Positions 1-64,000 of a stretch of 64,000 nt of DNA are shown here, piece after piece (position 1 is the first letter of the stretch; each line of letters starts with the position of its first letter). A model generated the notes under the pieces. It worked only from the letters and a program-made list of their open reading frames with translations. It had not been told where the DNA came from and searched no databases. This DNA is from Desulfocapsa sp. GTDB lineage: Bacteria > Desulfobacterota > Desulfobulbia > Desulfobulbales > Desulfocapsaceae. Where the stretch lies: positions 1-64,000 of the forward strand of contig JAFLJS010000057.1 in the NCBI GenBank assembly GCA_022712895.1. Reading direction: 5' to 3'. The translations under genes were made by a program, and so were the position numbers.

Positions 1-141
1 TCGTAAAAACTCTTCATCTGCTTCGTTACTGAAATATTTCTATCATTACGACGTACCTTAGTACGCCGAAATGATAGAAATATTTCGTGCCTCGCATATG
101 AAGTTTTTTACAACCCCATCCTGTTTCTGGGGTTTTTACGA
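1..141 (+). repeat. Interspersed hairpin repeat, copy A
   Basis: This is a member of a repeat family also found near 14.7 kb and 42.1 kb. It begins TCGTAAAAAC and ends GTTTTTACGA. Its core is a perfect 17-bp inverted repeat (31-47 against 70-86) around the shared loop ACGACGTACCTTAGTACGCC, and an imperfect outer inverted repeat pairs the AAAAACTCTTCATCTGC arm with GCATATGAAGTTTTT. It has no coding potential. It could be a MITE-like or REP-like element; no transposase is nearby. Confidence 0.8.
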
Positions 142-160
142 ATTTATCTTATTGATAAAC

Positions 161-230
161 TCGTAAAAACCCAGAATTTAGACAGTTAAGTATTTATGCA
201 CTTTGTTCGGGTGAAAAACTTCATATCATT
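161..230 (-). repeat. Interspersed hairpin repeat, partial copy B (reverse)
   Basis: The reverse complement of this stretch matches the right-hand part of the 42.1 kb copy almost base for base (ATGAAGTTTTTCACCCGAAC through GTTTTTACGA). It is separated from copy A by about 19 bp and points the opposite way, so the right ends of the two copies face each other. The left part of the element is missing. Confidence 0.75.
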
Positions 231-255
231 CAAAACAACTCCTATACGGAGTGAC

Positions 256-1473
256 TTATAAGTTATAGCCAACTTCACCATGAGCCGTAACATCAAGCCC
301 CTGGGTTTCATCATCGTTACCAACACGCAAGCCAATGGTCATATCAATAGCCTTCAGAATTACAAATGTCAGCACTACTGAATAAGCAATGGCAGCACCA
401 GCACCTATTGCCTGAATAGTTAACTGCCCTGCATTGCCAAAAAACAGGCCATCAGCTCCACCGGGATTTACAGCAGTTGAAGCAAAAAGCCCGGTGGCAA
501 GCGCGCCCCAGAGCCCTCCCACCCCATGAATACCAACCACATCAAGGGAGTCGTCATAACCAAACCTGCTTTTGACAATAACGGCGGAATAACAGAGTAC
601 ACCGGCAACACCCCCCATAACCAGAGCGGACATCGGGCTTACAAAACCAGCACCGGGAGTAATCGCCACCAGGCCAGCCAACGCTCCAGAGGCTGCACCC
701 AGAACAGTGGGCTTCCCCTGAACCTTCCATTCCGCAAGAACCCATGCCAGTAAACCAGCACCCGAAGCCACCTGAGTGGTCATAAGCGCCAAAACGGCAA
801 CTGGCCCAGCGGACAGCGCAGAGCCCGCATTGAAACCAAACCAGCCAAACCAAAGCAATCCGGCGCCAAGAACGGTTAAAGGCAAGTTATGAGGATGCAT
901 GGCCTCACGGCCATAACCTTTTCGTTTGCCAAGCATAAGACAGGCCACAAGAGCTGCTGCGCCAGAGTTAATGTGAATTACGGTACCACCGGCAAAGTCA
1001 AGTGCTCCCATTTCTCCGAGCCAACCACCTTGCCCCCATACCCAATGACATATAGGAAAATAAACAAAAGTCGCCCAGAATACAATAAAAAGAAGATAGG
1101 CCGAAAACTTCATTCGCTCAGCTATTGCTCCAGTAATCAGGGCTGGAGTAATAACAGCAAACATCAACTGAAATGCGCAGAAAAGCAGATCTGGAATAGT
1201 ATCGGAATAGGGCCCTGGTGTCAGACCAACATTTTTCAGCCCGGCATAATCAAAATTTCCGATAAAATGTCCGACATCCGGGCCAAAAGCCAGTGAATAT
1301 CCGTACAATACCCAAATTACGGTAATAACTCCAAGACAAACAAAACTCTGCATGGTTGTGGACAATACATTTTTACTACGTACAAGCCCACTGTAAAAAA
1401 GTGCGAGTCCTGGCGTCATCAGCATTACCATAGCGGTTGCAATAAGTACAAATGCTGTATCTCCACTATCCAT
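256..1473 (-). CDS. amtB: Ammonium transporter, AmtB family (copy 1)
   Basis: A 405-residue polytopic inner-membrane protein of the Amt/Mep/Rh family, which conducts ammonium/ammonia. Visible family hallmarks are the N-terminal MTPGLALFYSGLVRSKN helix (20-35), CHWVWGQGGWLG (142-153), Asp159 and His167 in DFAGGTVIHINSG, and the second pore histidine His316 in VVGIHGVGG; the two histidines form the twin-His pore. Length is typical. It lies 65 bp downstream of a second amtB in the same direction, so the two are probably cotranscribed. No glnK/PII gene is adjacent, which is unusual because amtB is often paired with glnK. The start matches the family N-terminus. Confidence 0.95.
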   Translation of the reverse strand: MDSGDTAFVLIATAMVMLMTPGLALFYSGLVRSKNVLSTTMQSFVCLGVITVIWVLYGYSLAFGPDVGHFIGNFDYAGLKNVGLTPGPYSDTIPDLLFCAFQLMFAVITPALITGAIAERMKFSAYLLFIVFWATFVYFPICHWVWGQGGWLGEMGALDFAGGTVIHINSGAAALVACLMLGKRKGYGREAMHPHNLPLTVLGAGLLWFGWFGFNAGSALSAGPVAVLALMTTQVASGAGLLAWVLAEWKVQGKPTVLGAASGALAGLVAITPGAGFVSPMSALVMGGVAGVLCYSAVIVKSRFGYDDSLDVVGIHGVGGLWGALATGLFASTAVNPGGADGLFFGNAGQLTIQAIGAGAAIAYSVVLTFVILKAIDMTIGLRVGNDDETQGLDVTAHGEVGYNL

Positions 1474-1538
1474 TTCTAACTCCGTTTTCTTAAATTATTA
1501 GCTGAAGAGCCAAACTGCCCCTCAACTACCATTCTCAT

Positions 1539-2762
1539 TTAGCTGTTGTACGCAGTTTCTGAATGTTCAGAATAATCCAGACCTGCTACTTCAGCATCCT
1601 CAGTCACTCTCAGCCCTAAAGTACTGTGAACAATTTTCAACAAAATCCAACTCACAACCAGCGTGTACCCTCCAACTACTACCACCCCAAAAGCTTGCTT
1701 TCCAAGCTGTGCCATATTTCCAGCAATTAACCCGTCAACACCTGCCGGATTTACTGCTGTTGAGGCAAAAACACCGAGAGCAAGCGTTCCAACAACACCA
1801 CCTACACCATGAATCCCGACAACGTCCAAAGAGTCATCAAGCTTCAAGCGTACCTTCAAATTGACCGCCCCGAAACAGGCCATCCCGGCTATACAACCGA
1901 TGATAATTGCAGAATTTGGTCCGACAAATCCAGCCGCAGGAGTTATGGTTGCAAGCCCTGCAATGGCACCCGACATAGCACCAAGTGTGGTTGCCTTGCC
2001 AAGGGTTAGCCATTCCATAACAACCCACATCAACACACCAGCCATTCCGGCAAGATGCGTTGCCACAAAAGCAGTAGCCGCGACCTCATTAGCAGCAAGA
2101 GCAGAACCGCCATTAAAACCGAACCAGCCAAACCAAAGCAAACCTGTCCCGACAAAAGTCATAGGTAGACTGTGAGGTATAAAGCTCCGCTTTCCATAGC
2201 CACGCCTTGGACCGATAACAAGAATTGCCGCAAGAGCTGCTGCGCCACACGTCACATGCACAACCAGACCGCCTGCAAAATCCATCACACCCATATTGCC
2301 AAGCCACCCGCCTTTTCCCCACACCCAATGACAAACTGGGTTATAGACAAAAATAGCCCACAGCAAAGCAAAAACAAGGAACGGGACAAACCGCACCCGT
2401 TCAGCAAAAGCTCCTGTGATCAGGGCCGGCGTAATAACGGCAAACATACATTGATAAATCATAAAAACTATTTGCGGAATGGTGCTTGCGTAATCAGGGC
2501 TTGGCGCTGTTGTAACCCCATTCAGGGCAAACCAGGAGAGGTCTCCGATCACACCAGCAACATCCGGCCCAAAAGACATGGAATAACCAAGGTAAACCCA
2601 TTCAATTGAGATGAGAGCTACCATAAAAAAACTCTGCATCAGGGTACCGAGCACATTCTTACTTCGAACCATACCAGCATAAAAAAGGGCCAGCCCCGGT
2701 GTCATCAGCAACACCAGACCCGCTGCCGCCAGCATAAAGGCGGTATCTGCAGCATTAATCAT
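1539..2762 (-). CDS. amtB: Ammonium transporter, AmtB family (copy 2)
   Basis: A 407-residue paralogue of the next gene, with the same hallmarks: MTPGLALFYAGMVRSKN, CHWVWGKGGWLG, the first pore histidine in DFAGGLVVHVTCG and the second in VVGIHGVGG. It is the promoter-proximal gene of the pair. An AGGAGGAAGAA Shine-Dalgarno stretch precedes the ATG. A sigma-54-like element lies about 140 bp upstream (2903-2918, minus strand), which fits the nitrogen-regulated expression usual for this family. The two copies differ throughout, so this is not a recent duplication. Confidence 0.95.
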   Translation of the reverse strand: MINAADTAFMLAAAGLVLLMTPGLALFYAGMVRSKNVLGTLMQSFFMVALISIEWVYLGYSMSFGPDVAGVIGDLSWFALNGVTTAPSPDYASTIPQIVFMIYQCMFAVITPALITGAFAERVRFVPFLVFALLWAIFVYNPVCHWVWGKGGWLGNMGVMDFAGGLVVHVTCGAAALAAILVIGPRRGYGKRSFIPHSLPMTFVGTGLLWFGWFGFNGGSALAANEVAATAFVATHLAGMAGVLMWVVMEWLTLGKATTLGAMSGAIAGLATITPAAGFVGPNSAIIIGCIAGMACFGAVNLKVRLKLDDSLDVVGIHGVGGVVGTLALGVFASTAVNPAGVDGLIAGNMAQLGKQAFGVVVVGGYTLVVSWILLKIVHSTLGLRVTEDAEVAGLDYSEHSETAYNS

Positions 2763-2902
2763 TTCTTCCTCCTCAGGATTACTCTAGCGGGATCTCCCAT
2801 CCCGGCATAATATTCGTTCGCCTTTTCGCTTCTACTTCCTGTTCCCGTTAGAAAACGTGCCTCCTCAAGCAAAAGCTGAAGCGAAATTCACTACTCACCT
2901 AA

Positions 2903-2918
2903 TACAACAGTTGTGCCA
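2903..2918 (-). promoter_or_regulatory. Candidate sigma-54 (RpoN) promoter for amtB pair
   Basis: The minus strand reads TGGCACAACTGTTGTA, against the consensus TGGCAC-N5-TTGCA: correct spacing and one mismatch, GT in place of the -12 GC. It lies about 140 bp upstream of the first amtB start. Ammonium transporter genes are commonly RpoN-dependent, which supports the call. The -12 mismatch weakens it. Confidence 0.4.
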
Positions 2919-3064
2919 GAATGCAGGTGCCCCTTTTTTATTTAAGCATCTATTCCCAAAAACTATACAGCTCCATTCCATATACGAATATAGATCTTGT
3001 ATTCACAGTAAGTTACAAGTACAAGGCCATGCCTACAATGCCATAAAAAGCAATTGACATTTGG

Positions 3065-3092
3065 TTGACAGCACATCTTTTTCAGTTACAAT
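3065..3092 (+). promoter_or_regulatory. Sigma-70-type promoter for mtnA-like gene
   Basis: TTGACA (3065-3070), a 16-bp spacer and TACAAT (3087-3092) lie about 100 bp upstream of the ATG at 3190. The match to consensus is good. A second TTGACA occurs 10 bp upstream. Confidence 0.5.
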
Positions 3093-3189
3093 ACATAAAC
3101 AGCAGCAGTGAAATTTACATTTATGTTATACTTTCGGATTTTTTTTACACTTTCGTCACTTTTACAAGCCTAACACCCAAGCAACCACT

Positions 3190-4290
3190 ATGAATATCCA
3201 GAACCAACACTATCGTACGATCTGGCCATCAACCGGCAACCTGCACGAAATCCTCATAATTGACCAGCGACAACTTCCGCATAAATTTGTCATTGAAACG
3301 CTCAGCTGCCTTGATGATGCCGTGACCGCAATCCGGGATATGCATGTGCGAGGTGCCGGGCTTATTGGTGCCACAGCAGGATTTGGCATGTATCTCGCTG
3401 CTGCAAACCATACAGGAGATGATTTTGATGGATGCCTGCAACGTGCCGCAAAACTCCTTGACGCGAGTCGCCCCACTGCGCGCAATCTAAAATGGGCAGT
3501 GGATCGTGTACTACTTGCTGTAGGCACAGGAAAAAGCGATGAAGAAAAGCTACAAATCTGCTTCCAGACCGCCTGTGATATTGCTGACGAAGATGCTACG
3601 TTCTGCAAATCATTGGGCCAGCATGGTTTAGAGATCATTAAAAAGATATCTAAAGCTAAAAAAGGAGAGACCGTAAACCTTCTCACCCACTGCAATGCCG
3701 GTTGGCTAGCTTTCGTGGATTATGGCAGTGCCACAGCACCTATCTATGCTGCCAGGGATGCTGGAATTGACATTCATGTATGGGTGGACGAGACACGCCC
3801 CTGGAATCAGGGCGCAAAACTGACAGCCTGGGAACTGCAGCAGGAAAATATCCCTTGTACACTGATCACCGATAATGCCGGTGGCCATCTTATGCAAAAA
3901 GGGATGGTGGATATGGTTATTGTGGGAACGGACCGCACCACCCATACCGGGGATGTGGCCAATAAGATTGGAACTTATTTAAAGGCCCTTGCAGCCAAAG
4001 ACAATAACATTCCGTTTTACGTGGCTTTACCTTCTTCCACCTTTGACTGGGAGCTTGACGATGGGCACAAGATCCCCATTGAAGAACGCTCTGGAAAAGA
4101 GATCACCGATGTTAGCGGACTGACCAAGGACGGGAACCTAGCCACGGTACGACTTACCGCACCGGGAACCAGAACCTTAAACTACAGCTTCGATATCACT
4201 CCGGCACGGCTTGTGACAGGTTTAATTACTGAACGTGGTGTTGTTGAGGCAACCCGGGAAGCTATTCATGCTCTGTTTCCGGAAAAATAA
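3190..4290 (+). CDS. mtnA: S-methyl-5-thioribose-1-phosphate isomerase (MtnA-like)
   Basis: A 366-residue cytosolic aldose-ketose isomerase of the MtnA/eIF2B-alpha family. In methionine salvage it converts methylthioribose-1-phosphate to methylthioribulose-1-phosphate. Visible features are RGAGLIGATAGFGM (54-67), the catalytic cysteine region THCNAGWLA (Cys168), VDETRPWNQGAKLT (199-212) and the catalytic aspartate in VGTDRTT (Asp248). Length is typical. No other methionine-salvage gene is visible, so in this organism it may serve only part of the pathway or a related shunt. It converges on manC with a 3-bp gap. The family is certain; the exact substrate is less so. Confidence 0.9.
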   Translation: MNIQNQHYRTIWPSTGNLHEILIIDQRQLPHKFVIETLSCLDDAVTAIRDMHVRGAGLIGATAGFGMYLAAANHTGDDFDGCLQRAAKLLDASRPTARNLKWAVDRVLLAVGTGKSDEEKLQICFQTACDIADEDATFCKSLGQHGLEIIKKISKAKKGETVNLLTHCNAGWLAFVDYGSATAPIYAARDAGIDIHVWVDETRPWNQGAKLTAWELQQENIPCTLITDNAGGHLMQKGMVDMVIVGTDRTTHTGDVANKIGTYLKALAAKDNNIPFYVALPSSTFDWELDDGHKIPIEERSGKEITDVSGLTKDGNLATVRLTAPGTRTLNYSFDITPARLVTGLITERGVVEATREAIHALFPEK

Positions 4291-4293
4291 TAG

Positions 4294-5703
4294 CTACTCA
4301 CTCCGCCCATACACATCTTCAAGACGAACAATATCGTCTTCACCAAGATAACTGCCGATTTGCACTTCTATAAGTTCAAGACTGATCACACCAGGATTCT
4401 CCAGACGATGGTTGACTCCGGCTGGAATATAGGTTGACTGATTTTCATAGAGCAGGAAAACATCCTCACCATTGGTGATTCTTGCAGTTCCGGAAACAAC
4501 CACCCAATGTTCATGTCGATGATGATGCATCTGCAGAGAGAGTATTGCTCCAGGACTTACGGTAATCCGTTTAATCTGATAACGTTCCTGTACCTCAAGG
4601 ACTGTATAGCTTCCCCACGGACGATATACCGTGCGGTGAACTTTAAATTCAGCACGCTTATGTTTCTTCAGGCTGTTTACAATCTTCTTCACATCCTGAG
4701 ACCTGGACATGGGAGCCACCAATACCGCATCAGATGTCTCAATGACAAGGGTGTCCTCCAACCCCACAGTGGCCACCAGAGTATCCTCAGCACGAATGAG
4801 ACAGTTTTTGGTGTCTTGCAGGATTACATCCCCGTGACTGACATTCCCATTGTCATCCTTTGCAGAAACTTCCCACAAAGCATGCCAGGAGCCAATATCA
4901 CTCCAATCAAGGTCCGCAGCCACCACCGCTGCACGTGTGGTCTTTTCCATCAAAGCATAATCGATGGAATCACTGGGACTTCGTTCCATTGCTGCCTTAT
5001 CAAGCCTGAAAAAGATATCGTCATTAACGCCTTCGGCCACCGAACTTTTCATGGCAGCAAACATTTCAGGGGCCAGAGTTTCCATTTCCTCTCGGAAGGT
5101 TTTAATGGAAAATGCAAACATACCGCTGTTCCAGAAGTAATTTCCCTGATCCAGATACGATTTTGCGGTCTCAAGATCAGGCTTCTCGCAAAAAGATTTA
5201 ACAGCGCTACCCTCACCTCGCTCAATATAGCCATAACCGGTTTCAGGATGCTGTGGCTCTATTCCAAAAGTAACAATTTTCCCTTCTGCTGCCAGCTCCA
5301 CCGCACGGTTCACAACATCCTGAAAAGCACCTTTGCGAAGAATCAGATGATCGGCAGGCAAAACCAATAGGACAGTATCTTCGTCTAAATCCAATGCACA
5401 ATATTCAACTGCTGCGCAGATAGCCGGAGCAGTATTACGACCAACAGGCTCTAACAGTATCTTGCAAGACTCCTCAAGAGCAAGACCATCCACCTGACTT
5501 TTTGTTATAAAACGGTGTTCTTCCCCAACAACCAGCAACGGAGGAAGCACATCTATAAGCTGCGAGACGCGAAGCACTGTGGTTTGCAATAAAGACGTTT
5601 CATCGATCAGTTTCAACAACTGCTTTGGATAGAGTTCTCGGGATAAGGGCCATAATCTGGAGCCTGTACCGCCGGCCAGAATAACTGGTTGTATTTTTTT
5701 CAT
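4294..5703 (-). CDS. manC: Mannose-1-phosphate guanylyltransferase / mannose-6-phosphate isomerase
   Basis: A 469-residue bifunctional enzyme of the ManC/AlgA type. The N-terminal nucleotidyltransferase domain shows ILAGGTGSRLWPLSRE with the following PKQLL lysine. The C-terminal cupin domain shows YRPWGSY followed by the metal-binding HHHRHEHWVVVSG cluster near residue 405. It makes GDP-mannose, and the cupin domain interconverts fructose-6-P and mannose-6-P. It lies 11 bp downstream of manB on the same strand, so together they form a GDP-mannose module for polysaccharide synthesis. Confidence 0.95.
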   Translation of the reverse strand: MKKIQPVILAGGTGSRLWPLSRELYPKQLLKLIDETSLLQTTVLRVSQLIDVLPPLLVVGEEHRFITKSQVDGLALEESCKILLEPVGRNTAPAICAAVEYCALDLDEDTVLLVLPADHLILRKGAFQDVVNRAVELAAEGKIVTFGIEPQHPETGYGYIERGEGSAVKSFCEKPDLETAKSYLDQGNYFWNSGMFAFSIKTFREEMETLAPEMFAAMKSSVAEGVNDDIFFRLDKAAMERSPSDSIDYALMEKTTRAAVVAADLDWSDIGSWHALWEVSAKDDNGNVSHGDVILQDTKNCLIRAEDTLVATVGLEDTLVIETSDAVLVAPMSRSQDVKKIVNSLKKHKRAEFKVHRTVYRPWGSYTVLEVQERYQIKRITVSPGAILSLQMHHHRHEHWVVVSGTARITNGEDVFLLYENQSTYIPAGVNHRLENPGVISLELIEVQIGSYLGEDDIVRLEDVYGRSE

Positions 5704-5714
5704 CTATGTTCCGT

Positions 5715-7076
5715 TTATTGTTTTATGATTTCGAGCAACTCTGCTGTTTTTTCTTCCATCAGGGCCACATCACCACGGCTCTCAACATTCAACCTGAGAA
5801 GTGGTTCAGTATTTGATTTTCTTACATTAAAGCGAAACGTAGGAAAAGACACGGAAAGACCGTCTGTATAGTCTTTTTCACCATCCTTAAATCGCTCTTC
5901 AATCCTGGCGATAACAGCATCTGGATTTTTAACAACGTTATTAATCTCTCCGGAAACGGGATATGCAGCCATGCGCTCAGTAACCAGGGAAGACAGTGTT
6001 ACTTTTTTGCGACTGAGCAGGGATGCCACCAGCAACCAGGGAATCATACCGGAATCGCAGTAGCCAAAGCTTTTAAAATAGTGGTGGGCAGACATCTCGC
6101 CGCCATAAATTGCATCTTCCTGCCGCATACGTTCTTTAATAAACGCATGCCCGGTCTGAGCTAAAATGGGCTCACCACCAGCCTGTTTTACAAGCTCCCT
6201 CGTGTTCCAGGTAAGGCGAGGATCATGAAGGATCTTTGCTCCTGGATTTTGCTGCAAAAGCTCGATCCCCAGCAGACCGACCAGATAATACCCTTCAATA
6301 AAGTTCCCTTTTTCATCCCAGAAGAAACAGCGATCGAAATCACCATCCCAGGCAACTCCCATATCTGCCTTGTTTTCTCTTACAAGCCTTGCCGTTTCGT
6401 CACGTTTTTCAGGGAGTAAAGGATTGGGGACACCATTTGGAAAGGTGCCATCCGGTTCATGGTAGGCTTTAACAAAGCTAAAAGGCAGTTCTCTTTCCAG
6501 CAGATCCACCACGGGGGCTGCACAGCCATTCCCGTTATTAACCACAATTTTCAATGGTACCAGTTGCGATACATCCACATAACCGAGGAGGTGCCGGATA
6601 TATTCATCTTTATTTGGAGCATTCGTTATCGTGCCGGATTTTACTACAGGTTGCGAAAGCTCACCCTTAACAATCAACTCTGCCATTTCCCGAAGGCCAC
6701 CTTCTCCCGTTACAGGACGTGCACCTTTTGTCACAAACTTCATTCCATTATAATCAGCAGGATTATGGCTGGCTGTGACAATTATCCCACCGTCCACACC
6801 TTGCTCTTCCAGGCTGAATGCGGCATGATAAATCTCTTCCGTACCGCAAAGCCCAAGACGCAATACATTCACCCCGGATTCTAGCAGACCTGCAACCAGA
6901 GCGTCTGTCAGTTCAGGGCTTGAAAGACGGATATCATGCCCAACAGCAATTTTACGAGGCTGAAAAATACGGGCAAAAGCCCGCCCTATATTACGAGCAA
7001 GCCGGGGATTCAGTTCATCCGGCACCCTGCCGCGAATATCATACGCTTTAAAGCAGGCCGGGATTTCGATACTCAT
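5715..7076 (-). CDS. manB: Phosphomannomutase / phosphoglucomutase
   Basis: A 453-residue alpha-D-phosphohexomutase. The four signature loops are present: the phosphoserine loop TASHNP with Ser103, the Mg-binding DGDFD (244-248), the sugar-binding GEMSAHHYF (326-334) and a C-terminal phosphate loop around [10 protein letters not shown]. It converts mannose-6-P to mannose-1-P, and in many relatives also glucose-6-P to glucose-1-P, supplying ManC and RfbA next door. It diverges from rfbA across a 100-bp gap and is followed directly by manC. Confidence 0.95.
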
Positions 7077-7176
7077 TTTTTTATCCTTTAAAAAGTGTCA
7101 TTATTCGGGTAGAAACGAGGAACACAGACAGAAACAGCATATCAAAACCAGCTCAGGAATTCAACAAACGACTCAT

Positions 7177-8067
7177 ATGAAAGGTATTATTCTGGCCGGA
7201 GGTTCCGGCACACGACTCTACCCTTTGACCAGGGTACTCTCCAAACAACTGATTCCGGTTTACGACAAGCCTATGATTTATTACCCCCTGTCGGTTTTAA
7301 TGCTGGCCGGAATCCAGGACATTCTGATTATCTCAACGCCCAGAGACTTACCACAATTCAAAGAACTCTTTGGTGATGGCTCCTGGCTAGGGATTTCTAT
7401 CAGCTATGCCGAGCAGCCGAAACCTGAAGGACTGGCGCAGGCATTTATTATTGGCAAGAACTTTATTGGGGATGATAACGTGGCACTTATCCTTGGAGAC
7501 AATATCTTTTTTGGCTCCGGGTTTTCCAAGATACTGGGTAATGCTTCAACACTGAACGATGGGGGTCTGATTTTCGGGTATCCAGTGAAAGACCCAGAGC
7601 GCTATGGTGTTGTTGAATTTGACGAGAACCATAAAGTTGTCGGGATTGACGAGAAGCCGGAGTTTCCTAAATCAAAATTTGCTGTTCCAGGGCTTTATTT
7701 TTACGACAATGATGTGATTGAAATTGCTGAGAACATCAAACCCTCTCCCCGGGGTGAGCTGGAGATCACCGACATCAACATGGAATACCTGAACCGTGGA
7801 AAACTGCTGGTACAACCACTCAGCCGTGGATTTTGCTGGCTGGATACCGGAACCCACGAATCTCTGCAACAGGCATCCAGTTACGTAGAAGCAGTCCAAA
7901 ACAGACAAGGCCTGAAAGTTGCCTGCATCGAAGAAATTGCCTTCAACCTTGGGTATATCGATACCCAGCAGATGAAGGCACTTGCCAAGGATATGCTCAA
8001 AAATCAATATGGCCAGTATCTCATGGATATTGTGCAAGAGAAAGAAACAGGAAGTGCCTTTTCATGA
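7177..8067 (+). CDS. rfbA: Glucose-1-phosphate thymidylyltransferase
   Basis: A 296-residue RmlA/RfbA enzyme that makes dTDP-glucose, the first step towards dTDP-L-rhamnose. It begins [18 protein letters not shown], followed by [18 protein letters not shown], the LGDNIFFG metal-binding stretch and [13 protein letters not shown] near residue 225, all characteristic. The stop overlaps the start of rfbD (ATGA). rfbB and rfbC are not in the window, so the rhamnose pathway is completed elsewhere or is incomplete. Confidence 0.97.
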
Positions 8068-8939
8068 AAATACTTATCAGCGGTGGCCACGGCCAGCTTG
8101 GCCATGATGTGACGATCCTACTTTCAAAAAACCACGAAGTGATTTCCTGCGACTCGAAAGAACTTGATATCGGCAACCGAAGGATGGTGGAACAGGTAGT
8201 TACCCAACACCAGCCCGAGGTTATTGTCAACTGCGCAGCCTATACAGCTGTGGATAATTGTGAAACAGAGAAAGAGCTTGCCTGGCGTGTTAATGCACTG
8301 GGCCCTGAAAACCTGGCAGTAAGTGCAGAAACTGTCGGTAGCAGACTGATCCATATTTCCACCGATTACGTTTTTGATGGAAAAAAAGCAACGGACACAA
8401 GTTACCTGGAAGATGACCAGGTCCAGCCACTTTCCGAATATGGAAAGAGTAAACTTGCCGGTGAAGACGCAATCATGCAATTTGCTTCAAACCCTCTGAT
8501 TATGCGCACTGCCTGGCTTTACGGACACAAAGGACAGAACTTTCTGAAAACCATGCTTCGGCTGGCATTGGCCGATCCTACACGAGAGCTAAAGGTGGTG
8601 AATGACCAATACGGCTCCCTTACCTGGACCAATAGCCTGGCCAGACAGATAGAGAATGTTCTCAGTGCCGATATCAAAGGTATTGTCCACGCAACAGCCA
8701 CGGGAGCATCCACATGGTACGAAGGGGCCTGCTATTTCCTGGATGCCATGAATGTTCCCTATACACTTACCCCCTGCACCACAGCGGAGTATCCTACCCC
8801 TGCCCACAGACCATCCAATTCAATCCTTAAGAATAAGCGACTTGACCAAGCTGGTTTGTCAGTTTTCCAGTCCTGGCAAGACGATATTGATTGTTTTGTA
8901 AAAGCACATGGAGCGGCCTTGCTACAGGAATTATCATAA
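8064..8939 (+). CDS. rfbD: dTDP-4-dehydrorhamnose reductase
   Basis: A 291-residue RmlD-type short-chain dehydrogenase. It has the N-terminal nucleotide-binding motif GGHGQLGHD, the STDYVFDG motif and the catalytic YGKSKLAGE (YxxxK). It reduces dTDP-4-dehydro-L-rhamnose to dTDP-L-rhamnose. I place the start at the ATG overlapping the rfbA stop. The frame is open further upstream but that part only overlaps rfbA and shows no family similarity. The C-terminal HRPSNSIL stretch is typical of RmlD. Confidence 0.96.
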
Positions 8940-8963
8940 TCAAAATAAAAAAAGGAACTGCGC

Positions 8964-9740
8964 CTACAAATCTATCTTCACAAGCTCAACATCACCATAA
9001 GCGCCCATTAGTTCGTCGCAAATAACAACCACGCCACGAATTCCTTCAATTTCGCCAGCTTTATTCAGGGCGTTCCGCATCCCGGCTTTTCCCCCACCAC
9101 CATGACCGACCTCATTCCCCAATCTTGTGGCTACAGCATCAGCCACAAGTGTTGAATCCGCTATAACCGTCACAGAATCAGCATCTCCAAAACTCAAGGA
9201 ATGCCCAACCGTACCGGAAGAGGAGCAGACACCAACAGGCATATTCTTTGCCAACAAGCTAATACCCACCTTATAACTTAGGGGAGACTCCCCAGCAAAG
9301 ATAGCAACAGAGCAGTCTTTTGTACGATGAAGGAATACATCACCTCCATTTTCCACCATCACCTCACGGCACCCACTTCCCAACAAAGCAAGACCGACAT
9401 ACTCGGCAAGAGCACCGGCCACGGCGGCCATGGGGCCCACACCTGCCCGTACACCAGCCCGCATCATATTACGCACCATTGAAGGCGCAAGCATGTCAAC
9501 CTCAAGAGGATCAAGACTTGCTGAAAAACCAGGCTTTTTTAGAATATAATTTTCAAGTTGAGACCTGTACTGTAAGATAAGATCTGTAGCAGCGGTGGTC
9601 ACATCACGGTCAGCAAGAATATGTAAATCTGTTTCTCCAATCCTCACCGTTGTGGAGGTAAGATCCGACACATTTGCCAGTTTACGATATGAACGATCTG
9701 TATAGGACTCTGGTTGTTTCTTCTTATACGCTTTCTTCAT
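8964..9740 (-). CDS. UPF0280 family protein (ApbE-like)
   Basis: A 258-residue protein resembling the UPF0280 family, which is distantly related to the FMN-transferase/ApbE fold. Visible stretches are AGVGPMAAVAGALAEYVG, VENGGDVFLH, GVCSSSGTVGHSLSFG and ADAVATRLGN, which resemble the ApbE core. Biochemical function is not known to me. The ATG at 9740 is preferred: the frame extends to 10073 on paper but that extension lies antisense to the next gene and has no family-like sequence. It converges on rfbD with a 24-bp gap. Confidence 0.8.
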   Translation of the reverse strand: MKKAYKKKQPESYTDRSYRKLANVSDLTSTTVRIGETDLHILADRDVTTAATDLILQYRSQLENYILKKPGFSASLDPLEVDMLAPSMVRNMMRAGVRAGVGPMAAVAGALAEYVGLALLGSGCREVMVENGGDVFLHRTKDCSVAIFAGESPLSYKVGISLLAKNMPVGVCSSSGTVGHSLSFGDADSVTVIADSTLVADAVATRLGNEVGHGGGGKAGMRNALNKAGEIEGIRGVVVICDELMGAYGDVELVKIDL

Positions 9741-9764
9741 AGGATCTAGTACGTTGAATACTCT

Positions 9765-10406
9765 ATGACAATTTCTTCCATAAATACGGTTCTTCTTTTT
9801 ACACGTTATCCGCATCCTGGAAAATGTAAAACGCGACTCATTCCAGAATATAATGCCGAAGCCGCAGCAGGAATTCACCGGAAGCTGGTGTCTCATAGTC
9901 ACAAAACAATACGCAGCTATCTGACACAACACAGGCACACAACATATCATATCTATTATACTGGCGCTTCTGTAAAGGAAATGAGGAAATGGCTTGGCAC
10001 CCAGAGTTTCATTCGCCAACAGGGACAAAACCTTGGCGAGCGTATGGCCGAGGCGTTGATCACAACATTGCAAAACAGAGAGAGATGCCTGCTTATGGGC
10101 TCAGACTGCCCGGATATTACGCCGGATTTACTAGAGTTTTCCTTCTCGACGTTGCACAAAAATGACATTGTGTTAGGCCCAGCTTACGATGGTGGATATT
10201 ATCTTGTGGGAATAAATAAAACACTCACCACTAAACAGATAACCCATCTCTTCAGCGATATTCCCTGGGGAAGTGAAAAAGTTTTACCAACAACCCTTGA
10301 ACGCATAAAAGAACTGCAATTAACGTTTCAATTATTACCAAAACTCCATGACATTGACACCCCTGATGACCTCCAGTATTTCAATCATCATTCCTACGCT
10401 GAATGA
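9765..10406 (+). CDS. TIGR04282-type glycosyltransferase (DUF2064)
   Basis: A 213-residue GT-A fold protein. It shows the N-terminal FTRYPHPGKCKTRL nucleotide-binding loop, LGERMAEAL, MGSDCPDITPDLL (Asp-containing metal site) and GPAYDGGYYLVGI, as in the family often annotated as arsenosugar-biosynthesis-associated glycosyltransferase. It is followed by a TIGR04283-type glycosyltransferase that overlaps it by 59 bp; the pair commonly co-occurs. The acceptor is unknown, and no arsenic gene lies nearby. Confidence 0.82.
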   Translation: MTISSINTVLLFTRYPHPGKCKTRLIPEYNAEAAAGIHRKLVSHSHKTIRSYLTQHRHTTYHIYYTGASVKEMRKWLGTQSFIRQQGQNLGERMAEALITTLQNRERCLLMGSDCPDITPDLLEFSFSTLHKNDIVLGPAYDGGYYLVGINKTLTTKQITHLFSDIPWGSEKVLPTTLERIKELQLTFQLLPKLHDIDTPDDLQYFNHHSYAE

Positions 10407-11088
10407 AGCAGAGAATATTCCTGCCCTCAAACCACTCGTGCAGCAGGTAGCCGAGATCATCATAGTTGATGGTGGCAGCAGTGATACAACTGTACAACTT
10501 GCCACAGATCTTGGACTGTCCGTATTGCACACCGACAGGGGCCGAGGGGCACAGTTAAATCTTGGAGCCGGCAAGGCAACTTCTCAGATACTCTTATTTC
10601 TGCATGCCGATACTGTTCTACCGCAAGCATTCCCCAATCTGGTGAACAACTGCCTGGCGCAAAAGGAGATCATACTGGGCGCTTTTTCCCTTGGCATAGA
10701 ATCGACATCTTTGCCACTGCGAATAATAAGTATCGGTGCGAATGTCCGCTCCAGGATTTTACAACTCCCTTATGGTGATCAGTCGTTATTTATACACAAA
10801 ACTGATTTTGAGAAACTGGGAGGCTTCCCGGAAACTCCCATTATGGAAGACTACATCTTTGTGAACCTTGCGAAAAAAAAGGGAAAAGTAGAAACACTGC
10901 CGCAAACAGTTCTCACATCAGCAAGACGTTGGCAAAAGCTGGGGCCTGTCCGCACAACATGCATGAATCAGTTGATGATTCTGGGATATCGACTGGGAGT
11001 TACACCCGAAAAACTGGCATCATTTTACAGGGGGGGAAGTCTCTTCAGGAAATTTGGTAGGAACAAAAGGACGCACACCATCGACTGA
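10348..11088 (+). CDS. TIGR04283-type family 2 glycosyltransferase
   Basis: A GT2 glycosyltransferase of up to 246 residues. It shows SIIIPTLNEAENIPAL, the DGGSSDTT loop, RGRGAQLNLGA, FLHADTVLP (DxD-like) and GDQSLFIHK with GGFPETPIMEDY. An alternative start at 10366 (Met7) would shorten the overlap with the upstream gene. The 3' end overlaps the oppositely oriented cvpA by 69 bp, so the last 20 or so residues are encoded antisense to the CvpA C-terminus. Probably acts on a sugar acceptor at the membrane; the product is unknown. Confidence 0.85.
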   Translation: MTLTPLMTSSISIIIPTLNEAENIPALKPLVQQVAEIIIVDGGSSDTTVQLATDLGLSVLHTDRGRGAQLNLGAGKATSQILLFLHADTVLPQAFPNLVNNCLAQKEIILGAFSLGIESTSLPLRIISIGANVRSRILQLPYGDQSLFIHKTDFEKLGGFPETPIMEDYIFVNLAKKKGKVETLPQTVLTSARRWQKLGPVRTTCMNQLMILGYRLGVTPEKLASFYRGGSLFRKFGRNKRTHTID

Positions 11089-11631
11089 GCGCTCCACTGC
11101 TTTCTCTGTTATGGCGGGTACCTGTTGGATAAAAGCCTTACGCATGGTGTCGTCTTTAATAATAGAACGGAATATCTTTGTCCCCTGCTCCAGGTATGGC
11201 GCAAGGTAACAATCACGGAGCATAGTATTTTCAGGGGCCAGAATCCCGGAAAGAATCATATTCAATAAAACTATAAGGATACCAGCTTTCACCACGCCCA
11301 GTGCCCCACCCAGTAACTTATCGAACCAGCCAGCAATGGTAAGCTCCACGACTTTCGCCAATCCTTTACCAAAGAGCATGGTAACCACATACGTTATTGC
11401 GAACAGGATCACATAGGAAGTCCAGAAAACGGCATGGGGATTATCGGTTACTCCTCGTAAAAAAGGAAAAAGTTTGTCATGATACTGACCAGCAATAACA
11501 AAACCAACCAGAAGGGCGACAAGGGTAGTAACCTGACCTAAAAAGCCAACCCACAAACCACGAAAGGTAAAGAGTACTAATATTCCGATGATGACAAAGT
11601 CAAAACCTGTCAAGTTCAACGAGCCGGTCAT
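11020..11631 (-). CDS. cvpA: CvpA family membrane protein
   Basis: A 203-residue inner-membrane protein with four predicted hydrophobic segments in the first 135 residues, beginning FDFVIIGILVLFTFRGLWVG, as in the CvpA/colicin V production family. The C-terminal 65 residues are soluble. The family is linked to envelope stability and, in some species, biofilm formation; the molecular role is not settled. The soluble tail overlaps a glycosyltransferase gene on the other strand. AGGAG lies upstream of the ATG. Confidence 0.85.
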   Translation of the reverse strand: MTGSLNLTGFDFVIIGILVLFTFRGLWVGFLGQVTTLVALLVGFVIAGQYHDKLFPFLRGVTDNPHAVFWTSYVILFAITYVVTMLFGKGLAKVVELTIAGWFDKLLGGALGVVKAGILIVLLNMILSGILAPENTMLRDCYLAPYLEQGTKIFRSIIKDDTMRKAFIQQVPAITEKAVERSVDGVRPFVPTKFPEETSPPVK

Positions 11632-11722
11632 TGATCTCCTCCCAGAGAATAAAAAGCCAGTTATTTACGATGCTCTGCCTAATTTATTAATAAAAATAGT
11701 TGAAAATGCAAGGATATAATTA

Positions 11723-12514
11723 ATGGCCCTAACCACTCATGCCGACAAACTGATTTTTGATTCTGCTCCCTTAAGCCTTCTCAGGCTCTGTGAGGAAGTT
11801 TTCCCAAAGTCAGAAATCTCTGTTGCCATCCTGCCATTGAGTAGTCTTGAAAACCAAAACGCAGAAACCATACAACCGTGGTTACACAAAAAAGAAGTTA
11901 GCCAGCACAGAAAATTTAGCCTTAAAAAACGTTCCCGTGAGTGGCTGGGTGGTAGAATTTGCGCAAAGCGGAGTGCTAATATTTTCTTTCGTGCTATGTA
12001 TAATTCAACTTTTTGCCCTGGATATCAACAATATCGCGTACAATCTGAAGAGAGTGGCAGACCATATTTTTCCACAATCAGTGGTGTTGGCTTTGGTTTT
12101 CCAGAACTCTCCATCAGCCACTCTAAAGACTACGCTGCTGCCATGAGCAGTCTAGGCTTTTGCGGTATAGACATTCAATACACAGCAAGCACCCTCAACC
12201 GTGTACGGGAAAAATTTTGCACGTCTCACGAAAATCAGATTTTAGAAAAACAATTGCCAGGACTCCCCGCCATCTCAAGACTCACTACCTTGTGGAGTGC
12301 GAAGGAGGCTGCCAAAAAAATGCTTAGCCCCGGTGGAATCCCGGGATTTCATGAACTTAAACTTTACGCACCGAACGACCACAACAGGAACAGAAATATC
12401 CTCTCATTTTCCACGACAAATGGAACAACTCCCATTCAGGTGGTGACAACCATGTTCAGCGACGATTATGCCCTGGCTATCTGTTGTGCAAAACCTGAGA
12501 AACGGACTCACTGA
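11723..12514 (+). CDS. 4'-phosphopantetheinyl transferase superfamily protein
   Basis: A 263-residue Sfp-type protein. It has the Mg-binding CGIDIQY motif near residue 150, the preceding SISHSKDYAAAM stretch and WSAKEAAKKML near residue 195, the defining signature. It transfers phosphopantetheine from CoA to carrier-protein serines; whether the target is a fatty-acid ACP or a secondary-metabolism carrier is unclear. AAGGAT precedes the ATG by 8 bp. The stop overlaps the start of mutM by one base. Confidence 0.85.
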   Translation: MALTTHADKLIFDSAPLSLLRLCEEVFPKSEISVAILPLSSLENQNAETIQPWLHKKEVSQHRKFSLKKRSREWLGGRICAKRSANIFFRAMYNSTFCPGYQQYRVQSEESGRPYFSTISGVGFGFPELSISHSKDYAAAMSSLGFCGIDIQYTASTLNRVREKFCTSHENQILEKQLPGLPAISRLTTLWSAKEAAKKMLSPGGIPGFHELKLYAPNDHNRNRNILSFSTTNGTTPIQVVTTMFSDDYALAICCAKPEKRTH

Positions 12515-13353
12515 TGCCAGAGCTCCCTGAAGTCGAAGTCATCTGCCAGGGTTTACAACCCCATATCATTGGCAAACGTATCCGGAATATCCATTGCTCT
12601 GATAAACGCTTACGTGTACCTATTGATTGTGAAGGCATGCTCAGTGAACTCTGTAATCAGCAAATCCATAGCCTGACCCGACGTGCAAAATATCTAATTC
12701 TTAAAATGAAAAATGGAGCAGGCCTAATTATGCACCTTGGGATGACCGGTAACATAGGAATCTTCAACCAAGGAACAGTCCGAAAAAAGCATGACCATAT
12801 TTGCTGGCTCCTCGATAACGACAAGGAAATGCGTTTTAACGATACCAGACGCTTTGGGGCTGCACACCTACTCCCCGCAAAAAATGCGCAAATTCTTGAA
12901 AATGCATTTTTTGCAGCCACGGGCCCAGAACCTTTTGCCCGCAACTGTACCGCTGGTTATCTTCACAAACTGGCCGCTAAGCGCAGTCAGGCTGTAAAAA
13001 ACTTTATTATGGATAGTCATGTTATTGCAGGTATAGGAAATATTTACGCCAATGAATCACTGTTTCGGGCTGCTATTCATCCTGCAAGACCGGCATCCTC
13101 ACTCAGTGAAAAGGAATGGCGGCGACTGCTGACAATTATCCGCAAGACATTAAGACATGCCATTCAGTGCGGCGGCTCTACCATAAGTGATTTTGTAAAT
13201 GCTTCCGGAGATGGAGGATATTTCCAGATGAACTTTCAGATTTATGGGAAGAACGGAGAAGCTTGTGCTGTGTGTGAGAGGACAATCCAGAGGACTGTCC
13301 TAGGTGGCCGAGCCAGCTTCTTTTGTCCCACCTGTCAACGAATCTCAGATTGA
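12514..13353 (+). CDS. mutM: Formamidopyrimidine-DNA glycosylase
   Basis: A 279-residue Fpg/MutM base-excision repair enzyme that removes 8-oxoguanine and cleaves at the AP site. It starts PELPEVE after the Met, giving the catalytic Pro2 and Glu3. It also has LIMHLGMTG, GIGNIYANESLFRA and a C-terminal zinc finger C-x2-C-x16-C-x2-C, all complete. It overlaps the upstream gene by one base. Confidence 0.97.
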   Translation: MPELPEVEVICQGLQPHIIGKRIRNIHCSDKRLRVPIDCEGMLSELCNQQIHSLTRRAKYLILKMKNGAGLIMHLGMTGNIGIFNQGTVRKKHDHICWLLDNDKEMRFNDTRRFGAAHLLPAKNAQILENAFFAATGPEPFARNCTAGYLHKLAAKRSQAVKNFIMDSHVIAGIGNIYANESLFRAAIHPARPASSLSEKEWRRLLTIIRKTLRHAIQCGGSTISDFVNASGDGGYFQMNFQIYGKNGEACAVCERTIQRTVLGGRASFFCPTCQRISD

Positions 13354-13404
13354 TAAGACACCGCACACTTTAGGAACTGCCTCCCATAGAAGGAATGCCT
13401 CTAA

Positions 13405-14646
13405 CTAACCCGCAAACACTGATTCCAAGCAAGAAACAGTGAGATGGATTTCTACCATGTCACCTTTCTGGAAGGATTGTTTCTCTGGTAAACAGAATAT
13501 ATAGCAGTTGGACAACTCCCCTCTTTTGGCCGGACGGACAAGGCAAAACCCCTCATGTAACGAAAACACACCACTTTTCAAACGTAATAATCCACGTTTT
13601 GCCAGGGAAAAATCTTCTGTTAAAGTCGCCTGTATTTTTTGAGGCCTGCACTGTTGCAGCCCCTGCAATGCACAGAATGCTGGACGTAGTAACTCGTGGA
13701 ATAGTAATTCTACTGCGGGAGGTGGCCCCGGTAAGCCAAAAAACAAAGTGTCCTTCAATTTACCAAAAAGTGTCGCTTTTCCGGGCCGCATGTTCAGGGA
13801 ACGGTATATGGTTTCCCCACCACACTGGGCAAAGGCTTCTTCAATCAGATCAAATTTCCCCTGTCCCATGCCACCAGTGGAAATCAGAATATCACAGTCG
13901 TCCCCGGCCATACGCTCCATAAGAGCCATAACCTGGCTCGAATCATCAATCACCGTTTCCTGCTCCAGTAATTGACCTCCATACCTGTTTATCAACCCGG
14001 ATAGCAGATGACTGTTTCCAGAAAAACGCTGTCCTGCCAACTTACCTGTGCTGGTATCTGTTAGCAATTCACTGCCAGTACAGAAAAAACTGACCTTCGG
14101 TTTTTTGACCACATCTACTGCGTTGTATCCACTACCGGCCAGTAATACCTGCTGTTCACTGTTTAGGCTGACACCTTTTTCAAGGATCACGCTGCCTTCT
14201 GCAATCTGGCTGCCCTTTTTGTGAATAAAAGTTCTTGGTTGCTGCAAAGGATGGATTGGAACTATGACCTTCTGCCCCTCAACACTGCAATCCTCTTGAG
14301 GAATAACAGCCTGACATCCTGCTGGAATCAGGCCACCAGTCATAATCCGTATGCTTTCCCCTGTGCCAACAGAAAGGCTTCTTGTATCTCCTGCTGCAAC
14401 TTCATCAATAATGCGAAAGACCGCACAACCCGGATTGTTACTTTCAGCAGCTTTTCCTACTGCATATCCGTCTCTCAGAGATCCGTCATATCCGGGAAGA
14501 GCTTCTAGAGCTGTATGAGACTTTGCGGCAACTCGTCCCAGAGCATTAGAAAGCCCTTCCTCCTCGTGGGGAAGCACCGCACAACCCTGCACAATCCGCT
14601 TTTGGGCGGTTTCCAGATCAATATTTTCCATTGTATTCTTCAGCAT
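13405..14646 (-). CDS. moeA: Molybdopterin molybdotransferase
   Basis: A MoeA protein of about 413 residues that inserts molybdate into adenylylated molybdopterin. Visible are LPGYDGSLRDGYAVG (MoeA domain 3), GDTRSLSVGTGESIRIMTGG, the STGGMGQGKFDLI substrate loop and FGLPGPPPAVELLF. I chose the ATG at 14646 because AGGA lies 6 bp upstream; a longer frame starts at 14694 and a shorter one at 14631. No moa genes are adjacent. The sequence DGSLRDGYA replaces the usual DNSAMDGYA, a mild divergence in a normally conserved loop. Confidence 0.92.
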   Translation of the reverse strand: MLKNTMENIDLETAQKRIVQGCAVLPHEEEGLSNALGRVAAKSHTALEALPGYDGSLRDGYAVGKAAESNNPGCAVFRIIDEVAAGDTRSLSVGTGESIRIMTGGLIPAGCQAVIPQEDCSVEGQKVIVPIHPLQQPRTFIHKKGSQIAEGSVILEKGVSLNSEQQVLLAGSGYNAVDVVKKPKVSFFCTGSELLTDTSTGKLAGQRFSGNSHLLSGLINRYGGQLLEQETVIDDSSQVMALMERMAGDDCDILISTGGMGQGKFDLIEEAFAQCGGETIYRSLNMRPGKATLFGKLKDTLFFGLPGPPPAVELLFHELLRPAFCALQGLQQCRPQKIQATLTEDFSLAKRGLLRLKSGVFSLHEGFCLVRPAKRGELSNCYIFCLPEKQSFQKGDMVEIHLTVSCLESVFAG

Positions 14647-14698
14647 ACTCATTCCTGACAATTTATTCTGCCGCATCCAACCCGCATTTCTCATACAT

Positions 14699-14872
14699 TG
14701 ATGGCGTCGTATTTATGCCCGTAGTTAGGGTAAAACTCTCCATCTCCTTCGTTGCTGCACATTTCCTATCATTACGACGTACCTTAGTATGCCGTAATGA
14801 TAGGAAATATTTACGCCTCGGATATGAAGTTTTTTTACTTAACCATCTAAGTTCTGGATTTTACGAGTTTAT
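14699..14872 (+). repeat. Interspersed hairpin repeat, copy C
   Basis: Aligns end to end with the 42.1 kb copy, starting TGATGGCGTCGTATT and ending near TTTTACGAGTTTAT. It has a perfect 16-bp stem (14761-14776 against 14793-14808). It lacks about 21 bp that the 42.1 kb copy has between the AAGTTTTT and ACTTAACC blocks. Lies upstream of moeA and downstream of metV. Confidence 0.8.
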
Positions 14873-14887
14873 TATATATTCATTAAC

Positions 14888-14927
14888 CAAAAAAAATCGC
14901 TTAAGTACCAAAAGGACTTAAGCGATT
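14888..14927 (-). terminator. Rho-independent terminator of the metV operon
   Basis: On the minus strand AATCGCTTAAGT (14927-14916) pairs perfectly over 12 bp with ACTTAAGCGATT (14906-14895), followed by a run of eight T. It lies about 40 bp after the metV stop. Confidence 0.92.
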
Positions 14928-14964
14928 CTAAACTCCCAGGAGGGAATATCAAGTAAAACGTAGG

Positions 14965-15636
14965 TTACACCGTCAAATCTTCACGTACAACCTTGCGTGG
15001 TCCACCATGTCCAGAACTTGACCAGTCACGAATGGGCGCGATTACTTCCATCTGCGCAGACTTGTCAAAAGAACCCAGACGATCATGAATGGACTGCCAC
15101 ACACATTCCACATCACTGTGGATTTCACAGGTTCCATCAACAGACCCGCCGCAAGGGCCATTCATCAGGCTCTTAGCACAACGGGCAACTGGGCATAGGC
15201 CACCAGTGAGGTGCAGAACACAGTCGCCACAACCGGCACATTGCTCTGTCCATTCTCCCTGCTTAGCTGACCCGCCAAAGAAGGTTGTATTCAGTGCAGG
15301 ATAAACCATTGTATCTTTTCGAAGGTTAGATATAAAGTTTACTCCAACACCGCAAGCAGTAGAAACGATAGCGTCATATCCATCATCTTTAAACTGGTCG
15401 ATCTCATCAATGTACTCACGGTCGCACTGACGAACAAGACTGGCAGTTGCCACCTCAATAGATTTCCCAGCTTTTTTCATGCCCAAGCGAATAAGAGAAG
15501 AAAGAATCTCTGCCTCTCGCTCACCACCGGCTGAACAAACAGTAACACATCCACGACAGGCCAGTACCAGGATCTTTTTACAGTCCTGAACCATCTCTAT
15601 GATTTCGCCCATGGGTTTTCGTTCTGCAACTATCAT
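14965..15636 (-). CDS. metV: Methylenetetrahydrofolate reductase C-terminal-type protein (MetV)
   Basis: A 223-residue zinc/iron-sulfur protein of the MetV family. Cysteines occur as CRGCVTVC (27-34), CAGCGDC (133-139), Cys148, Cys153 and GPCGG (160-164). In acetogens MetV partners MetF in methylenetetrahydrofolate reductase and connects it to HdrABC-MvhD. Here it is the last gene of a three-gene operon with mvhD and an HdrC-like ferredoxin, but no metF or hdrA lies beside it. GGAG lies 7 bp before the ATG. A strong terminator follows. Confidence 0.88.
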   Translation of the reverse strand: MIVAERKPMGEIIEMVQDCKKILVLACRGCVTVCSAGGEREAEILSSLIRLGMKKAGKSIEVATASLVRQCDREYIDEIDQFKDDGYDAIVSTACGVGVNFISNLRKDTMVYPALNTTFFGGSAKQGEWTEQCAGCGDCVLHLTGGLCPVARCAKSLMNGPCGGSVDGTCEIHSDVECVWQSIHDRLGSFDKSAQMEVIAPIRDWSSSGHGGPRKVVREDLTV

Positions 15637-15773
15637 TTTTCTACTCCACGTATATCAGACAGAAACAAATTGTTTCTGTTGCAAACATTGTTTTTTAGTA
15701 TCTTGTAAATTCTTTTCTTCTTTTTTTTAATTGGTGAAGATACTTATTCCGGCTTACCATCCAGCTTCGGTGT

Positions 15774-16181
15774 TTAGAATGGACTGGGGCCAAGACCACG
15801 AATACGGCTATCCATTTCTTTGCCCTTGGCAACAAACTCAGGATGCAGTCCACGTGGCAGATGATACATCTGAACACGTTCACCTTCCACACCAAGCTCT
15901 TCAAGAGCATCACGTACAGCAGCAACGCGCTTGGCAGCCCTGGCACTTCCCTTCACATTGTGACAACCATCTTCAGGACAGCCGACGACATAGACGCCAT
16001 CAGCGCCATCTTCAAAAGCCTTTAACAGGGTAGTTACCTGAAGTTTACCAGTACAAGGTACCCGTACCAGATCAATACCAGCAGGAAAGCCTAACTGCTC
16101 CAGCTCTTTTCCACCCTCAGCACAACTCTGCTGAGAAGTATAATGACAACTGAACAGTGTAATTGCAGGATCAAAACTCAT
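15774..16181 (-). CDS. mvhD: Hydrogenase iron-sulfur subunit (MvhD family)
   Basis: A 135-residue MvhD/FlpD-type protein that passes electrons to heterodisulfide reductase-like complexes through a [2Fe-2S] cluster. Cysteines are at 12, 20, 43 (VPCTGKL), 68 and 73 (GCPEDGCHNVKG). The frame is intact with no in-frame UGA, although selenocysteine forms of this family exist. It lies 19 bp downstream of the HdrC-like gene. Confidence 0.9.
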   Translation of the reverse strand: MSFDPAITLFSCHYTSQQSCAEGGKELEQLGFPAGIDLVRVPCTGKLQVTTLLKAFEDGADGVYVVGCPEDGCHNVKGSARAAKRVAAVRDALEELGVEGERVQMYHLPRGLHPEFVAKGKEMDSRIRGLGPSPF

Positions 16182-16200
16182 CTCTATCCTCTTCTATTTC

Positions 16201-16761
16201 TCAGACACCACAAGCTGCAATGAGCCGTTCATCTTCTGATTCGTTTAAAGTAATTGCATTGGCAGGACATTCTTCAACACAGATTCCACAGGCTCGACAT
16301 TTTTCGACATCAATAGTGGCCACGCCACCTTCATCAATTTGTGGAATTTCCCAGGGGCATGTGCGAACACAGGTGAGACAGGCAACGCAAAGATCTCGTT
16401 CAACCTTTGCTGATTTCCCTTTCTCTATCAGTGTCTCTTCGGTGACATAACCTTCTTTTAAAGCAAGTTTGGCAGTAGCACTCATGATATCAGCAAAGCT
16501 AACATCCTGAGGACAGACAAAAACACAAGACCGGCAACCGGAACAGTACCACATCATGTCGGATGTAAGGAGACGTTCCTTCATTCCCATGCGGATCATA
16601 TGGATAATTTTACGCGGATCGAACTCTGGAATTGCCTGACTGACAGGACAGATTCCACTACATGCACCGCAGGCAAAACAGCTATTGAGATGCTCTCCAC
16701 CCGGAAGTGAAGTTACTTCTCCGTTAAACGCTGGATTGAGCGCTGTTAATGACTTTCCCAT
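16201..16761 (-). CDS. HdrC-like protein with four [4Fe-4S] motifs
   Basis: A 186-residue protein with four complete C-x2-C-x2-C-x3-C motifs (Cys 28/31/34/38, 73/76/79/83, 125/128/131/135 and 155/158/161/165). The first two, with the helical stretch IPEFDPRKIIHMIRMGM between them, are HdrC-like; the last two form a bacterial ferredoxin domain. It is therefore an HdrC-ferredoxin fusion and longer than plain HdrC. It probably feeds electrons to MvhD/MetV. HdrB and HdrA are absent nearby. AT-rich DNA lies upstream. Confidence 0.85.
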   Translation of the reverse strand: MGKSLTALNPAFNGEVTSLPGGEHLNSCFACGACSGICPVSQAIPEFDPRKIIHMIRMGMKERLLTSDMMWYCSGCRSCVFVCPQDVSFADIMSATAKLALKEGYVTEETLIEKGKSAKVERDLCVACLTCVRTCPWEIPQIDEGGVATIDVEKCRACGICVEECPANAITLNESEDERLIAACGV

Positions 16762-17000
16762 GGATCGACTCTTAACTTTTTAAAGGTTCAAGTGGCACAT
16801 TTTTCTACTCACCACGTTTGCTGATACATTCCATCAATGAAACTTATAACCTACTTGAAGAGAATATTTTTGTCAATAGAATGAAAGCTTCACAGCTTTC
16901 CCTTGACTTTGCACGCAAGTTACACAATAACCTCTTCTATTATAACTTTTGAGAAAGCATATTCACCCATACCCACTACTCACAAAACACACAAAAGATC

Positions 17001-17525
17001 ATGGAACCAATAGATAAAGAGCTGGTACTCAGCAGTAAAGAAATTCACGACCGCATCCAGGAACTCGGAAAAGAAATAGCAGAAGACTACCAGGGGAAAC
17101 AACTCGTGGTAATCGGTGTTTTAAAAGGAGCCTTTGTCTTTATGGCAGATCTGGTCCGGGCCATTCCGCTCCCTTTGGCAACCGATTTTATTCAGGTTTC
17201 ATCGTACGGCAGCGGCACTTCTTCTTCTGGCCAGATTACCCTTGTGGCAAGCCCGGCCCAACCCATTGCAGACCACCATATTCTACTTGTGGAAGATATT
17301 GTCGACACAGGCCTTACCATGCGTTGGCTGGCTAAGCACTTTAAAGAACAGGGCGCAGCATCTGTTCGCATCTGTTCACTAATTGACAAGTCTGAGCGAC
17401 GCGAGCACTCGGTAACCATCGACTACCCCGGTTTCTCTATCTCGGAAGGATTTCTAATTGGATACGGCCTTGACTACAACGAACAGTATCGAAATCTACC
17501 AGCAATTTACCACCTTAACCTGTAG
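17001..17525 (+). CDS. hpt: Hypoxanthine phosphoribosyltransferase
   Basis: A 174-residue purine-salvage enzyme that makes IMP or GMP from hypoxanthine or guanine and PRPP. It has VVIGVLKGAFVFMADL near residue 36 and the PRPP-binding loop LLVEDIVDTGLTMRWL near residue 95, with FLIGYGLDYNEQYRNLP at the C-terminus. Length and start are typical. It is followed by elbB after an 18-bp gap. Confidence 0.95.
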   Translation: MEPIDKELVLSSKEIHDRIQELGKEIAEDYQGKQLVVIGVLKGAFVFMADLVRAIPLPLATDFIQVSSYGSGTSSSGQITLVASPAQPIADHHILLVEDIVDTGLTMRWLAKHFKEQGAASVRICSLIDKSERREHSVTIDYPGFSISEGFLIGYGLDYNEQYRNLPAIYHLNL

Positions 17526-17543
17526 CCCATTTGACCTGTCGCT

Positions 17544-18212
17544 ATGCCCACCAACAAAAAAAACATTGCCGTTATCCTTTCAGGTTCAGGCAACCAGGAC
17601 GGTTCCGAGATCCATGAGGCGACACTAACCCTCTGGGCCATTCACAAAAATGGCGCTGAATACCAATGCTACGCTCCAGATATCCCACAGCACCACGTGC
17701 TGAACCATATTACCGGTAAAGAAATGGATGAGAGTCGCAATGTACTGATTGAATCAGCACGTATAGCGCGAGGAAATATCAAAAACCTTATGGAGTTTGA
17801 CCAGGCAGAACATGACGCCCTTGTTATTCCCGGGGGACTAGGAGCTGCTAAGAACCTTTCGAGTTTTGCCCTTGATGGTACCAATTGTGAAATAAATACA
17901 GACGTGGAACGAGCAGTGCTACAGATGGTTCAGGCGCACAAGCCCATTGGCGCACTCTGTATCGCTCCCGTAATTCTTGCCAAGGTTATTGACGACGCAT
18001 TGATCACAGTTGGCCAGAGCTCTGAAGTTATAGAAAAAATCAGCGCCATGGGCGCACACCATGAGACTACCATGCAAGGTGAAGTTGTCGTAGATTCAGC
18101 ACGAAAGCTGGTTACCACTCCTTGTTATATGCTTGAGGCTAGGGTCGATCAGATTGGGGATAGTGCTGATACGCTTATTCAAGAAATTCTGAAGCTAACA
18201 ACTACAGAATAA
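17544..18212 (+). CDS. elbB: ElbB-like DJ-1/PfpI-family glyoxalase
   Basis: A 222-residue protein of the DJ-1/PfpI superfamily closest to ElbB (isoprenoid biosynthesis-associated, glyoxalase-like). It has VILSGSGNQDGSEIHE at the N-terminus, VIPGGLGAAKNLSSFA near residue 95 and the nucleophile region PIGALCIAPVILAK with its cysteine near residue 137. The C-terminal VTTPCYMLEAR stretch is typical. The true substrate of ElbB is uncertain. Converges on mnmE with an 11-bp gap. Confidence 0.9.
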   Translation: MPTNKKNIAVILSGSGNQDGSEIHEATLTLWAIHKNGAEYQCYAPDIPQHHVLNHITGKEMDESRNVLIESARIARGNIKNLMEFDQAEHDALVIPGGLGAAKNLSSFALDGTNCEINTDVERAVLQMVQAHKPIGALCIAPVILAKVIDDALITVGQSSEVIEKISAMGAHHETTMQGEVVVDSARKLVTTPCYMLEARVDQIGDSADTLIQEILKLTTTE

Positions 18213-18223
18213 GAATTATTTGT

Positions 18224-19609
18224 TTATTTTCCTAAACAAAACTGCTCAAAAATAACATCCAGCACATCTTCTGTGGTGGTCACACCAACTATTGCGTTGA
18301 GCTGATCCAGGCATTCCTGCAAATCAATTGCCAGTAGATCGCTGGTTGTGAACATCTCAAGACCTTCTTGCAAAAGTGCTGCTGCTGCTACCGCACGCTG
18401 CAGAGCATCTTTATGCCGGACATTAGGAGCACACCCCTCTTCCTGCCACTGGTCTTTGCTGCCAACCACTATAGCAAATATTGTATCTTTGAGGGCATCA
18501 ATGTTCTGATGTTGTTTGGCAGAAATCTGTAGAAAGGGGACGTCGTCACACTCTGCCACAAACTGCTCAACACTTTCCTGTTGATCTGCAATATCAGCTT
18601 TATTAGCAAGAAGCAGCAGAGGTTTATGACGCACTGACTCAAAGAGCTGCTTATCTTCTTCTTCAACTCCTCGTGCAGCATCGAGCATAAAGAGTATCAG
18701 ATCTGCCTGCTCTATCTGTTTTCTCGCACGTTCAATACCCATGGCTTCAACTTCGTCAGCATTTTGCCGAATACCCGCAGTATCAACGATTCGCACCGGT
18801 ACCCCATGAATATCAAGATATTCCTCTATGGTATCTCTGGTGGTTCCCGGAATGGCAGTAACCAATGCCCGTTCTTCTTGCAGCAGGGTATTTAAAAGAC
18901 TGGACTTCCCGACGTTGGGAAGTCCGACAATAACCACAGAAATACCTTCACGAAAAATTTTCCCCTGATCCGCCTGTGCAAGTAACCGAGCAAGAGGGGA
19001 AGCAATCTCTTCGGAAAGCTGCGTAAGTAATGCAGGATGGTCTATAATATCAATGTCTTCATCCGGGAAATCTATAGCGACTTCCACAATGGCACGCATT
19101 CGTACAAGGGAGCCACGAATCAAATCAACGCGATCATAGAGACTCCCGCCCAATTGATCAAGGGCCATATCCATACCCTTTCGGGTTCTGGCTGAAAGAA
19201 TATCTATCACCGCTTCCGCACGAGTCAGATCAATACGACCATTTAAAAAAGCAAGTTTAGTGAATTCGCCTGGTTCAGCAAGGCGTACTCCTAAAAAAAG
19301 CAGTAACTCAAGAATGGACTGTAGGCCAAGGTAATTCCCATGACAATGAATTTCAACTACATCTTCGCGGGTATAAGTTTTGGGAGCGGCCATATAAACG
19401 ACCAGGACTTCGTCGAGAACTTTCCGTGACTCGGGATGAGCAATTTTCCCGTAATAGAGACGGTGAGAATCAAAAGAACAACTTCCAGCATGTGGTTGAA
19501 AGATAGCACGAAGATGTCTGAGTGAATCGCCACCACTGACCCGAACAATACCTATACCACCAGCTCCAGGTGGTGTCGAGATTGCGGCAATAGTATTAGC
19601 ACGATCCAT
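18224..19609 (-). CDS. mnmE: tRNA modification GTPase MnmE
   Basis: A 461-residue K+-dependent GTPase. With MnmG it forms the wobble-uridine 5-(carboxymethyl)aminomethyl modification. It has an N-terminal folate-binding domain (TIAAISTPPGAGGIGIVRVS), GLPNVGKSSLLN (Walker A), DTAGIR, LLANKAD and the C-terminal catalytic CLGK. It is complete. Its partner mnmG lies 4.6 kb away on the other strand. It is the last gene of the rpmH-rnpA-yidD-yidC-jag-mnmE block. Confidence 0.98.
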   Translation of the reverse strand: MDRANTIAAISTPPGAGGIGIVRVSGGDSLRHLRAIFQPHAGSCSFDSHRLYYGKIAHPESRKVLDEVLVVYMAAPKTYTREDVVEIHCHGNYLGLQSILELLLFLGVRLAEPGEFTKLAFLNGRIDLTRAEAVIDILSARTRKGMDMALDQLGGSLYDRVDLIRGSLVRMRAIVEVAIDFPDEDIDIIDHPALLTQLSEEIASPLARLLAQADQGKIFREGISVVIVGLPNVGKSSLLNTLLQEERALVTAIPGTTRDTIEEYLDIHGVPVRIVDTAGIRQNADEVEAMGIERARKQIEQADLILFMLDAARGVEEEDKQLFESVRHKPLLLLANKADIADQQESVEQFVAECDDVPFLQISAKQHQNIDALKDTIFAIVVGSKDQWQEEGCAPNVRHKDALQRAVAAAALLQEGLEMFTTSDLLAIDLQECLDQLNAIVGVTTTEDVLDVIFEQFCLGK

Positions 19610-19680
19610 AATTCATCTCTCATTGAGGCATCAAAACATCCCGAAATAAGCAAAAACCCGGAAGCACTTGATTTACACAA

Positions 19681-20586
19681 TCATTCGTCAGCAGACGGTT
19701 TTTCCTTACCCTTTTTGCTGTCACTCTTCTTTCCCTTACCTCGTCCACCACGCTTGTTAGCGCCGGGTTTCTTCCCTTTCCCTGGTTTGTAAATAAGAAT
19801 CTTTTTAAACAAACCACCACCCACACTGCGGGAGCGGATATCCTTATCATCCTGAAGGGCAACATGTACAATACGTCTCTCGGATGGGTTCAACGGTGGA
19901 ATGGCTTGTGTTTTGCCATCTTCTTTAACAAGGGCAGCTAACTCTATAGCTCGTTCCATAAGCTCAACTTTTCGCTTTTCACGAAACTGTCCAATATCTA
20001 TGGAGAGCCTGATCTTCTCTTCTACTTTTCTGGCAACAAACTTGCGGAGCAGGTACTGCAAGGAATCAATAACTTTTCCATCCTGAGCAGTGAGAGCCTC
20101 TTCATGCTCATCACTCACCTGGCACCGTACTGTTGCCCCATCCACTTCAGCCGTAACATCAGAGGCAAAACCCATAAGAGCTAAAACCTCAGAAAGTTCA
20201 TGCCGTACAAGCTCGGCACTTTCCTCAGTGATTGGCTCTACAGGTTTAGGTGGCGGACTACTCTTTTTCTTTGCCGGTTTCGCAACCTCTTTTACAGGTT
20301 TCGTAACCTCTTTCACCGGCTTCTCAACAGAATCTTCCGTCTCAACATCCGATACCACTTCTTCCACCTGTGCTTCAGGCTCTGGTATGACGACAGTCTC
20401 CTGCTCATCACCTATCACGGCAGCACGAATATGTGCCTTTTTCCTAATAAGCCCGAAAACCCCATTAGATCCTGTTTCCACAACTTCGATATCCAGATCT
20501 TCCTGAGCGGCACCCAGCGAATTGCAGGCCATCTCGATGGCCTCTGTCACTTCTTTTGCGTAAAAATCTTGTTTTCTTGAAGACAT
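19681..20586 (-). CDS. jag: Jag/KhpB RNA-binding protein
   Basis: A 301-residue protein with an N-terminal Jag domain (about 1-55: AKEVTEAIEMACNSLG), a Val/Glu/Lys/Pro-rich linker (about 75-125, with repeated EVTKPVKEVAKPAKK-like units), a KH-like domain and an R3H domain with the RRIVH motif near residue 238. The C-terminus is very basic (KPGKGKKPGANKRGG). It binds RNA and in Gram-positives affects cell elongation. Gene order with yidC and mnmE is the standard one. Confidence 0.93.
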   Translation of the reverse strand: MSSRKQDFYAKEVTEAIEMACNSLGAAQEDLDIEVVETGSNGVFGLIRKKAHIRAAVIGDEQETVVIPEPEAQVEEVVSDVETEDSVEKPVKEVTKPVKEVAKPAKKKSSPPPKPVEPITEESAELVRHELSEVLALMGFASDVTAEVDGATVRCQVSDEHEEALTAQDGKVIDSLQYLLRKFVARKVEEKIRLSIDIGQFREKRKVELMERAIELAALVKEDGKTQAIPPLNPSERRIVHVALQDDKDIRSRSVGGGLFKKILIYKPGKGKKPGANKRGGRGKGKKSDSKKGKEKPSADE

Positions 20587-20646
20587 ATTTCCTTCCTCTT
20601 GGGAATCCGGTTAGCTGAACTCAACTCGCAAGTAATATGGGTTGAG

Positions 20647-22311
20647 TTACCCCTTCTTCTGACGATTAATCATCTGCTGCTGGAAAATAGCCAACAAGTT
20701 GTTGACGAACCAATACAAGACCAGACCGGATGCAAAATTGATAAACATAAAGGTAAAGACCACTGGGAGGAACATCATGATTTTGGCTTGCATTGGATCT
20801 GCTGTGGTTGGTGTCATCTTCTGCTGCAAGAACATTGAACCACCCATGAGCAGGGTCAAAACTGGGATTCCACCAACATATGGAATATCAAAGCCAATGG
20901 GCAGACGATCAGGAGCAGAAAGATCGGTAATCCAGAATATAAACGGTGCATGGCGCAATTCAACACACATGAGTAGCACCTTGTACAGAGCAAAAAACAC
21001 AGGAATCTGTAAAACCATGGGCAAACAACCACCAAGGGGATTTACCTTATAGGTTTTGTAGAGGTTCATCACCTCTTGATTCATCTTAGCGGGGTCATCT
21101 TTGTATTTCTCTTTGAGCTTGACCATCTTTGGCTGCAGTTTTTGCATATTTTTCATGGACTTCAAACCCTTCTGGGTAATGGGCCAGAAAACTGCCTTAA
21201 AAATGATGGTCACCAAAATAATGGCAATTCCGTAGTTTTTAAATATTCCGTAGAAAAAGTTAAGGAGAAACAGGGTGGGCTGAGCAATGACATCAAACCA
21301 GCCAAAGTTCACAGCTCTATCAAGATTGGAACCAACTGATTTGAGGATATCAAGCTTCTTGGGGCCAAAATAGAGTTGATAACTATATATTTTTTCTTCG
21401 CCGGGCTGCAACGTGTCAAGACTACCATTTACGGTCATCTTCACAATATCTTCACCAGCTGACTGCATGGTCAGGGACTGCATACTATCTGCCTTAGGGA
21501 GAATAGCATTCATAAAATAGGTGCCTTCGTAGGCTATCCAATCCATCAGAGCAGTAATAGTTTGTGGACCATTTTCAAAATCGTCCGAATCGACCTCCTC
21601 TAATGACTCAGCAGCGTAATAGGCTGGACCGGTAAACAGAAAACGATTGGCGGCAGTCGCCTCACGAAATGGCGTACCAGTTTGATGCAGCGCAGCAGCT
21701 CCCTGCAAGACACTGGAAGATACGTTCTTCACACGCACCACAAGATCCATCAGATAAGAATCTTTAGAAAAGCTGTAGTTTCGCTCGATTTCAAGGCCAT
21801 TTCCATGGCCCGTCATCACAAGACTTGCCTTATTATTCTGGAATCGGACTCTGTCACTCTCGGTTGCGTAAAAAGTTGAAACAGGAGCAACACTTCCCCA
21901 GGAAAATTCCAGTGGATACCCTTGCGTGCCATCCACTTTAATCATTTGCATCCCAGGCGACTCAGCGTCATTGGTCTCTTTGTAATCTTTGAGTACGAAG
22001 CTGGTTAAGGTACCACCCTCTTCACTGAGCGTCGCTGTATAAAAATCTGTATCGATCAACAGATTACGGGCATCTCTTGCGGGACGTTCCATTGCCACCG
22101 CCCCTGCTGCCTGCGCTGTTGCACCAGTAGCGGGCACAGCAGCAAACTGAGCTCGAGCTGGTGTCGGAGTCGAAGGAGTTACAGTCTGTACCTGAGTAGT
22201 AACCTCTTCAACAGGAACTTCATTGGGGCCAAAACCCACAAAAAAGTACTGATATCCAATGAGAATCAAAAACGAGAGAATAATTGCTAAAAAAGTTCTA
22301 TAAATATCCAT
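20647..22311 (-). CDS. yidC: Membrane protein insertase YidC
   Basis: A 554-residue insertase of the Gram-negative type: an N-terminal signal-anchor (LAIILSFLILIGYQYFF), a large periplasmic domain to about residue 340, then five hydrophobic segments containing AIILVTIIFKAVFWPITQK, NPLGGCLPMVLQIPVFFALY and LPVVFTFMFINFASGLVLYW. It inserts membrane proteins such as F0 subunits. The C-terminus is short (NRQKKG). Located between jag and yidD as usual. Confidence 0.97.
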   Translation of the reverse strand: MDIYRTFLAIILSFLILIGYQYFFVGFGPNEVPVEEVTTQVQTVTPSTPTPARAQFAAVPATGATAQAAGAVAMERPARDARNLLIDTDFYTATLSEEGGTLTSFVLKDYKETNDAESPGMQMIKVDGTQGYPLEFSWGSVAPVSTFYATESDRVRFQNNKASLVMTGHGNGLEIERNYSFSKDSYLMDLVVRVKNVSSSVLQGAAALHQTGTPFREATAANRFLFTGPAYYAAESLEEVDSDDFENGPQTITALMDWIAYEGTYFMNAILPKADSMQSLTMQSAGEDIVKMTVNGSLDTLQPGEEKIYSYQLYFGPKKLDILKSVGSNLDRAVNFGWFDVIAQPTLFLLNFFYGIFKNYGIAIILVTIIFKAVFWPITQKGLKSMKNMQKLQPKMVKLKEKYKDDPAKMNQEVMNLYKTYKVNPLGGCLPMVLQIPVFFALYKVLLMCVELRHAPFIFWITDLSAPDRLPIGFDIPYVGGIPVLTLLMGGSMFLQQKMTPTTADPMQAKIMMFLPVVFTFMFINFASGLVLYWFVNNLLAIFQQQMINRQKKG

Positions 22312-22366
22312 TTATTTACCATATAAGGAAATAACAGTGCCTGTATACATGCGGCATTGAGTTTTT

Positions 22367-22645
22367 TCAGCCACCTTTAACAGGTGGTACAGGATCATAG
22401 CCCCCCTCACAAAAGGGGTGGCAACGTACAATTCGAGTAAGGGCCAGAAAGATCCCTTTTAATGGGCCATGAGAGGTAATGGCTTCTGCAGCATAACAAG
22501 AACAGGTTGGCGTAAAACGACAACTGGGGGGAAGAAGCGGAGAAATCAGATAGCGATACCCCTTGATAATTCCCAGACTGATCCACGTCACAAACGTACG
22601 AATCACTGAGAAAATATTCTGAATAATGAACCTGTTCTGTTGCAA
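22367..22645 (-). CDS. yidD: Membrane protein insertion efficiency factor YidD
   Basis: A 92-residue protein with the YidD signature [20 protein letters not shown] and GYDPVPP at the C-terminus. The start codon is TTG at 22645, with TAAGGA 8 bp upstream. It lies 11 bp downstream of rnpA. Confidence 0.93.
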
Positions 22646-22656
22646 ATCACATATCC

Positions 22657-22989
22657 TTACTTGGTCAGATGGGCAACAGAGGAAGAGATCAAGGCAGGGC
22701 TGGTCATTGAAAAATCCGGACGAACTGCAAAGACAATATCAGCACATTCCGGATAGAAACGCCGCTCAAGACGAAACGATTCACGAATAATTCTTTTGAT
22801 TCTGTTTCGCTTAACCGCCCCTTTGAGCTTTCTGTGGATGCTGATCCCGATCCGGTTATACCCCAACTCATTGGGGATAAAGATCAGAGAAAAACCATTA
22901 CCACGACATCTTTTCCCCTGGTTGTAAACCTTATCAAACTCCCGTCCCTTGCGGAGCAAGGCAGTTTTCGGGAGTTTATAGCTCGACAA
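22657..22989 (-). CDS. rnpA: Ribonuclease P protein component
   Basis: A 110-residue RnpA that assists RNase P RNA in tRNA 5' processing. It has the RNR signature in [18 protein letters not shown] and an N-terminal [15 protein letters not shown]. The start appears to be TTG at 22989, 5 bp after the rpmH stop, with no clear Shine-Dalgarno, which suggests translational coupling to rpmH. Confidence 0.93.
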
Positions 22990-22994
22990 GATTA

Positions 22995-23132
22995 TCAGGC
23001 AGAAAGACGCTTGCGTCCCTTAGCACGACGGGCATTTAAAATCGCACGACCGGCACGGGTGGACATACGAGAGCGGAATCCGTGGGTACGTGCACGCTTT
23101 ATATTACTTGGTTGGAAGGTACGTTTACTCAT
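22995..23132 (-). CDS. rpmH: 50S ribosomal protein L34
   Basis: A 45-residue ribosomal protein. It reads [20 protein letters not shown] at the N-terminus and ends [20 protein letters not shown] ribosome-binding site precedes the ATG. First gene of the rpmH-rnpA-yidD-yidC-jag-mnmE block. Confidence 0.98.
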
Positions 23133-23355
23133 TTCTTACTCCTTCCGCTATTAGTTGCGGAATATTCTTTATTTTTCATACCGATTTTCCACAGAGATTC
23201 GCCATGATAATCGGAATTTTAATTGCCCCACACAATCTGTGCGCTGAATCTCAACCATTCGCAGGGCGTAAAACCATCAGAACAGACAATATTAACCATA
23301 TTCGAGATAGGGTGTCAAACATTTTCGGTTCAGGAGTTGCAGAAGCAATTTTGGT

Positions 23356-24204
23356 ATGATATCTTTGTTCTCTATTATGCATCCAAAAATCACTTACAAC
23401 GACATTGACTGGAAGATTCTCTGGCAAAATGCCAGGGAACAAAAATCCTGGACCGCGAAGGGGCCAAAAGACTGGGACAAAAAAGCACCTTCCTTTCTCA
23501 AAAGAAACAGTAAATCCCCTTTTGTTGACCTTGTTCTTAACAAACTTCCCCTGCAAAAAGAATTTACTGTGCTAGACGCCGGTTCAGGGCCAGGAACCTT
23601 ATCGTTACCGCTGGCAAAGCTAGTGCGATCTGTCACAGCCCTCGACTATTCACAGGGCATGCTTGATGCCCTTGCAACAGAGGCCGCAAAACAGGGTACA
23701 GATAATATCCGCACCATCAATGCATCGTGGGCCGACGACTGGGAGCAATTCGACCTGGCTCAGCATGATATCTGCATTGCCTCCCGTTCTCTTAGTGTGC
23801 CGAATCTTCAAGCATCTCTGACCAAACTCAACAACTATAGTCGCGGTTATGTGTTTGTGGTGGACAGGATTGGCCACACCCCATTTGATCGTGGCGCATT
23901 TGAAGCAGTGGACAGACCCTTCCGTTCAGGACCTGACTATATCTATACCGTTAACACCCTCTACAGTATGGGTATCCATTGTTCCGTTGATATTATCAAC
24001 CTGCCTTCTGAAACAATATATAAAGATTTAAAAACAGCAATGGAATCCTACTGCTGGATGTTCAAAGGACTAGACAAAGAAGAAGAAAACAATCTTCAAC
24101 AATATATCTTAAGCAACAGCCGACAATCTGACGACGGACAATGCATTGTTAAACGTGCTACTCCACCACGTTGGGCAATTATTTCATGGAAGAAAGAAGC
24201 GTGA
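23356..24204 (+). CDS. Class I SAM-dependent methyltransferase
   Basis: A methyltransferase of up to 282 residues. Motif I is [16 protein letters not shown], followed by [14 protein letters not shown] and [12 protein letters not shown]. The N-terminal region is rich in Lys and Trp ([18 protein letters not shown]), as in a family of small-molecule methyltransferases; the substrate is unknown. The start is uncertain: ATG at 23356 or at 23377, neither with a clear Shine-Dalgarno. The stop overlaps the proposed GTG start of mnmG. Confidence 0.8.
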
Positions 24205-26087
24205 CAGACTCATATGATATCGTAGTAATAGGCGCCGGCCACGCCGGCTGTGAAGCAGCATTGGCAGCAGCCAGAATGGGCTGCAAAACAATGGTAGCAG
24301 TAATCAATGTGGACACCATTGGCGCCATGTCCTGCAACCCCGCCATTGGTGGACTGGCTAAAGGCCACCTGGTCCGTGAGATTGATGCCCTGGGTGGTGA
24401 GATGGCAAAAAATATAGATGCCACCTCCATCCAGTTTCGGAAACTAAACACCTCTAAAGGCCCGGCTGTTCGTTCATCCCGCGCGCAGGCCGATCGTTTA
24501 CTCTACCGATTACGCATGAAATCTGTGATGGAAGCCCAAGAAAATCTCGAAATCCGTCAAACCGTTGTTGATTCTTTTATAGTGAAAGAGGGACGCATTT
24601 GTGGAATCCGCACGTCACTTGACGAAGAGATACAGACGAAAGCTGTGGTGGTTGCCACAGGTACTTTCCTCAACGGGCTTATCCATATCGGCATGAAAAA
24701 TTTCCCGGCCGGACGCATGGGAGATACACCTTCCACAAGTCTTGCCGCATGGTTTAAAGAAACAGGATTCAATATGGGCCGCATGAAAACCGGTACTGTG
24801 CCCAGAATTGATGCCAAATCCATCGATTATTCAGATCTGGAAGAACAACACAGCGACCAGCCACCAGCCCACTTTTCTTTCAGCAGCAGTGGAGACTATG
24901 TGCTGCCTCAACTCCCCTGCCATATCACGTACACCAACCCTCAAACGCACGAGACTATCCGGGCAGGCATTGACCAGTCGCCAATGTACGCTGGCATTAT
25001 TGAAGGGATCGGTGCCAGATACTGTCCATCCATCGAAGATAAAGTAATGCGGTTTCCTGAGAAAGATCGACATCAGATTTTTCTTGAGCCGGAGGGACTG
25101 GACACCACCGAAATCTACCCCAATGGTCTGCCCACAAGTCTACCACTCAAAACCCAACTGGCAATGCTGCACACCATAAAAGGGCTTGAGAATGCAAAAA
25201 TAGTCCGTCCCGGTTACGCCATTGAATATGACTATATTGACCCTCTGGAGCTTGGCCCCAACCTTGAGACAAAACGAGTTGAAGGGTTATTTCTGGCAGG
25301 ACAGATTAACGGGACATCAGGATACGAAGAGGCAGCAGCCCAAGGGCTGATGGCTGCCATCAATGCAGCGCACAAGGTCAACGACAAAAAAGCCCTTATT
25401 CTTGATCGCGCCCAGGCTTATATCGGTGTATTGATTGATGATCTAGTTACCTGTGGCACCAAAGAACCTTATCGTTTATTCACCTCCCGCGCCGAATATC
25501 GTTTACTGCTCCGTGAAGATAACGCTGACAGTAGACTCTGTGAGATTGGTCACAATATCGGACTGCTTTCCAACGAAGAATTCAGCGTTTTTGAAGAGAA
25601 ACAAAAAAAACTGGAAGCGGGTACTGCACTACTGGACACTATTTACGTAAAACCCAACCAGCAGACCAACGAAATTTTAGAAGCCGAGGGTTCCACGGCT
25701 CTGAAACAAAAATGCAGCCTGGCAGATCTTTTGCGCAGACCTGAGATCACCATACAAAAACTGTGTCAGCTACCCGTTGACCCGGTGGAGAAACTGGATG
25801 GTGTAAAAGCTCTGTTGCTTTCCAATGTTTGTGATGAGGTCCAGCTTAAAATCAAATTTGCAGGCTACCTCAAACGTCAGGAAGAGCAGGTCAAACGCTT
25901 CAAAAAAATGGAAAAGATGAGCCTACCTGAAGATATTGACTACAAAAAGCTCTCTGGGCTCTCCAACGAAGCAGTTGAAAAATTAAGCGCAGTGCGACCC
26001 CGGTCCCTTGGCCAGGCATCCCGTATTTCAGGAGTCACCCCAGCTGCAATTTCAGTCCTTCAAGTACACTTAAAAAGACGGCAATGA
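24201..26087 (+). CDS. mnmG: tRNA uridine-5-carboxymethylaminomethyl enzyme MnmG
   Basis: An FAD-dependent tRNA-modification enzyme of about 628 residues that works with MnmE. It has [35 protein letters not shown] and [17 protein letters not shown], with a full C-terminal domain. I favour the GTG at 24201, which overlaps the previous stop (GTGA) and has GGAAG 8 bp upstream; an in-frame ATG at 24186 would add five residues. It overlaps lgt by four bases. Confidence 0.96.
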
Positions 26088-26893
26088 CATTTCCCACTAT
26101 CGATCCCATTATTTTTTCATTAGGCCCTCTGCATGTACGCTGGTATGGACTCATGTACGTGCTTGGCTTTGCTGCCTGTTACTTCCTTGTCCAGAAACAG
26201 ATAGAAAAATTTTCATATAAGGAACTTGAGCCCCATTTTGAGAATCTCAATCTGGTCCTCATCATATCAGTGGTTATTGGTGGGCGTCTGGGCTACGTAT
26301 TTTTCTATAATTTCTCTTACTACATGGCACACCCCCTTGAGATTCCAGCCACCTGGACTGGTGGCATGTCTTTTCACGGTGCCACCATCGGCTGCCTTGT
26401 CGGGGGATTTCTCTTCACCAAAATCAAGAAACTGGACTTCTGGACTTGCGCAGATTTTTATGTGGTCACCATTCCCATAGGCCTTGGTTTAGGCCGAATA
26501 GGAAATTTTATAAACGGTGAACTCTTCGGCAGAACAAGCGATGTTTCCTGGGCCATGGTTTTCCCAGGTGGTGGCCCGCTGGCACGGCACCCATCCCAAC
26601 TATACGAAGCATTTCTGGAAGGCTTCCTTCTCTTCACATTCCTCTGGATTCTAAAAGAAAAACCATGGTCAGCAAAGAAATACTGGCCCCACGGCTGTAT
26701 GCTCAGTCTCTTTCTGATTGGCTATGGCATACTGCGAATGTTTGTGGAGTTATTCCGAGAACCGGACACACAGATAGGATTTATCTTTGGATTAATGACC
26801 ATGGGCCAGTTACTCAGTCTGCTGATGATTGTTGGCGGAACATTGCTTTGGTGGATAAGAATCAAACAGGCGCAGCTGCGTTCCTCAAACTAA
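26084..26893 (+). CDS. lgt: Prolipoprotein diacylglyceryl transferase
   Basis: A 269-residue multispan inner-membrane enzyme that lipidates the lipobox cysteine of prolipoproteins. The Lgt signature [14 protein letters not shown] is present near residue 138, along with [13 protein letters not shown] and [12 protein letters not shown]. It is coupled to mnmG by an ATGA overlap. Two lipoproteins at 44.3-45.0 kb would be substrates. Confidence 0.97.
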
Positions 26894-27009
26894 GTAAACG
26901 GTTTAAGATCTGCCTAAATACAGCCAAGTGAACAGCCAAGAACCTCAGCCACTCCTGGCCCACAACAAGTAAGCATAAAGGCAAATTGGATGTTCTTTGA
27001 AAAACAGGA

Positions 27010-27096
27010 AGTAAAAAGAGGACAGAGAAAAGAAGAAGGAGGAACTTCTGGGGAATTCTTTCCTCTGTCCCAGGTGGGATAATGCCTCTTTTTACT
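27010..27096. terminator. Nested inverted repeats between lgt and HU (probable terminator region)
   Basis: AGTAAAAAGAGG (27010-27021) pairs perfectly with CCTCTTTTTACT (27085-27096), and inside it GGACAGAG (27020-27027) can pair with CTCTGTCC (27063-27070). The structure lies between convergent genes and its right arm overlaps the HU stop codon. It gives T-runs on both strands, so it may terminate both directions. Confidence 0.5.
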
Positions 27097-27364
27097 GCAC
27101 TCGTCCGTACAGCGTTTTACCAGGTTTAAACTTTACTGCATTGTGTGCCGGAATGATAATATCCTGACCGGTCTGTGGATTGCGCCCTTTCTTCTCGACA
27201 CGCTCAACTACACTGAATGTACCGAAACCAAGCAGACTTACTTTTTCACCATCTTTCATTGTTTTCACCATATTCTCAAGAACACTATTCAAAACCATTT
27301 CCGCTTTAACCTTTGTAACATTTGCTGACTTTGCCACAGACGAAACAAGTTCGGCCTTATTCAT
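27092..27364 (-). CDS. hup: HU family DNA-binding protein
   Basis: A 90-residue histone-like protein. It begins MNKAELVSSVAKSANVTKV and has the DNA-binding arm region GFGTFSVVER with RNPQTGQDI. The frame is open further upstream, but the ATG at 27364 has GGAGAGGG 6 bp before it and gives the canonical length. Bends and compacts DNA. Confidence 0.96.
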   Translation of the reverse strand: MNKAELVSSVAKSANVTKVKAEMVLNSVLENMVKTMKDGEKVSLLGFGTFSVVERVEKKGRNPQTGQDIIIPAHNAVKFKPGKTLYGRVQ

Positions 27365-27682
27365 TTTTCCCTCTCCATTTTCTTTCATTCGTATCTGTTC
27401 ATTTAATTTCCGACAACATCCCCGGAGGCACCAAATGATAGACTTGTTATGTGAACAGTGATTCAAAGTTTATGCTTTTTTAAAGACCATAGGACGGAAA
27501 AAAAAACAATTGTGAGAAATACGGATACAGCTCTAGGTAGATTTACTAGGAAAGGGATCTTTGGTTAGGAATAACAAAAAGATAGACAATCAGTAGTTGA
27601 TTGCTAAAAAAGGATCTTTTTGAAAAAAAAATGAAAAAAACCACGAATAAGGAGAGATAACCGACCAAAACCTGCAAAATCA
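27365..27682. other. Intergenic region upstream of HU
   Basis: These 318 bp separate two minus-strand genes. The sequence is AT-rich with several A-tracts near 27620-27640. It must contain the HU promoter, but I cannot name a convincing -35/-10 pair, and I see no strong terminator for the regulator gene. Confidence 0.5.
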
Positions 27683-28351
27683 CTACCCCGTTGGAGTTAC
27701 AAAACCGTTACGCACTGCAAAATTGACAAGGTCAACACTGTTCTTCATATCAAATTTTCGAAGCAGGTTGGCCCGATGATGATCAATGGTTCGTGGACTT
27801 AAGTGTAACATTTCTGCCATGATTTTACTGGTGTGCCCTTCGACCACCAGATTAAGCACTTCCCGTTCACGTTTAGTCAGTGTTTCGAAAGGTGAGCTAC
27901 GATTATTACGATAAGCCGAAATCACATCATCGGCAAAATCCTGTGACAGAAACGGTGATAGATACGATTTCCCATCTTGAATACGTTTAATGGCAAGCAG
28001 GAGTTCTTCGTCGGAATCATCTTTCATTAGATATCCATCAGCACCCGCAGACATGGCATGGTAGAAATACTGTTTATTCTTATGCATGGTCAACATAAGA
28101 ATTTTGATTGCAGGATAAAGCTTTTTCACCTTACTCACAGCTTCAATACCAGTGAGCTTTGGCATGGAAATATCGAGAATCAACAGATCGGGGATATTAG
28201 TCTTTAGGAATTCCAGGAGTTCTTCACCGTCACCCACCTCACCGATAACCTCCAGAGCTGGATTATTACTGATAAGATTTCTGATACCGTGCCGGATGAG
28301 CGCATGGTCATCTGCCAGCAATATGCGGTAGTGCGATTTTGTTCCACTCAT
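27683..28351 (-). CDS. NarL/LuxR-type response regulator
   Basis: A 222-residue two-component regulator. The N-terminal receiver domain has acidic residues in LLADDHALIRHG and the phospho-acceptor Asp in LLILDISMPKLTG, plus Thr in MLTMHK and Lys in YLMKDD. The C-terminal helix-turn-helix is TKREREVLNLVVEGHTSK with LSPRTIDHHRANLLRKF. No histidine kinase gene is adjacent, so it is an orphan regulator; its signal and targets cannot be read from here. Confidence 0.93.
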   Translation of the reverse strand: MSGTKSHYRILLADDHALIRHGIRNLISNNPALEVIGEVGDGEELLEFLKTNIPDLLILDISMPKLTGIEAVSKVKKLYPAIKILMLTMHKNKQYFYHAMSAGADGYLMKDDSDEELLLAIKRIQDGKSYLSPFLSQDFADDVISAYRNNRSSPFETLTKREREVLNLVVEGHTSKIMAEMLHLSPRTIDHHRANLLRKFDMKNSVDLVNFAVRNGFVTPTG

Positions 28352-28441
28352 TTTTTATCCTCAAAGAAGTAAATAACAGCGGCGCTGAACCAACAAGCAA
28401 CAACCTGCCTTACACGATCAGCTACAAAAAATTTACCTGAA

Positions 28442-29884
28442 TTATTCCAAGAAATCAAGTACAACTGGACAATGATCAGAGCCATGAATACCTTGTAGAA
28501 TCTCAACGTCGATGATTTTCTGTACAGAATTTCCGTCAACACAGTGATAATCAAGGCGCCATCCAATATTTCTGTCTCGTGCTCGACTGCGATAACTCCA
28601 CCAGGAATATTGTTCAGGAGATTTATTTTTTTCCCGAAAACTATCAATCCATCCCGCAGCAATAAAATTATCCATCCAGGAGCGTTCTTCGGGAGTAAAC
28701 CCTGCATTTTTCACATTTTGCTTTGGATTGGCAAGATCAATCTCTTTATGTGCCACGTTATAATCCCCGCAAACAACCACCGATTTTGTTTTGGCAAGAT
28801 CCTCAGAAAAGTTTTGTAACATCACATTAAAATCATGCTTAAAGTCAAGCCGGGACAGATCTCCTTTTGCATTGGGGAAATAACAGTTTACAAAATAAAA
28901 CGAATCAAATTCCAGGGTGAGCACTCGCCCCTCATCATCAAACCTGGCATCTCCAATTCCTTCTATCACTCGTATAGCTTTCTTTTTGGCGTAAATAGCC
29001 ACGCCGGAATACCCTTTACGCTGCGCACTGTAAAAATAGCCGTTATAGCCTTGCAAATCCTGCAATGCTTCAGGCAGCTGCTCCTTCATGGCTTTGATTT
29101 CCTGTAAACCCAGAACATCTGGAGCCATCTCGCGAAGACTCTCCATAAATCCTTTTTTGTATGCTGCACGTAACCCATTTACATTCCAGGAAACCAGGCG
29201 TTGTACATTGCCCTTTGCACTTTTCTTTTTCAGCTTCCGGGGGGTGACTCCAATCTGAGGACAATCTTCTACCAGCAAACAGCGATCGCAATGAGGGCCA
29301 ATAGGGCGACATGTGCCCTGGCCAAAGGCTACTAATAACGAATTGACAGGAATCCAATATTTTTGAGGAAGTTTTTCACGAAGTGCCATCTCAGTCTGCA
29401 GAGGATTACTGGTATCCACATAACCCCAGATATTCATAATTCTATGCACATGGGTATCCACACAGATTGCTGGAATCGCAAAAGCTTGAGCAAGAACGAG
29501 GTTAGCTGTTTTTCTGCCCACTCCGGGAAGGGTGAGCAATGCATCCATGCTCTCCGGGACTTTTGCTGCGAAATCTCGAGTTAATACTGCTGGCAAGGCC
29601 GCAAGATATCGGGCCTTATTCTTGTAGAAACCAACCGGAAAGATAAGCTTCTGCAACTGCTTTTCATCAAGTTTCGCCAATTTTTGTATAGACCCCGCCT
29701 TGGCGAAGAGTCGTTCAGATGCCTTGGCGGTCACTTCATCCTTTGTCCTGGCGGATAAAATCGTTGCAACCAGCACCCTGAAAGGATCTTTTGTCTGCAC
29801 CGCAATAAGATCCACCACCGGCACCTGATAATCTTTTACTTCCTTCTTCAGAAGGGAAAGAAATGTATCTATATTTACTGCCAT
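28442..29884 (-). CDS. Fused endonuclease III - exodeoxyribonuclease III
   Basis: A 480-residue fusion of two base-excision repair enzymes. Residues 1-210 are a full Nth glycosylase/AP lyase: helix-hairpin-helix LPGVGRKTA (119-127) with catalytic Lys125, catalytic Asp143 in VDTHVHRI, and the [4Fe-4S] cysteines 192, 199, 202 and 208. After a basic linker (RKLKKKSAKG), residues 228-480 are a full Xth AP endonuclease: SWNVNGLRA, catalytic Glu262 in LQEIKA, GDYNVAH (373-379) and the terminal SDHCPV (Asp470, His471). Both active sites look intact and the frame is continuous. ATG at 29884 is preferred over a TTG seven codons upstream. Such a fusion would couple base removal to 3'-end cleaning. Confidence 0.93.
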   Translation of the reverse strand: MAVNIDTFLSLLKKEVKDYQVPVVDLIAVQTKDPFRVLVATILSARTKDEVTAKASERLFAKAGSIQKLAKLDEKQLQKLIFPVGFYKNKARYLAALPAVLTRDFAAKVPESMDALLTLPGVGRKTANLVLAQAFAIPAICVDTHVHRIMNIWGYVDTSNPLQTEMALREKLPQKYWIPVNSLLVAFGQGTCRPIGPHCDRCLLVEDCPQIGVTPRKLKKKSAKGNVQRLVSWNVNGLRAAYKKGFMESLREMAPDVLGLQEIKAMKEQLPEALQDLQGYNGYFYSAQRKGYSGVAIYAKKKAIRVIEGIGDARFDDEGRVLTLEFDSFYFVNCYFPNAKGDLSRLDFKHDFNVMLQNFSEDLAKTKSVVVCGDYNVAHKEIDLANPKQNVKNAGFTPEERSWMDNFIAAGWIDSFREKNKSPEQYSWWSYRSRARDRNIGWRLDYHCVDGNSVQKIIDVEILQGIHGSDHCPVVLDFLE

Positions 29885-30223
29885 AATCACAACGGCCTCA
29901 CCCAAGTTTGTATTCAGGAACCCGAAATCACAGCCACATCACTTATTTTTTTGACACATGAGGCGATACTTTCTCGAACCATCAGTTTCTTCAAAAATCC
30001 ATCAATACTTAACAATAGTGCTTTTTCTCAGAAAATGGTACCGCTATATCCTGCCATATCTAGGGGCTATGAGAGTGGCCGATTATTGACAAGTAGAAAC
30101 CGATGCGAGGCACGAGCGTAGACATTTGACAGTAACAAGTCACGCCCCTTGTGCAACATAGTACTTCCTTCATCAGTTCATTATACATTTGCAGATTCTA
30201 TCAGTCATTCGTATGATAGAATC
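29885..30223. other. Intergenic region between nth-xth and ygiQ
   Basis: About 340 bp between divergent genes. It includes scattered TTGACA hexamers near 29949, 30087 and 30126, none with a good -10. A 10-bp inverted repeat abuts the ygiQ start and is listed separately. No gene or RNA is recognised. Confidence 0.5.
30194..30223 (+). promoter_or_regulatory. Inverted repeat abutting the ygiQ start codon
   Basis: GATTCTATCA (30194-30203) and TGATAGAATC (30214-30223) are perfect complements with a 10-nt loop, ending one base before the ATG at 30224. It occupies the place of the ribosome-binding site, and no Shine-Dalgarno is visible. It could be an operator or an mRNA hairpin limiting initiation. 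Confidence 0.45.
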
Positions 30224-31987
30224 ATGAAAAAAAACAATCCCCACATTCCACTACCAGTAAACATACAAGAATGTAAAGTCCGTGGCTGGCAGCAACTGGA
30301 CATCATCCTTGTCACCGGCGACGCTTATGTGGATCACCCATCATTTGGGGTGGCTCTGATCGGCAGACTTCTGGAAAGTAAAGGCTACAAAGTTGCCATT
30401 CTGGCACAGCCTCGTTACGACAACAATAAAGACTTCAAACAGTTTGGCAAACCACGCCTATTCTGGGGCATTACCGGCGGCAATCTTGACTCAATCGTTG
30501 CAAATTATACAGGAAACGGAAAAGTCCGTGATAAAGACGCTTATTCGCCGGATGGCAATCCTTGGCGTGGAAAAACTAGAGATAAAAACAATAGGCGCAG
30601 GCCTGATCGTGCGTCCATGCTCTATACTAACCTTGCCAGAGCGGCATTTAAGGATGTTCCCGTAGTACTGGGTGGCGTTGAAGCTTCCCTTCGCCGTTTC
30701 GTTCATTATGATTACAAACAGGGTAAACTCAGGGGGTCACTGTTGAGTGATGCCAAGGCTGATATTATCGTGTATGGCATGGGTGAGCGCGCCATCGTTG
30801 AAATTGCAGGACGATTGAGCAATGGACAGGACTTACACAACATTGCCGGGACCTGCGAACGTTTAAGCGGCAAAGCATTCGAGGAGCGTTTTGATACCGA
30901 AGAACAGCAAAACATCCTCCTTCCTTCCTGGAATGCGATTCAGAAAGAGAAAGGACTCTTTTTGGATGCCGAAAAAAAAGTGGATGCACAGGCAAGAAGT
31001 TACGCAGATAAAACACTGATTCAGCATCAGCAAAGTGCTTGGATTATTCAGCATCCGCAACCTGCGCAACTGAGTAGCAAAGAGATGGACGCTCTTTACG
31101 AACTACCTTATACAAGAGAAGAACATCCCGCATTCCCCAATGTTCCGGCCGCCAGAATGATCCAGCATTCCATAACCACAGTACGTGGCTGTTGTGGCAA
31201 CTGCTCTTTTTGTGCAATCACCAGACATCAGGGACCTGCAATTACTAGTCGTAGCCAGGAATCTTTAGTCCGGGAAATAACTGCTTTGAGCAAAATGAAG
31301 CACTTCACTGGCACCATTAGTGACCTTGGTGGCCCCACGGCCAATCTTTTTGCTGTATCCTGTCGTATTGGCTCCTGTCAAAAACATGACTGCCTGTATC
31401 CTAACGTGTGTAAAAACCTACAAATCGATGAACAGGCCTTCCTCTCTCTCCTGCGCAAAATTTCTTCGTTGCCAAACGTGCAGCACGTTTTTATTGCCTC
31501 CGGATTGCGTTTGGAACTTCTCCGCAAAACACCAAAACTATTTAAACAAATCATACGTTCTCATACGCCAGGTGCACTTAAAATAGCACCAGAACACACA
31601 GAAAAAGAAGTACTGGACTGTATGCATAAAGAGTCCCACGAGCAGCTGAAAGAACTGCTCAAACTTGGCCGTACTTTCGCCAGGGAACTCAAAAAAAATA
31701 TTCAGTTTACTCCCTATATCATTTCAGCCCATCCCGGTTGCACAGCCTCGCACACTTCGAATATGGCAAAAACACTTCAGCAACTTGGGCTGGAATTACG
31801 ACAGTTTCAGGATTTCACCCCTACCCCAGGAACGCTGGCCACGGCGATGTATGTTACCGGATTGCACAGAGATACGGGAAAACCCATCTATGTAGCAAGA
31901 GACAAGAATGAACGCATGAAGCAACGACGAATTTTAGAGAGGCTCCTCCCGGGCCAAAAGAAAAAACAAAAAAAAGGCCGGTCATGA
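30224..31987 (+). CDS. YgiQ family radical SAM protein
   Basis: A 587-residue UPF0313/YgiQ protein. It has the N-terminal LVTGDAYVDHPSFG, VVLGGVEASLRRFVHYDY and the radical-SAM cluster motif RGCCGNCSFCAI (C-x3-C-x2-C), with a C-terminal extension ending in a Lys-rich tail. Function of the family is unknown; the N-terminal part resembles B12-binding folds. The start at ATG 30224 matches the family N-terminus; an in-frame TTG at 30149 would add 25 unsupported residues. The tail overlaps a bidirectional terminator. Confidence 0.9.
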   Translation: MKKNNPHIPLPVNIQECKVRGWQQLDIILVTGDAYVDHPSFGVALIGRLLESKGYKVAILAQPRYDNNKDFKQFGKPRLFWGITGGNLDSIVANYTGNGKVRDKDAYSPDGNPWRGKTRDKNNRRRPDRASMLYTNLARAAFKDVPVVLGGVEASLRRFVHYDYKQGKLRGSLLSDAKADIIVYGMGERAIVEIAGRLSNGQDLHNIAGTCERLSGKAFEERFDTEEQQNILLPSWNAIQKEKGLFLDAEKKVDAQARSYADKTLIQHQQSAWIIQHPQPAQLSSKEMDALYELPYTREEHPAFPNVPAARMIQHSITTVRGCCGNCSFCAITRHQGPAITSRSQESLVREITALSKMKHFTGTISDLGGPTANLFAVSCRIGSCQKHDCLYPNVCKNLQIDEQAFLSLLRKISSLPNVQHVFIASGLRLELLRKTPKLFKQIIRSHTPGALKIAPEHTEKEVLDCMHKESHEQLKELLKLGRTFARELKKNIQFTPYIISAHPGCTASHTSNMAKTLQQLGLELRQFQDFTPTPGTLATAMYVTGLHRDTGKPIYVARDKNERMKQRRILERLLPGQKKKQKKGRS

Positions 31988-32006
31988 CAGAGTCACAACC
32001 GACCTT
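31964..32006 (-). terminator. Terminator of the selenoprotein gene, overlapping the ygiQ 3' end
   Basis: On the minus strand AAGGTCGGT (32006-31998) pairs with ACCGGCCTT (31982-31974) through one wobble pair, extended inwards by further pairs around a CTCTG loop, and is followed by a run of eight T. It lies about 40 bp after the UAA of the selenoprotein candidate. The T-run is the poly-Lys codon stretch of ygiQ on the other strand. Confidence 0.75.
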
Positions 32007-32024
32007 CTCTACTTCAACAACAAT

Positions 32025-32040
32025 AAGTGCGACCGCACTT
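32025..32040 (-). promoter_or_regulatory. SECIS-like hairpin 3 (beyond the stop codon)
   Basis: In the transcript AAGUGC-GGUC-GCACUU forms a perfect 6-bp stem with GGU in the loop, starting 15 nt after the third in-frame UGA and after the UAA stop. Being outside the coding sequence, its conservation in position and shape cannot come from protein constraint. Confidence 0.75.
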
Positions 32041-32045
32041 AGGTA

Positions 32046-32402
32046 TTAACCACTTCAGCCACTGGAAGCTGGATTTTTCTTAGTATCGTCATGGGCGCTA
32101 CCTGCGCCATCTTTGCTTCCGCCTCAGCCACTGCCAGCAGGATCATCTTTCTTATTCATTTTCTTTTTGAGCTTATCGGCAGCCTCATCAATCTTACCAT
32201 CTGCCGCTCCACCCATACCGACTTTTTCTTTTGCTGTGCCAGCGGCTCCATCAATCACTTTGTCCGTAGCGCTACCTGCGCTATCTTTTGTGCCACCTCA
32301 GCCGCTTGTCCCGGTTTCACTTGCAACAGCGATATTTCCGCTGGCAAGCAGACCCACGACACCGACTCCGACAAGGATCTTTTTCAGTTCCTTTGTATCC
32401 AT
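32046..32402 (-). CDS. Putative exported selenoprotein with three in-frame UGA (Sec) codons
   Basis: A 118-codon frame from ATG (GGGAG 8 bp upstream) to UAA that is open except for UGA at codons 35, 93 and 116 (32298-32300, 32124-32126, 32055-32057). Residues 1-28 look like a signal peptide (KKILVGVGVVGLLASG, then AVAS). Each UGA sits in Ser-Gly-UGA-Gly/Ser-Gly. The two segments SGUGGTKDSAGSATD (33-47) and SGUGGSKDGAGSAHD (91-105) are clearly repeats of each other, so coding continues across the UGAs. The middle is rich in Ala, Gly and Lys and probably helical. Every UGA is followed by a stem-loop with a GGU loop 15-30 nt downstream, as in bacterial SECIS elements. I know of no named family. 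Inference: periplasmic or surface protein with three selenocysteines, possibly for redox or metal/oxyanion binding. A conventional annotation would miss or truncate it. Confidence 0.82.
32094..32108 (-). promoter_or_regulatory. SECIS-like hairpin 2
   Basis: GGCGC-AGGUA-GCGCC, a 5-bp stem at nt 16-30 after the second UGA. It has the same loop and spacing as hairpin 1, but the closing pair is G-C instead of A-U, a compensatory change. Confidence 0.75.
32268..32282 (-). promoter_or_regulatory. SECIS-like hairpin 1
   Basis: AGCGC-AGGUA-GCGCU, a 5-bp stem at nt 16-30 after the first in-frame UGA, with GGU exposed in the loop as expected for SelB recognition in bacteria. Confidence 0.75.
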
Positions 32403-32443
32403 GGTTAAATCTCCCAAGTAAAAAACACGCTTCTTTCCCAATG

Positions 32444-32481
32444 AAAAAAACGCTCAAAACACAGCGAGTTCTCACTGTGTT
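32444..32481 (-). terminator. Terminator-like hairpin in the selenoprotein leader
   Basis: On the minus strand AACACAGTGAG (32481-32471) pairs with CTCGCTGTGTT (32468-32458) with one wobble pair, followed by TTTTGAGCGTTTTTTT. It sits between a consensus-like promoter and the selenoprotein start, so it may be an attenuator; alternatively it terminates the upstream efp-epmA operon. Confidence 0.6.
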
Positions 32482-32499
32482 CTTTTAACGATAATGAAT

Positions 32500-32527
32500 A
32501 TTATCATACTTTAACGTCTATTGTCAA
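32500..32527 (-). promoter_or_regulatory. Sigma-70-type promoter upstream of the selenoprotein gene
   Basis: Minus strand TTGACA (32527-32522), a 16-bp spacer and GATAAT (32505-32500), about 100 bp upstream of the ATG. The region is very AT-rich, and the promoter begins 24 bp after the epmA stop. Confidence 0.55.
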
Positions 32528-32550
32528 AAGGATTATGTTTTATTTTCCTC

Positions 32551-33435
32551 TTACATATCGAGTTCTTCAGGAGGGAATGGGACAATTTCCTGTAAATTGC
32601 TACTGCCTGCAAAAAGCATCAAGAGCCTATCAAGTCCCATGGCAATTCCAGCCGCTTCATCAAGTTGCCCAAGGGATGTCAAAAACTGTTCTGGCATTGT
32701 TTGATGCCCGCATCCCATTGCAGAATATTCTGCCAGGAATCGCTCACGCTGGATTTTCGGATCTGTCAATTCAGAGAATCCATTGGCTAACTCCACACCT
32801 TCAATATACAGTTCAAATCGTTCAGCCAGTTCAGGCTCTTCTCTTTTCTGTCTGGCCAGAGAAGCCAGTTCAAGGGGGTAATCGTAGAGAAATGTCGGGC
32901 ACGTCCTCCCCAATTGTGGTTCCACATCTTCAACCAGTAATTCATCAAAGCAATCCCTTTGCAAAGCCTCACCAGCAGACAAGGAACTGTACTTAGTAAA
33001 TGCGTCTCCAACCGTCAGATATTCCCAGGGTTGGTCTACGTTCAGTGGAAAACTATGATTTGTAAGTGTTACGCACAGAAAACGTATCAATTGTTCACAA
33101 TCACGCATGAGCTCTATATAATCGGCGTCTTTACGATACCATTCAAGCATCACGAATTCTTCAAGGTGTAATCGTCCACGCTCACCATAACGAAAACAGC
33201 GACAAACCTGATAGATCTGTTCACAACCGCCGATTGCCAGCAAGCGTTTCATATACAATTCAGGGGAAGACTGGAGAAAACAATCACTACTGGGGATATG
33301 GGAAATATTCTGCTCAGGGATAACCAGTGGCTGACGGATGGGAGTATCCACCTCAAGAAAGGCATGGCTGTCAAAAAAGGAACGAACTTCCCGAAAAAAG
33401 GCTGCACGAAAATGCAGCCCTTTTAGGTCAAGCAT
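32551..33435 (-). CDS. epmA: EF-P lysine ligase EpmA (PoxA/GenX)
   Basis: A 294-residue class II lysyl-tRNA synthetase paralogue lacking the anticodon-binding domain, the hallmark of EpmA. It shows FLQSSPELYMKRLL, IYQVCRCFRYGERGRLHLEEF (motif 2 region) and GMGLDRLL-like motif 3 (AMGLDRLLMLFAG). It attaches beta-lysine to EF-P. It lies 6 bp downstream of efp. EpmB, the lysine aminomutase that supplies the substrate, is not in the window. Confidence 0.94.
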   Translation of the reverse strand: MLDLKGLHFRAAFFREVRSFFDSHAFLEVDTPIRQPLVIPEQNISHIPSSDCFLQSSPELYMKRLLAIGGCEQIYQVCRCFRYGERGRLHLEEFVMLEWYRKDADYIELMRDCEQLIRFLCVTLTNHSFPLNVDQPWEYLTVGDAFTKYSSLSAGEALQRDCFDELLVEDVEPQLGRTCPTFLYDYPLELASLARQKREEPELAERFELYIEGVELANGFSELTDPKIQRERFLAEYSAMGCGHQTMPEQFLTSLGQLDEAAGIAMGLDRLLMLFAGSSNLQEIVPFPPEELDM

Positions 33436-33441
33436 GGAATG

Positions 33442-34005
33442 CTACTCTTTAACCCGGGTCACATAAGCCCCGGTTCGGGTGTCAATTTGGATTTTATCCC
33501 CTTCAACCACAAAAGGAGGAACCTGCAACATATAACCACTATCAACGGTTACAGGTTTGGTATCATTACCAGAGGTATCCCCTTTAGCCCAGGGCTCGGC
33601 AATAGTTACCACAAGATTAACAAAAATCGGTAAGGTAACATCAATTGGTTTTTCGTCAAAGAAGAGGACAGCGAGCTCCATATTATCCTGTAGAAACTTT
33701 ATATTGTCGCCAAGCTGCTCAGCAGTGATAAACGTCTGCTCATAACTCTCTGTATCCATGAAATGGTATTCGTCACCCTGGTTGTAAAGATACTGCATCT
33801 TCCGTTCACTAAGAGCCGGTTTTTCAAACTTTTCATTCGACCGATAAGTCTGAGACTGCTGGTTACCGTTAATCATATTGCGTAATTTACACCGATACAA
33901 TGCCTGACCTTTGCCCGGTTTTGAAAACTCAAAATGGGTGATAATATAGGGGGCACCATCAATCTGGATTTTCAACCCTTTACGAAGATCGGAAGCAGCA
34001 AACAT
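33442..34005 (-). CDS. efp: Elongation factor P
   Basis: A 187-residue translation factor that relieves stalling at polyproline. The modified-lysine loop reads FSKPGKGQALYR, placing the target Lys at 32 (equivalent to E. coli Lys34). The three beta-barrel domains and GAYVTRVKE C-terminus are typical. The adjoining epmA indicates lysylation. Confidence 0.97.
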   Translation of the reverse strand: MFAASDLRKGLKIQIDGAPYIITHFEFSKPGKGQALYRCKLRNMINGNQQSQTYRSNEKFEKPALSERKMQYLYNQGDEYHFMDTESYEQTFITAEQLGDNIKFLQDNMELAVLFFDEKPIDVTLPIFVNLVVTIAEPWAKGDTSGNDTKPVTVDSGYMLQVPPFVVEGDKIQIDTRTGAYVTRVKE

Positions 34006-34148
34006 AGTAATTCTCCATCAATTCCGTTATTAAAACTTGTTTTACCCCTGAAGAGCAGGTATTTTCTTGTTTTTTGAAAAACGTTCTGGCTCAGGCCTGA
34101 CTAGAGCAGCCCCTTAGGCGCTCACACTATAGCAACTCATGCGCTTTT

Positions 34149-34898
34149 TTGGCAAGGCATAATACAACAATGAACACACAAGGCAGTCCCACTCCGGCAC
34201 AATCTGACCCACCTCCAAACCCCTGGTTTAGAGATGGTGTACTTGCATCCTGGCCCATCTGTTTTGGGTATATCCCCATTGGCCTTGCCATGGGGGTACT
34301 GGCGAGCCAGGCGAATATTCCTGTCTGGGCGGTGGCTATGATGTCTGTTATGGTCTTCGCCGGTTCTGCACAGTTTATATGTGTGGCCATGCTGGCCGCC
34401 GGTGCATCTATCTGGTCAATTGTCATTACCACCTTTGTCGTCAATCTACGCCATTTCCTGATGAGTTCTGCAATGGCTGTCCATTTATATGGATTGCGAC
34501 GCCGATTCTTAAGCATGTTTGCCTATGGTATTACTGATGAGACCTTTGCAGTAAACATGACCCATTTCAGAAAGGGTAACTGGGATCCCATGCGGGCGAT
34601 CACCGTTAACCAGACCTCCAATGGCGCATGGGTGCTCTCCACCATCAGTGGCGCATTACTTGGACAATTTATTCCAACCGGAGCCTTTGGCACTGATTAT
34701 GCCTTAACCGCCATGTTTCTGGCTTTACTTCTCTTCCAGCTGCATGATATTGTCTACGTTCTTACAGGACTTTTGGCTCTTATCATTGGAACTGCCTGGT
34801 TCCTGCTGATCCCGGGGGACAGTTACATTATTGCTGCTTCCATTTCTGCTGCTACCATCGGATATTTCTTCAAACAATACAGGGAAACAAAAAGATGA
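34149..34898 (+). CDS. azlC: AzlC family branched-chain amino acid permease
   Basis: A 249-residue inner-membrane protein with multiple hydrophobic segments. It has FRDGVLASWPICFGYIPIGLAMG, VFAGSAQFICVAMLAAGA and NLRHFLMSSAMAVH, typical of AzlC (large subunit of an exporter of branched-chain amino acids). It overlaps azlD by four bases (ATGA). Confidence 0.93.
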   Translation: MARHNTTMNTQGSPTPAQSDPPPNPWFRDGVLASWPICFGYIPIGLAMGVLASQANIPVWAVAMMSVMVFAGSAQFICVAMLAAGASIWSIVITTFVVNLRHFLMSSAMAVHLYGLRRRFLSMFAYGITDETFAVNMTHFRKGNWDPMRAITVNQTSNGAWVLSTISGALLGQFIPTGAFGTDYALTAMFLALLLFQLHDIVYVLTGLLALIIGTAWFLLIPGDSYIIAASISAATIGYFFKQYRETKR

Positions 34899-35218
34899 GT
34901 TTTACGGAATATTTAATTCTTTTTGGTGGCATGGGACTTGTTACGTATATTCCCCGCTGGCTTCCTCTCTTTTTTTTGGCACAGCGAAAACTGCCCCAGT
35001 GGTTTATTGACTGGTTGAGTTTGATTCCAGTGGCCATTCTCTGTGCACTGCTAGCACCTATTCTTTTCACTGACCAACCACTACGAACACTGGATCTTGG
35101 GAAGACCGAATTTTTGGTGGCTGTCCCAACGCTTCTTTTTGCCGTTAAGACAAGAAGTTTGGGCGGAACTATTCTGGTGGGGATGGGACTGTTCTGGTTG
35201 GCAAACACAGTTCTATAG
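34895..35218 (+). CDS. azlD: AzlD domain protein
   Basis: A 107-residue membrane protein with three to four hydrophobic segments, including TYIPRWLPLFFL. It is the small partner of AzlC and starts inside the azlC stop codon. Confidence 0.9.
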   Translation: MSFTEYLILFGGMGLVTYIPRWLPLFFLAQRKLPQWFIDWLSLIPVAILCALLAPILFTDQPLRTLDLGKTEFLVAVPTLLFAVKTRSLGGTILVGMGLFWLANTVL

Positions 35219-35290
35219 CAACAGTTTTATTTCCTACGAAAGTATTACAACACGCAAACATAACAATTGACTCAATTGAACCATCACCGA

Positions 35291-36508
35291 TCAAAACGAT
35301 TTTAGAAGCTGTTCGCCATATTCAAGCGCCTCTAGATATGCCGCCCCAAGTTCCTTCTCGGAAATACCACGATTCTGTAAAGAGTTAATGCATCTTTCAG
35401 TTTCCCCACGTTCATACTTCGCTACCGCCTCAAGGATTATAGCATAGGGACCAGTTCGCAAAACCAGGCAATTTTTCACATCGTCCGACAGTGGCATTTG
35501 CTCCATCAATTCTTTCATAGTCTTATCAAGCATGGCATCAACAAGGGAAAAGAGCCCTACCAGAAACAACTCACTAGCTTCTTCTTTACCTGCTTTTTTA
35601 TCTACCAACAGTTCACAAAAACGTGCCCGGACTACGGCTAAGCGCACCAGCTCTTCCGGCTTTTCTGTCGCCAATTCGGAGATTATGGCAAGAAGCACAA
35701 ACTGCCGAAATCTTTTCGCACCCAGGAATGCGATGGCCCTACTCACCGAGACTACTTTTTCCAACAGATAAAAATGTGCCGAATTCAAATAGCGAAGCAG
35801 CTTATAGGTAAGGGCCACATCTGATGAGACAATTGCTTCCACCTGGTCAATAGTAGTTTTTTTCTTTGTCACTTCCGCAAGGAGACGCAGCAGATTTATC
35901 TTCACTGAGCTGAGTTCCTGTAAACATATTTTCTCGGGCCTGCTGAAAAAGAACCCCTGAAAATAATGGAATCCAAGTTTTACAGATTTTTCAAATTCAT
36001 CATAACTTTCCACTTTTTCTGCCAACAATTTCAGATGCTCAAAACGGGATAGCTTGCGTAACAGTATATGAAGTGAATCAACCGGACTCTGGATAAAATC
36101 AATCTTAACGATATCAACGATGGCAAGCAGGGGATCGAAACGAGGGTGATACAGGAAATCATCCAGGGCAAGGAGGTATCCCTGTTCTTTCAACTCGGTA
36201 CAGGCGTCCAGAATTGCAGATGTTGGTTCAACATCTTCCAGAATTTCTACAACCAGACGATTTTGAGGGAAGGCCATCGCAATCTTCTGCAACAGCAGTT
36301 TTTCTGTAAAATTAACAAAACAGAGTTTCGAGCCGGCAATCCGCTCAATTCCCTCTGTGAGAAACGTGGAAGAAAGCAGCGATGTGGTTGCTTTATCCCC
36401 TGCTAAATGTTTCGGATAATCGTCCTGCCCACCACGAAAAAGAAGTTCATAGGCATATAGCTTTTTATGAACTGAAAAAATGGGTTGCCTGGCGATACAG
36501 ATATCCAT
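35291..36508 (-). CDS. EAL/HDOD domain signalling protein
   Basis: A 405-residue protein with an N-terminal EAL-like domain and a C-terminal HDOD domain (YuxH family). The EAL signature is degenerate: YELLFRG (20-26) replaces ExLxR, and ALDDF (114-118) keeps the Asp pair without the usual GxG continuation, so c-di-GMP hydrolysis is unlikely. The HDOD region covers about 205-400 (VALTYKLLRYLNSAHF, AIAFLGAKRFRQFVLL). Probably a c-di-GMP or protein-interaction scaffold; target unknown. Confidence 0.88.
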   Translation of the reverse strand: MDICIARQPIFSVHKKLYAYELLFRGGQDDYPKHLAGDKATTSLLSSTFLTEGIERIAGSKLCFVNFTEKLLLQKIAMAFPQNRLVVEILEDVEPTSAILDACTELKEQGYLLALDDFLYHPRFDPLLAIVDIVKIDFIQSPVDSLHILLRKLSRFEHLKLLAEKVESYDEFEKSVKLGFHYFQGFFFSRPEKICLQELSSVKINLLRLLAEVTKKKTTIDQVEAIVSSDVALTYKLLRYLNSAHFYLLEKVVSVSRAIAFLGAKRFRQFVLLAIISELATEKPEELVRLAVVRARFCELLVDKKAGKEEASELFLVGLFSLVDAMLDKTMKELMEQMPLSDDVKNCLVLRTGPYAIILEAVAKYERGETERCINSLQNRGISEKELGAAYLEALEYGEQLLKSF

Positions 36509-36545
36509 ACATATTCACCTGAGCTAAGTTTTTTTTACAACATCA

Positions 36546-37391
36546 TCAATGGTCACGGATCTTCCGCAACACCCCAACCACCAGCAGATACAACGCTGTA
36601 GCAATCATTATGATTACCGGTCCGCTGGGTAAATCGTAACTGTAACTCAACCAGAGCCCGGAGAATACAAACAAGGCACAAAAAACAATCGCCAGCAACA
36701 TCATTTGCCACAGATTCCGGGCAAAGTTCCCTGCAATTGCCGCCGGCAGGGTAAGAAGAGCAATCACCATCACAATACCCACAACCCGAACCAGCAAAAC
36801 AACGGTCAAAGCGGTGAGGCAAAGCAACGCCAGATAAAGAAGTCCAGTATTCAAACCTCGTAACCGGGCATATTCTTCATCAAAACAAAGCGCCAGAAAC
36901 TTATTATAAAAAATGGTCACAACAGTTACGACAACAATATCCAGAATGGATATAAAATAGAGATCACTTTTTCCAATAAGTAAAATATTACCAAAGAGGT
37001 AACTCATGGGATCGTTATAGCCTGGAGTTTTGGCAATAAACAGCAAACCAATGGCCATACCCGCTGCCCACAGAGCACCAATCACGCTGTCTTCTCTCTG
37101 TTTTGCGTGAAGACTAACTACTGTTAAAATAACAGCCGCAAGCAGTGCCGCCAGGATAGCACCGATAAAGGGTGTAAACCAGGCAATACCTACCGCCTGT
37201 TGAAGATATAGACCTAGACCGACACCTGCAAGTACACAATGAGAAATGGCTCCGGCAATATAGCTAATCCTTCGCACAACCACGAAACTGCCAATAATAC
37301 CAAAAGGAATGGAGGCCAGCAGGCCACTTATCAATGCATAACGTAAAAAGGGGAGATTCGGGTCTGCGAGGGCTTGGAAAAAATCAGTCAT
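36546..37391 (-). CDS. znuB: Metal ABC transporter permease (ZnuB/MntB type)
   Basis: A 281-residue polytopic permease of the ABC-3 family. It has RRISYIAGAISHCVLAGVG and VGIVMVIALLTLPAAIAGNF. The ATG at 37391 is chosen since GGGGAGGGTGGG precedes it and it overlaps the end of the ATPase gene by 8 bp; the frame runs upstream to 37424 without support. Transports zinc or manganese. Confidence 0.9.
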   Translation of the reverse strand: MTDFFQALADPNLPFLRYALISGLLASIPFGIIGSFVVVRRISYIAGAISHCVLAGVGLGLYLQQAVGIAWFTPFIGAILAALLAAVILTVVSLHAKQREDSVIGALWAAGMAIGLLFIAKTPGYNDPMSYLFGNILLIGKSDLYFISILDIVVVTVVTIFYNKFLALCFDEEYARLRGLNTGLLYLALLCLTALTVVLLVRVVGIVMVIALLTLPAAIAGNFARNLWQMMLLAIVFCALFVFSGLWLSYSYDLPSGPVIIMIATALYLLVVGVLRKIRDH

Positions 37392-38154
37392 GGCTATGCC
37401 CACCCTCCCCGCAACGATGATCATGTCGTATCATTTGCAAATCACCACCATACATATTCTGAATCAACTCACCGGTCAGTTCACTGGTTGGATGAATCAC
37501 GACTTTATTATTTACACAGGCAATTCGTTTAAAGAACGTGGAGGCAAAACCCACGTCATGGGTCACCATGAGAATGGTCATCTTTTCATTAAAACCTGAT
37601 AACAGATCAAAAAACCGGGTTTCTGCTGTGTGGTCAATATTGGCAGTGGGTTCATCTAAAATGAGAAGATCACATCCAGTGGCCAGCGCCCTTGCAATAA
37701 GTACCCGCTGTCGTTGCCCCCCGGAAAGTGCAGCAAAAGAATGTGCAGCATATTTTAGTAAATCAACCTTTTCAAGGGCTGCTGTTGCCAGCTCTTTATC
37801 ACGCGTTGAGTATTTCCCACTGATCGACCCTCCTAGCCTTCCCATGCAGACCACTTCCATTACTGATATGGGGAAATAGGGGTCAAAACTTGCGTACTGG
37901 GGGACATACCCCATCCGCAGATGTGCCTGTTCAGGACTTCCACCAAACACCGTAACTGTCCCCTGATCTGGAGTGAGTAGACCAAGGATACATTTTATCA
38001 AGGTTGTTTTTCCGCCACCATTTGGCCCAACAATACAGATTGAATCCAAATTATGAATAGTAAGATTCACATCTGTCAGGATCGAATTCTGTTCATAACT
38101 GAAACTTAGATTATCGATCTGTACAATTGGCGTGACCGGGTCAATTCTCTGCAT
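37384..38154 (-). CDS. znuC: Metal ABC transporter ATP-binding protein
   Basis: A 256-residue ATPase. It has Walker A GPNGGGKTTL, signature LSGGQRQRVLIARAL and Walker B LLILDEPTANID. The C-terminus is His-rich (RHDHRCGEGGHSHD), suggesting metal binding. Lies between the binding protein and permease genes, 7 bp after znuA. Confidence 0.94.
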   Translation of the reverse strand: MQRIDPVTPIVQIDNLSFSYEQNSILTDVNLTIHNLDSICIVGPNGGGKTTLIKCILGLLTPDQGTVTVFGGSPEQAHLRMGYVPQYASFDPYFPISVMEVVCMGRLGGSISGKYSTRDKELATAALEKVDLLKYAAHSFAALSGGQRQRVLIARALATGCDLLILDEPTANIDHTAETRFFDLLSGFNEKMTILMVTHDVGFASTFFKRIACVNNKVVIHPTSELTGELIQNMYGGDLQMIRHDHRCGEGGHSHD

Positions 38155-38160
38155 AATTAT

Positions 38161-39072
38161 TTAACGGCTCATTCCGGAACGAATATTGGCCGCCATGATT
38201 TTCAAATTTTCCATCACATTTTCAGCAAGTGGGTTCAGAGGCAACACTTCTCCACATATAGCTTGTGCCACTGCAGTTGCACTTCGGGGATCAAACTGAG
38301 CCTGTACAAAAATCACTTTAACTTGTTCTTTTCTGGCTTTTGTAATGAGCGCCCTTAACTGTTTTGGCGTGGGTGCCTTTCCTTCCACCTCCACAGCTTC
38401 CTGATGCAAATGATACCTTCTCGCAAAATAGGCAAAAGAAGGATGAAATACATAGAAAGACGATCCGGCAAAAGGTGCCAGCTCTGCCTGTATATTTTTA
38501 TCCAGAGCCTCAAGCTCTTTTTTGAGTTTCAATAGGTTAGCATTATAAAAGTGCACATTATCAGGATCGACTTTTCCCATCGCTTGAACCATTGTAGCAG
38601 CAATGCGAATCAAATTTGGCGGAGAAAGCCAGACATGGGGATCAAGCCCAATGTGACTCCTCTCTGCATGACCATGTTCTTGCAAGGGAAGCTTTTCTAT
38701 GCCACGCACACTATTGACCACCAACAAAGAAGACGAATTCCGTGTAAGTTTCGCCAAGAGCACCCTTTCGAACTCCATGTCCATGGCAAAAAACAGTTTC
38801 GCCCGGGAAAGGGCCACAATCTGTCTGCTCGTTGGCTGAAACAGGTGAGGGCTCTTCCCTTCGCCGATCAGTACCTGGCTGTTTACATGCTCTCCACCCA
38901 GGCGATCAACCAGGTATTTTTGCGGTGGAATAGAAACAAACAACTCAAGCGATTTGGCAAGGAGCGATTCTGGGTTAAGTATTAAAAGACAAAGCAGAAG
39001 CATCAAAACCTTGCCAATAGAGGCGCTCCTCTTCCGAAAAATAACACCCTGTGTTTTTTTAATTTTGTTCAT
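38161..39072 (-). CDS. znuA: Metal ABC transporter substrate-binding protein (ZnuA type)
   Basis: A 303-residue periplasmic A-I cluster binding protein. It has an N-terminal hydrophobic signal (VLMLLLCLLILNP), SIPPQKYLVDRLGG, SPHLFQPTSRQIVAL with the first metal His, EHGHAERSHIGLDPHVWLSP with the second, and FHPSFAYFARRY with the third. The short His loop suggests zinc, but manganese cannot be excluded. First gene of the znuACB operon. Confidence 0.93.
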   Translation of the reverse strand: MNKIKKTQGVIFRKRSASIGKVLMLLLCLLILNPESLLAKSLELFVSIPPQKYLVDRLGGEHVNSQVLIGEGKSPHLFQPTSRQIVALSRAKLFFAMDMEFERVLLAKLTRNSSSLLVVNSVRGIEKLPLQEHGHAERSHIGLDPHVWLSPPNLIRIAATMVQAMGKVDPDNVHFYNANLLKLKKELEALDKNIQAELAPFAGSSFYVFHPSFAYFARRYHLHQEAVEVEGKAPTPKQLRALITKARKEQVKVIFVQAQFDPRSATAVAQAICGEVLPLNPLAENVMENLKIMAANIRSGMSR

Positions 39073-39087
39073 AGTATCCTGTACTTC

Positions 39088-39106
39088 AAATGGTTATAAC
39101 ACATTT
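39088..39106 (-). promoter_or_regulatory. Candidate Zur-type operator upstream of znuA
   Basis: AAATG-GTTATAAC-A-CATTT is a near-palindrome 16 bp before the znuA start and resembles the AAATGTTATA-N-TATAACATTT pattern known for Zur. The halves are out of register by one base, so the match is only suggestive. Confidence 0.3.
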
Positions 39107-39224
39107 TTTATTCCCAGCCCACAAAGGTCAATGAAAAAAACGACAAGATACCTTATACTTTGTGAAAGGATAATAAATTCATTCAATGCTACAATCTATT
39201 TACCCACACGTTTAGGGACATGCC

Positions 39225-39977
39225 ATGGCCATTATTGCAGTATACAACATTAAGGGTGGAGTCGGAAAAACCGCGACAAGCGTTAATCTTGCTTACCTCG
39301 CAGCACAGGCAAACCATTCGACTCTGATTTGTGATATGGACCCACAAGGTTCTGCAAGCTACTATTTTCGTGCGCAAACCAAAAAGAAGAAGTTCTCTGC
39401 TGCCGACCTGCTAAAAGGTGGCAAGGGCATCAGGAGAAGCATCATAGGCACTGATTACCCAAACCTCGACCTGCTACCTGCAGACTTCACTTATAGAAAC
39501 CTTGATCTCGCCCTGGACAATTACAAGAATTCCACTCGGCGTATTGACAAAGTCCTGCAACCATTAAAAGAAGAATATCAGCATATTTTCCTTGATTGCC
39601 CACCCAATATCACACTGCTCTCAGAAAATATTTTTGAGGCCGCAGATGTTCTGTTAATCCCATTTATCCCTACCACACTGTCCATGCTTTCCTTTAACAA
39701 GCTGGTGGAATTCTTCAAACAGACAGGAATCAAACGAAAGAAATTGTTTCTCTTCTTTTCCATGGTGCAGAAACAAAAAACCATGCACATGGATATGATG
39801 AAACAATTTTCAGGAAAGAAACGAGTATTGCGAAATCATATCCCCTTTTTGGCTGATGTTGAGAAAATGGGACTCCATAGAGAACCGGTTCTGGTATCGG
39901 CGCCAAGCTCACCAGCATCTCATGCTTACCGGGCACTGTGGCTGGAAATTGACCTTATACTGAGAAAGATGAAGTAA
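39225..39977 (+). CDS. ParA family ATPase (orphan)
   Basis: A 250-residue MinD/ParA-type ATPase with the deviant Walker A KGGVGKTATS (10-19), the DMDPQGSASYYF motif and FLDCPPNITLLSE. Short and Soj-like, without a neighbouring parB. It may position a cellular structure rather than segregate the chromosome; the cargo is unknown. Confidence 0.9.
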   Translation: MAIIAVYNIKGGVGKTATSVNLAYLAAQANHSTLICDMDPQGSASYYFRAQTKKKKFSAADLLKGGKGIRRSIIGTDYPNLDLLPADFTYRNLDLALDNYKNSTRRIDKVLQPLKEEYQHIFLDCPPNITLLSENIFEAADVLLIPFIPTTLSMLSFNKLVEFFKQTGIKRKKLFLFFSMVQKQKTMHMDMMKQFSGKKRVLRNHIPFLADVEKMGLHREPVLVSAPSSPASHAYRALWLEIDLILRKMK

Positions 39978-39989
39978 GAAAGCAATGAA

Positions 39990-40439
39990 CTAAACATGTG
40001 CACTTGTTAACATGGCAATAAAGGCATAACGGCCAAATTTCCCGATAGAAACAAGAACGAGAAAGAGCAGTGGCTGTAGACGTAAGATCCCGGCAACCAA
40101 GCATAATGGGTCTCCAATGATCGGAAGCCAGGCAAAGAGCAGGGAGGCTGTCCCGTACCGTTGATACAATGCCATTGCTCTGGCCGACTGTTTCTCATCA
40201 ACTCGAAGAATTTTTTCCATTAATAAACCAGAACCCCATATTCCGATTCCGTAAGTGACAAAAGCACCCAAAACATTGCCCAGGGTGGCAACAACAACAA
40301 CCTGTGTCACAGAAAACCCTTGAAGGATCAAGGTGACCAGTAGCCATTCTGAGCCCATGGGCAGGAGTGTGGCAGCCAGCAGACTGAGCAGAAAGAGGGA
40401 CAAGAGGCCATGATCTATGAGGAAACTCTCCATTTGCAA
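39990..40439 (-). CDS. YqaA family membrane protein
   Basis: A 149-residue protein of the SNARE-associated/VTT (DedA-like) superfamily, YqaA subgroup. It has LLPMGSEWLLVTLILQG and NVLGAFVTYGIGIWG, and the loop LFAWLPIIGDPLCLVAGILR. Three to four membrane segments. Role unknown. Confidence 0.85.
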   Translation of the reverse strand: MQMESFLIDHGLLSLFLLSLLAATLLPMGSEWLLVTLILQGFSVTQVVVVATLGNVLGAFVTYGIGIWGSGLLMEKILRVDEKQSARAMALYQRYGTASLLFAWLPIIGDPLCLVAGILRLQPLLFLVLVSIGKFGRYAFIAMLTSAHV

Positions 40440-40465
40440 GCTACCGGTGACCAGATACTCGTTGC

Positions 40466-40960
40466 TCAGGAAACATCTTCAAACAAACCAGCGCCCACAT
40501 TCTTTTGCGTTCTGGCAGGATCGAAGACACGACCATTCATAACAACATAAACGCCTGCTGCAAGTGTTTGCACAGCGATAACTGCACAGCCGACATTGAA
40601 CACAGCATCAGTCTCGCGAAAACGAGCAGGTTCCATGGAGCCCGTTAAAACAATCGTTCGTCCCGGAAAATTCTCAAGATATTTTGCCGTTTCGATCATC
40701 GTATCGGTCCCGTGTGTTATCAGAAAGCACTTTGCAGCAGAGCCTTCTATGGCTCGACGGATCTCCGCACGATCTTCGTCGGTCATCTCCAGACTGTCTT
40801 TACGTACGACAGACTCGACCTCATAGTCAAGACTCACGTTAGAGTCTCGGAGAATCGTCAGAATCTGAGGCTCACCAACTTCGTATTCCGATTTTGCATC
40901 GAAATAAATTTTATCAATGGTTCCACCGCAAGCAAGGATTTTTATTTGGGGATTACTCAT
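40466..40960 (-). CDS. Asparaginase N-domain protein
   Basis: A 164-residue protein equivalent to the N-terminal domain of type I/II asparaginases alone. It has CGGTIDKIYF with the nucleophile Thr region and ITHGTDTMIETAKYL with the second Thr-Asp pair. The C-terminal domain is absent, but free-standing proteins of this size occur as a family, so I do not call it a pseudogene. Activity is uncertain, because the partner domain that completes the active site is missing. Confidence 0.82.
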   Translation of the reverse strand: MSNPQIKILACGGTIDKIYFDAKSEYEVGEPQILTILRDSNVSLDYEVESVVRKDSLEMTDEDRAEIRRAIEGSAAKCFLITHGTDTMIETAKYLENFPGRTIVLTGSMEPARFRETDAVFNVGCAVIAVQTLAAGVYVVMNGRVFDPARTQKNVGAGLFEDVS

Positions 40961-41591
40961 TTCATTTCCAGGTATATACAGTCTTCAACTTTTGTAGATG
41001 ATCTCACACCATTTCCGACAGCCTCGTCGCCTCTGGGGCTGCACCGCAGCAGACTATTGCCCGCACATTGCAAGAACCATGAAAATGTATATTTATATAA
41101 CTGTAGCTGTGGTAATTTTTTGTGTAAACCTACTCTCTACCACTCCTTTTAGCAATAGCAGGTTCCTATACAAAAGAAGAGCAAAGCACGCAAGACAGCA
41201 GATTTTATTATGATAAAAGTTGATAAACTCGTAAAAACTCAGATTTTAGGTGGTTAAGTATTTATGCCATCAAAGGCATTGCCACCATCAGTTGCCATAA
41301 ATGGAACAGAAATCTACATATTGGTACTGTTTTTTTCGCTCAATGGTCTTTTTTTTCAATTCCCTCCCCAAAAATAAGCTCAGTAATTCCAGCAACAACA
41401 AGCCTGATATAGGTAAATATACCTATACTTTCTGTGGTACCTATTGCAACTATATAGTTAAAATACTTATTGATTAACAGAATAAAACGCCATACAGTTG
41501 AATTATAATAGTTAGCACTTCGATACAGGCTATCAATTCACCTGCACACGCGTCTGCGTAACCGTGACGCAACTGAATAAGGTAAAATAGT
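40961..41591. other. Intergenic region with partial repeat
   Basis: 631 bp with no gene that I can support. It contains the partial repeat copy at 41219-41273. A perfect TATAAT at 41504-41509, without a good -35, may be the -10 of the PilZ gene. The rest is AT-rich, low-information DNA. Confidence 0.6.
41219..41273 (-). repeat. Interspersed hairpin repeat, partial copy E (reverse)
   Basis: The reverse complement reads GGCATAAATACTTAACCACC and then GAGTTTTTACGAGTTTATCA, matching the right end of the 42.1 kb copy. The hairpin core is absent. Confidence 0.7.
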
Positions 41592-42014
41592 ATGAGCAAA
41601 AAGATTATTATTCGAGTGATTAATAACAGAATACAATTTAAGTGTTCTTCCTGCGCTGCAAAAAGAAACTATCCTGTGCAACCGAATGTACGATGTAAAA
41701 ACATACGGTGCCAGAAATGTCACACCATCACCAGTTGCACACTCAATCGACGCCTTACCCCAAGAGAACTCTCCAGTGGAAACGCCATTTTGATTACAAA
41801 TGAGGGAAAGACCTTAGAGGTATTTATTCACGACGTTTCAACAAATGGTGGAATTGGTCTTGATATACCTATTGGGGCAGCTCGCGCACGAACGGTAAAA
41901 ATAGGAACAGAAGTTCGTTTCAACTGTAAATGGAACCCCCGCATGCTGGGCAGTGGACGTTTTAAAGTGATCAACAGCAAGGGACAACGGATCGGTATTA
42001 AAAAAGTGATCTGA
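41592..42014 (+). CDS. PilZ domain protein with N-terminal zinc-ribbon-like region
   Basis: A 140-residue protein. Residues 18-49 hold cysteines at 18, 21, 35, 40, 43 and 49 (CSSC and CQKC pairs), resembling a zinc ribbon. A PilZ domain follows with RRLTPR (53-58) and the second motif DVSTNGG (Asp81, Ser83, Gly86), so c-di-GMP binding is likely. AAGGT precedes the ATG by 8 bp. Small c-di-GMP effector; target unknown. Confidence 0.85.
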   Translation: MSKKIIIRVINNRIQFKCSSCAAKRNYPVQPNVRCKNIRCQKCHTITSCTLNRRLTPRELSSGNAILITNEGKTLEVFIHDVSTNGGIGLDIPIGAARARTVKIGTEVRFNCKWNPRMLGSGRFKVINSKGQRIGIKKVI

Positions 42015-42380
42015 AAATCTGTAATTCCTTTATATACTCCCCGAGTTCTTCTTCCTGGCGATTCATTTTTTATCTCTTATATGATGGCGTCGTATTCATG
42101 CCCGTAGTTAGGGCAAAACTCTCCATCTCCTTCGTTGCTGCACATTTTCAATCGTTACGACGTACCTTAGTACGCAGAAATGATAGAAAACATATTTGCC
42201 TCGGATATGAAGTTTTTCACCCGAACAAAGGGCATAAATACTTAACCATCTAAATTCTGGGTTTTTACGAGTTTATCTTATTTGAAAAACAGACAATTAG
42301 AGGTTACTATATTCTAGAAGATCTTTGGTTGTTCAGTCAGCAACTCTCCCCGTTATCTCCAGACACAAGGGCCAAATGCA
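42015..42380. other. Intergenic region holding repeat copy D
   Basis: 366 bp, over half occupied by the 199-bp repeat at 42082-42280. No gene is supported in the remainder. Confidence 0.6.
42082..42280 (+). repeat. Interspersed hairpin repeat, copy D (longest)
   Basis: The fullest copy. It starts TGATGGCGTCGTATT, has a small hairpin GCCC-GTAGTTA-GGGC (42100-42114) and the shared ACGACGTACCTTAGTACG core with a degraded stem, then continues AAGTTTTTCACCCGAAC to GTTTTTACGAGTTTATCTTA. The core stem is more mismatched here than in copies A and C. Confidence 0.8.
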
Positions 42381-42722
42381 ATGAAATGTTCAGCACTCTC
42401 CTTAAGCATCCTCTTCCTGTTATTATCCAGCCTGCCAGCTATTGCCCAGGAATATACGGCAGGACAGGCGATTTTCACAAAGAAAAAATGTCAGCGCTGT
42501 CACGTATCGGGGGACCTGAAAAAGAAAGGGCCATCGCTAGAGGTGATAGCAAAAGCCTACCAGGATGGAGCAAAGCTCCTTTCTTATTTTAGGGGGGATA
42601 TGGAACCGATTGTCGAACCAGAACGGGCAAATCTCATGAAAATGCGGCGAAAACAGTTAAAAAAGCTCACTAACCAGCAGCAAAAGGATCTGAGCCAGTA
42701 TATGATGAGCTTCAAAGAATAG
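42381..42722 (+). CDS. Small monohaem c-type cytochrome
   Basis: A 113-residue exported protein with an N-terminal signal peptide (ILFLLLSSLPAIAQ) and one haem-binding CQRCH (37-41), then a Lys-rich C-terminal helix region with QQKDLSQYMMSFKE. Resembles class I cytochrome c. Periplasmic electron carrier; partners not apparent nearby. It ends 3 bp before the ppx gene on the opposite strand. Confidence 0.9.
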   Translation: MKCSALSLSILFLLLSSLPAIAQEYTAGQAIFTKKKCQRCHVSGDLKKKGPSLEVIAKAYQDGAKLLSYFRGDMEPIVEPERANLMKMRRKQLKKLTNQQQKDLSQYMMSFKE

Positions 42723-42724
42723 CG

Positions 42725-44227
42725 CTACGAAAAAAAACTGAGGTCAAAGTCTACCTTGCGCAAATACTTCGCCTCCTGCTCCAAACTGGCCAACTGTAAA
42801 GGATGATTAAGCAGTTCATCTTTTGCAAAAAGTAAAGTCAAACTGTGTTCACCGGGGATTATTTTCTCTATAACTGCGGTTTCTTCTTTACGGGAACGAT
42901 GGAGCAGCGTGGCAAGGCGCAACAGTACCACGAGCCGTAAGGCTATTTTTTGATCTTTATAGGGCAGGTCACTGAACAGTTTATTTGATATTTTTTTCCG
43001 GTGACAACGAACGAGAAGACTCATCCATGACTGCTCTTCATAGGAAAACCCAGGTAAATCTGCATTGTCCAGTAGATAGGCCCCATGTTTCTGATAGCCA
43101 CTCAAAGAAACAGCCAGGCCAATTTCATGAAGACTGCATGCCCAATGTAATATTTCCTGATAGTCCAGACCTATCTCCCACTCCTTTTCACAGGCAGTCA
43201 GAAACTGATTGGCCTTTTTACTTACTCTTCGAGCATGTTTCTGGCTAATCTGAAAACGGTGCTGCACACTGCTAACGGTTTTCAAACGAGTATCTTCACT
43301 TTGAATCCGTCCCAGACGCTCGTACAACAGCCCTTCACGCAGCGCACCATCTGAAACCTGCATGGATTCAATCTTCAATGCTTCAAATGTTGCAATAAGA
43401 ACCGCCAGCCCGCCGGCAAAAACAGGCTTTCGGTCTGCCTTCAACCCTGGCAGGTCAAGATCGTTCACATGACCGGCATCGATCATTTTCTCCCGAATCT
43501 TATGCAGACTATCCAGGGTAATATCATACGATTCAAGGCCAAGCCCCTGGACAACCTTGCCAACAGCCTTTATTGTTCCGGAAGCACCCGTGGCTGAATT
43601 ATAATCAACTTTTTGAAAATGACGTCTCACCGGCCGCAACAGCAAATGGGCACCGAGTCCCGCCTTTATCCAGTTCTTTTTCTTCAATCGGCCATGTTTA
43701 AAAAAAGCCCGACTCATGCTGACACAGCCCATTTCAAGGCTACGCAGGTGAAGTGGTTCAAAATTCTCACCTATAATCAGCTCAGTTGAACCACCGCCGA
43801 TATCCATAACAAATCGTTTCCCGTCTTCATCAACCAGAGAATGGGAAACCCCGAGGTATACGAGGCGTGCCTCTTCCTTCCCTGCAATAACTGCAATTGG
43901 ATGCCCAAGAGCTTCATGGGCTTCATTGAGAAAATGACGGCTATTTTTGGCCTGTCGCAGCGTGTTGGTACCTACTGCCGCTACACTGCCAGGGGATAAA
44001 TCGGTAACTCGTTCCCCAAAACGCTTGAGACATTGAAGCGCACGATCACGCGCCTCTTCAGATAAGCGGCCCTTTTTATCAAGCCCCGCCCCCAGCCGCA
44101 CCATTTCTTTCAGATTATCAAGAATATGAATATGACCGTCTTCAATACGGGCAACAACCATATGAAAGCTATTGGATCCTAAATCAACTGCAGCCAGATG
44201 TTGTGGTGTTAGCTGTTTTACGGGCAT
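42725..44227 (-). CDS. ppx: Ppx/GppA family phosphatase
   Basis: A 500-residue exopolyphosphatase or guanosine pentaphosphatase. It has AAVDLGSNSFHMVVARI (phosphate-1), VAAVGTNTLRQAKN, KEEARLVYLGV and MDIGGGSTELI (phosphate-2). The C-terminal HD-type domain (about 320-500) is present. Substrate choice between polyphosphate and pppGpp cannot be read from sequence. Confidence 0.93.
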   Translation of the reverse strand: MPVKQLTPQHLAAVDLGSNSFHMVVARIEDGHIHILDNLKEMVRLGAGLDKKGRLSEEARDRALQCLKRFGERVTDLSPGSVAAVGTNTLRQAKNSRHFLNEAHEALGHPIAVIAGKEEARLVYLGVSHSLVDEDGKRFVMDIGGGSTELIIGENFEPLHLRSLEMGCVSMSRAFFKHGRLKKKNWIKAGLGAHLLLRPVRRHFQKVDYNSATGASGTIKAVGKVVQGLGLESYDITLDSLHKIREKMIDAGHVNDLDLPGLKADRKPVFAGGLAVLIATFEALKIESMQVSDGALREGLLYERLGRIQSEDTRLKTVSSVQHRFQISQKHARRVSKKANQFLTACEKEWEIGLDYQEILHWACSLHEIGLAVSLSGYQKHGAYLLDNADLPGFSYEEQSWMSLLVRCHRKKISNKLFSDLPYKDQKIALRLVVLLRLATLLHRSRKEETAVIEKIIPGEHSLTLLFAKDELLNHPLQLASLEQEAKYLRKVDFDLSFFS

Positions 44228-44293
44228 CGCTCATCCTTGACAGGTCACACTCTTCACTGTGTGAGCCTTATCAGTAAGTCTTGAAGGCTATAG

Positions 44294-44689
44294 CTATTCT
44301 TTATTTCGAATTAATTCCGGGGTCCAGAAAATCACATCTTTTTCCTCTATTTCCTGCCAGAAACTCTCTCCAGCCCATTCTCTGGATTGATCATGATAGC
44401 CATTATGCATAATCCGCAGGATTATTTTATCAGCATCTTCCAGCTGATCTTCATCAAACTGTTGCACACCCTGCAATGGTGTATTGCCAAGATAAACCCA
44501 CTTTCCTTGACAAGGCATATCTCCGCCTTGTACCTGGTAAAGGACATGGGCCCCCTTGGGCACAGAATTTATTTTAAAACGAACACTTTTACTATCGGCA
44601 CAACCACTCAACAAAGTCAGGCCAAACAGAAAAGTGAAGAGGGACAAAGTGTTGCGTGATATTGGACAAAATCGGCTCTTACTTGGCAT
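44294..44689 (-). CDS. Small lipoprotein with PEGA-like motif
   Basis: A 131-residue putative lipoprotein. Signal peptide with lipobox LLSGC (Cys near residue 30), then KINSVPKGAHVLYQ and YLGNTPLQG, a PEGA-like pattern shared with the gene upstream. The two are tandem paralogues separated by 3 bp. Function unknown. Confidence 0.75.
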   Translation of the reverse strand: MPSKSRFCPISRNTLSLFTFLFGLTLLSGCADSKSVRFKINSVPKGAHVLYQVQGGDMPCQGKWVYLGNTPLQGVQQFDEDQLEDADKIILRIMHNGYHDQSREWAGESFWQEIEEKDVIFWTPELIRNKE

Positions 44690-44692
44690 GAA

Positions 44693-45040
44693 TCAATTCC
44701 TTTTTTTGAGTTCAATTGTAACTGGCTGCGGATCCTGAGTAGCATCTTCTGCGGTCTCATAGCGCATCTTCACCCAAAAAGCGGTGATCTTTTCCACATA
44801 ACCTTCCTTACGAAGTTCTATGGTTGCATGCCTTATACTACCGTCATCCCCTTCCCAGGTAACAAAAAGCGGTGTCCTGCCCAAATGGGTGTCATCTTTC
44901 AGATCGATCACCTCTGCACCTGTGGGGATGGATTCAATTTTGGCCACACCGTATGAAGTTTTGCCGCAGGCGCTGAGAATTACCAACAGCAGCAAGGCTA
45001 GGTTGTACAGGAAAAAAGTTCTAACAGGTCGACTTGTCAT
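44693..45040 (-). CDS. Small lipoprotein with PEGA-like motif (paralogue)
   Basis: A 115-residue putative lipoprotein. Signal peptide with lipobox LLVILSAC (Cys near 25), then KIESIPTGAEVID and HLGRTPLFVTW, mirroring the downstream protein. Envelope-located. Function unknown. Confidence 0.75.
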   Translation of the reverse strand: MTSRPVRTFFLYNLALLLLVILSACGKTSYGVAKIESIPTGAEVIDLKDDTHLGRTPLFVTWEGDDGSIRHATIELRKEGYVEKITAFWVKMRYETAEDATQDPQPVTIELKKRN

Positions 45041-45226
45041 ATTATATACGTTCCATGGTTAATGAGATAGTTCTCTAGAATGAAATACTTACACTAAGAA
45101 GATATCTTCTTCTCCGGTTTGTGTCTATAATAAAACAAAACTACTTGTTTCTTGGTTGGAGAGCTTCCCAATCAGCCTTCAGCGCTGCGATAAACACCAA
45201 AACAATAAAGAAAACATTCCACTCCT

Positions 45227-46162
45227 ATGAAATATCTAACACTTCACGTGTTGTTCTTTTTACTGCTTAACGTCTACCCTCTCCACGCTGAAGAAACACC
45301 TGCAGACATTGCCCAAAGAGCCTATCTGGCAAATATCAATACGCTGATGGTTTTCACATCACAGGACGGTCTCAATACCGGGCATTATCGTTTTAGTAAT
45401 ATCGGTATCAAGATGGATATTTACCACTTGCCATTCCTTTACCAGCTTGATATCGGAAACGAAACAATCAACATGTTTGCCATGGGCAACGTCGGCTATA
45501 GTCGAGCCAGCGTTAACGAAAACATCACTCTTCCTGATCATATCACCTTATCTCACGAGAACCAGATGAGCACCTACACAGGAGGGGCAGGTCTTGGTGT
45601 ACGATTTAAAACAGCCTGGAAAATTGATATCCTGACAGGACTCGAACTCATCTATTCACGATCCGGAGTCACAGTACACAATCCCGACGGTGATATTGGC
45701 AACGCCATAGAGGATTTTTTTACAGGGAAATATAACGACAACCTGACCTACAAGTTCCTTCTGCAGCTTGAGCACCAGCGGGAGATCAATGGCTATAAAT
45801 TGCACGCTAAACTCAATCATAAACTGTATGAGACCAAAGCCGATTTCAATTTTAGTGCACTGACTTCATTTACCACTCAGGCCAGTGTTACATCACTGGG
45901 AGTAGGCATTGAAACTCCAGCCCTATTCACCTGGAAAGGGATGTACCTCACTCTGGAAGGCTATCTCTACGGACACTATATGGGTGGAGATATTGTCGAT
46001 ATCATCGGTTTTGACACCTACAGCACAGTCGGTGTAGTAGCATATTGGTACACAGAAGATAAACCGGACTGGATTGAACGATTTTTTATTGAACTGAGCA
46101 GTGTCAACTCTGACGGACTGGAGGGCTACAATCTTGGGATTGGTTTTACCATCGACTTTTAG
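45227..46162 (+). CDS. Putative outer-membrane beta-barrel protein
   Basis: A 311-residue exported protein with a signal peptide (LHVLFFLLLNVYPLHAEE), alternating hydrophobic strands such as YTGGAGLGVRFKTAWKIDIL and a C-terminal aromatic Phe (LGIGFTIDF), as for outer-membrane barrels. It may resemble solitary autotransporter-like barrels. Not recognised further. Shine-Dalgarno is weak. Confidence 0.7.
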   Translation: MKYLTLHVLFFLLLNVYPLHAEETPADIAQRAYLANINTLMVFTSQDGLNTGHYRFSNIGIKMDIYHLPFLYQLDIGNETINMFAMGNVGYSRASVNENITLPDHITLSHENQMSTYTGGAGLGVRFKTAWKIDILTGLELIYSRSGVTVHNPDGDIGNAIEDFFTGKYNDNLTYKFLLQLEHQREINGYKLHAKLNHKLYETKADFNFSALTSFTTQASVTSLGVGIETPALFTWKGMYLTLEGYLYGHYMGGDIVDIIGFDTYSTVGVVAYWYTEDKPDWIERFFIELSSVNSDGLEGYNLGIGFTIDF

Positions 46163-46386
46163 TACTTTACAGACTAATTTCTTATTTTTTCAAAGCAAAT
46201 ATTCTGATAAGGTACTTATCAGGTTCCACGTGGTTAGTACCTTCCCAGCGTCCACCACCAGTGCTGGACTTTCTACTTAATATGTTGTAAGTAGAGGATA
46301 TCTTGAAATATTACCTACTGGCTTCATGACAGGTAGTGAGCGACCTTTTAAGGCAACCTTCATTAAAAACCATGGAGAAAAAACAA

Positions 46387-46971
46387 ATGAAAAGAATTTT
46401 TCTATCAATACTGGTCATAACAGCATTCCTACTCTACACCCAACAATGCTTTGCTACTAAAAGTGGCAATCAGCTAATATTACAACACGGAATTGTTCAA
46501 TCAGCAAACGTGGTCAAACTGGACTCGGATGCCGCAAAAGGTGCCCTGCTCGGTGGAGCCATCGGATTATGGTCAGCAAATGGAAAGAAAAAGTCCAAAA
46601 AGTGGCGAAATACACTGGCCGGTGCAGCAGCAGGTGGTGTACTCAGGGCACATTCTGAAGGAGACAGACGTGGCATGGAATATGTAGTGGTCGTCAACTC
46701 CGGCACTACTATTCGAATTATTTCAGATCAGAGTGAAATCAGAGTTGGAGATTGTGTTACCGTTGAACAAGATGGGAAAACAGCTAATATTCGTCGAGAA
46801 GCCAGCACAACATGCCAAGCAAAATCACGGGAAGTCGTACAGAGTTTGCAACAGGAGTTTGAGGAGGAGGCCAACGAGTGCCTTACTGCTAAAAGACAAT
46901 TACTTGATGCCAAATCGGACAAGGAAGTGGATACTGCCCTGCGAAAGGTGCAAATTCTTTGTGATAACTAA
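46387..46971 (+). CDS. Exported protein with glycine-zipper segment
   Basis: A 194-residue protein starting at ATG 46387 with GGAG 9 bp upstream. Signal peptide (ILVITAFLLYTQQCFA), a Gly/Ala zipper-like stretch (AAKGALLGGAIGLW and NTLAGAAAGGVLRA, about 52-90), a beta-rich middle domain and a Gln/Glu-rich C-terminal helix with two Cys. Resembles proteins of the glycine-zipper outer-membrane type. Function unknown. Confidence 0.72.
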   Translation: MKRIFLSILVITAFLLYTQQCFATKSGNQLILQHGIVQSANVVKLDSDAAKGALLGGAIGLWSANGKKKSKKWRNTLAGAAAGGVLRAHSEGDRRGMEYVVVVNSGTTIRIISDQSEIRVGDCVTVEQDGKTANIRREASTTCQAKSREVVQSLQQEFEEEANECLTAKRQLLDAKSDKEVDTALRKVQILCDN

Positions 46972-47033
46972 CTGATATTGAGCACAAAACTATTTACAGA
47001 ACAACCCACAAACAATATAAGCAGAGGCACATC

Positions 47034-47324
47034 ATGACCAAAAAGATTCTTTCAACTATCTGTTCGATAAGTACTCTTATTCTACTTGCAGGATTTACTA
47101 CAGCCCCCCCTGCATGGTCTGCTCCCGGTGACAAAAAACCTTCGGTTCAGAAACCTGCGGACAAAGGCAGCAAAGAACTTGGCGAACGAAAAGACGGAGA
47201 CAAAGGAAAAAAATCGGTGAAGAAAAAGCTAGTTAAGAAAGCCGGCACAGCAGCAGTAGCAGGTGTAGCGATAACGAAGGTAAAAACCGGTGCAAAAGAC
47301 GCGGTAAAAAAAGTAGCGGAGTAA
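47034..47324 (+). CDS. Small exported Lys-rich protein
   Basis: A 96-residue protein with a signal peptide ending near AWSAPGDKK, then a very basic, Ala/Lys-rich sequence (KKSVKKKLVKKAGTAAVAG, ending DAVKKVAE). AGAGG lies 7 bp before the ATG. No cysteine occurs outside the signal peptide. It resembles the Ala/Gly/Lys-rich middle of the 32 kb selenoprotein only in composition. Function unknown. Confidence 0.62.
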   Translation: MTKKILSTICSISTLILLAGFTTAPPAWSAPGDKKPSVQKPADKGSKELGERKDGDKGKKSVKKKLVKKAGTAAVAGVAITKVKTGAKDAVKKVAE

Positions 47325-47333
47325 TGTCCCTTG

Positions 47334-47699
47334 CTAAGCTATCAACACCACAGCCCAAACCAGCAATACCAACAGAAGAGAAAGCAAGACTGCTGCCGAG
47401 CCCTGATCCTTGGCTCTGCCCGACAGCTCGTTTTGTTCAGAGCCAAAGCGATCCACCACACTCTCAATGGCAGAGTTCATGACTTCGACGATAAGCACAA
47501 GTACTACACTGCCAACGAGCAACACCTTTTCAACAGATGTTGCTCCAAGATACAGCCCCAAAGGAAAAAGTACAAATGCAAGCAAGACTTCGACCCGAAA
47601 GGCTTCTTCCTTTTGAAACGTCGCCCGTAAGCCCTGGAGGGAATACTTGTAACTTTTGACGATCCTTCTCTGAAAGATATTACTGATATGTTTTTCCAT
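47334..47699 (-). CDS. dgkA: Diacylglycerol kinase
   Basis: A 121-residue three-span integral kinase. The signature VEVMNSAIESVVDRFGSE (about 70-87) contains the catalytic Glu and Asn. It recycles diacylglycerol to phosphatidic acid. It overlaps the DUF3465 gene by 20 bp and has the standard size. Confidence 0.95.
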   Translation of the reverse strand: MEKHISNIFQRRIVKSYKYSLQGLRATFQKEEAFRVEVLLAFVLFPLGLYLGATSVEKVLLVGSVVLVLIVEVMNSAIESVVDRFGSEQNELSGRAKDQGSAAVLLSLLLVLLVWAVVLIA

Positions 47700-48129
47700 T
47701 ATATTTCAACCACCCATCAACGTGCTGTCCACTGGAATCCAGATGTGTCCAGTGGATAACGCCACCTTTTGCCGTCCACTCGTACTCTCCATAGAATTCG
47801 ACACTGTCACCTTCTCTTAACCCTGACAGACGTGGTGCCACATCGATATTATGAGCAACCAGCACTGTATGCTCGGAACTGATCTCTAGAATAAACTTCT
47901 GGTGCCGCAGACCTTCGGTATCATCCCGCAACACTTTTTCAACACGCCCCTTCCCCTGAATCTGAACATTGGATTGCTGGTTGACAAAGGCTTTCTGAAC
48001 CGTTGTTCCCGGAGGAATATACTCAAGGGGAGCATTATTAAAATTCATATCTCCCTTCTGGGCAAGAATATAGATTACCGCTGCAAAGAGTAGCAAAAGT
48101 AAATTCTTACTTTTCCTGCCGAGACTCAT
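47680..48129 (-). CDS. DUF3465 domain protein
   Basis: A 149-residue protein with an N-terminal membrane anchor (LLLLLFAAVIYILAQ) and the DUF3465 core RHQKFILEI, LVAHNIDVAPRL and GDSVEFYGEYEW, with GGVIHWTH. An OB-fold-like exported domain of unknown role. It overlaps lon by four bases (ATGA-like). Confidence 0.8.
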   Translation of the reverse strand: MSLGRKSKNLLLLLFAAVIYILAQKGDMNFNNAPLEYIPPGTTVQKAFVNQQSNVQIQGKGRVEKVLRDDTEGLRHQKFILEISSEHTVLVAHNIDVAPRLSGLREGDSVEFYGEYEWTAKGGVIHWTHLDSSGQHVDGWLKYNGKTYQ

Positions 48130-50561
48130 GCTTTAGTCTCCGTAAATGCTGAAAGCAGAATTTTTGCCACCTGGTCATATTTGCTGGCAAAATGTATGGT
48201 CAAACCCTCTCTGATATGGTCTGGCAGGCTCTCCACATCTCCTCTGTTGGCTTCCGGCAGAATAAGTTCATTTATATTATTTCGTTTAGCCGAGATAACT
48301 TTCTCTTTTATTCCTCCAACCGGCAACACTTTTCCTGTGAGAGTCAGTTCCCCTGTCATCGCAAGATTACGCTTGATTTTCTTGCCAAGCCCTAAACTTA
48401 ACAGGGCAGAAGTCATGGTGATACCGGCACTGGGTCCATCTTTTGGCGTGGCACCTTCCGGTACATGGAGGTGAATTAAATGGCTCTGATAGAAATCTGC
48501 TTTAACACCATAACGTTTGGCATTAGAGAGTAAAAAGCTATAGGCAATTTCAGCAGATTCCCGCATCACATCACCGAGCTGGCCAGTCTGTTTAAAGCCA
48601 CCAGCTTTTCGTTTCACAGCCGCCGCTTCAACGGCAAGGGTAACGCCACCAAGAGCTGTCCAGGCGAGACCTGTAACGACACCCACACCTGTAATAAGTG
48701 ATTCTTTTCTAAAGAATGGTTTCCCTAAATACTTTTCCAGATTCTTGACGCTCACAGACATCTTTGCCTCTGGTTCTTCCAGCAACTTAACAACCGTCTT
48801 ACGCACAATTTTCCGGAGCTGTTTCTCAGTCTTTCTCACTCCTGCTTCCCTTGCATAACCTTCAATTAATACTTTCAGTGCAGCATCACTTATTTTGAGC
48901 TGCCCCTTTTTCAAGCCTGCTCGTTTCAGGGCTTTGGGCCAGAGATGATTCCTGGCAATCTCCAATTTTTCTTCTGTAATATAACCGGAAAGACGGATTA
49001 TCTCCATACGATCAAGGAGCGGATCAGGAATGGTATCCAGCTGATTTGCTGTGCAGATAAAGAGAACCTTAGATAGATCAACCCGCAAATCAAGGTAATG
49101 ATCGAGGAAATCAGCATTCTGCTCAGGATCAAGAACCTCCAGCAATGCCGAGGCCGGATCCCCTCGATACGAAGCACCAATCTTATCAATCTCATCCAGC
49201 ATAATCACTGGATTTGCAGTTTTCACCTCTTTTAACGCCTGCACAAATTTGCCTGGCATGGAGCCTATATATGTCCGCCTGTGGCCTTTGATCTCCGCTT
49301 CATCCCGCATACCACCAAGACTGAAACGATAAAATTCACGCCCCATGGCATCGGCCACTGAATGACCAATGGATGTTTTACCAACTCCTGGAGGACCGAC
49401 CAGCAGCATGATGGATCCAGCGACCTCTTTTTTATAGACACCAACTGCAAGAAATTCGATTATTCGTTCTTTCACATCATCCAAACCATCATGATCATGA
49501 TCAAGGATCTCTCTCGCTTCTTTTATCCCCAGCTTATCTTCTGAATAGACACCCCAAGGCACGGAACTCATCCAGTCCAGATAATTTCTGGTTACCGCAT
49601 ATTCCTGGGATCCTTTTTCAAGAAAACCGAGCTTTTTCAACTCATCATCGATCCGTTCAGCAACGGGTTCTGGAGGCTGGAGCTTTTCGAGCCGTTTTGC
49701 AAACTCTTCAGCATCTGACTTCCGATCATCTTTGGTGATTCCGAGTTCTTTCTGGATGGTTTTCAACTGTTCACGAAGGAAAAATGTCCTCTGCCGTTTG
49801 TTGATCTTTGTATTCACATCCTTACTGATTTCACTATGTAACTTCGTTATTTCCACTTCTTTATTGAGCAGTTGAAAAACACGCTGCATTCGCTTCAGGA
49901 TTGGCAGGGTTTCAAGCACTTTCTGCAAGTCATCCCCACTTGCGGTTGTGAGCGTTACTGCAAAATCGGTGAGCGGAGCTGGTTCATTGGGAGAAAAATA
50001 TTGCAAAGCTTGCTTTAATTCTTCTCCGTACAGCGGATTAGCCTGCACAAGCTCTTTTACTGCAGAAATAATAGAAAGTGCATACGCCCGTGTTTCCGTA
50101 TCATTCATGGAAATATCTGCATCATCTACATTGGGATATTCCACTTCAACCAGAAATGGTACTGTTTGACTCAACCATCGACGAATTCGAAAACGCTCCA
50201 GTCCCTGGCAAACAAAATGTATATTTGCCTCTTCTTTGGTGGGTTTGAGAATTTTCCCCATACAGCCAATGGGGGAAAAATCGTCAGGTGACGTTTCCTG
50301 GGCTGGAATATTATTGGTGTAAACCAACCCCACCAGTTTCTGATCGGTTTCCCCAATCTTCTGTATGGTTTCCTGCCAGTAGTCACCGGAAAGGACAATA
50401 GGTTGTACCTGCCCTGGGAAAAATGGCCGTGAGGCAATGGGAATCAAGTAGAGAAACTTTGGATATATTGGACTGGGAAGTGCAATATTACTTTGTGTAT
50501 CATCACCGCTTATCACTTCAACTTCTGCGTGAATTGCTTCTTTTACACGTTTATCTGTCAT
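48126..50561 (-). CDS. lon: ATP-dependent protease Lon
   Basis: An 811-residue LonA protease. It has an N-terminal substrate-binding domain, a coiled region near RTFFLREQLKTIQKELG, Walker A GPPGVGKTS, VIMLDEIDKIG (Walker B) and the catalytic Ser motif KDGPSAGITM with Lys later in GGIKEKVISAKR. Complete and of typical length. It degrades misfolded and regulatory proteins. Confidence 0.97.
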   Translation of the reverse strand: MTDKRVKEAIHAEVEVISGDDTQSNIALPSPIYPKFLYLIPIASRPFFPGQVQPIVLSGDYWQETIQKIGETDQKLVGLVYTNNIPAQETSPDDFSPIGCMGKILKPTKEEANIHFVCQGLERFRIRRWLSQTVPFLVEVEYPNVDDADISMNDTETRAYALSIISAVKELVQANPLYGEELKQALQYFSPNEPAPLTDFAVTLTTASGDDLQKVLETLPILKRMQRVFQLLNKEVEITKLHSEISKDVNTKINKRQRTFFLREQLKTIQKELGITKDDRKSDAEEFAKRLEKLQPPEPVAERIDDELKKLGFLEKGSQEYAVTRNYLDWMSSVPWGVYSEDKLGIKEAREILDHDHDGLDDVKERIIEFLAVGVYKKEVAGSIMLLVGPPGVGKTSIGHSVADAMGREFYRFSLGGMRDEAEIKGHRRTYIGSMPGKFVQALKEVKTANPVIMLDEIDKIGASYRGDPASALLEVLDPEQNADFLDHYLDLRVDLSKVLFICTANQLDTIPDPLLDRMEIIRLSGYITEEKLEIARNHLWPKALKRAGLKKGQLKISDAALKVLIEGYAREAGVRKTEKQLRKIVRKTVVKLLEEPEAKMSVSVKNLEKYLGKPFFRKESLITGVGVVTGLAWTALGGVTLAVEAAAVKRKAGGFKQTGQLGDVMRESAEIAYSFLLSNAKRYGVKADFYQSHLIHLHVPEGATPKDGPSAGITMTSALLSLGLGKKIKRNLAMTGELTLTGKVLPVGGIKEKVISAKRNNINELILPEANRGDVESLPDHIREGLTIHFASKYDQVAKILLSAFTETKA

Positions 50562-50759
50562 GGGTCCTTACTCCTCTGTGCTGAAATACTTTTTGCTTAG
50601 GCATTTCTACTATATAGTGACAGTGTATCAGCTGTTGGTCACAGAACAAAAAGAAAAATAATTTTTCATGTGCTTAGCGCTCTGCTTCTCGTTATAATAA
50701 TCACAGTTTACAGACACACAAGGTGTCTTCCCCCATTCACTTCTTGAGAAAAGTATTGC

Positions 50760-51254
50760 ATGACTCATATCGGTATCCTTTCTGACACCCATATTACCAG
50801 CCCTCAGCCATGGTACATCCAGCAGGTTGAGGCCGCATTCCAGGATTGCTCTATCATCTTTCATGCCGGTGATTTGACAGATGTATCAATACTGGACATC
50901 TTCACAGACAAAAAGATCCATGCAGTACATGGCAACATGTGCGAACTCTCCTCAAGGCAAAATTTGCCATCCAGCAAGCTAATCACTATTGACGGATACC
51001 ATATCGGACTCTGCCACGGAGCAGGTACCCGTCATAATATTGAAGAACGTATGTGGGGGCTTTTCCCTAATGTCGATTGTATTGTTTACGGACATACCCA
51101 TATTGCAGTAAATCATCGTTTTGGCAAAACACTTTTCGTCAACCCCGGCTCTTTCCAGTCAACCGGCCGTTACGGTGCTTCTGGAAGTTATGCAATACTG
51201 AACATTGATAAAAACGGCCTGAGTGCTAAACTGTACGAATTTAGACAAAACTAA
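50760..51254 (+). CDS. YfcE/MJ0936-type metallophosphoesterase
   Basis: A 164-residue phosphodiesterase: GILSDTHI, FHAGDL, HGNMC, LCHGAG, YGHTHI and VNPGSF, all the metal-ligand motifs of this family. Di-metal enzyme acting on phosphodiesters or cyclic nucleotides; natural substrate unknown. Precedes mutS by 43 bp and may be cotranscribed with it. Confidence 0.9.
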   Translation: MTHIGILSDTHITSPQPWYIQQVEAAFQDCSIIFHAGDLTDVSILDIFTDKKIHAVHGNMCELSSRQNLPSSKLITIDGYHIGLCHGAGTRHNIEERMWGLFPNVDCIVYGHTHIAVNHRFGKTLFVNPGSFQSTGRYGASGSYAILNIDKNGLSAKLYEFRQN

Positions 51255-51297
51255 GAGCAACTGACTCTCCACCTATACCTTTCAGATTCCAACTCAA

Positions 51298-53967
51298 ATG
51301 AGCACATCCCCAAAAATAACTCCCATGCTCCGGCAATACCTGGACATTAAAGAAGAACACAAAGACACCATTCTTTTCTACCGTATGGGGGATTTTTATG
51401 AGATGTTTTTTGAGGATGCTGTCATTGCATCAAAGATATTGGGGATCACACTCACCTCACGCAATAAAAAAGATGATGTGAATAAGGTCCCCATGTGTGG
51501 CATTCCCTATCATGCTGCAACCGGATATCTTGCAAAGCTCGTAAAAGCAGGCAAACGTGTTGCCATCTGCGAACAGACTGAAGATCCAAGTGAGGCAAAA
51601 GGCATCGTACGCCGAGAAGTTGTGCGTGTGATCTCACCAGGAGTTGTCACTGACGATCAGCTGCTGGATGATAAAGATAATCTTTATGTAGCTGCCATTT
51701 GCTGTAAAGAGAAAAACGATGGTAATATCTTTGGGATAAGTTTTCTTGACCTTTCCACAGGCAGTTTTCACCTCGGTGAATTTATCGATAATGAAGGAAG
51801 CGGTGAAGTAATCCTTGACCAGCTTACTCGTATGACACCGGCTGAACTGTTGATCAGTGTGGAAGACAGTGAGCTTTTATCTGAGATTGTAACAACTGCC
51901 ACAACACTGCTTCCCGGCCTTTGTGTCACCAATCGTCCTGCCACAAGTTTTCACTTTTCCAGTTGTCAGGAACTACTCTGCGACCATTTTCAGGTAACCA
52001 GCCTTGCAGGATTTGGCTGTGAAAATCGTAAAGAAGGCATCCGCAGTGCCGGAGCGCTGCTTGAATATATTCAGGATACTCAGAAAACTGAACTCGGTCA
52101 TATTGAAAAGCTAACGCCCATAGATCTTGAGCAGATATTACAGATTGATGAGTCCTCACGACGAAACCTGGAACTGACCCTGACCATCATTGGCTCCCAG
52201 CGAGAAGGCTCGCTACTGTCCATTATGGATCACACCTGTACCCCGATGGGAGCAAGACTTTTAAAACAGGAAATCCTCTTCCCTCTACAGGACGTTGAAC
52301 GTATTAATGAGAGACTTGCAGCAGTACAATTCCTTTTTAAAAATGCAGCTGTTCGTCGAAATTTCCGTGAACTACTGGATGCCATATACGACGTTGAACG
52401 CTTAAACAGCCGTATGGTTCTTGGCAATGGCAATGGTCGGGATATGTTAGCATTGAAACTTTCACTTGCCAGACTACCTGCTATTAAAGATCTCCTGCAA
52501 AGCTGCGACGCACCACGAATCCAACGTTTATGTTCAGATCTTGACACCTTAAACGATCTCTATCAATTGATAGAATTAGCCATACATGAAGAAGCACCCA
52601 TTACACTTCGCGAAGGACGGCTGATTAAAGAAGGCTATAACGAAGAGCTGGATGAACTGGTGCATATCCAGCGCCATGGGAAACAGCTTATTCTTGACCT
52701 TGAAGCTCAGGAACGCGCTGCCACTGGTATCAGCAAACTGAAAGTTGGATTCAACAAGGTTTTCGGTTATTTCATTGAAGTCAGTAGGCTCAACTCCGAT
52801 AAAGTTCCAGAAACATATATTAGAAAACAGACACTTGTTAACGCCGAACGTTTTATCACTCCTGAACTCAAAGAATTTGAAACAAAAGTTCTTGGTGCAC
52901 AGGAGAGAAGACTTGAGCTTGAATACCAACTATTCACCGATATTCGAAAAACTCTCGCGGCTGAATCTTCTCGCCTTCTGCAAAGTGCTGCCCTACTTGC
53001 AAAAATTGATTTCCTGGTTAACCTCGCAGAAATTGCCCACCGATATCACTATCAACGTCCGGTGGTGGATGCAGGAGACAGTATCGACATCGTTGAAGGA
53101 CGTCATCCCGTAATTGAACGATCACTTCCCAGCGGAAAGTTTGTCCCCAACGATGTGCATCTTGATCAGGAAAGGGAAGAAGTGCTGATTATTACCGGCC
53201 CCAATATGGCCGGAAAATCTACAATTCTGCGCCAGACCGCACTGATAGTTCTTATGGCTCAGATGGGATCTTTTGTCCCGGCAGAATCTGCAACCATAGG
53301 TGTCGTAGACAGAATTTTTACCCGAGTTGGCGCCATGGACGACCTTAGACGTGGCCAATCTACCTTTATGGTGGAAATGAATGAAACCGCCAACATTTTG
53401 AATAATGCGACAGAGAAAAGTCTGGTTATCTTGGATGAAATTGGACGGGGCACCTCAACTTTTGATGGTTTGTCCATAGCCTGGGCAGTAGCAGAAGATC
53501 TTGTGCAGAAGAATGACAAGGGTGTTAAAACACTCTTTGCTACCCACTACCACGAGCTAACAGATCTTGCGAAGACTGAGGATCGTGTCCGTAACTACTC
53601 CATTGCGGTCCGTGAGTGGAACGATTCAATTATTTTTCTCCATAAACTGGTCAAAGGTGGAACGAACAGATCCTATGGTATTCAGGTTGCTGGGCTTGCC
53701 GGAGTTCCTGATCGTGTCGTTAAACGGGCCAGTGAAATTCTCAAGAATATTGAACAAGGTGAGTTTGGTATGGACGGCACGCCTAACATTGCCAAAAGTA
53801 GTACCAGCAAAAAATCACGCAGAAAAACCCACCCTAATCAGCTTTCACTCTTCCCATCTTCTGAAAGTGATGCTCTAAGAAGACAGCTGCAAACAATAGA
53901 TGCTGACAACCTCACTCCCCGGCAAGCTCTTGACGAAATTTACGAGCTCCTGAAGCTCTTGAATTGA
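51298..53967 (+). CDS. mutS: DNA mismatch repair protein MutS
   Basis: An 889-residue mismatch-recognition ATPase. It has the Phe-X-Glu wedge in GDFYEMFFEDA (near 29-38), the connector and lever domains, Walker A GPNMAGKSTILRQ and DEIGRGTSTFDG. The C-terminus ends with the usual LYELLKLL-type helix. Complete. MutL is not in the window. Confidence 0.97.
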   Translation: MSTSPKITPMLRQYLDIKEEHKDTILFYRMGDFYEMFFEDAVIASKILGITLTSRNKKDDVNKVPMCGIPYHAATGYLAKLVKAGKRVAICEQTEDPSEAKGIVRREVVRVISPGVVTDDQLLDDKDNLYVAAICCKEKNDGNIFGISFLDLSTGSFHLGEFIDNEGSGEVILDQLTRMTPAELLISVEDSELLSEIVTTATTLLPGLCVTNRPATSFHFSSCQELLCDHFQVTSLAGFGCENRKEGIRSAGALLEYIQDTQKTELGHIEKLTPIDLEQILQIDESSRRNLELTLTIIGSQREGSLLSIMDHTCTPMGARLLKQEILFPLQDVERINERLAAVQFLFKNAAVRRNFRELLDAIYDVERLNSRMVLGNGNGRDMLALKLSLARLPAIKDLLQSCDAPRIQRLCSDLDTLNDLYQLIELAIHEEAPITLREGRLIKEGYNEELDELVHIQRHGKQLILDLEAQERAATGISKLKVGFNKVFGYFIEVSRLNSDKVPETYIRKQTLVNAERFITPELKEFETKVLGAQERRLELEYQLFTDIRKTLAAESSRLLQSAALLAKIDFLVNLAEIAHRYHYQRPVVDAGDSIDIVEGRHPVIERSLPSGKFVPNDVHLDQEREEVLIITGPNMAGKSTILRQTALIVLMAQMGSFVPAESATIGVVDRIFTRVGAMDDLRRGQSTFMVEMNETANILNNATEKSLVILDEIGRGTSTFDGLSIAWAVAEDLVQKNDKGVKTLFATHYHELTDLAKTEDRVRNYSIAVREWNDSIIFLHKLVKGGTNRSYGIQVAGLAGVPDRVVKRASEILKNIEQGEFGMDGTPNIAKSSTSKKSRRKTHPNQLSLFPSSESDALRRQLQTIDADNLTPRQALDEIYELLKLLN

Positions 53968-54037
53968 CACATTTCTTCACATTTTCCTGACAAATTTTAT
54001 TCTTTGCTCTTTTACAGCTTGTTTACACTATTTTCTT

Positions 54038-54066
54038 TTGCCTATCGAGCCTCTTTTATGTATACT
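54038..54066 (+). promoter_or_regulatory. Sigma-70-type promoter for amiC
   Basis: TTGCCT (54038-54043), a 17-bp spacer and TATACT (54061-54066), 92 bp upstream of the amiC ATG. Confidence 0.45.
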
Positions 54067-54157
54067 TTCCTGAGCATGGTGTTAAAAAAACTCTTAGGAA
54101 GATACTCTGCAAGTTCGTGTAGTGTGCTTCTGTAGTGCAATTCTATAACAAGGTGTA

Positions 54158-55993
54158 ATGCTTCGACTCTTCCCCATTTTTTTCCTCTTTATCATGCTTA
54201 TTTCTCCGTTTTCTGATGCCCATGGAAATGAGCTTCAAAATACGCAAGATATCGACCCAGTTGCTCTTGAAAAAAGTTATCAGCAAGCAAAATTTTATTA
54301 TAACGAACTGCATACCAATACTAATTTAGGAAAATCTCGCGATAACTGGCTAAACGGTGTTCGTAATTTCAGAAAGATTTATCTGACCAGTCCTAAATCT
54401 GAATATGCTGCTGCAAGTCTCTATATGCTTGGCCGCATGTATTCAAAAATGTACAGACAGTTTTCCACAGAAATAGATTTGCAAGAATCCATTTCGTATT
54501 ACCGTGACGTAACCGACTTGTTTCCTGATAATCGACTTGCAGATGACGCCTTATACGCCTCTGGCAAAATCTTCCTCAAGGAAAAGAACGATCCCAAAAA
54601 AGCCGCAAATAGTTTCAACCACATTATTGCAGATTATCGCAATGGCGATATGTATGCCCATGCCGCTGATGCCCTGAAGAGGCTTTCAAAAGAACACAGT
54701 ATTCCTTTACCTGCAGCAATGCTCAGCTATAATGACATTTCCAACCTCTCCTATGTGCTTCCTGTAAAGTACTGGTCATCTAACAATTATACCCGTGTGG
54801 TTATAAAGGCCTCTGGTCCTGTAACTTATCGCGAAACACTCCTTGAGAAACAGGGAGAACATCCTCGCAGACTATATATCGATTTTCAAAACTCGTACAT
54901 TGAACCTAAGTACAGAGCACCAGTACCCATTGAAGACGGTCTGCTCAAACAGATACGTACAGGACAGAACACTCCAGAAACGGTACGCGTCGTTCTGGAC
55001 ATTGAAAGTATTTCAAACTACAAAATATTCAGTCTGCCAGACCCTTTTCGTGTGGTTATTGACGTACGAGGCGAAGGTAAAAAAACTGCCGATTTGTCCA
55101 AGACATCCCCACAACCACCGCCACTTGTTTCTTCCAATTCAACTACTCCTGTTCCAGAAAAGCTACCTGCCCCAGAACCTGACTTAATTGTCCTTGATCA
55201 GCAGAAAAAAACTTTGGTCAATAGTGTAACAGAAATCACCGATGGCGACCTTAACGTAGAGATGCAAGCCATGGAATTCTCTCTGGCGCAACAACTTGGC
55301 CTTGGTATTCGCAAAATCGTGGTTGACCCCGGTCATGGAGGGAAAGATCCAGGTGCATCAGCCTTTGGTCTGAAAGAAAAAGATATCGTGTTGCAAATTG
55401 CCAAGAAGCTTGCCCCGATTTTAGCAGAAGAAACTGGGGCAGAGGTTATTCTTACCCGTGATACCGATGTGTTTATCCCCCTTGAGGAACGGACTGCAAT
55501 TGCCAATACACAAGCTGCTGACCTCTTTATCTCACTGCATATCAATGCCCATCCGTCACCAAAAGTACATGGCCTTGAAACCTACTACCTTAACCTTTCT
55601 ACCAATGCCGAAGCCATGCGGGTTGCCGCCTTCGAGAATGCCACATCTACCCACCAGATGAGTGATTTACAAGATATTCTTTCAGATATTATGAAAAATT
55701 CTAAGATTAACGAATCTTCTAGATTGGCTGGATTTGTTCACAACGCACTGTCCAACGGGATTAAAGAGATACAGAAAACTCAATTTAAAAATCTCGGAGT
55801 AAAACAGGCACCCTTTTATGTATTAATTGGTGCGCAGATGCCAGCGATATTAATTGAAATAGCCTTTATTACAAACCCTGAAGATTCAAAACATTTAGCC
55901 AACGACCAGTTTCTGGACACGATTGTTGAGGAAATTGCGGAAGGCGTGCAGCATTATATTCATTCTACGACTGCCAGCTTATCAGCTTACTAG
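54158..55993 (+). CDS. amiC: N-acetylmuramoyl-L-alanine amidase with AMIN domain (AmiC-type)
   Basis: A 611-residue exported amidase. A signal peptide (PIFFLFIMLISPFSDA), then TPR-like helical repeats (about 30-185, SEYAAASLYMLGRMY and LADDALYASGKIFLK), an AMIN domain (about 215-305, RLYIDFQNSYI), a proline-rich linker and a catalytic amidase_3 domain (about 387-600) with VVDPGHGGKDPGA, Glu in LKEKDIVLQIAK, SLHINAHP and ILIEIAFITNPED. It cleaves peptide stems during daughter-cell separation. Confidence 0.95.
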   Translation: MLRLFPIFFLFIMLISPFSDAHGNELQNTQDIDPVALEKSYQQAKFYYNELHTNTNLGKSRDNWLNGVRNFRKIYLTSPKSEYAAASLYMLGRMYSKMYRQFSTEIDLQESISYYRDVTDLFPDNRLADDALYASGKIFLKEKNDPKKAANSFNHIIADYRNGDMYAHAADALKRLSKEHSIPLPAAMLSYNDISNLSYVLPVKYWSSNNYTRVVIKASGPVTYRETLLEKQGEHPRRLYIDFQNSYIEPKYRAPVPIEDGLLKQIRTGQNTPETVRVVLDIESISNYKIFSLPDPFRVVIDVRGEGKKTADLSKTSPQPPPLVSSNSTTPVPEKLPAPEPDLIVLDQQKKTLVNSVTEITDGDLNVEMQAMEFSLAQQLGLGIRKIVVDPGHGGKDPGASAFGLKEKDIVLQIAKKLAPILAEETGAEVILTRDTDVFIPLEERTAIANTQAADLFISLHINAHPSPKVHGLETYYLNLSTNAEAMRVAAFENATSTHQMSDLQDILSDIMKNSKINESSRLAGFVHNALSNGIKEIQKTQFKNLGVKQAPFYVLIGAQMPAILIEIAFITNPEDSKHLANDQFLDTIVEEIAEGVQHYIHSTTASLSAY

Positions 55994-56269
55994 CAACTCT
56001 CGCCCAAACGCCTACCTTATTACGTTATTCTAGTAAACTATCATTGCCACCTTGTTGTTCCTACTCAACTTGCAATATTAATGTATTCGAATATGTCGCA
56101 ATCATGCGAAAGACCAGGTCTCGCTCACCATGAAAGGTTTAGAAACCACCCTGTATGCACTTAAGGATAGTGGAACGTATGAGTAAAAAGACAGCTGTCT
56201 GAAGAAAAAGTGGCATGTCATTCAATATTCGAATTACAGGCCACATACCACTAGCTATTGTCGACTAGA
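55994..56269. other. Intergenic region between amiC and gltA
   Basis: 276 bp between convergent genes. Holds the gltA terminator (56204-56252) and a perfect 12-bp palindrome AGACAGCTGTCT (56189-56200) followed on the minus strand by T-runs. No gene supported. Confidence 0.55.
56204..56252 (-). terminator. Probable terminator of gltA
   Basis: Minus strand AGTGGTATGT (56252-56243) pairs with ACATGCCACT (56218-56209) with one wobble, a long 24-nt loop, then TTTTTCTTC. It lies 18 bp after the gltA stop. Confidence 0.55.
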
Positions 56270-57691
56270 TTACCAATCAATCTGGTCACACAAAAACTCA
56301 CGGTCTTCTTTTAAATCCTGACCATTCAAAAATCGTTCTATGGATTCGGCAGCAACTTTCCCCTGATAAACCGCCTTCGCAACAGTTTGCGGACCAAGAA
56401 CACTGTCACCGCCAGCGAAAATATCTGCAACAGATGTCTGTAAAGTTCTGGCATCAGTATTATACGTTCCCCAGGACATAAGATCGACATCCACACCACC
56501 ATCAGCTGTATGATCAACATTCTGGCTAATTGCTGGGATGAGCGAATCGGCGTCAATCATAAAGTTTGAGCCCTCTTGAACAACAGGGCGACGACGTCCT
56601 GAATCATCAGGCTCACCAAGTTCCATACGTATACATTCAACTTTGGTCAGCTTTCCATTTTGTGAATGAATCTTCACAGGAGCTGCCAAGAATTCAATGC
56701 GAACACCCTCTTCTTCAAGATGGTGTATTTCAGCAGCGGATGCAGGCATCTCTTCTCTTGATCTTCTGTACAGAATAAATACTTTACTCGAACCAAGGCG
56801 AAGAGAAGTCCTGGCGACATCAATAGCCACATTGCCCCCACCTACAACCACTACATTATCTCCAAGGTTGAGATCTTCTCCAAGATTTATACGTCGCAAA
56901 TAATCGACACCATGCAACACGCCCTCAGTAGTCTCTTCATCATCGAGACCAAGCTTTCGGCTCGCATGGGCGCCAACACCGTTAAAGATAGCACCAAAAC
57001 CTTCCGCTCGAAGATCATCAATGGACTTATCTTTTCCTATAACAATATTGGTTTCCAGGGTCACACCACAATGTTTGAGAGCATCGATCTCTGCATGGAT
57101 AACATTACGAGGAAGTCTAAAAGGTGGAATACCAACGGTAAGCATCCCTCCATATACGGGTAACGCCTCAAAGATTGTGCAAGGAATGCCTTTGTGAGAC
57201 AGATGAAAGGCAACTGTCATCCCTGCTGGACCTGAACCAATAATTGCAACTTTCTTATCACCAGGGAGTGCACAGGAGTTGTACATTGGCTTTTTATTTT
57301 CAACCATCCAGTCAACAAGGAAACGTTCGAGCATTCCGATTGATACTGACTGACCTTTCCCTTTCCCTCTCACACACTGTCCTTCACATTGAAATTCATG
57401 GGGACAGACTCTGGAACATACGGCAGGCATGGATGAAGTCTCACGGATTGCCCAATACGCTTCTTCAAACTGTTTTTCACGAAGAAGCCGTATAAATTCA
57501 GGGATATTGTTATGAATTGGGCATCCTATACGACAAGTTGGTTTCTTACATTGCAAACAACGTTCGGCCTCTAAAATGGCTGTAAACTCGCTAAAGCCCT
57601 CTACAATCTCATCGAAATTTTTAACACGTTCTTCAGGAGTCTTCTCAACCGCCATCTGCCTCGCTATGGCCATACGCTCTTTCGCCTTCAT
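56270..57691 (-). CDS. gltA: GltA-type NADPH-dependent oxidoreductase (glutamate synthase small subunit-like)
   Basis: A 473-residue flavoprotein. N-terminal iron-sulfur region with CLQCKKPTCRIGCPIHNNIP (about 45-64) and CSRVCPHEFQCEGQCVRG (about 92-109), then the FAD GSGPAGMTVAFHLS site, NAD(P)H site VVGGGNVAIDVARTSLRLG and a C-terminal GGDSVLGPQTVAKAV. Typical of homotetrameric GltA and close to NfnB; no NfnA gene is adjacent, so the glutamate synthase-like assignment is a family statement. Confidence 0.87.
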   Translation of the reverse strand: MKAKERMAIARQMAVEKTPEERVKNFDEIVEGFSEFTAILEAERCLQCKKPTCRIGCPIHNNIPEFIRLLREKQFEEAYWAIRETSSMPAVCSRVCPHEFQCEGQCVRGKGKGQSVSIGMLERFLVDWMVENKKPMYNSCALPGDKKVAIIGSGPAGMTVAFHLSHKGIPCTIFEALPVYGGMLTVGIPPFRLPRNVIHAEIDALKHCGVTLETNIVIGKDKSIDDLRAEGFGAIFNGVGAHASRKLGLDDEETTEGVLHGVDYLRRINLGEDLNLGDNVVVVGGGNVAIDVARTSLRLGSSKVFILYRRSREEMPASAAEIHHLEEEGVRIEFLAAPVKIHSQNGKLTKVECIRMELGEPDDSGRRRPVVQEGSNFMIDADSLIPAISQNVDHTADGGVDVDLMSWGTYNTDARTLQTSVADIFAGGDSVLGPQTVAKAVYQGKVAAESIERFLNGQDLKEDREFLCDQIDW

Positions 57692-57746
57692 ACATGTACC
57701 TCAGAATAATAGATTGAAAACATCAAATATACTTATGTGAAAAAGT

Positions 57747-57783
57747 AAAAAAAAAGGCCGCCCATAAAAAAATGGACGACCTT
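57747..57783 (-). terminator. Rho-independent terminator of the atp operon
   Basis: Minus strand AAGGTCGTCCAT (57783-57772) pairs with ATGGGCGGCCTT (57765-57754) with two wobble pairs, followed by a run of T, about 25 bp after the atpC stop. Confidence 0.9.
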
Positions 57784-57807
57784 TACACCTTACTACGAAT
57801 TACTTAA

Positions 57808-58221
57808 TCAGGCAACTTTAGATGCCTTGATACGTGCAAGTGAGCGCTGTAGAGCAGCTTCTGCCCGTACCTGATTAAATTTATCGTCATGTGCAGCCGC
57901 CTTAGCGAGACGTTTTTCTGCACGTTCTTTAGCTTTCATTGCTCTGTCTACATCAATATCTTTTCCAAACTCAACACTCTCAACAAGAAAGGTGATTTTA
58001 TTATTGGAAACTTCAGAAAATCCACCACTGATCATAAGGCTGCTACGTTCCTTATTCTGCTCATAGGTAAGCATTCCGATTTTAATAGTAGAAAGAAACG
58101 GAGCATGGTTAGCCAATACACCAAAATCACCACCATATCCGGGTGCATTAACGATATCAACATCCTCGCTAACCACAGCTCCAGCTGGAGTAACTACTTC
58201 TAAATGTATTTGTTGCGCCAT
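57808..58221 (-). CDS. atpC: ATP synthase epsilon subunit
   Basis: A 137-residue regulatory subunit of F1. It has [23 protein letters not shown] and [16 protein letters not shown] with a C-terminal helical domain. Last gene of the operon, 92 bp after atpD. Confidence 0.96.
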
Positions 58222-58312
58222 TTTGTAATCCTCAATTTTCAGGTAATCAGCAGTTCAGGCCAGGCAGTCAGGAAAAGCTGACTGCCTATAACCCTTCAGC
58301 CTATCGACCTAT

Positions 58313-59752
<1,440 letters not shown>

Positions 59753-59777
59753 TTATAAAAAATATTAGCGTTTGGTA

Positions 59778-60659
59778 TTATCCTTTCAGCGCTTCAGCGC
59801 CACCAACGATATCCAGCAGTTCACTTGTAACAGATGCCTGTCTTGCCTTATTAAAGACAAGAGTAAGGTCATCAACAATATCCTTACATGCATTGGTTGC
59901 GTTATCCATGGACGTCATTCGAGCAGCCTGCTCGGATGCACCAACCTGGAGCATTGCATTGTAAATAGTTACATTCAGATACAGTGGCTGCATTACATCC
60001 ATGATCTCTTCAGTTGAAGGCTCATAGATATAATCACCTGACTGCTTTTCTGTATCTGCTGGGTCTTCTTCACCTTTAATAGGTGTGATCGGTAACATGT
60101 CCACTGCAACAGGGCGCTGAACTGCTACTGATTTGAAATGACCATAAATCACTTCAACTTTATCAGCTGCACCGTTAGTAAAATTAAGCGCTGCATCCTG
60201 CGCGATCTCTCTCGCATTGAACATCTGAAAGTCACCCATAATGTCAAGATACTGGACCCTGACTTTACCGGTTTTTTTCAACGCCTGATGTCCTTTTTTA
60301 CCTACACAGAGAAAACTGACTTCTTTCCCCTCAGCTTCATAGGCTCGCATTTTCTTCATTGCAAGCTTGATGATATTTGAGTTGAACGAACCACAAAGTC
60401 CACGATCAGAAGTACAAACAACCAGCTCGATACTCTTTACTTCCTCTCTTACTTCCATAAGAGGGAATGAGTCTGTATTGGCACCATCGGAAATATTGGA
60501 CATTGCTTCGTTAAACTTATTCGCATAAGGTTCGAAGTTTTCCATCTTTTCCTGAGCACCACGCAGCTTGGCCGATGCAACCATGTTCATGGCCGATGTG
60601 ATCTGTGATGTCTTTTTGACACCAACGATCTTATCTTGAACGTCTTTTAAACTTGGCAT
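59778..60659 (-). CDS. atpG: ATP synthase gamma subunit
   Basis: A 293-residue central stalk subunit of F1. N-terminal helix KTSQITSAMNMVASAKLRGA, CTSDRGLCGSFNSNI and the C-terminal ASEQAARMTSMDNATNA with VFNKARQASVTSELLDIV. Complete. Confidence 0.98.
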   Translation of the reverse strand: MPSLKDVQDKIVGVKKTSQITSAMNMVASAKLRGAQEKMENFEPYANKFNEAMSNISDGANTDSFPLMEVREEVKSIELVVCTSDRGLCGSFNSNIIKLAMKKMRAYEAEGKEVSFLCVGKKGHQALKKTGKVRVQYLDIMGDFQMFNAREIAQDAALNFTNGAADKVEVIYGHFKSVAVQRPVAVDMLPITPIKGEEDPADTEKQSGDYIYEPSTEEIMDVMQPLYLNVTIYNAMLQVGASEQAARMTSMDNATNACKDIVDDLTLVFNKARQASVTSELLDIVGGAEALKG

Positions 60660-60675
60660 ATCAAGTCTCCCCTAA

Positions 60676-62199
60676 TTATTTGAGACCCTTGGTAGCCTTA
60701 AAGGTTTCACCGAACGCATCAAGTGCTTTGTTCAGTTTCTCTTTAATAGCGTCAGTGAATTCTTCCTGCTCTTTAAGATCTGCAAATATTGAGGCATCGT
60801 TCGCTTCAATATAGCTAAACATCTCATCTTCGTAGTCTCTCATGGTCTCTACTGGGAGAGGATCAAGATATCCATTGGCTCCAGCATAAAGGATGGTAAC
60901 CATCTTTTCCATTGGCAGTGGCGCATACTGTGGCTGCTTCAGAATTTCAACAAGACGCTCACCACGAGTAAGCTGTGCCTGAGTTGCCACGTCAAGATCA
61001 GATCCAAACGCTGCAAACGCTGCAAGCTCACGATACTGGGCAAGATCAAGGCGAAGTGTACCGGCAACCTGCTTCATGGCCTTAACCTGAGCAGCACCAC
61101 CAACACGACTTACAGACAGACCGACGTTAATCGCTGGACGAACACCGGAGAAGAACAGATTAGGTTCAAGATAAACCTGACCATCAGTAATTGAAATAAC
61201 GTTCGTTGGAATAAATGCAGAAACGTCACCAGCCTGAGTCTCAATGATTGGAAGTGCAGTAAGAGAACCAGCACCAAGCTCATCAGATACCTTCGAGGAA
61301 CGCTCAAGGAGACGAGAGTGGTTGAAGAAAATATCACCAGGATATGCTTCACGTCCTGGTGGACGACGAAGAAGAAGAGAGAGCTCACGATAAGCAACAG
61401 CCTGCTTGGAAAGATCATCATATACGATCAGCGCGTGCTGGCCGTTATCACGAAAATACTCACCCATTGAGGTTCCGGCAAATGGTGCAATGTACTGCAT
61501 TGGTGCAGGATCAGAGGCACAAGCAGCAACAACTGTTGTGTATTCCATAGCGCCATGCTTTTTCAGTGCTTCTACGATCAAGGCAACGGTTGATTTTTTC
61601 TGTCCAACTGCAACATAAATACAATGTACGTCAGTATCTTTCTGAGCGATAATTGCATCAACACAAAGTGCAGTTTTACCAATCTGGCGATCGCCAATGA
61701 TAAGCTCACGCTGTCCACGTCCAACTGGAGTCATAGCATCAACTGCTTTGGCACCTGTGTAACATGGTTCATGAACACCTTTACGCTCAATAACACCGGG
61801 AGCAAGAACCTCAATTTTTGCAGTTTCTTTGGCATTGATTGCACCCTGGCCATCAATTGGAAAACCGATTCCATCAACGACACGACCTTCCATCTCAGGT
61901 CCAACTGGAACCTCAGCAATATTTCCGGTACGTTTTACGAGATCGCCTTCTTTAATTTTAGCTACTGAACCAAGGATAGCACAACCAACGTTGTCTTCCT
62001 CAAGGTTCAGGGCAAGACCCATTACGCCACCGGGGAACTCAAGGAGCTCCATGGCCATACAGTTCTGAACACCATAGACACGGGCAATACCATCACCAAC
62101 GGAGATAACAGTTCCGGTCTCATTAAGGTCAATACTTGTTTCGTAATCACCAATCTGATCCTTAATGATCTGACTGATTTCTTCAGCTTTGATTTGCAT
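60676..62199 (-). CDS. atpA: ATP synthase alpha subunit
   Basis: A 507-residue subunit of F1. Walker [14 protein letters not shown], the signature [17 protein letters not shown] and [19 protein letters not shown] are present. Complete. Confidence 0.99.
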
Positions 62200-62201
62200 T
62201 T

Positions 62202-62744
62202 CTACTCTCTCCCCTTAATGGAATCTTTTAAACTCGCAAGTTGTGTTTTTATACTGCCATTCAGTTCAAGATCGCCAACCTTGGCAATGATTCCGCCAAT
62301 AATTGAAGGATCTACACTGGCGGTCAGCTCCACCTTCTTGCCAGTAATTTTTTCTAGTGTTGCCTGCACCTTGGCCTGCAATTCTTTACTCAATTCAACT
62401 GCCGAGACCACGGTACCGTGACTGACATTTTTTTCCGCGTCAACCATGATCTGATATTCATCCGCAATATCTGGAAGAACATCAGCACGTTTTTTCTCGA
62501 CCAGCAGGCTGAGAAAATTCGCCATAACTTTATCTACGCCAATGGAGGCGACAACACCTTCCATTACTTTTTCTCTTACATCCACGGGATAGAGTGGATT
62601 GGTCAATGAGTCTGCCAGATCGGTATCAGCGTATAACTGAGCCATTCCCTGGAGATTGTCACTATATTCCTCAAACTTCCCGTCTTCTTTGCCAACAGCA
62701 AACAGTGCCTTGGCATATCGTCTTGCTAGGATTATCTGTTTCAC
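62202..62744 (-). CDS. atpH: ATP synthase delta subunit
   Basis: A 180-residue peripheral stalk subunit. N-terminal [14 protein letters not shown] and the C-terminal [20 protein letters not shown], the delta signature. It overlaps atpF by four bases. Confidence 0.97.
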
Positions 62745-63463
62745 TGGACGGCTCCTACTTTATCAAGGTAATCTTCGACAATCTTGACCTGATCGTCAGC
62801 TGTCAGATTCTTAATGATTAACTCCTCAGCCATAACTGCTGCCTGGTCGGTGACACTCACTTTAAGATCACGCTTAGCAGCGGTTATCTCGTTGGCAATT
62901 GCACTTTCAGCAGAACGCTTAATATCCGCAGCTGATTGCTCGGCTGCCTCAAGAATCCTGGCCTTTTCGATTTCGGCCTGCGCAACAGCTTTCTCGACGA
63001 TGGTATCAACATCTTTTTCAACAGACTCTAGTTTAAGAGAAAAATCTTTGTAATCCTGCTCAGCCTTCACTTTCTTGGCCTCAAGATCTTCAAGCTCATC
63101 TCTGATCTGCTGACGGCGACTCCCCAAGCTTTCAGCAATGGGTTTCGCACCAAATTTTACAAGGATGATAAGCAGGACGATAAAGTTCATCACCCTGAAA
63201 CCAAGATCCTTTAACTTTGCCGGCGACAAACTGTCAGGGGCGCCATGTGCGCCTCCAGCTGTTTCACCATGCCCTGCGTCAGCTACCGCATGGCCAGCGT
63301 CTACTGCTGCTCCATGTGTGTCGGCGGCGACAGCATGTGCATCTACAGACGCCGCTTGTTCCGTTCCGTGGTCAGAAGCCCAGACACTTCCTGCTGCCAG
63401 GGCGAACCACAGAACCAGCGCTACCAATGCACTTTTTCCGAATGTTCCCTTCATTCCCCTCAT
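62741..63463 (-). CDS. atpF: ATP synthase b subunit with exported His-rich extension
   Basis: About 240 residues from ATG 63463, which follows the atpF' stop by 4 bp with GGAAGGAG inside the end of that gene. A signal-peptide-like segment (11-29, ending SVWAS), then an Ala/Gly/His-rich stretch (30-78, His at 32, 43, 50, 58, 65, 73), then the membrane segment VMNFIVLLIILVKF (91-104) and a long charged coiled helix. It anchors the peripheral stalk. The extension makes it longer than canonical b (about 156) and would lie on the periplasmic side. Confidence 0.92.
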   Translation of the reverse strand: MRGMKGTFGKSALVALVLWFALAAGSVWASDHGTEQAASVDAHAVAADTHGAAVDAGHAVADAGHGETAGGAHGAPDSLSPAKLKDLGFRVMNFIVLLIILVKFGAKPIAESLGSRRQQIRDELEDLEAKKVKAEQDYKDFSLKLESVEKDVDTIVEKAVAQAEIEKARILEAAEQSAADIKRSAESAIANEITAAKRDLKVSVTDQAAVMAEELIIKNLTADDQVKIVEDYLDKVGAVQ

Positions 63464-63467
63464 AACT

Positions 63468-63893
63468 TTACAAACTCCTTCCCAAAATTTTTCCAGCCAT
63501 GGCATTTGCAAAACCTTCAATTCCGGCTTCAAGCTCTGTCTTAGCAGCTGCAACCTGAGATCTTATATCTGCCAGTTGTTTATCTTTGTCAGCATCCGCT
63601 TCGGCTTTAATGGCAGCGAGTTTTTCCTCACCAGCAGCCTTGGCTCCTGCACGGGCGGTATCAATTGCAGATTTGGCCTGGAGGGAAGCTTTATGCATCT
63701 TCTTATCCACTTCCTCCTGTCGTCTGCGAGCATTGTCTTCAAACTTAACTACATCGTTTTGCATGCCTTGCAGCTTTTCCTTCCTTTCCTTCAGTATCTT
63801 CAGTACCGGCTTGTAGATGATCCCATTTAGGAAGTACATCAGTACAAATGCGTTGATGATCTGAAGAAACAGGGTGATGTCCATTGAAACCAT
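63468..63893 (-). CDS. atpF': ATP synthase b' subunit
   Basis: A 141-residue second peripheral-stalk subunit, with one N-terminal membrane helix (ITLFLQIINAFVLMYFLNG) and a charged coiled coil. The start may be MVS at 63893 or MDITLF at 63884. First F0F1 gene in the window; the a and c subunit genes are not on this side and presumably lie elsewhere. Confidence 0.92.
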   Translation of the reverse strand: MVSMDITLFLQIINAFVLMYFLNGIIYKPVLKILKERKEKLQGMQNDVVKFEDNARRRQEEVDKKMHKASLQAKSAIDTARAGAKAAGEEKLAAIKAEADADKDKQLADIRSQVAAAKTELEAGIEGFANAMAGKILGRSL

Positions 63894-64000
63894 TTTCTCT
63901 GCTCCTGATTAGTTAAGATAATTCAAAAAATAAACACCAAAAATGAATGGTGATTCACACTAGGAAATCGGTTGTACTTCATACATGGTGCGATGTCAAC

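Follow-up and report, generated by a model that had tools for sequence, protein, structure and literature searches.

Between positions 32046 and 32402 of the 64,000-nucleotide Desulfocapsa sequence analysed here (the window; G000:C75:1-64000, from an assembly of 3.68 Mb in 75 contigs), a minus-strand reading frame is interrupted by three in-frame TGA codons. The locus raises the question of whether such an apparently broken frame is a gene and, if so, how its UGA codons are read and what its product might do. The original prediction, made from the letters alone, took it for a probable novel exported protein containing three selenocysteines.

The frame and its family

Reading the strand from 32402 to 32046 reproduced the predicted frame (Table 1), with in-frame TGA only at the three codons listed, a GGGAG motif 8 nt upstream of the ATG, and Ser-Gly-UGA-Gly/Ser-Gly contexts (SGUGG at codons 35 and 93, SGUSG at codon 116). 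The residues following the first two UGAs form a near-repeat, as described (GGTKDSAGSATD after UGA35 and GGSKDGAGSAHD after UGA93). Protein sequence as its sole cause did not hold, since codons +6 and +10 after these UGAs tend to pair in an RNA hairpin, which accounts for the repeat at least partly. Within the window UGA is otherwise a normal stop, as TGA terminates 15 of 41 non-overlapping frames of at least 200 aa.

Table 1. Features of the sbtA locus (window coordinates)
Feature	Position	Strand	Details and basis
sbtA precursor frame	32046..32402	minus	118 aa; ATG at 32402; UGA codons 35, 93, 116; TAA stop at 32046-32048
Leader, signal-peptide-like N-terminus, residues 1-26	32325..32402	minus	TIGR04081 match; Lys-rich start, hydrophobic stretch, AxA by eye
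UGA codon 35, predicted Sec	32298..32300	minus	frame reading and hairpin
UGA codon 93, predicted Sec	32124..32126	minus	frame reading and hairpin
UGA codon 116, predicted Sec	32055..32057	minus	frame reading and hairpin
Predicted SECIS hairpin 1	32267..32283	minus	UAGCGC[AGGUA]GCGCUA; 6-bp stem, AGGUA loop 20 nt past UGA35; MFE -9.6 kcal/mol/48 nt
Predicted SECIS hairpin 2	32094..32108	minus	GGCGC[AGGUA]GCGCC; 5-bp stem, AGGUA loop 20 nt past UGA93; MFE -10.6 kcal/mol/48 nt
Predicted SECIS hairpin 3	32024..32041	minus	UAAGUGC[GGUC]GCACUUA; 7-bp stem, GGUC loop 20 nt past UGA116; MFE -10.2 kcal/mol/48 nt
Terminator-like inverted repeat followed by T run	31968..32006	minus	by eye; overlaps 3' end of convergent ygiQ frame

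The predicted signal-peptide start was recovered as a signal-peptide-like leader, and this leader places the peptide in a known, though little-studied, family. Residues 1-25 matched NCBIfam TIGR04081, the 'SbtA family thio(seleno)oxazole RiPP natural product precursor', at 32.5 bits; the margin over the cut-off of 30.5 is just 2 bits, which counts against the assignment, and in a scan of the genome the same gene scored 35.2 bits. Five database relatives were retrieved at E<=10 (P0002-P0006), all of which exceed the TIGR04081 cut-off and carry PF27804 as a precomputed annotation. A Pfam scan of the window protein gave no match above cut-off, PF27804 being absent from the scan, and an Rfam scan of 31500-33000 gave six matches at E<=10, every one under its gathering score. 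Judged by its leader, the window peptide is thus a member of TIGR04081 rather than of a new family, and the claim of novelty falls. In the accessible text of PMC13188914, a table lists SbtA among prokaryotic selenoprotein families with the motif SGUG and the name selenobacteriocin; the SbtA/SbtM system could be traced to Lewis et al. 2021 through the accessible portions of PMC13188914, PMC11002830 and PMC12668002.

The expectation that gene callers would mishandle this type of frame was borne out by four of the five database relatives: P0006 stops at the first UGA position, while P0002, P0003 and P0004 carry tryptophan at the UGA positions. From residue 20 on, P0002 equals the protein of genome G016 with W replacing U, so certain pipelines translate these UGAs as tryptophan. 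The fifth, P0005, has cysteine in the first slot and stops at a later S-G. Genes of the sbtA type are therefore easily overlooked or mistranslated. Relatives bearing selenocysteine codons and relatives bearing cysteine, both sought on the strength of the original prediction, were found. Cysteine occupies an S-G-type slot beyond residue 28 in 20 of the 109 frames read; SSGUGAKPGAGG of G070, for example, aligns with SSGCGAKPGAGG of G080, which has cysteine at the U position. G085 and G093 carry cysteine and no U, as do loci L173, L180, L200 and L204.

Upstream of sbtA lies a promoter-like sequence, TTGACA-18-TAATAT, at 32490-32527 on the minus strand, and in the 5' UTRs of genus members an inverted repeat resembling CCTTTTC...GGGGAAAAGG was seen by eye about 45 nt before the ATG. 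Regulation by Fur was considered and rejected: a Fur-like palindrome over the sbtA promoter matches 15 of 19 positions of the Fur consensus, yet 16 genus mates score 10-13/19, so the palindrome is not conserved. Scores of at least 14 occurred in 21 of 2900 shuffled upstream regions.

Selection, hairpins and the reading of the UGA codons

In a protein search, 28 of 96 genomes (the host included) matched the sbtA protein at E<=0.001, and the best-matched stretch contains TGA in all of them except G093 and G017, where a contig end cuts it. Paired with G006, G016 and G019, its three nearest relatives, the sequence after UGA35 gave dN/dS values of 0.20, 0.17 and 0.17; between UGA35 and UGA93, with the hairpin codons excluded, the values were 0.16, 0.09 and 0.15. 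Comparisons with four further genus members gave 0.19-0.36 after UGA35, or a pN/pS of 0.39 where dS was saturated. The leader itself is under weaker constraint (dN/dS 0.51 against G006), which counts against reading the gene as a Sec precursor. The sequence 3' of UGA35 is under purifying selection, and the sbtA frame is genuine, beyond chance.

A hairpin stands behind each of the three in-frame UGAs of sbtA, its loop opening at a distance of exactly 20 nt in every case (Table 1). According to the accessible text of PMC13188914, bacterial SECIS elements have G within the first two positions of the loop, a spacing of 16-37 nt and an MFE of at most -7.5 kcal/mol, and the three window hairpins lie within these limits. 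Hairpin 3 lies wholly past the UAA, so the coding constraint of the sbtA frame offers no explanation for it. A rule-conforming hairpin follows 57 of the 2424 TGA trinucleotides in the window, and stands at exactly 20 nt in 12; three of those 12 are the sbtA UGAs. The z-scores of the hairpins are modest (-1.38, -0.55 and -1.16), and the stability of each taken singly is not unusual, which counts against the assignment.

The pairing is preserved across relatives. A strict hairpin (5 or more Watson-Crick pairs in the stem, a G among the first two bases of the loop, loop at 14-26 nt) was present in 199 of 275 distinct UGA windows from relatives, some of which are true stops, compared with 2.1% of shuffles (1152/55000). 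With a fixed register and no selection of windows, 85.0% of cells were paired in the internal hairpins of the host's own genus (n=49 windows), against a permuted mean of 70.6 and maximum of 74.5 and slid controls of 17.3-53.7%, and double changes occurred at five of six pairs. When the 210 internal windows were pooled, some of them with UGA stops, the figure was 77.2% (permuted maximum 60.2, slid 27.0-46.5). Terminal hairpins of the genus gave a weaker result, with 81.0% paired (n=14) against a permuted maximum of 78.6% and slid values of 23.8-48.8. In 102 of the 210 windows, codons +6 and +10 are exact reverse complements of each other (permutation mean 15.2, maximum 29, 2000 rounds), a complementarity that makes the residue pairs D/V, G/A, G/T, S/A and S/T co-occur. 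Relatives retain the UGA hairpins via compensatory changes. Counted against this picture, the hairpin rules overlook some relatives' UGAs, such as G003 U89 and G008 U54.

The host genes for selenocysteine that the original prediction had asked for are all there: tRNA-Sec (77.3 bits, gathering score 47), SelB (384.3 bits, cut-off 242.25), SelA (613.5 bits, cut-off 267.9) and SelD (372.8 bits, cut-off 125), the last of which itself contains a single in-frame TGA. Among relatives the set is not always complete. No selA match at E<=1e-60 was found in 13 of the 96 genomes, five of which encode SbtM (G009, G019, G024, G031 and G080). In G019 (72% complete) a selA fragment appeared only under a looser limit; in the other four, selA was still undetected at E<=0.001, a point counted against the selenocysteine reading; in each of these four, selB and tRNA-Sec exceed their cut-offs and sbtA bears hairpins. 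The absence of selA may reflect loss, another route from Ser to Sec, or an assembly gap. A selA of 627.7 bits is present in G054, which belongs to the genus of G031. The sbtM of G009 is split between frames, its N-terminal portion being out of register with what follows (L235, G009:C1:1318500-1321600), and this fits a decaying pathway in that genome; in G024 and G031 the sbtM frames are long.

How else might these UGAs be read? Decoding as tryptophan, whether through an altered code or near-cognate readthrough, would agree with the W residues in P0002, P0003 and P0004. This reading is scarcely credible given the ordinary use of UGA as a stop in the window, the complete host Sec gene set and hairpins that covary at a fixed spacing. 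Moreover, cysteine fills an S-G-type slot in the frames noted above, whereas none of 21 tryptophans does (counted in the first 170 residues of the 109 frames, many of them beyond the likely stop). It is also very improbable that the gene encodes only a 34-residue leader peptide, with UGA35 a true stop and the remainder decayed or acting as RNA alone. The ending of P0006 at its first UGA and the weak z-scores of individual hairpins would suit such a gene; the low dN/dS from UGA35 to UGA93 with hairpin codons set aside, and the homologues that maintain the frame beyond several UGAs, speak against it. The reading of UGA as selenocysteine is thus strongly supported by the comparisons made here: hairpins at 20 nt, covariation, purifying selection, cysteine homologues and host Sec genes all agree with the three selenocysteines proposed. 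An apparently broken frame becomes a well-supported tri-selenocysteine RiPP precursor, which is real and probably functional.

Maturase and predicted selenocysteine number

The host encodes one SbtM above the TIGR04082 cut-off of 350 (664.7-664.8 bits), on contig C53, separate from that of sbtA; its six closest named relatives are Desulfocapsa records with 70-76% identity. The radical-SAM gene beside sbtA in the window (30149-31987, plus strand) was considered as the maturase and rejected, as it is YgiQ (TIGR03904, 679.6 bits). Across the 96 genomes, SbtA was over cut-off in 49 and SbtM in 48, with both in 47, neither in 46 and one alone in three (Fisher test, p = 1.7e-23, a value that overstates independence because the genomes are related). 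The exceptions are G012 (81% complete) and G083 (84%), which lack an SbtM match, and G087, whose SbtM stands at a contig start.

Linkage of the two genes differs between the host's own genus and the other genomes. Outside the genus, 26 of the 31 SbtM genes whose genome also has an SbtA lie on the same strand within 3 kb of it, the other five being on different contigs. Within it, none of 16 sbtA-SbtM pairs does, a finding counted against the assignment: in G009 one contig carries both genes at a distance of 604 kb, and the remaining pairs are on separate contigs. As the co-occurrence holds, linkage was treated as usual rather than defining. The sbtA genes of the genus lie downstream of efp-epmA and face ygiQ; among 25 loci, which include loci from outside the genus, short loci and two genomes entered twice, epmA was present in 14, efp in 12 and ygiQ in 10. 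At one locus (L039:672-1529), an XdhC-like gene (164.1 bits, cut-off 350) is convergent with sbtM and overlaps its end.

Leaders of the sbtA type were found in 53 of 80 named loci (57 matches; 80 loci kept of 89 found), and 52 of the 53 SbtA matches over cut-off were read, G065:C171 being left out. After removal of repeated sequences and of G017 with its contig end, 103 precursors remained. A UGA was counted as Sec when a stem of 5 bp or more, in which one G-U pair was allowed, came after it with the loop at 15-37 nt. Predicted Sec residues per precursor were 0 (18 precursors), 1 (9), 2 (30), 3 (29), 4 (12), 5 (4) and 6 (1), numbers to be read with the knowledge that the rule errs in both directions and that some zero or low counts stem from UGAs with an overlooked stem. 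Four to six predicted Sec were thus counted in 17 of the 103, where the fifth of G016 may be a stop. Culturable members with an sbtA locus include Malonomonas rubra DSM 5091 (L205, five U) and Desulfospira joergensenii DSM 10085 (L208). For comparison, a 2026 review covers 119 prokaryotic selenoprotein families, most with one Sec and a small subset with two or three (PMC13188914, accessible text).

Counted by eye, the UGA called as the stop in 20 of the 38 precursors where the rule made such a call lies 6 or 9 nt downstream of one read as Sec; the loop shared by each such pair is then only 9-14 nt from the stop UGA. The distance from UGA to loop appears, we infer, to part Sec from stop, and UGA pairs 6 or 9 nt apart on one hairpin are natural tests of the SECIS distance. 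Separately, a single hairpin is common to two UGAs spaced by 12-15 nt in G030 (U36/U40), G065:C68 (U37/U41) and G070 (U34/U39), standing 17-20 nt from one and 29-32 nt from the other; G080 has Cys at the near position and keeps UGA at the far one alone.

Product, role and comparison with known systems

In the accessible text of PMC11002830, SbtM acted in vitro on peptides containing Cys and on peptides containing Sec with the loss of four hydrogens, and NMR identified its Cys product as a thiooxazole; the accessible part of PMC10470005 holds nothing on SbtM. The modified Sbt peptide is grouped with 5-thiooxazole compounds by its absorbance at about 305 nm (PMC12668002, in the portion available). 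Host SelB and tRNA-Sec are predicted to decode the three sbtA UGAs as selenocysteine with one hairpin each at 20 nt. By analogy with the in vitro results published for a different SbtM, the host enzyme, encoded on another contig, would turn the Ser-Gly-Sec sites into selenooxazoles, and the peptide would then likely be exported by its signal-peptide-like leader. We consider it very probable that the window gene encodes an SbtA precursor of this kind, with UGA-encoded Sec, SbtM-made selenooxazoles and likely export. The plain redox role of the original prediction is less likely than that of a radical-SAM-modified RiPP precursor.

What such a peptide might do is a more tentative matter. SbtM's thiooxazole chemistry, together with leaders resembling the signal peptides of MNIO-modified peptides, favours an exported soft-metal-binding peptide of the envelope. 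MNIO-made thiooxazole peptides bind copper and carry Sec-pathway signal peptides, which is unusual among RiPPs (PMC12452194, accessible text). By this analogy a soft-metal role, of the metal-binding kind that the original prediction also named, is possible, and it is held at that level because of the lack of a widely recurring neighbour, the lack of a conserved regulator site and the review's name selenobacteriocin. If SbtA peptides bind metals, they would amount to a selenium-based form of a strategy known for handling copper.

There is close to an even chance that, instead of binding metal, the same molecule acts as a bacteriocin, stores selenium or serves as a redox-active peptide of the envelope. 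The family carries the name selenobacteriocin in the PMC13188914 table (accessible text), Sec-rich repeats are able to store selenium, and no metal-handling gene family recurs widely near sbtM. The neighbourhoods do not favour these roles either: when frames of at least 100 aa were clustered, sbtM was present in 78 of the 80 named loci and no other family among the top 16 clusters in more than 11, smaller genes such as those for immunity proteins being uncounted. Named by eye, the 11-locus family is GGDEF-like, a permease-like family occurs in 4 loci, and an ABC-ATPase-like family, a possible exporter, in 7 of 80 only. A lipobox-like motif, present in 31 of the 103 precursors, would anchor the product, unlike a released bacteriocin; the window protein has an AxA site, noted by eye.

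A broader and more doubtful proposal, which we put forward as speculation, would see in each SbtA precursor a series of UGA-hairpin units in tandem, with as many as six UGAs per gene, that yields an exported, membrane-anchored or periplasmic poly-selenooxazole peptide. Such peptides would rank with the most Sec-rich bacterial proteins and be selenium-based, radical-SAM-made equivalents of the thiooxazole peptides that bind copper. A ruler of about 20 nt would operate in these arrays, one hairpin recoding one UGA while a second UGA 6 or 9 nt on still stops translation.

In the literature searched, with bioRxiv and most subscription papers outside its scope, no paper on a multi-Sec SbtA was found, and among titles on selenocysteine in Desulfocapsa none names the peptide. 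Three features are new as far as searched: precursors with as many as six UGA-hairpin units, a hairpin that falls in the 3' UTR, and a genus whose precursor and maturase genes were never found linked. The interest of the locus lies in this Sec-array architecture and not in the novelty of its family.

The window gene resembles the SbtA/SbtM system in its leader, its SG-U-G/S motif, its SECIS-like hairpins after UGA and the radical-SAM/SPASM maturase encoded in the genome. It differs from the SbtA representative in the accessible text of PMC13188914, which has two Sec, in its three predicted Sec, and from the usual arrangement in the unlinked precursor and maturase of its genus and in a third hairpin located in the 3' UTR. 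Bufferins, oxazolin and captophorins, the MNIO-modified peptides described in the accessible portions of PMC12452194 and PMC12668002, resemble SbtA in their signal-peptide precursors, Cys motifs and thiooxazole product. MNIO peptides depend on a multinuclear iron enzyme and Cys, whereas SbtA would employ a radical-SAM enzyme and Sec, and copper binding is reported for the former (bufferins, captophorins) and not for SbtA. Finally, the hairpins are like bacterial SECIS elements in having G in the first two loop positions and spacing and MFE within the limits, and unlike the standard element in being arranged in tandem, one per UGA, with the last lying past the stop codon.
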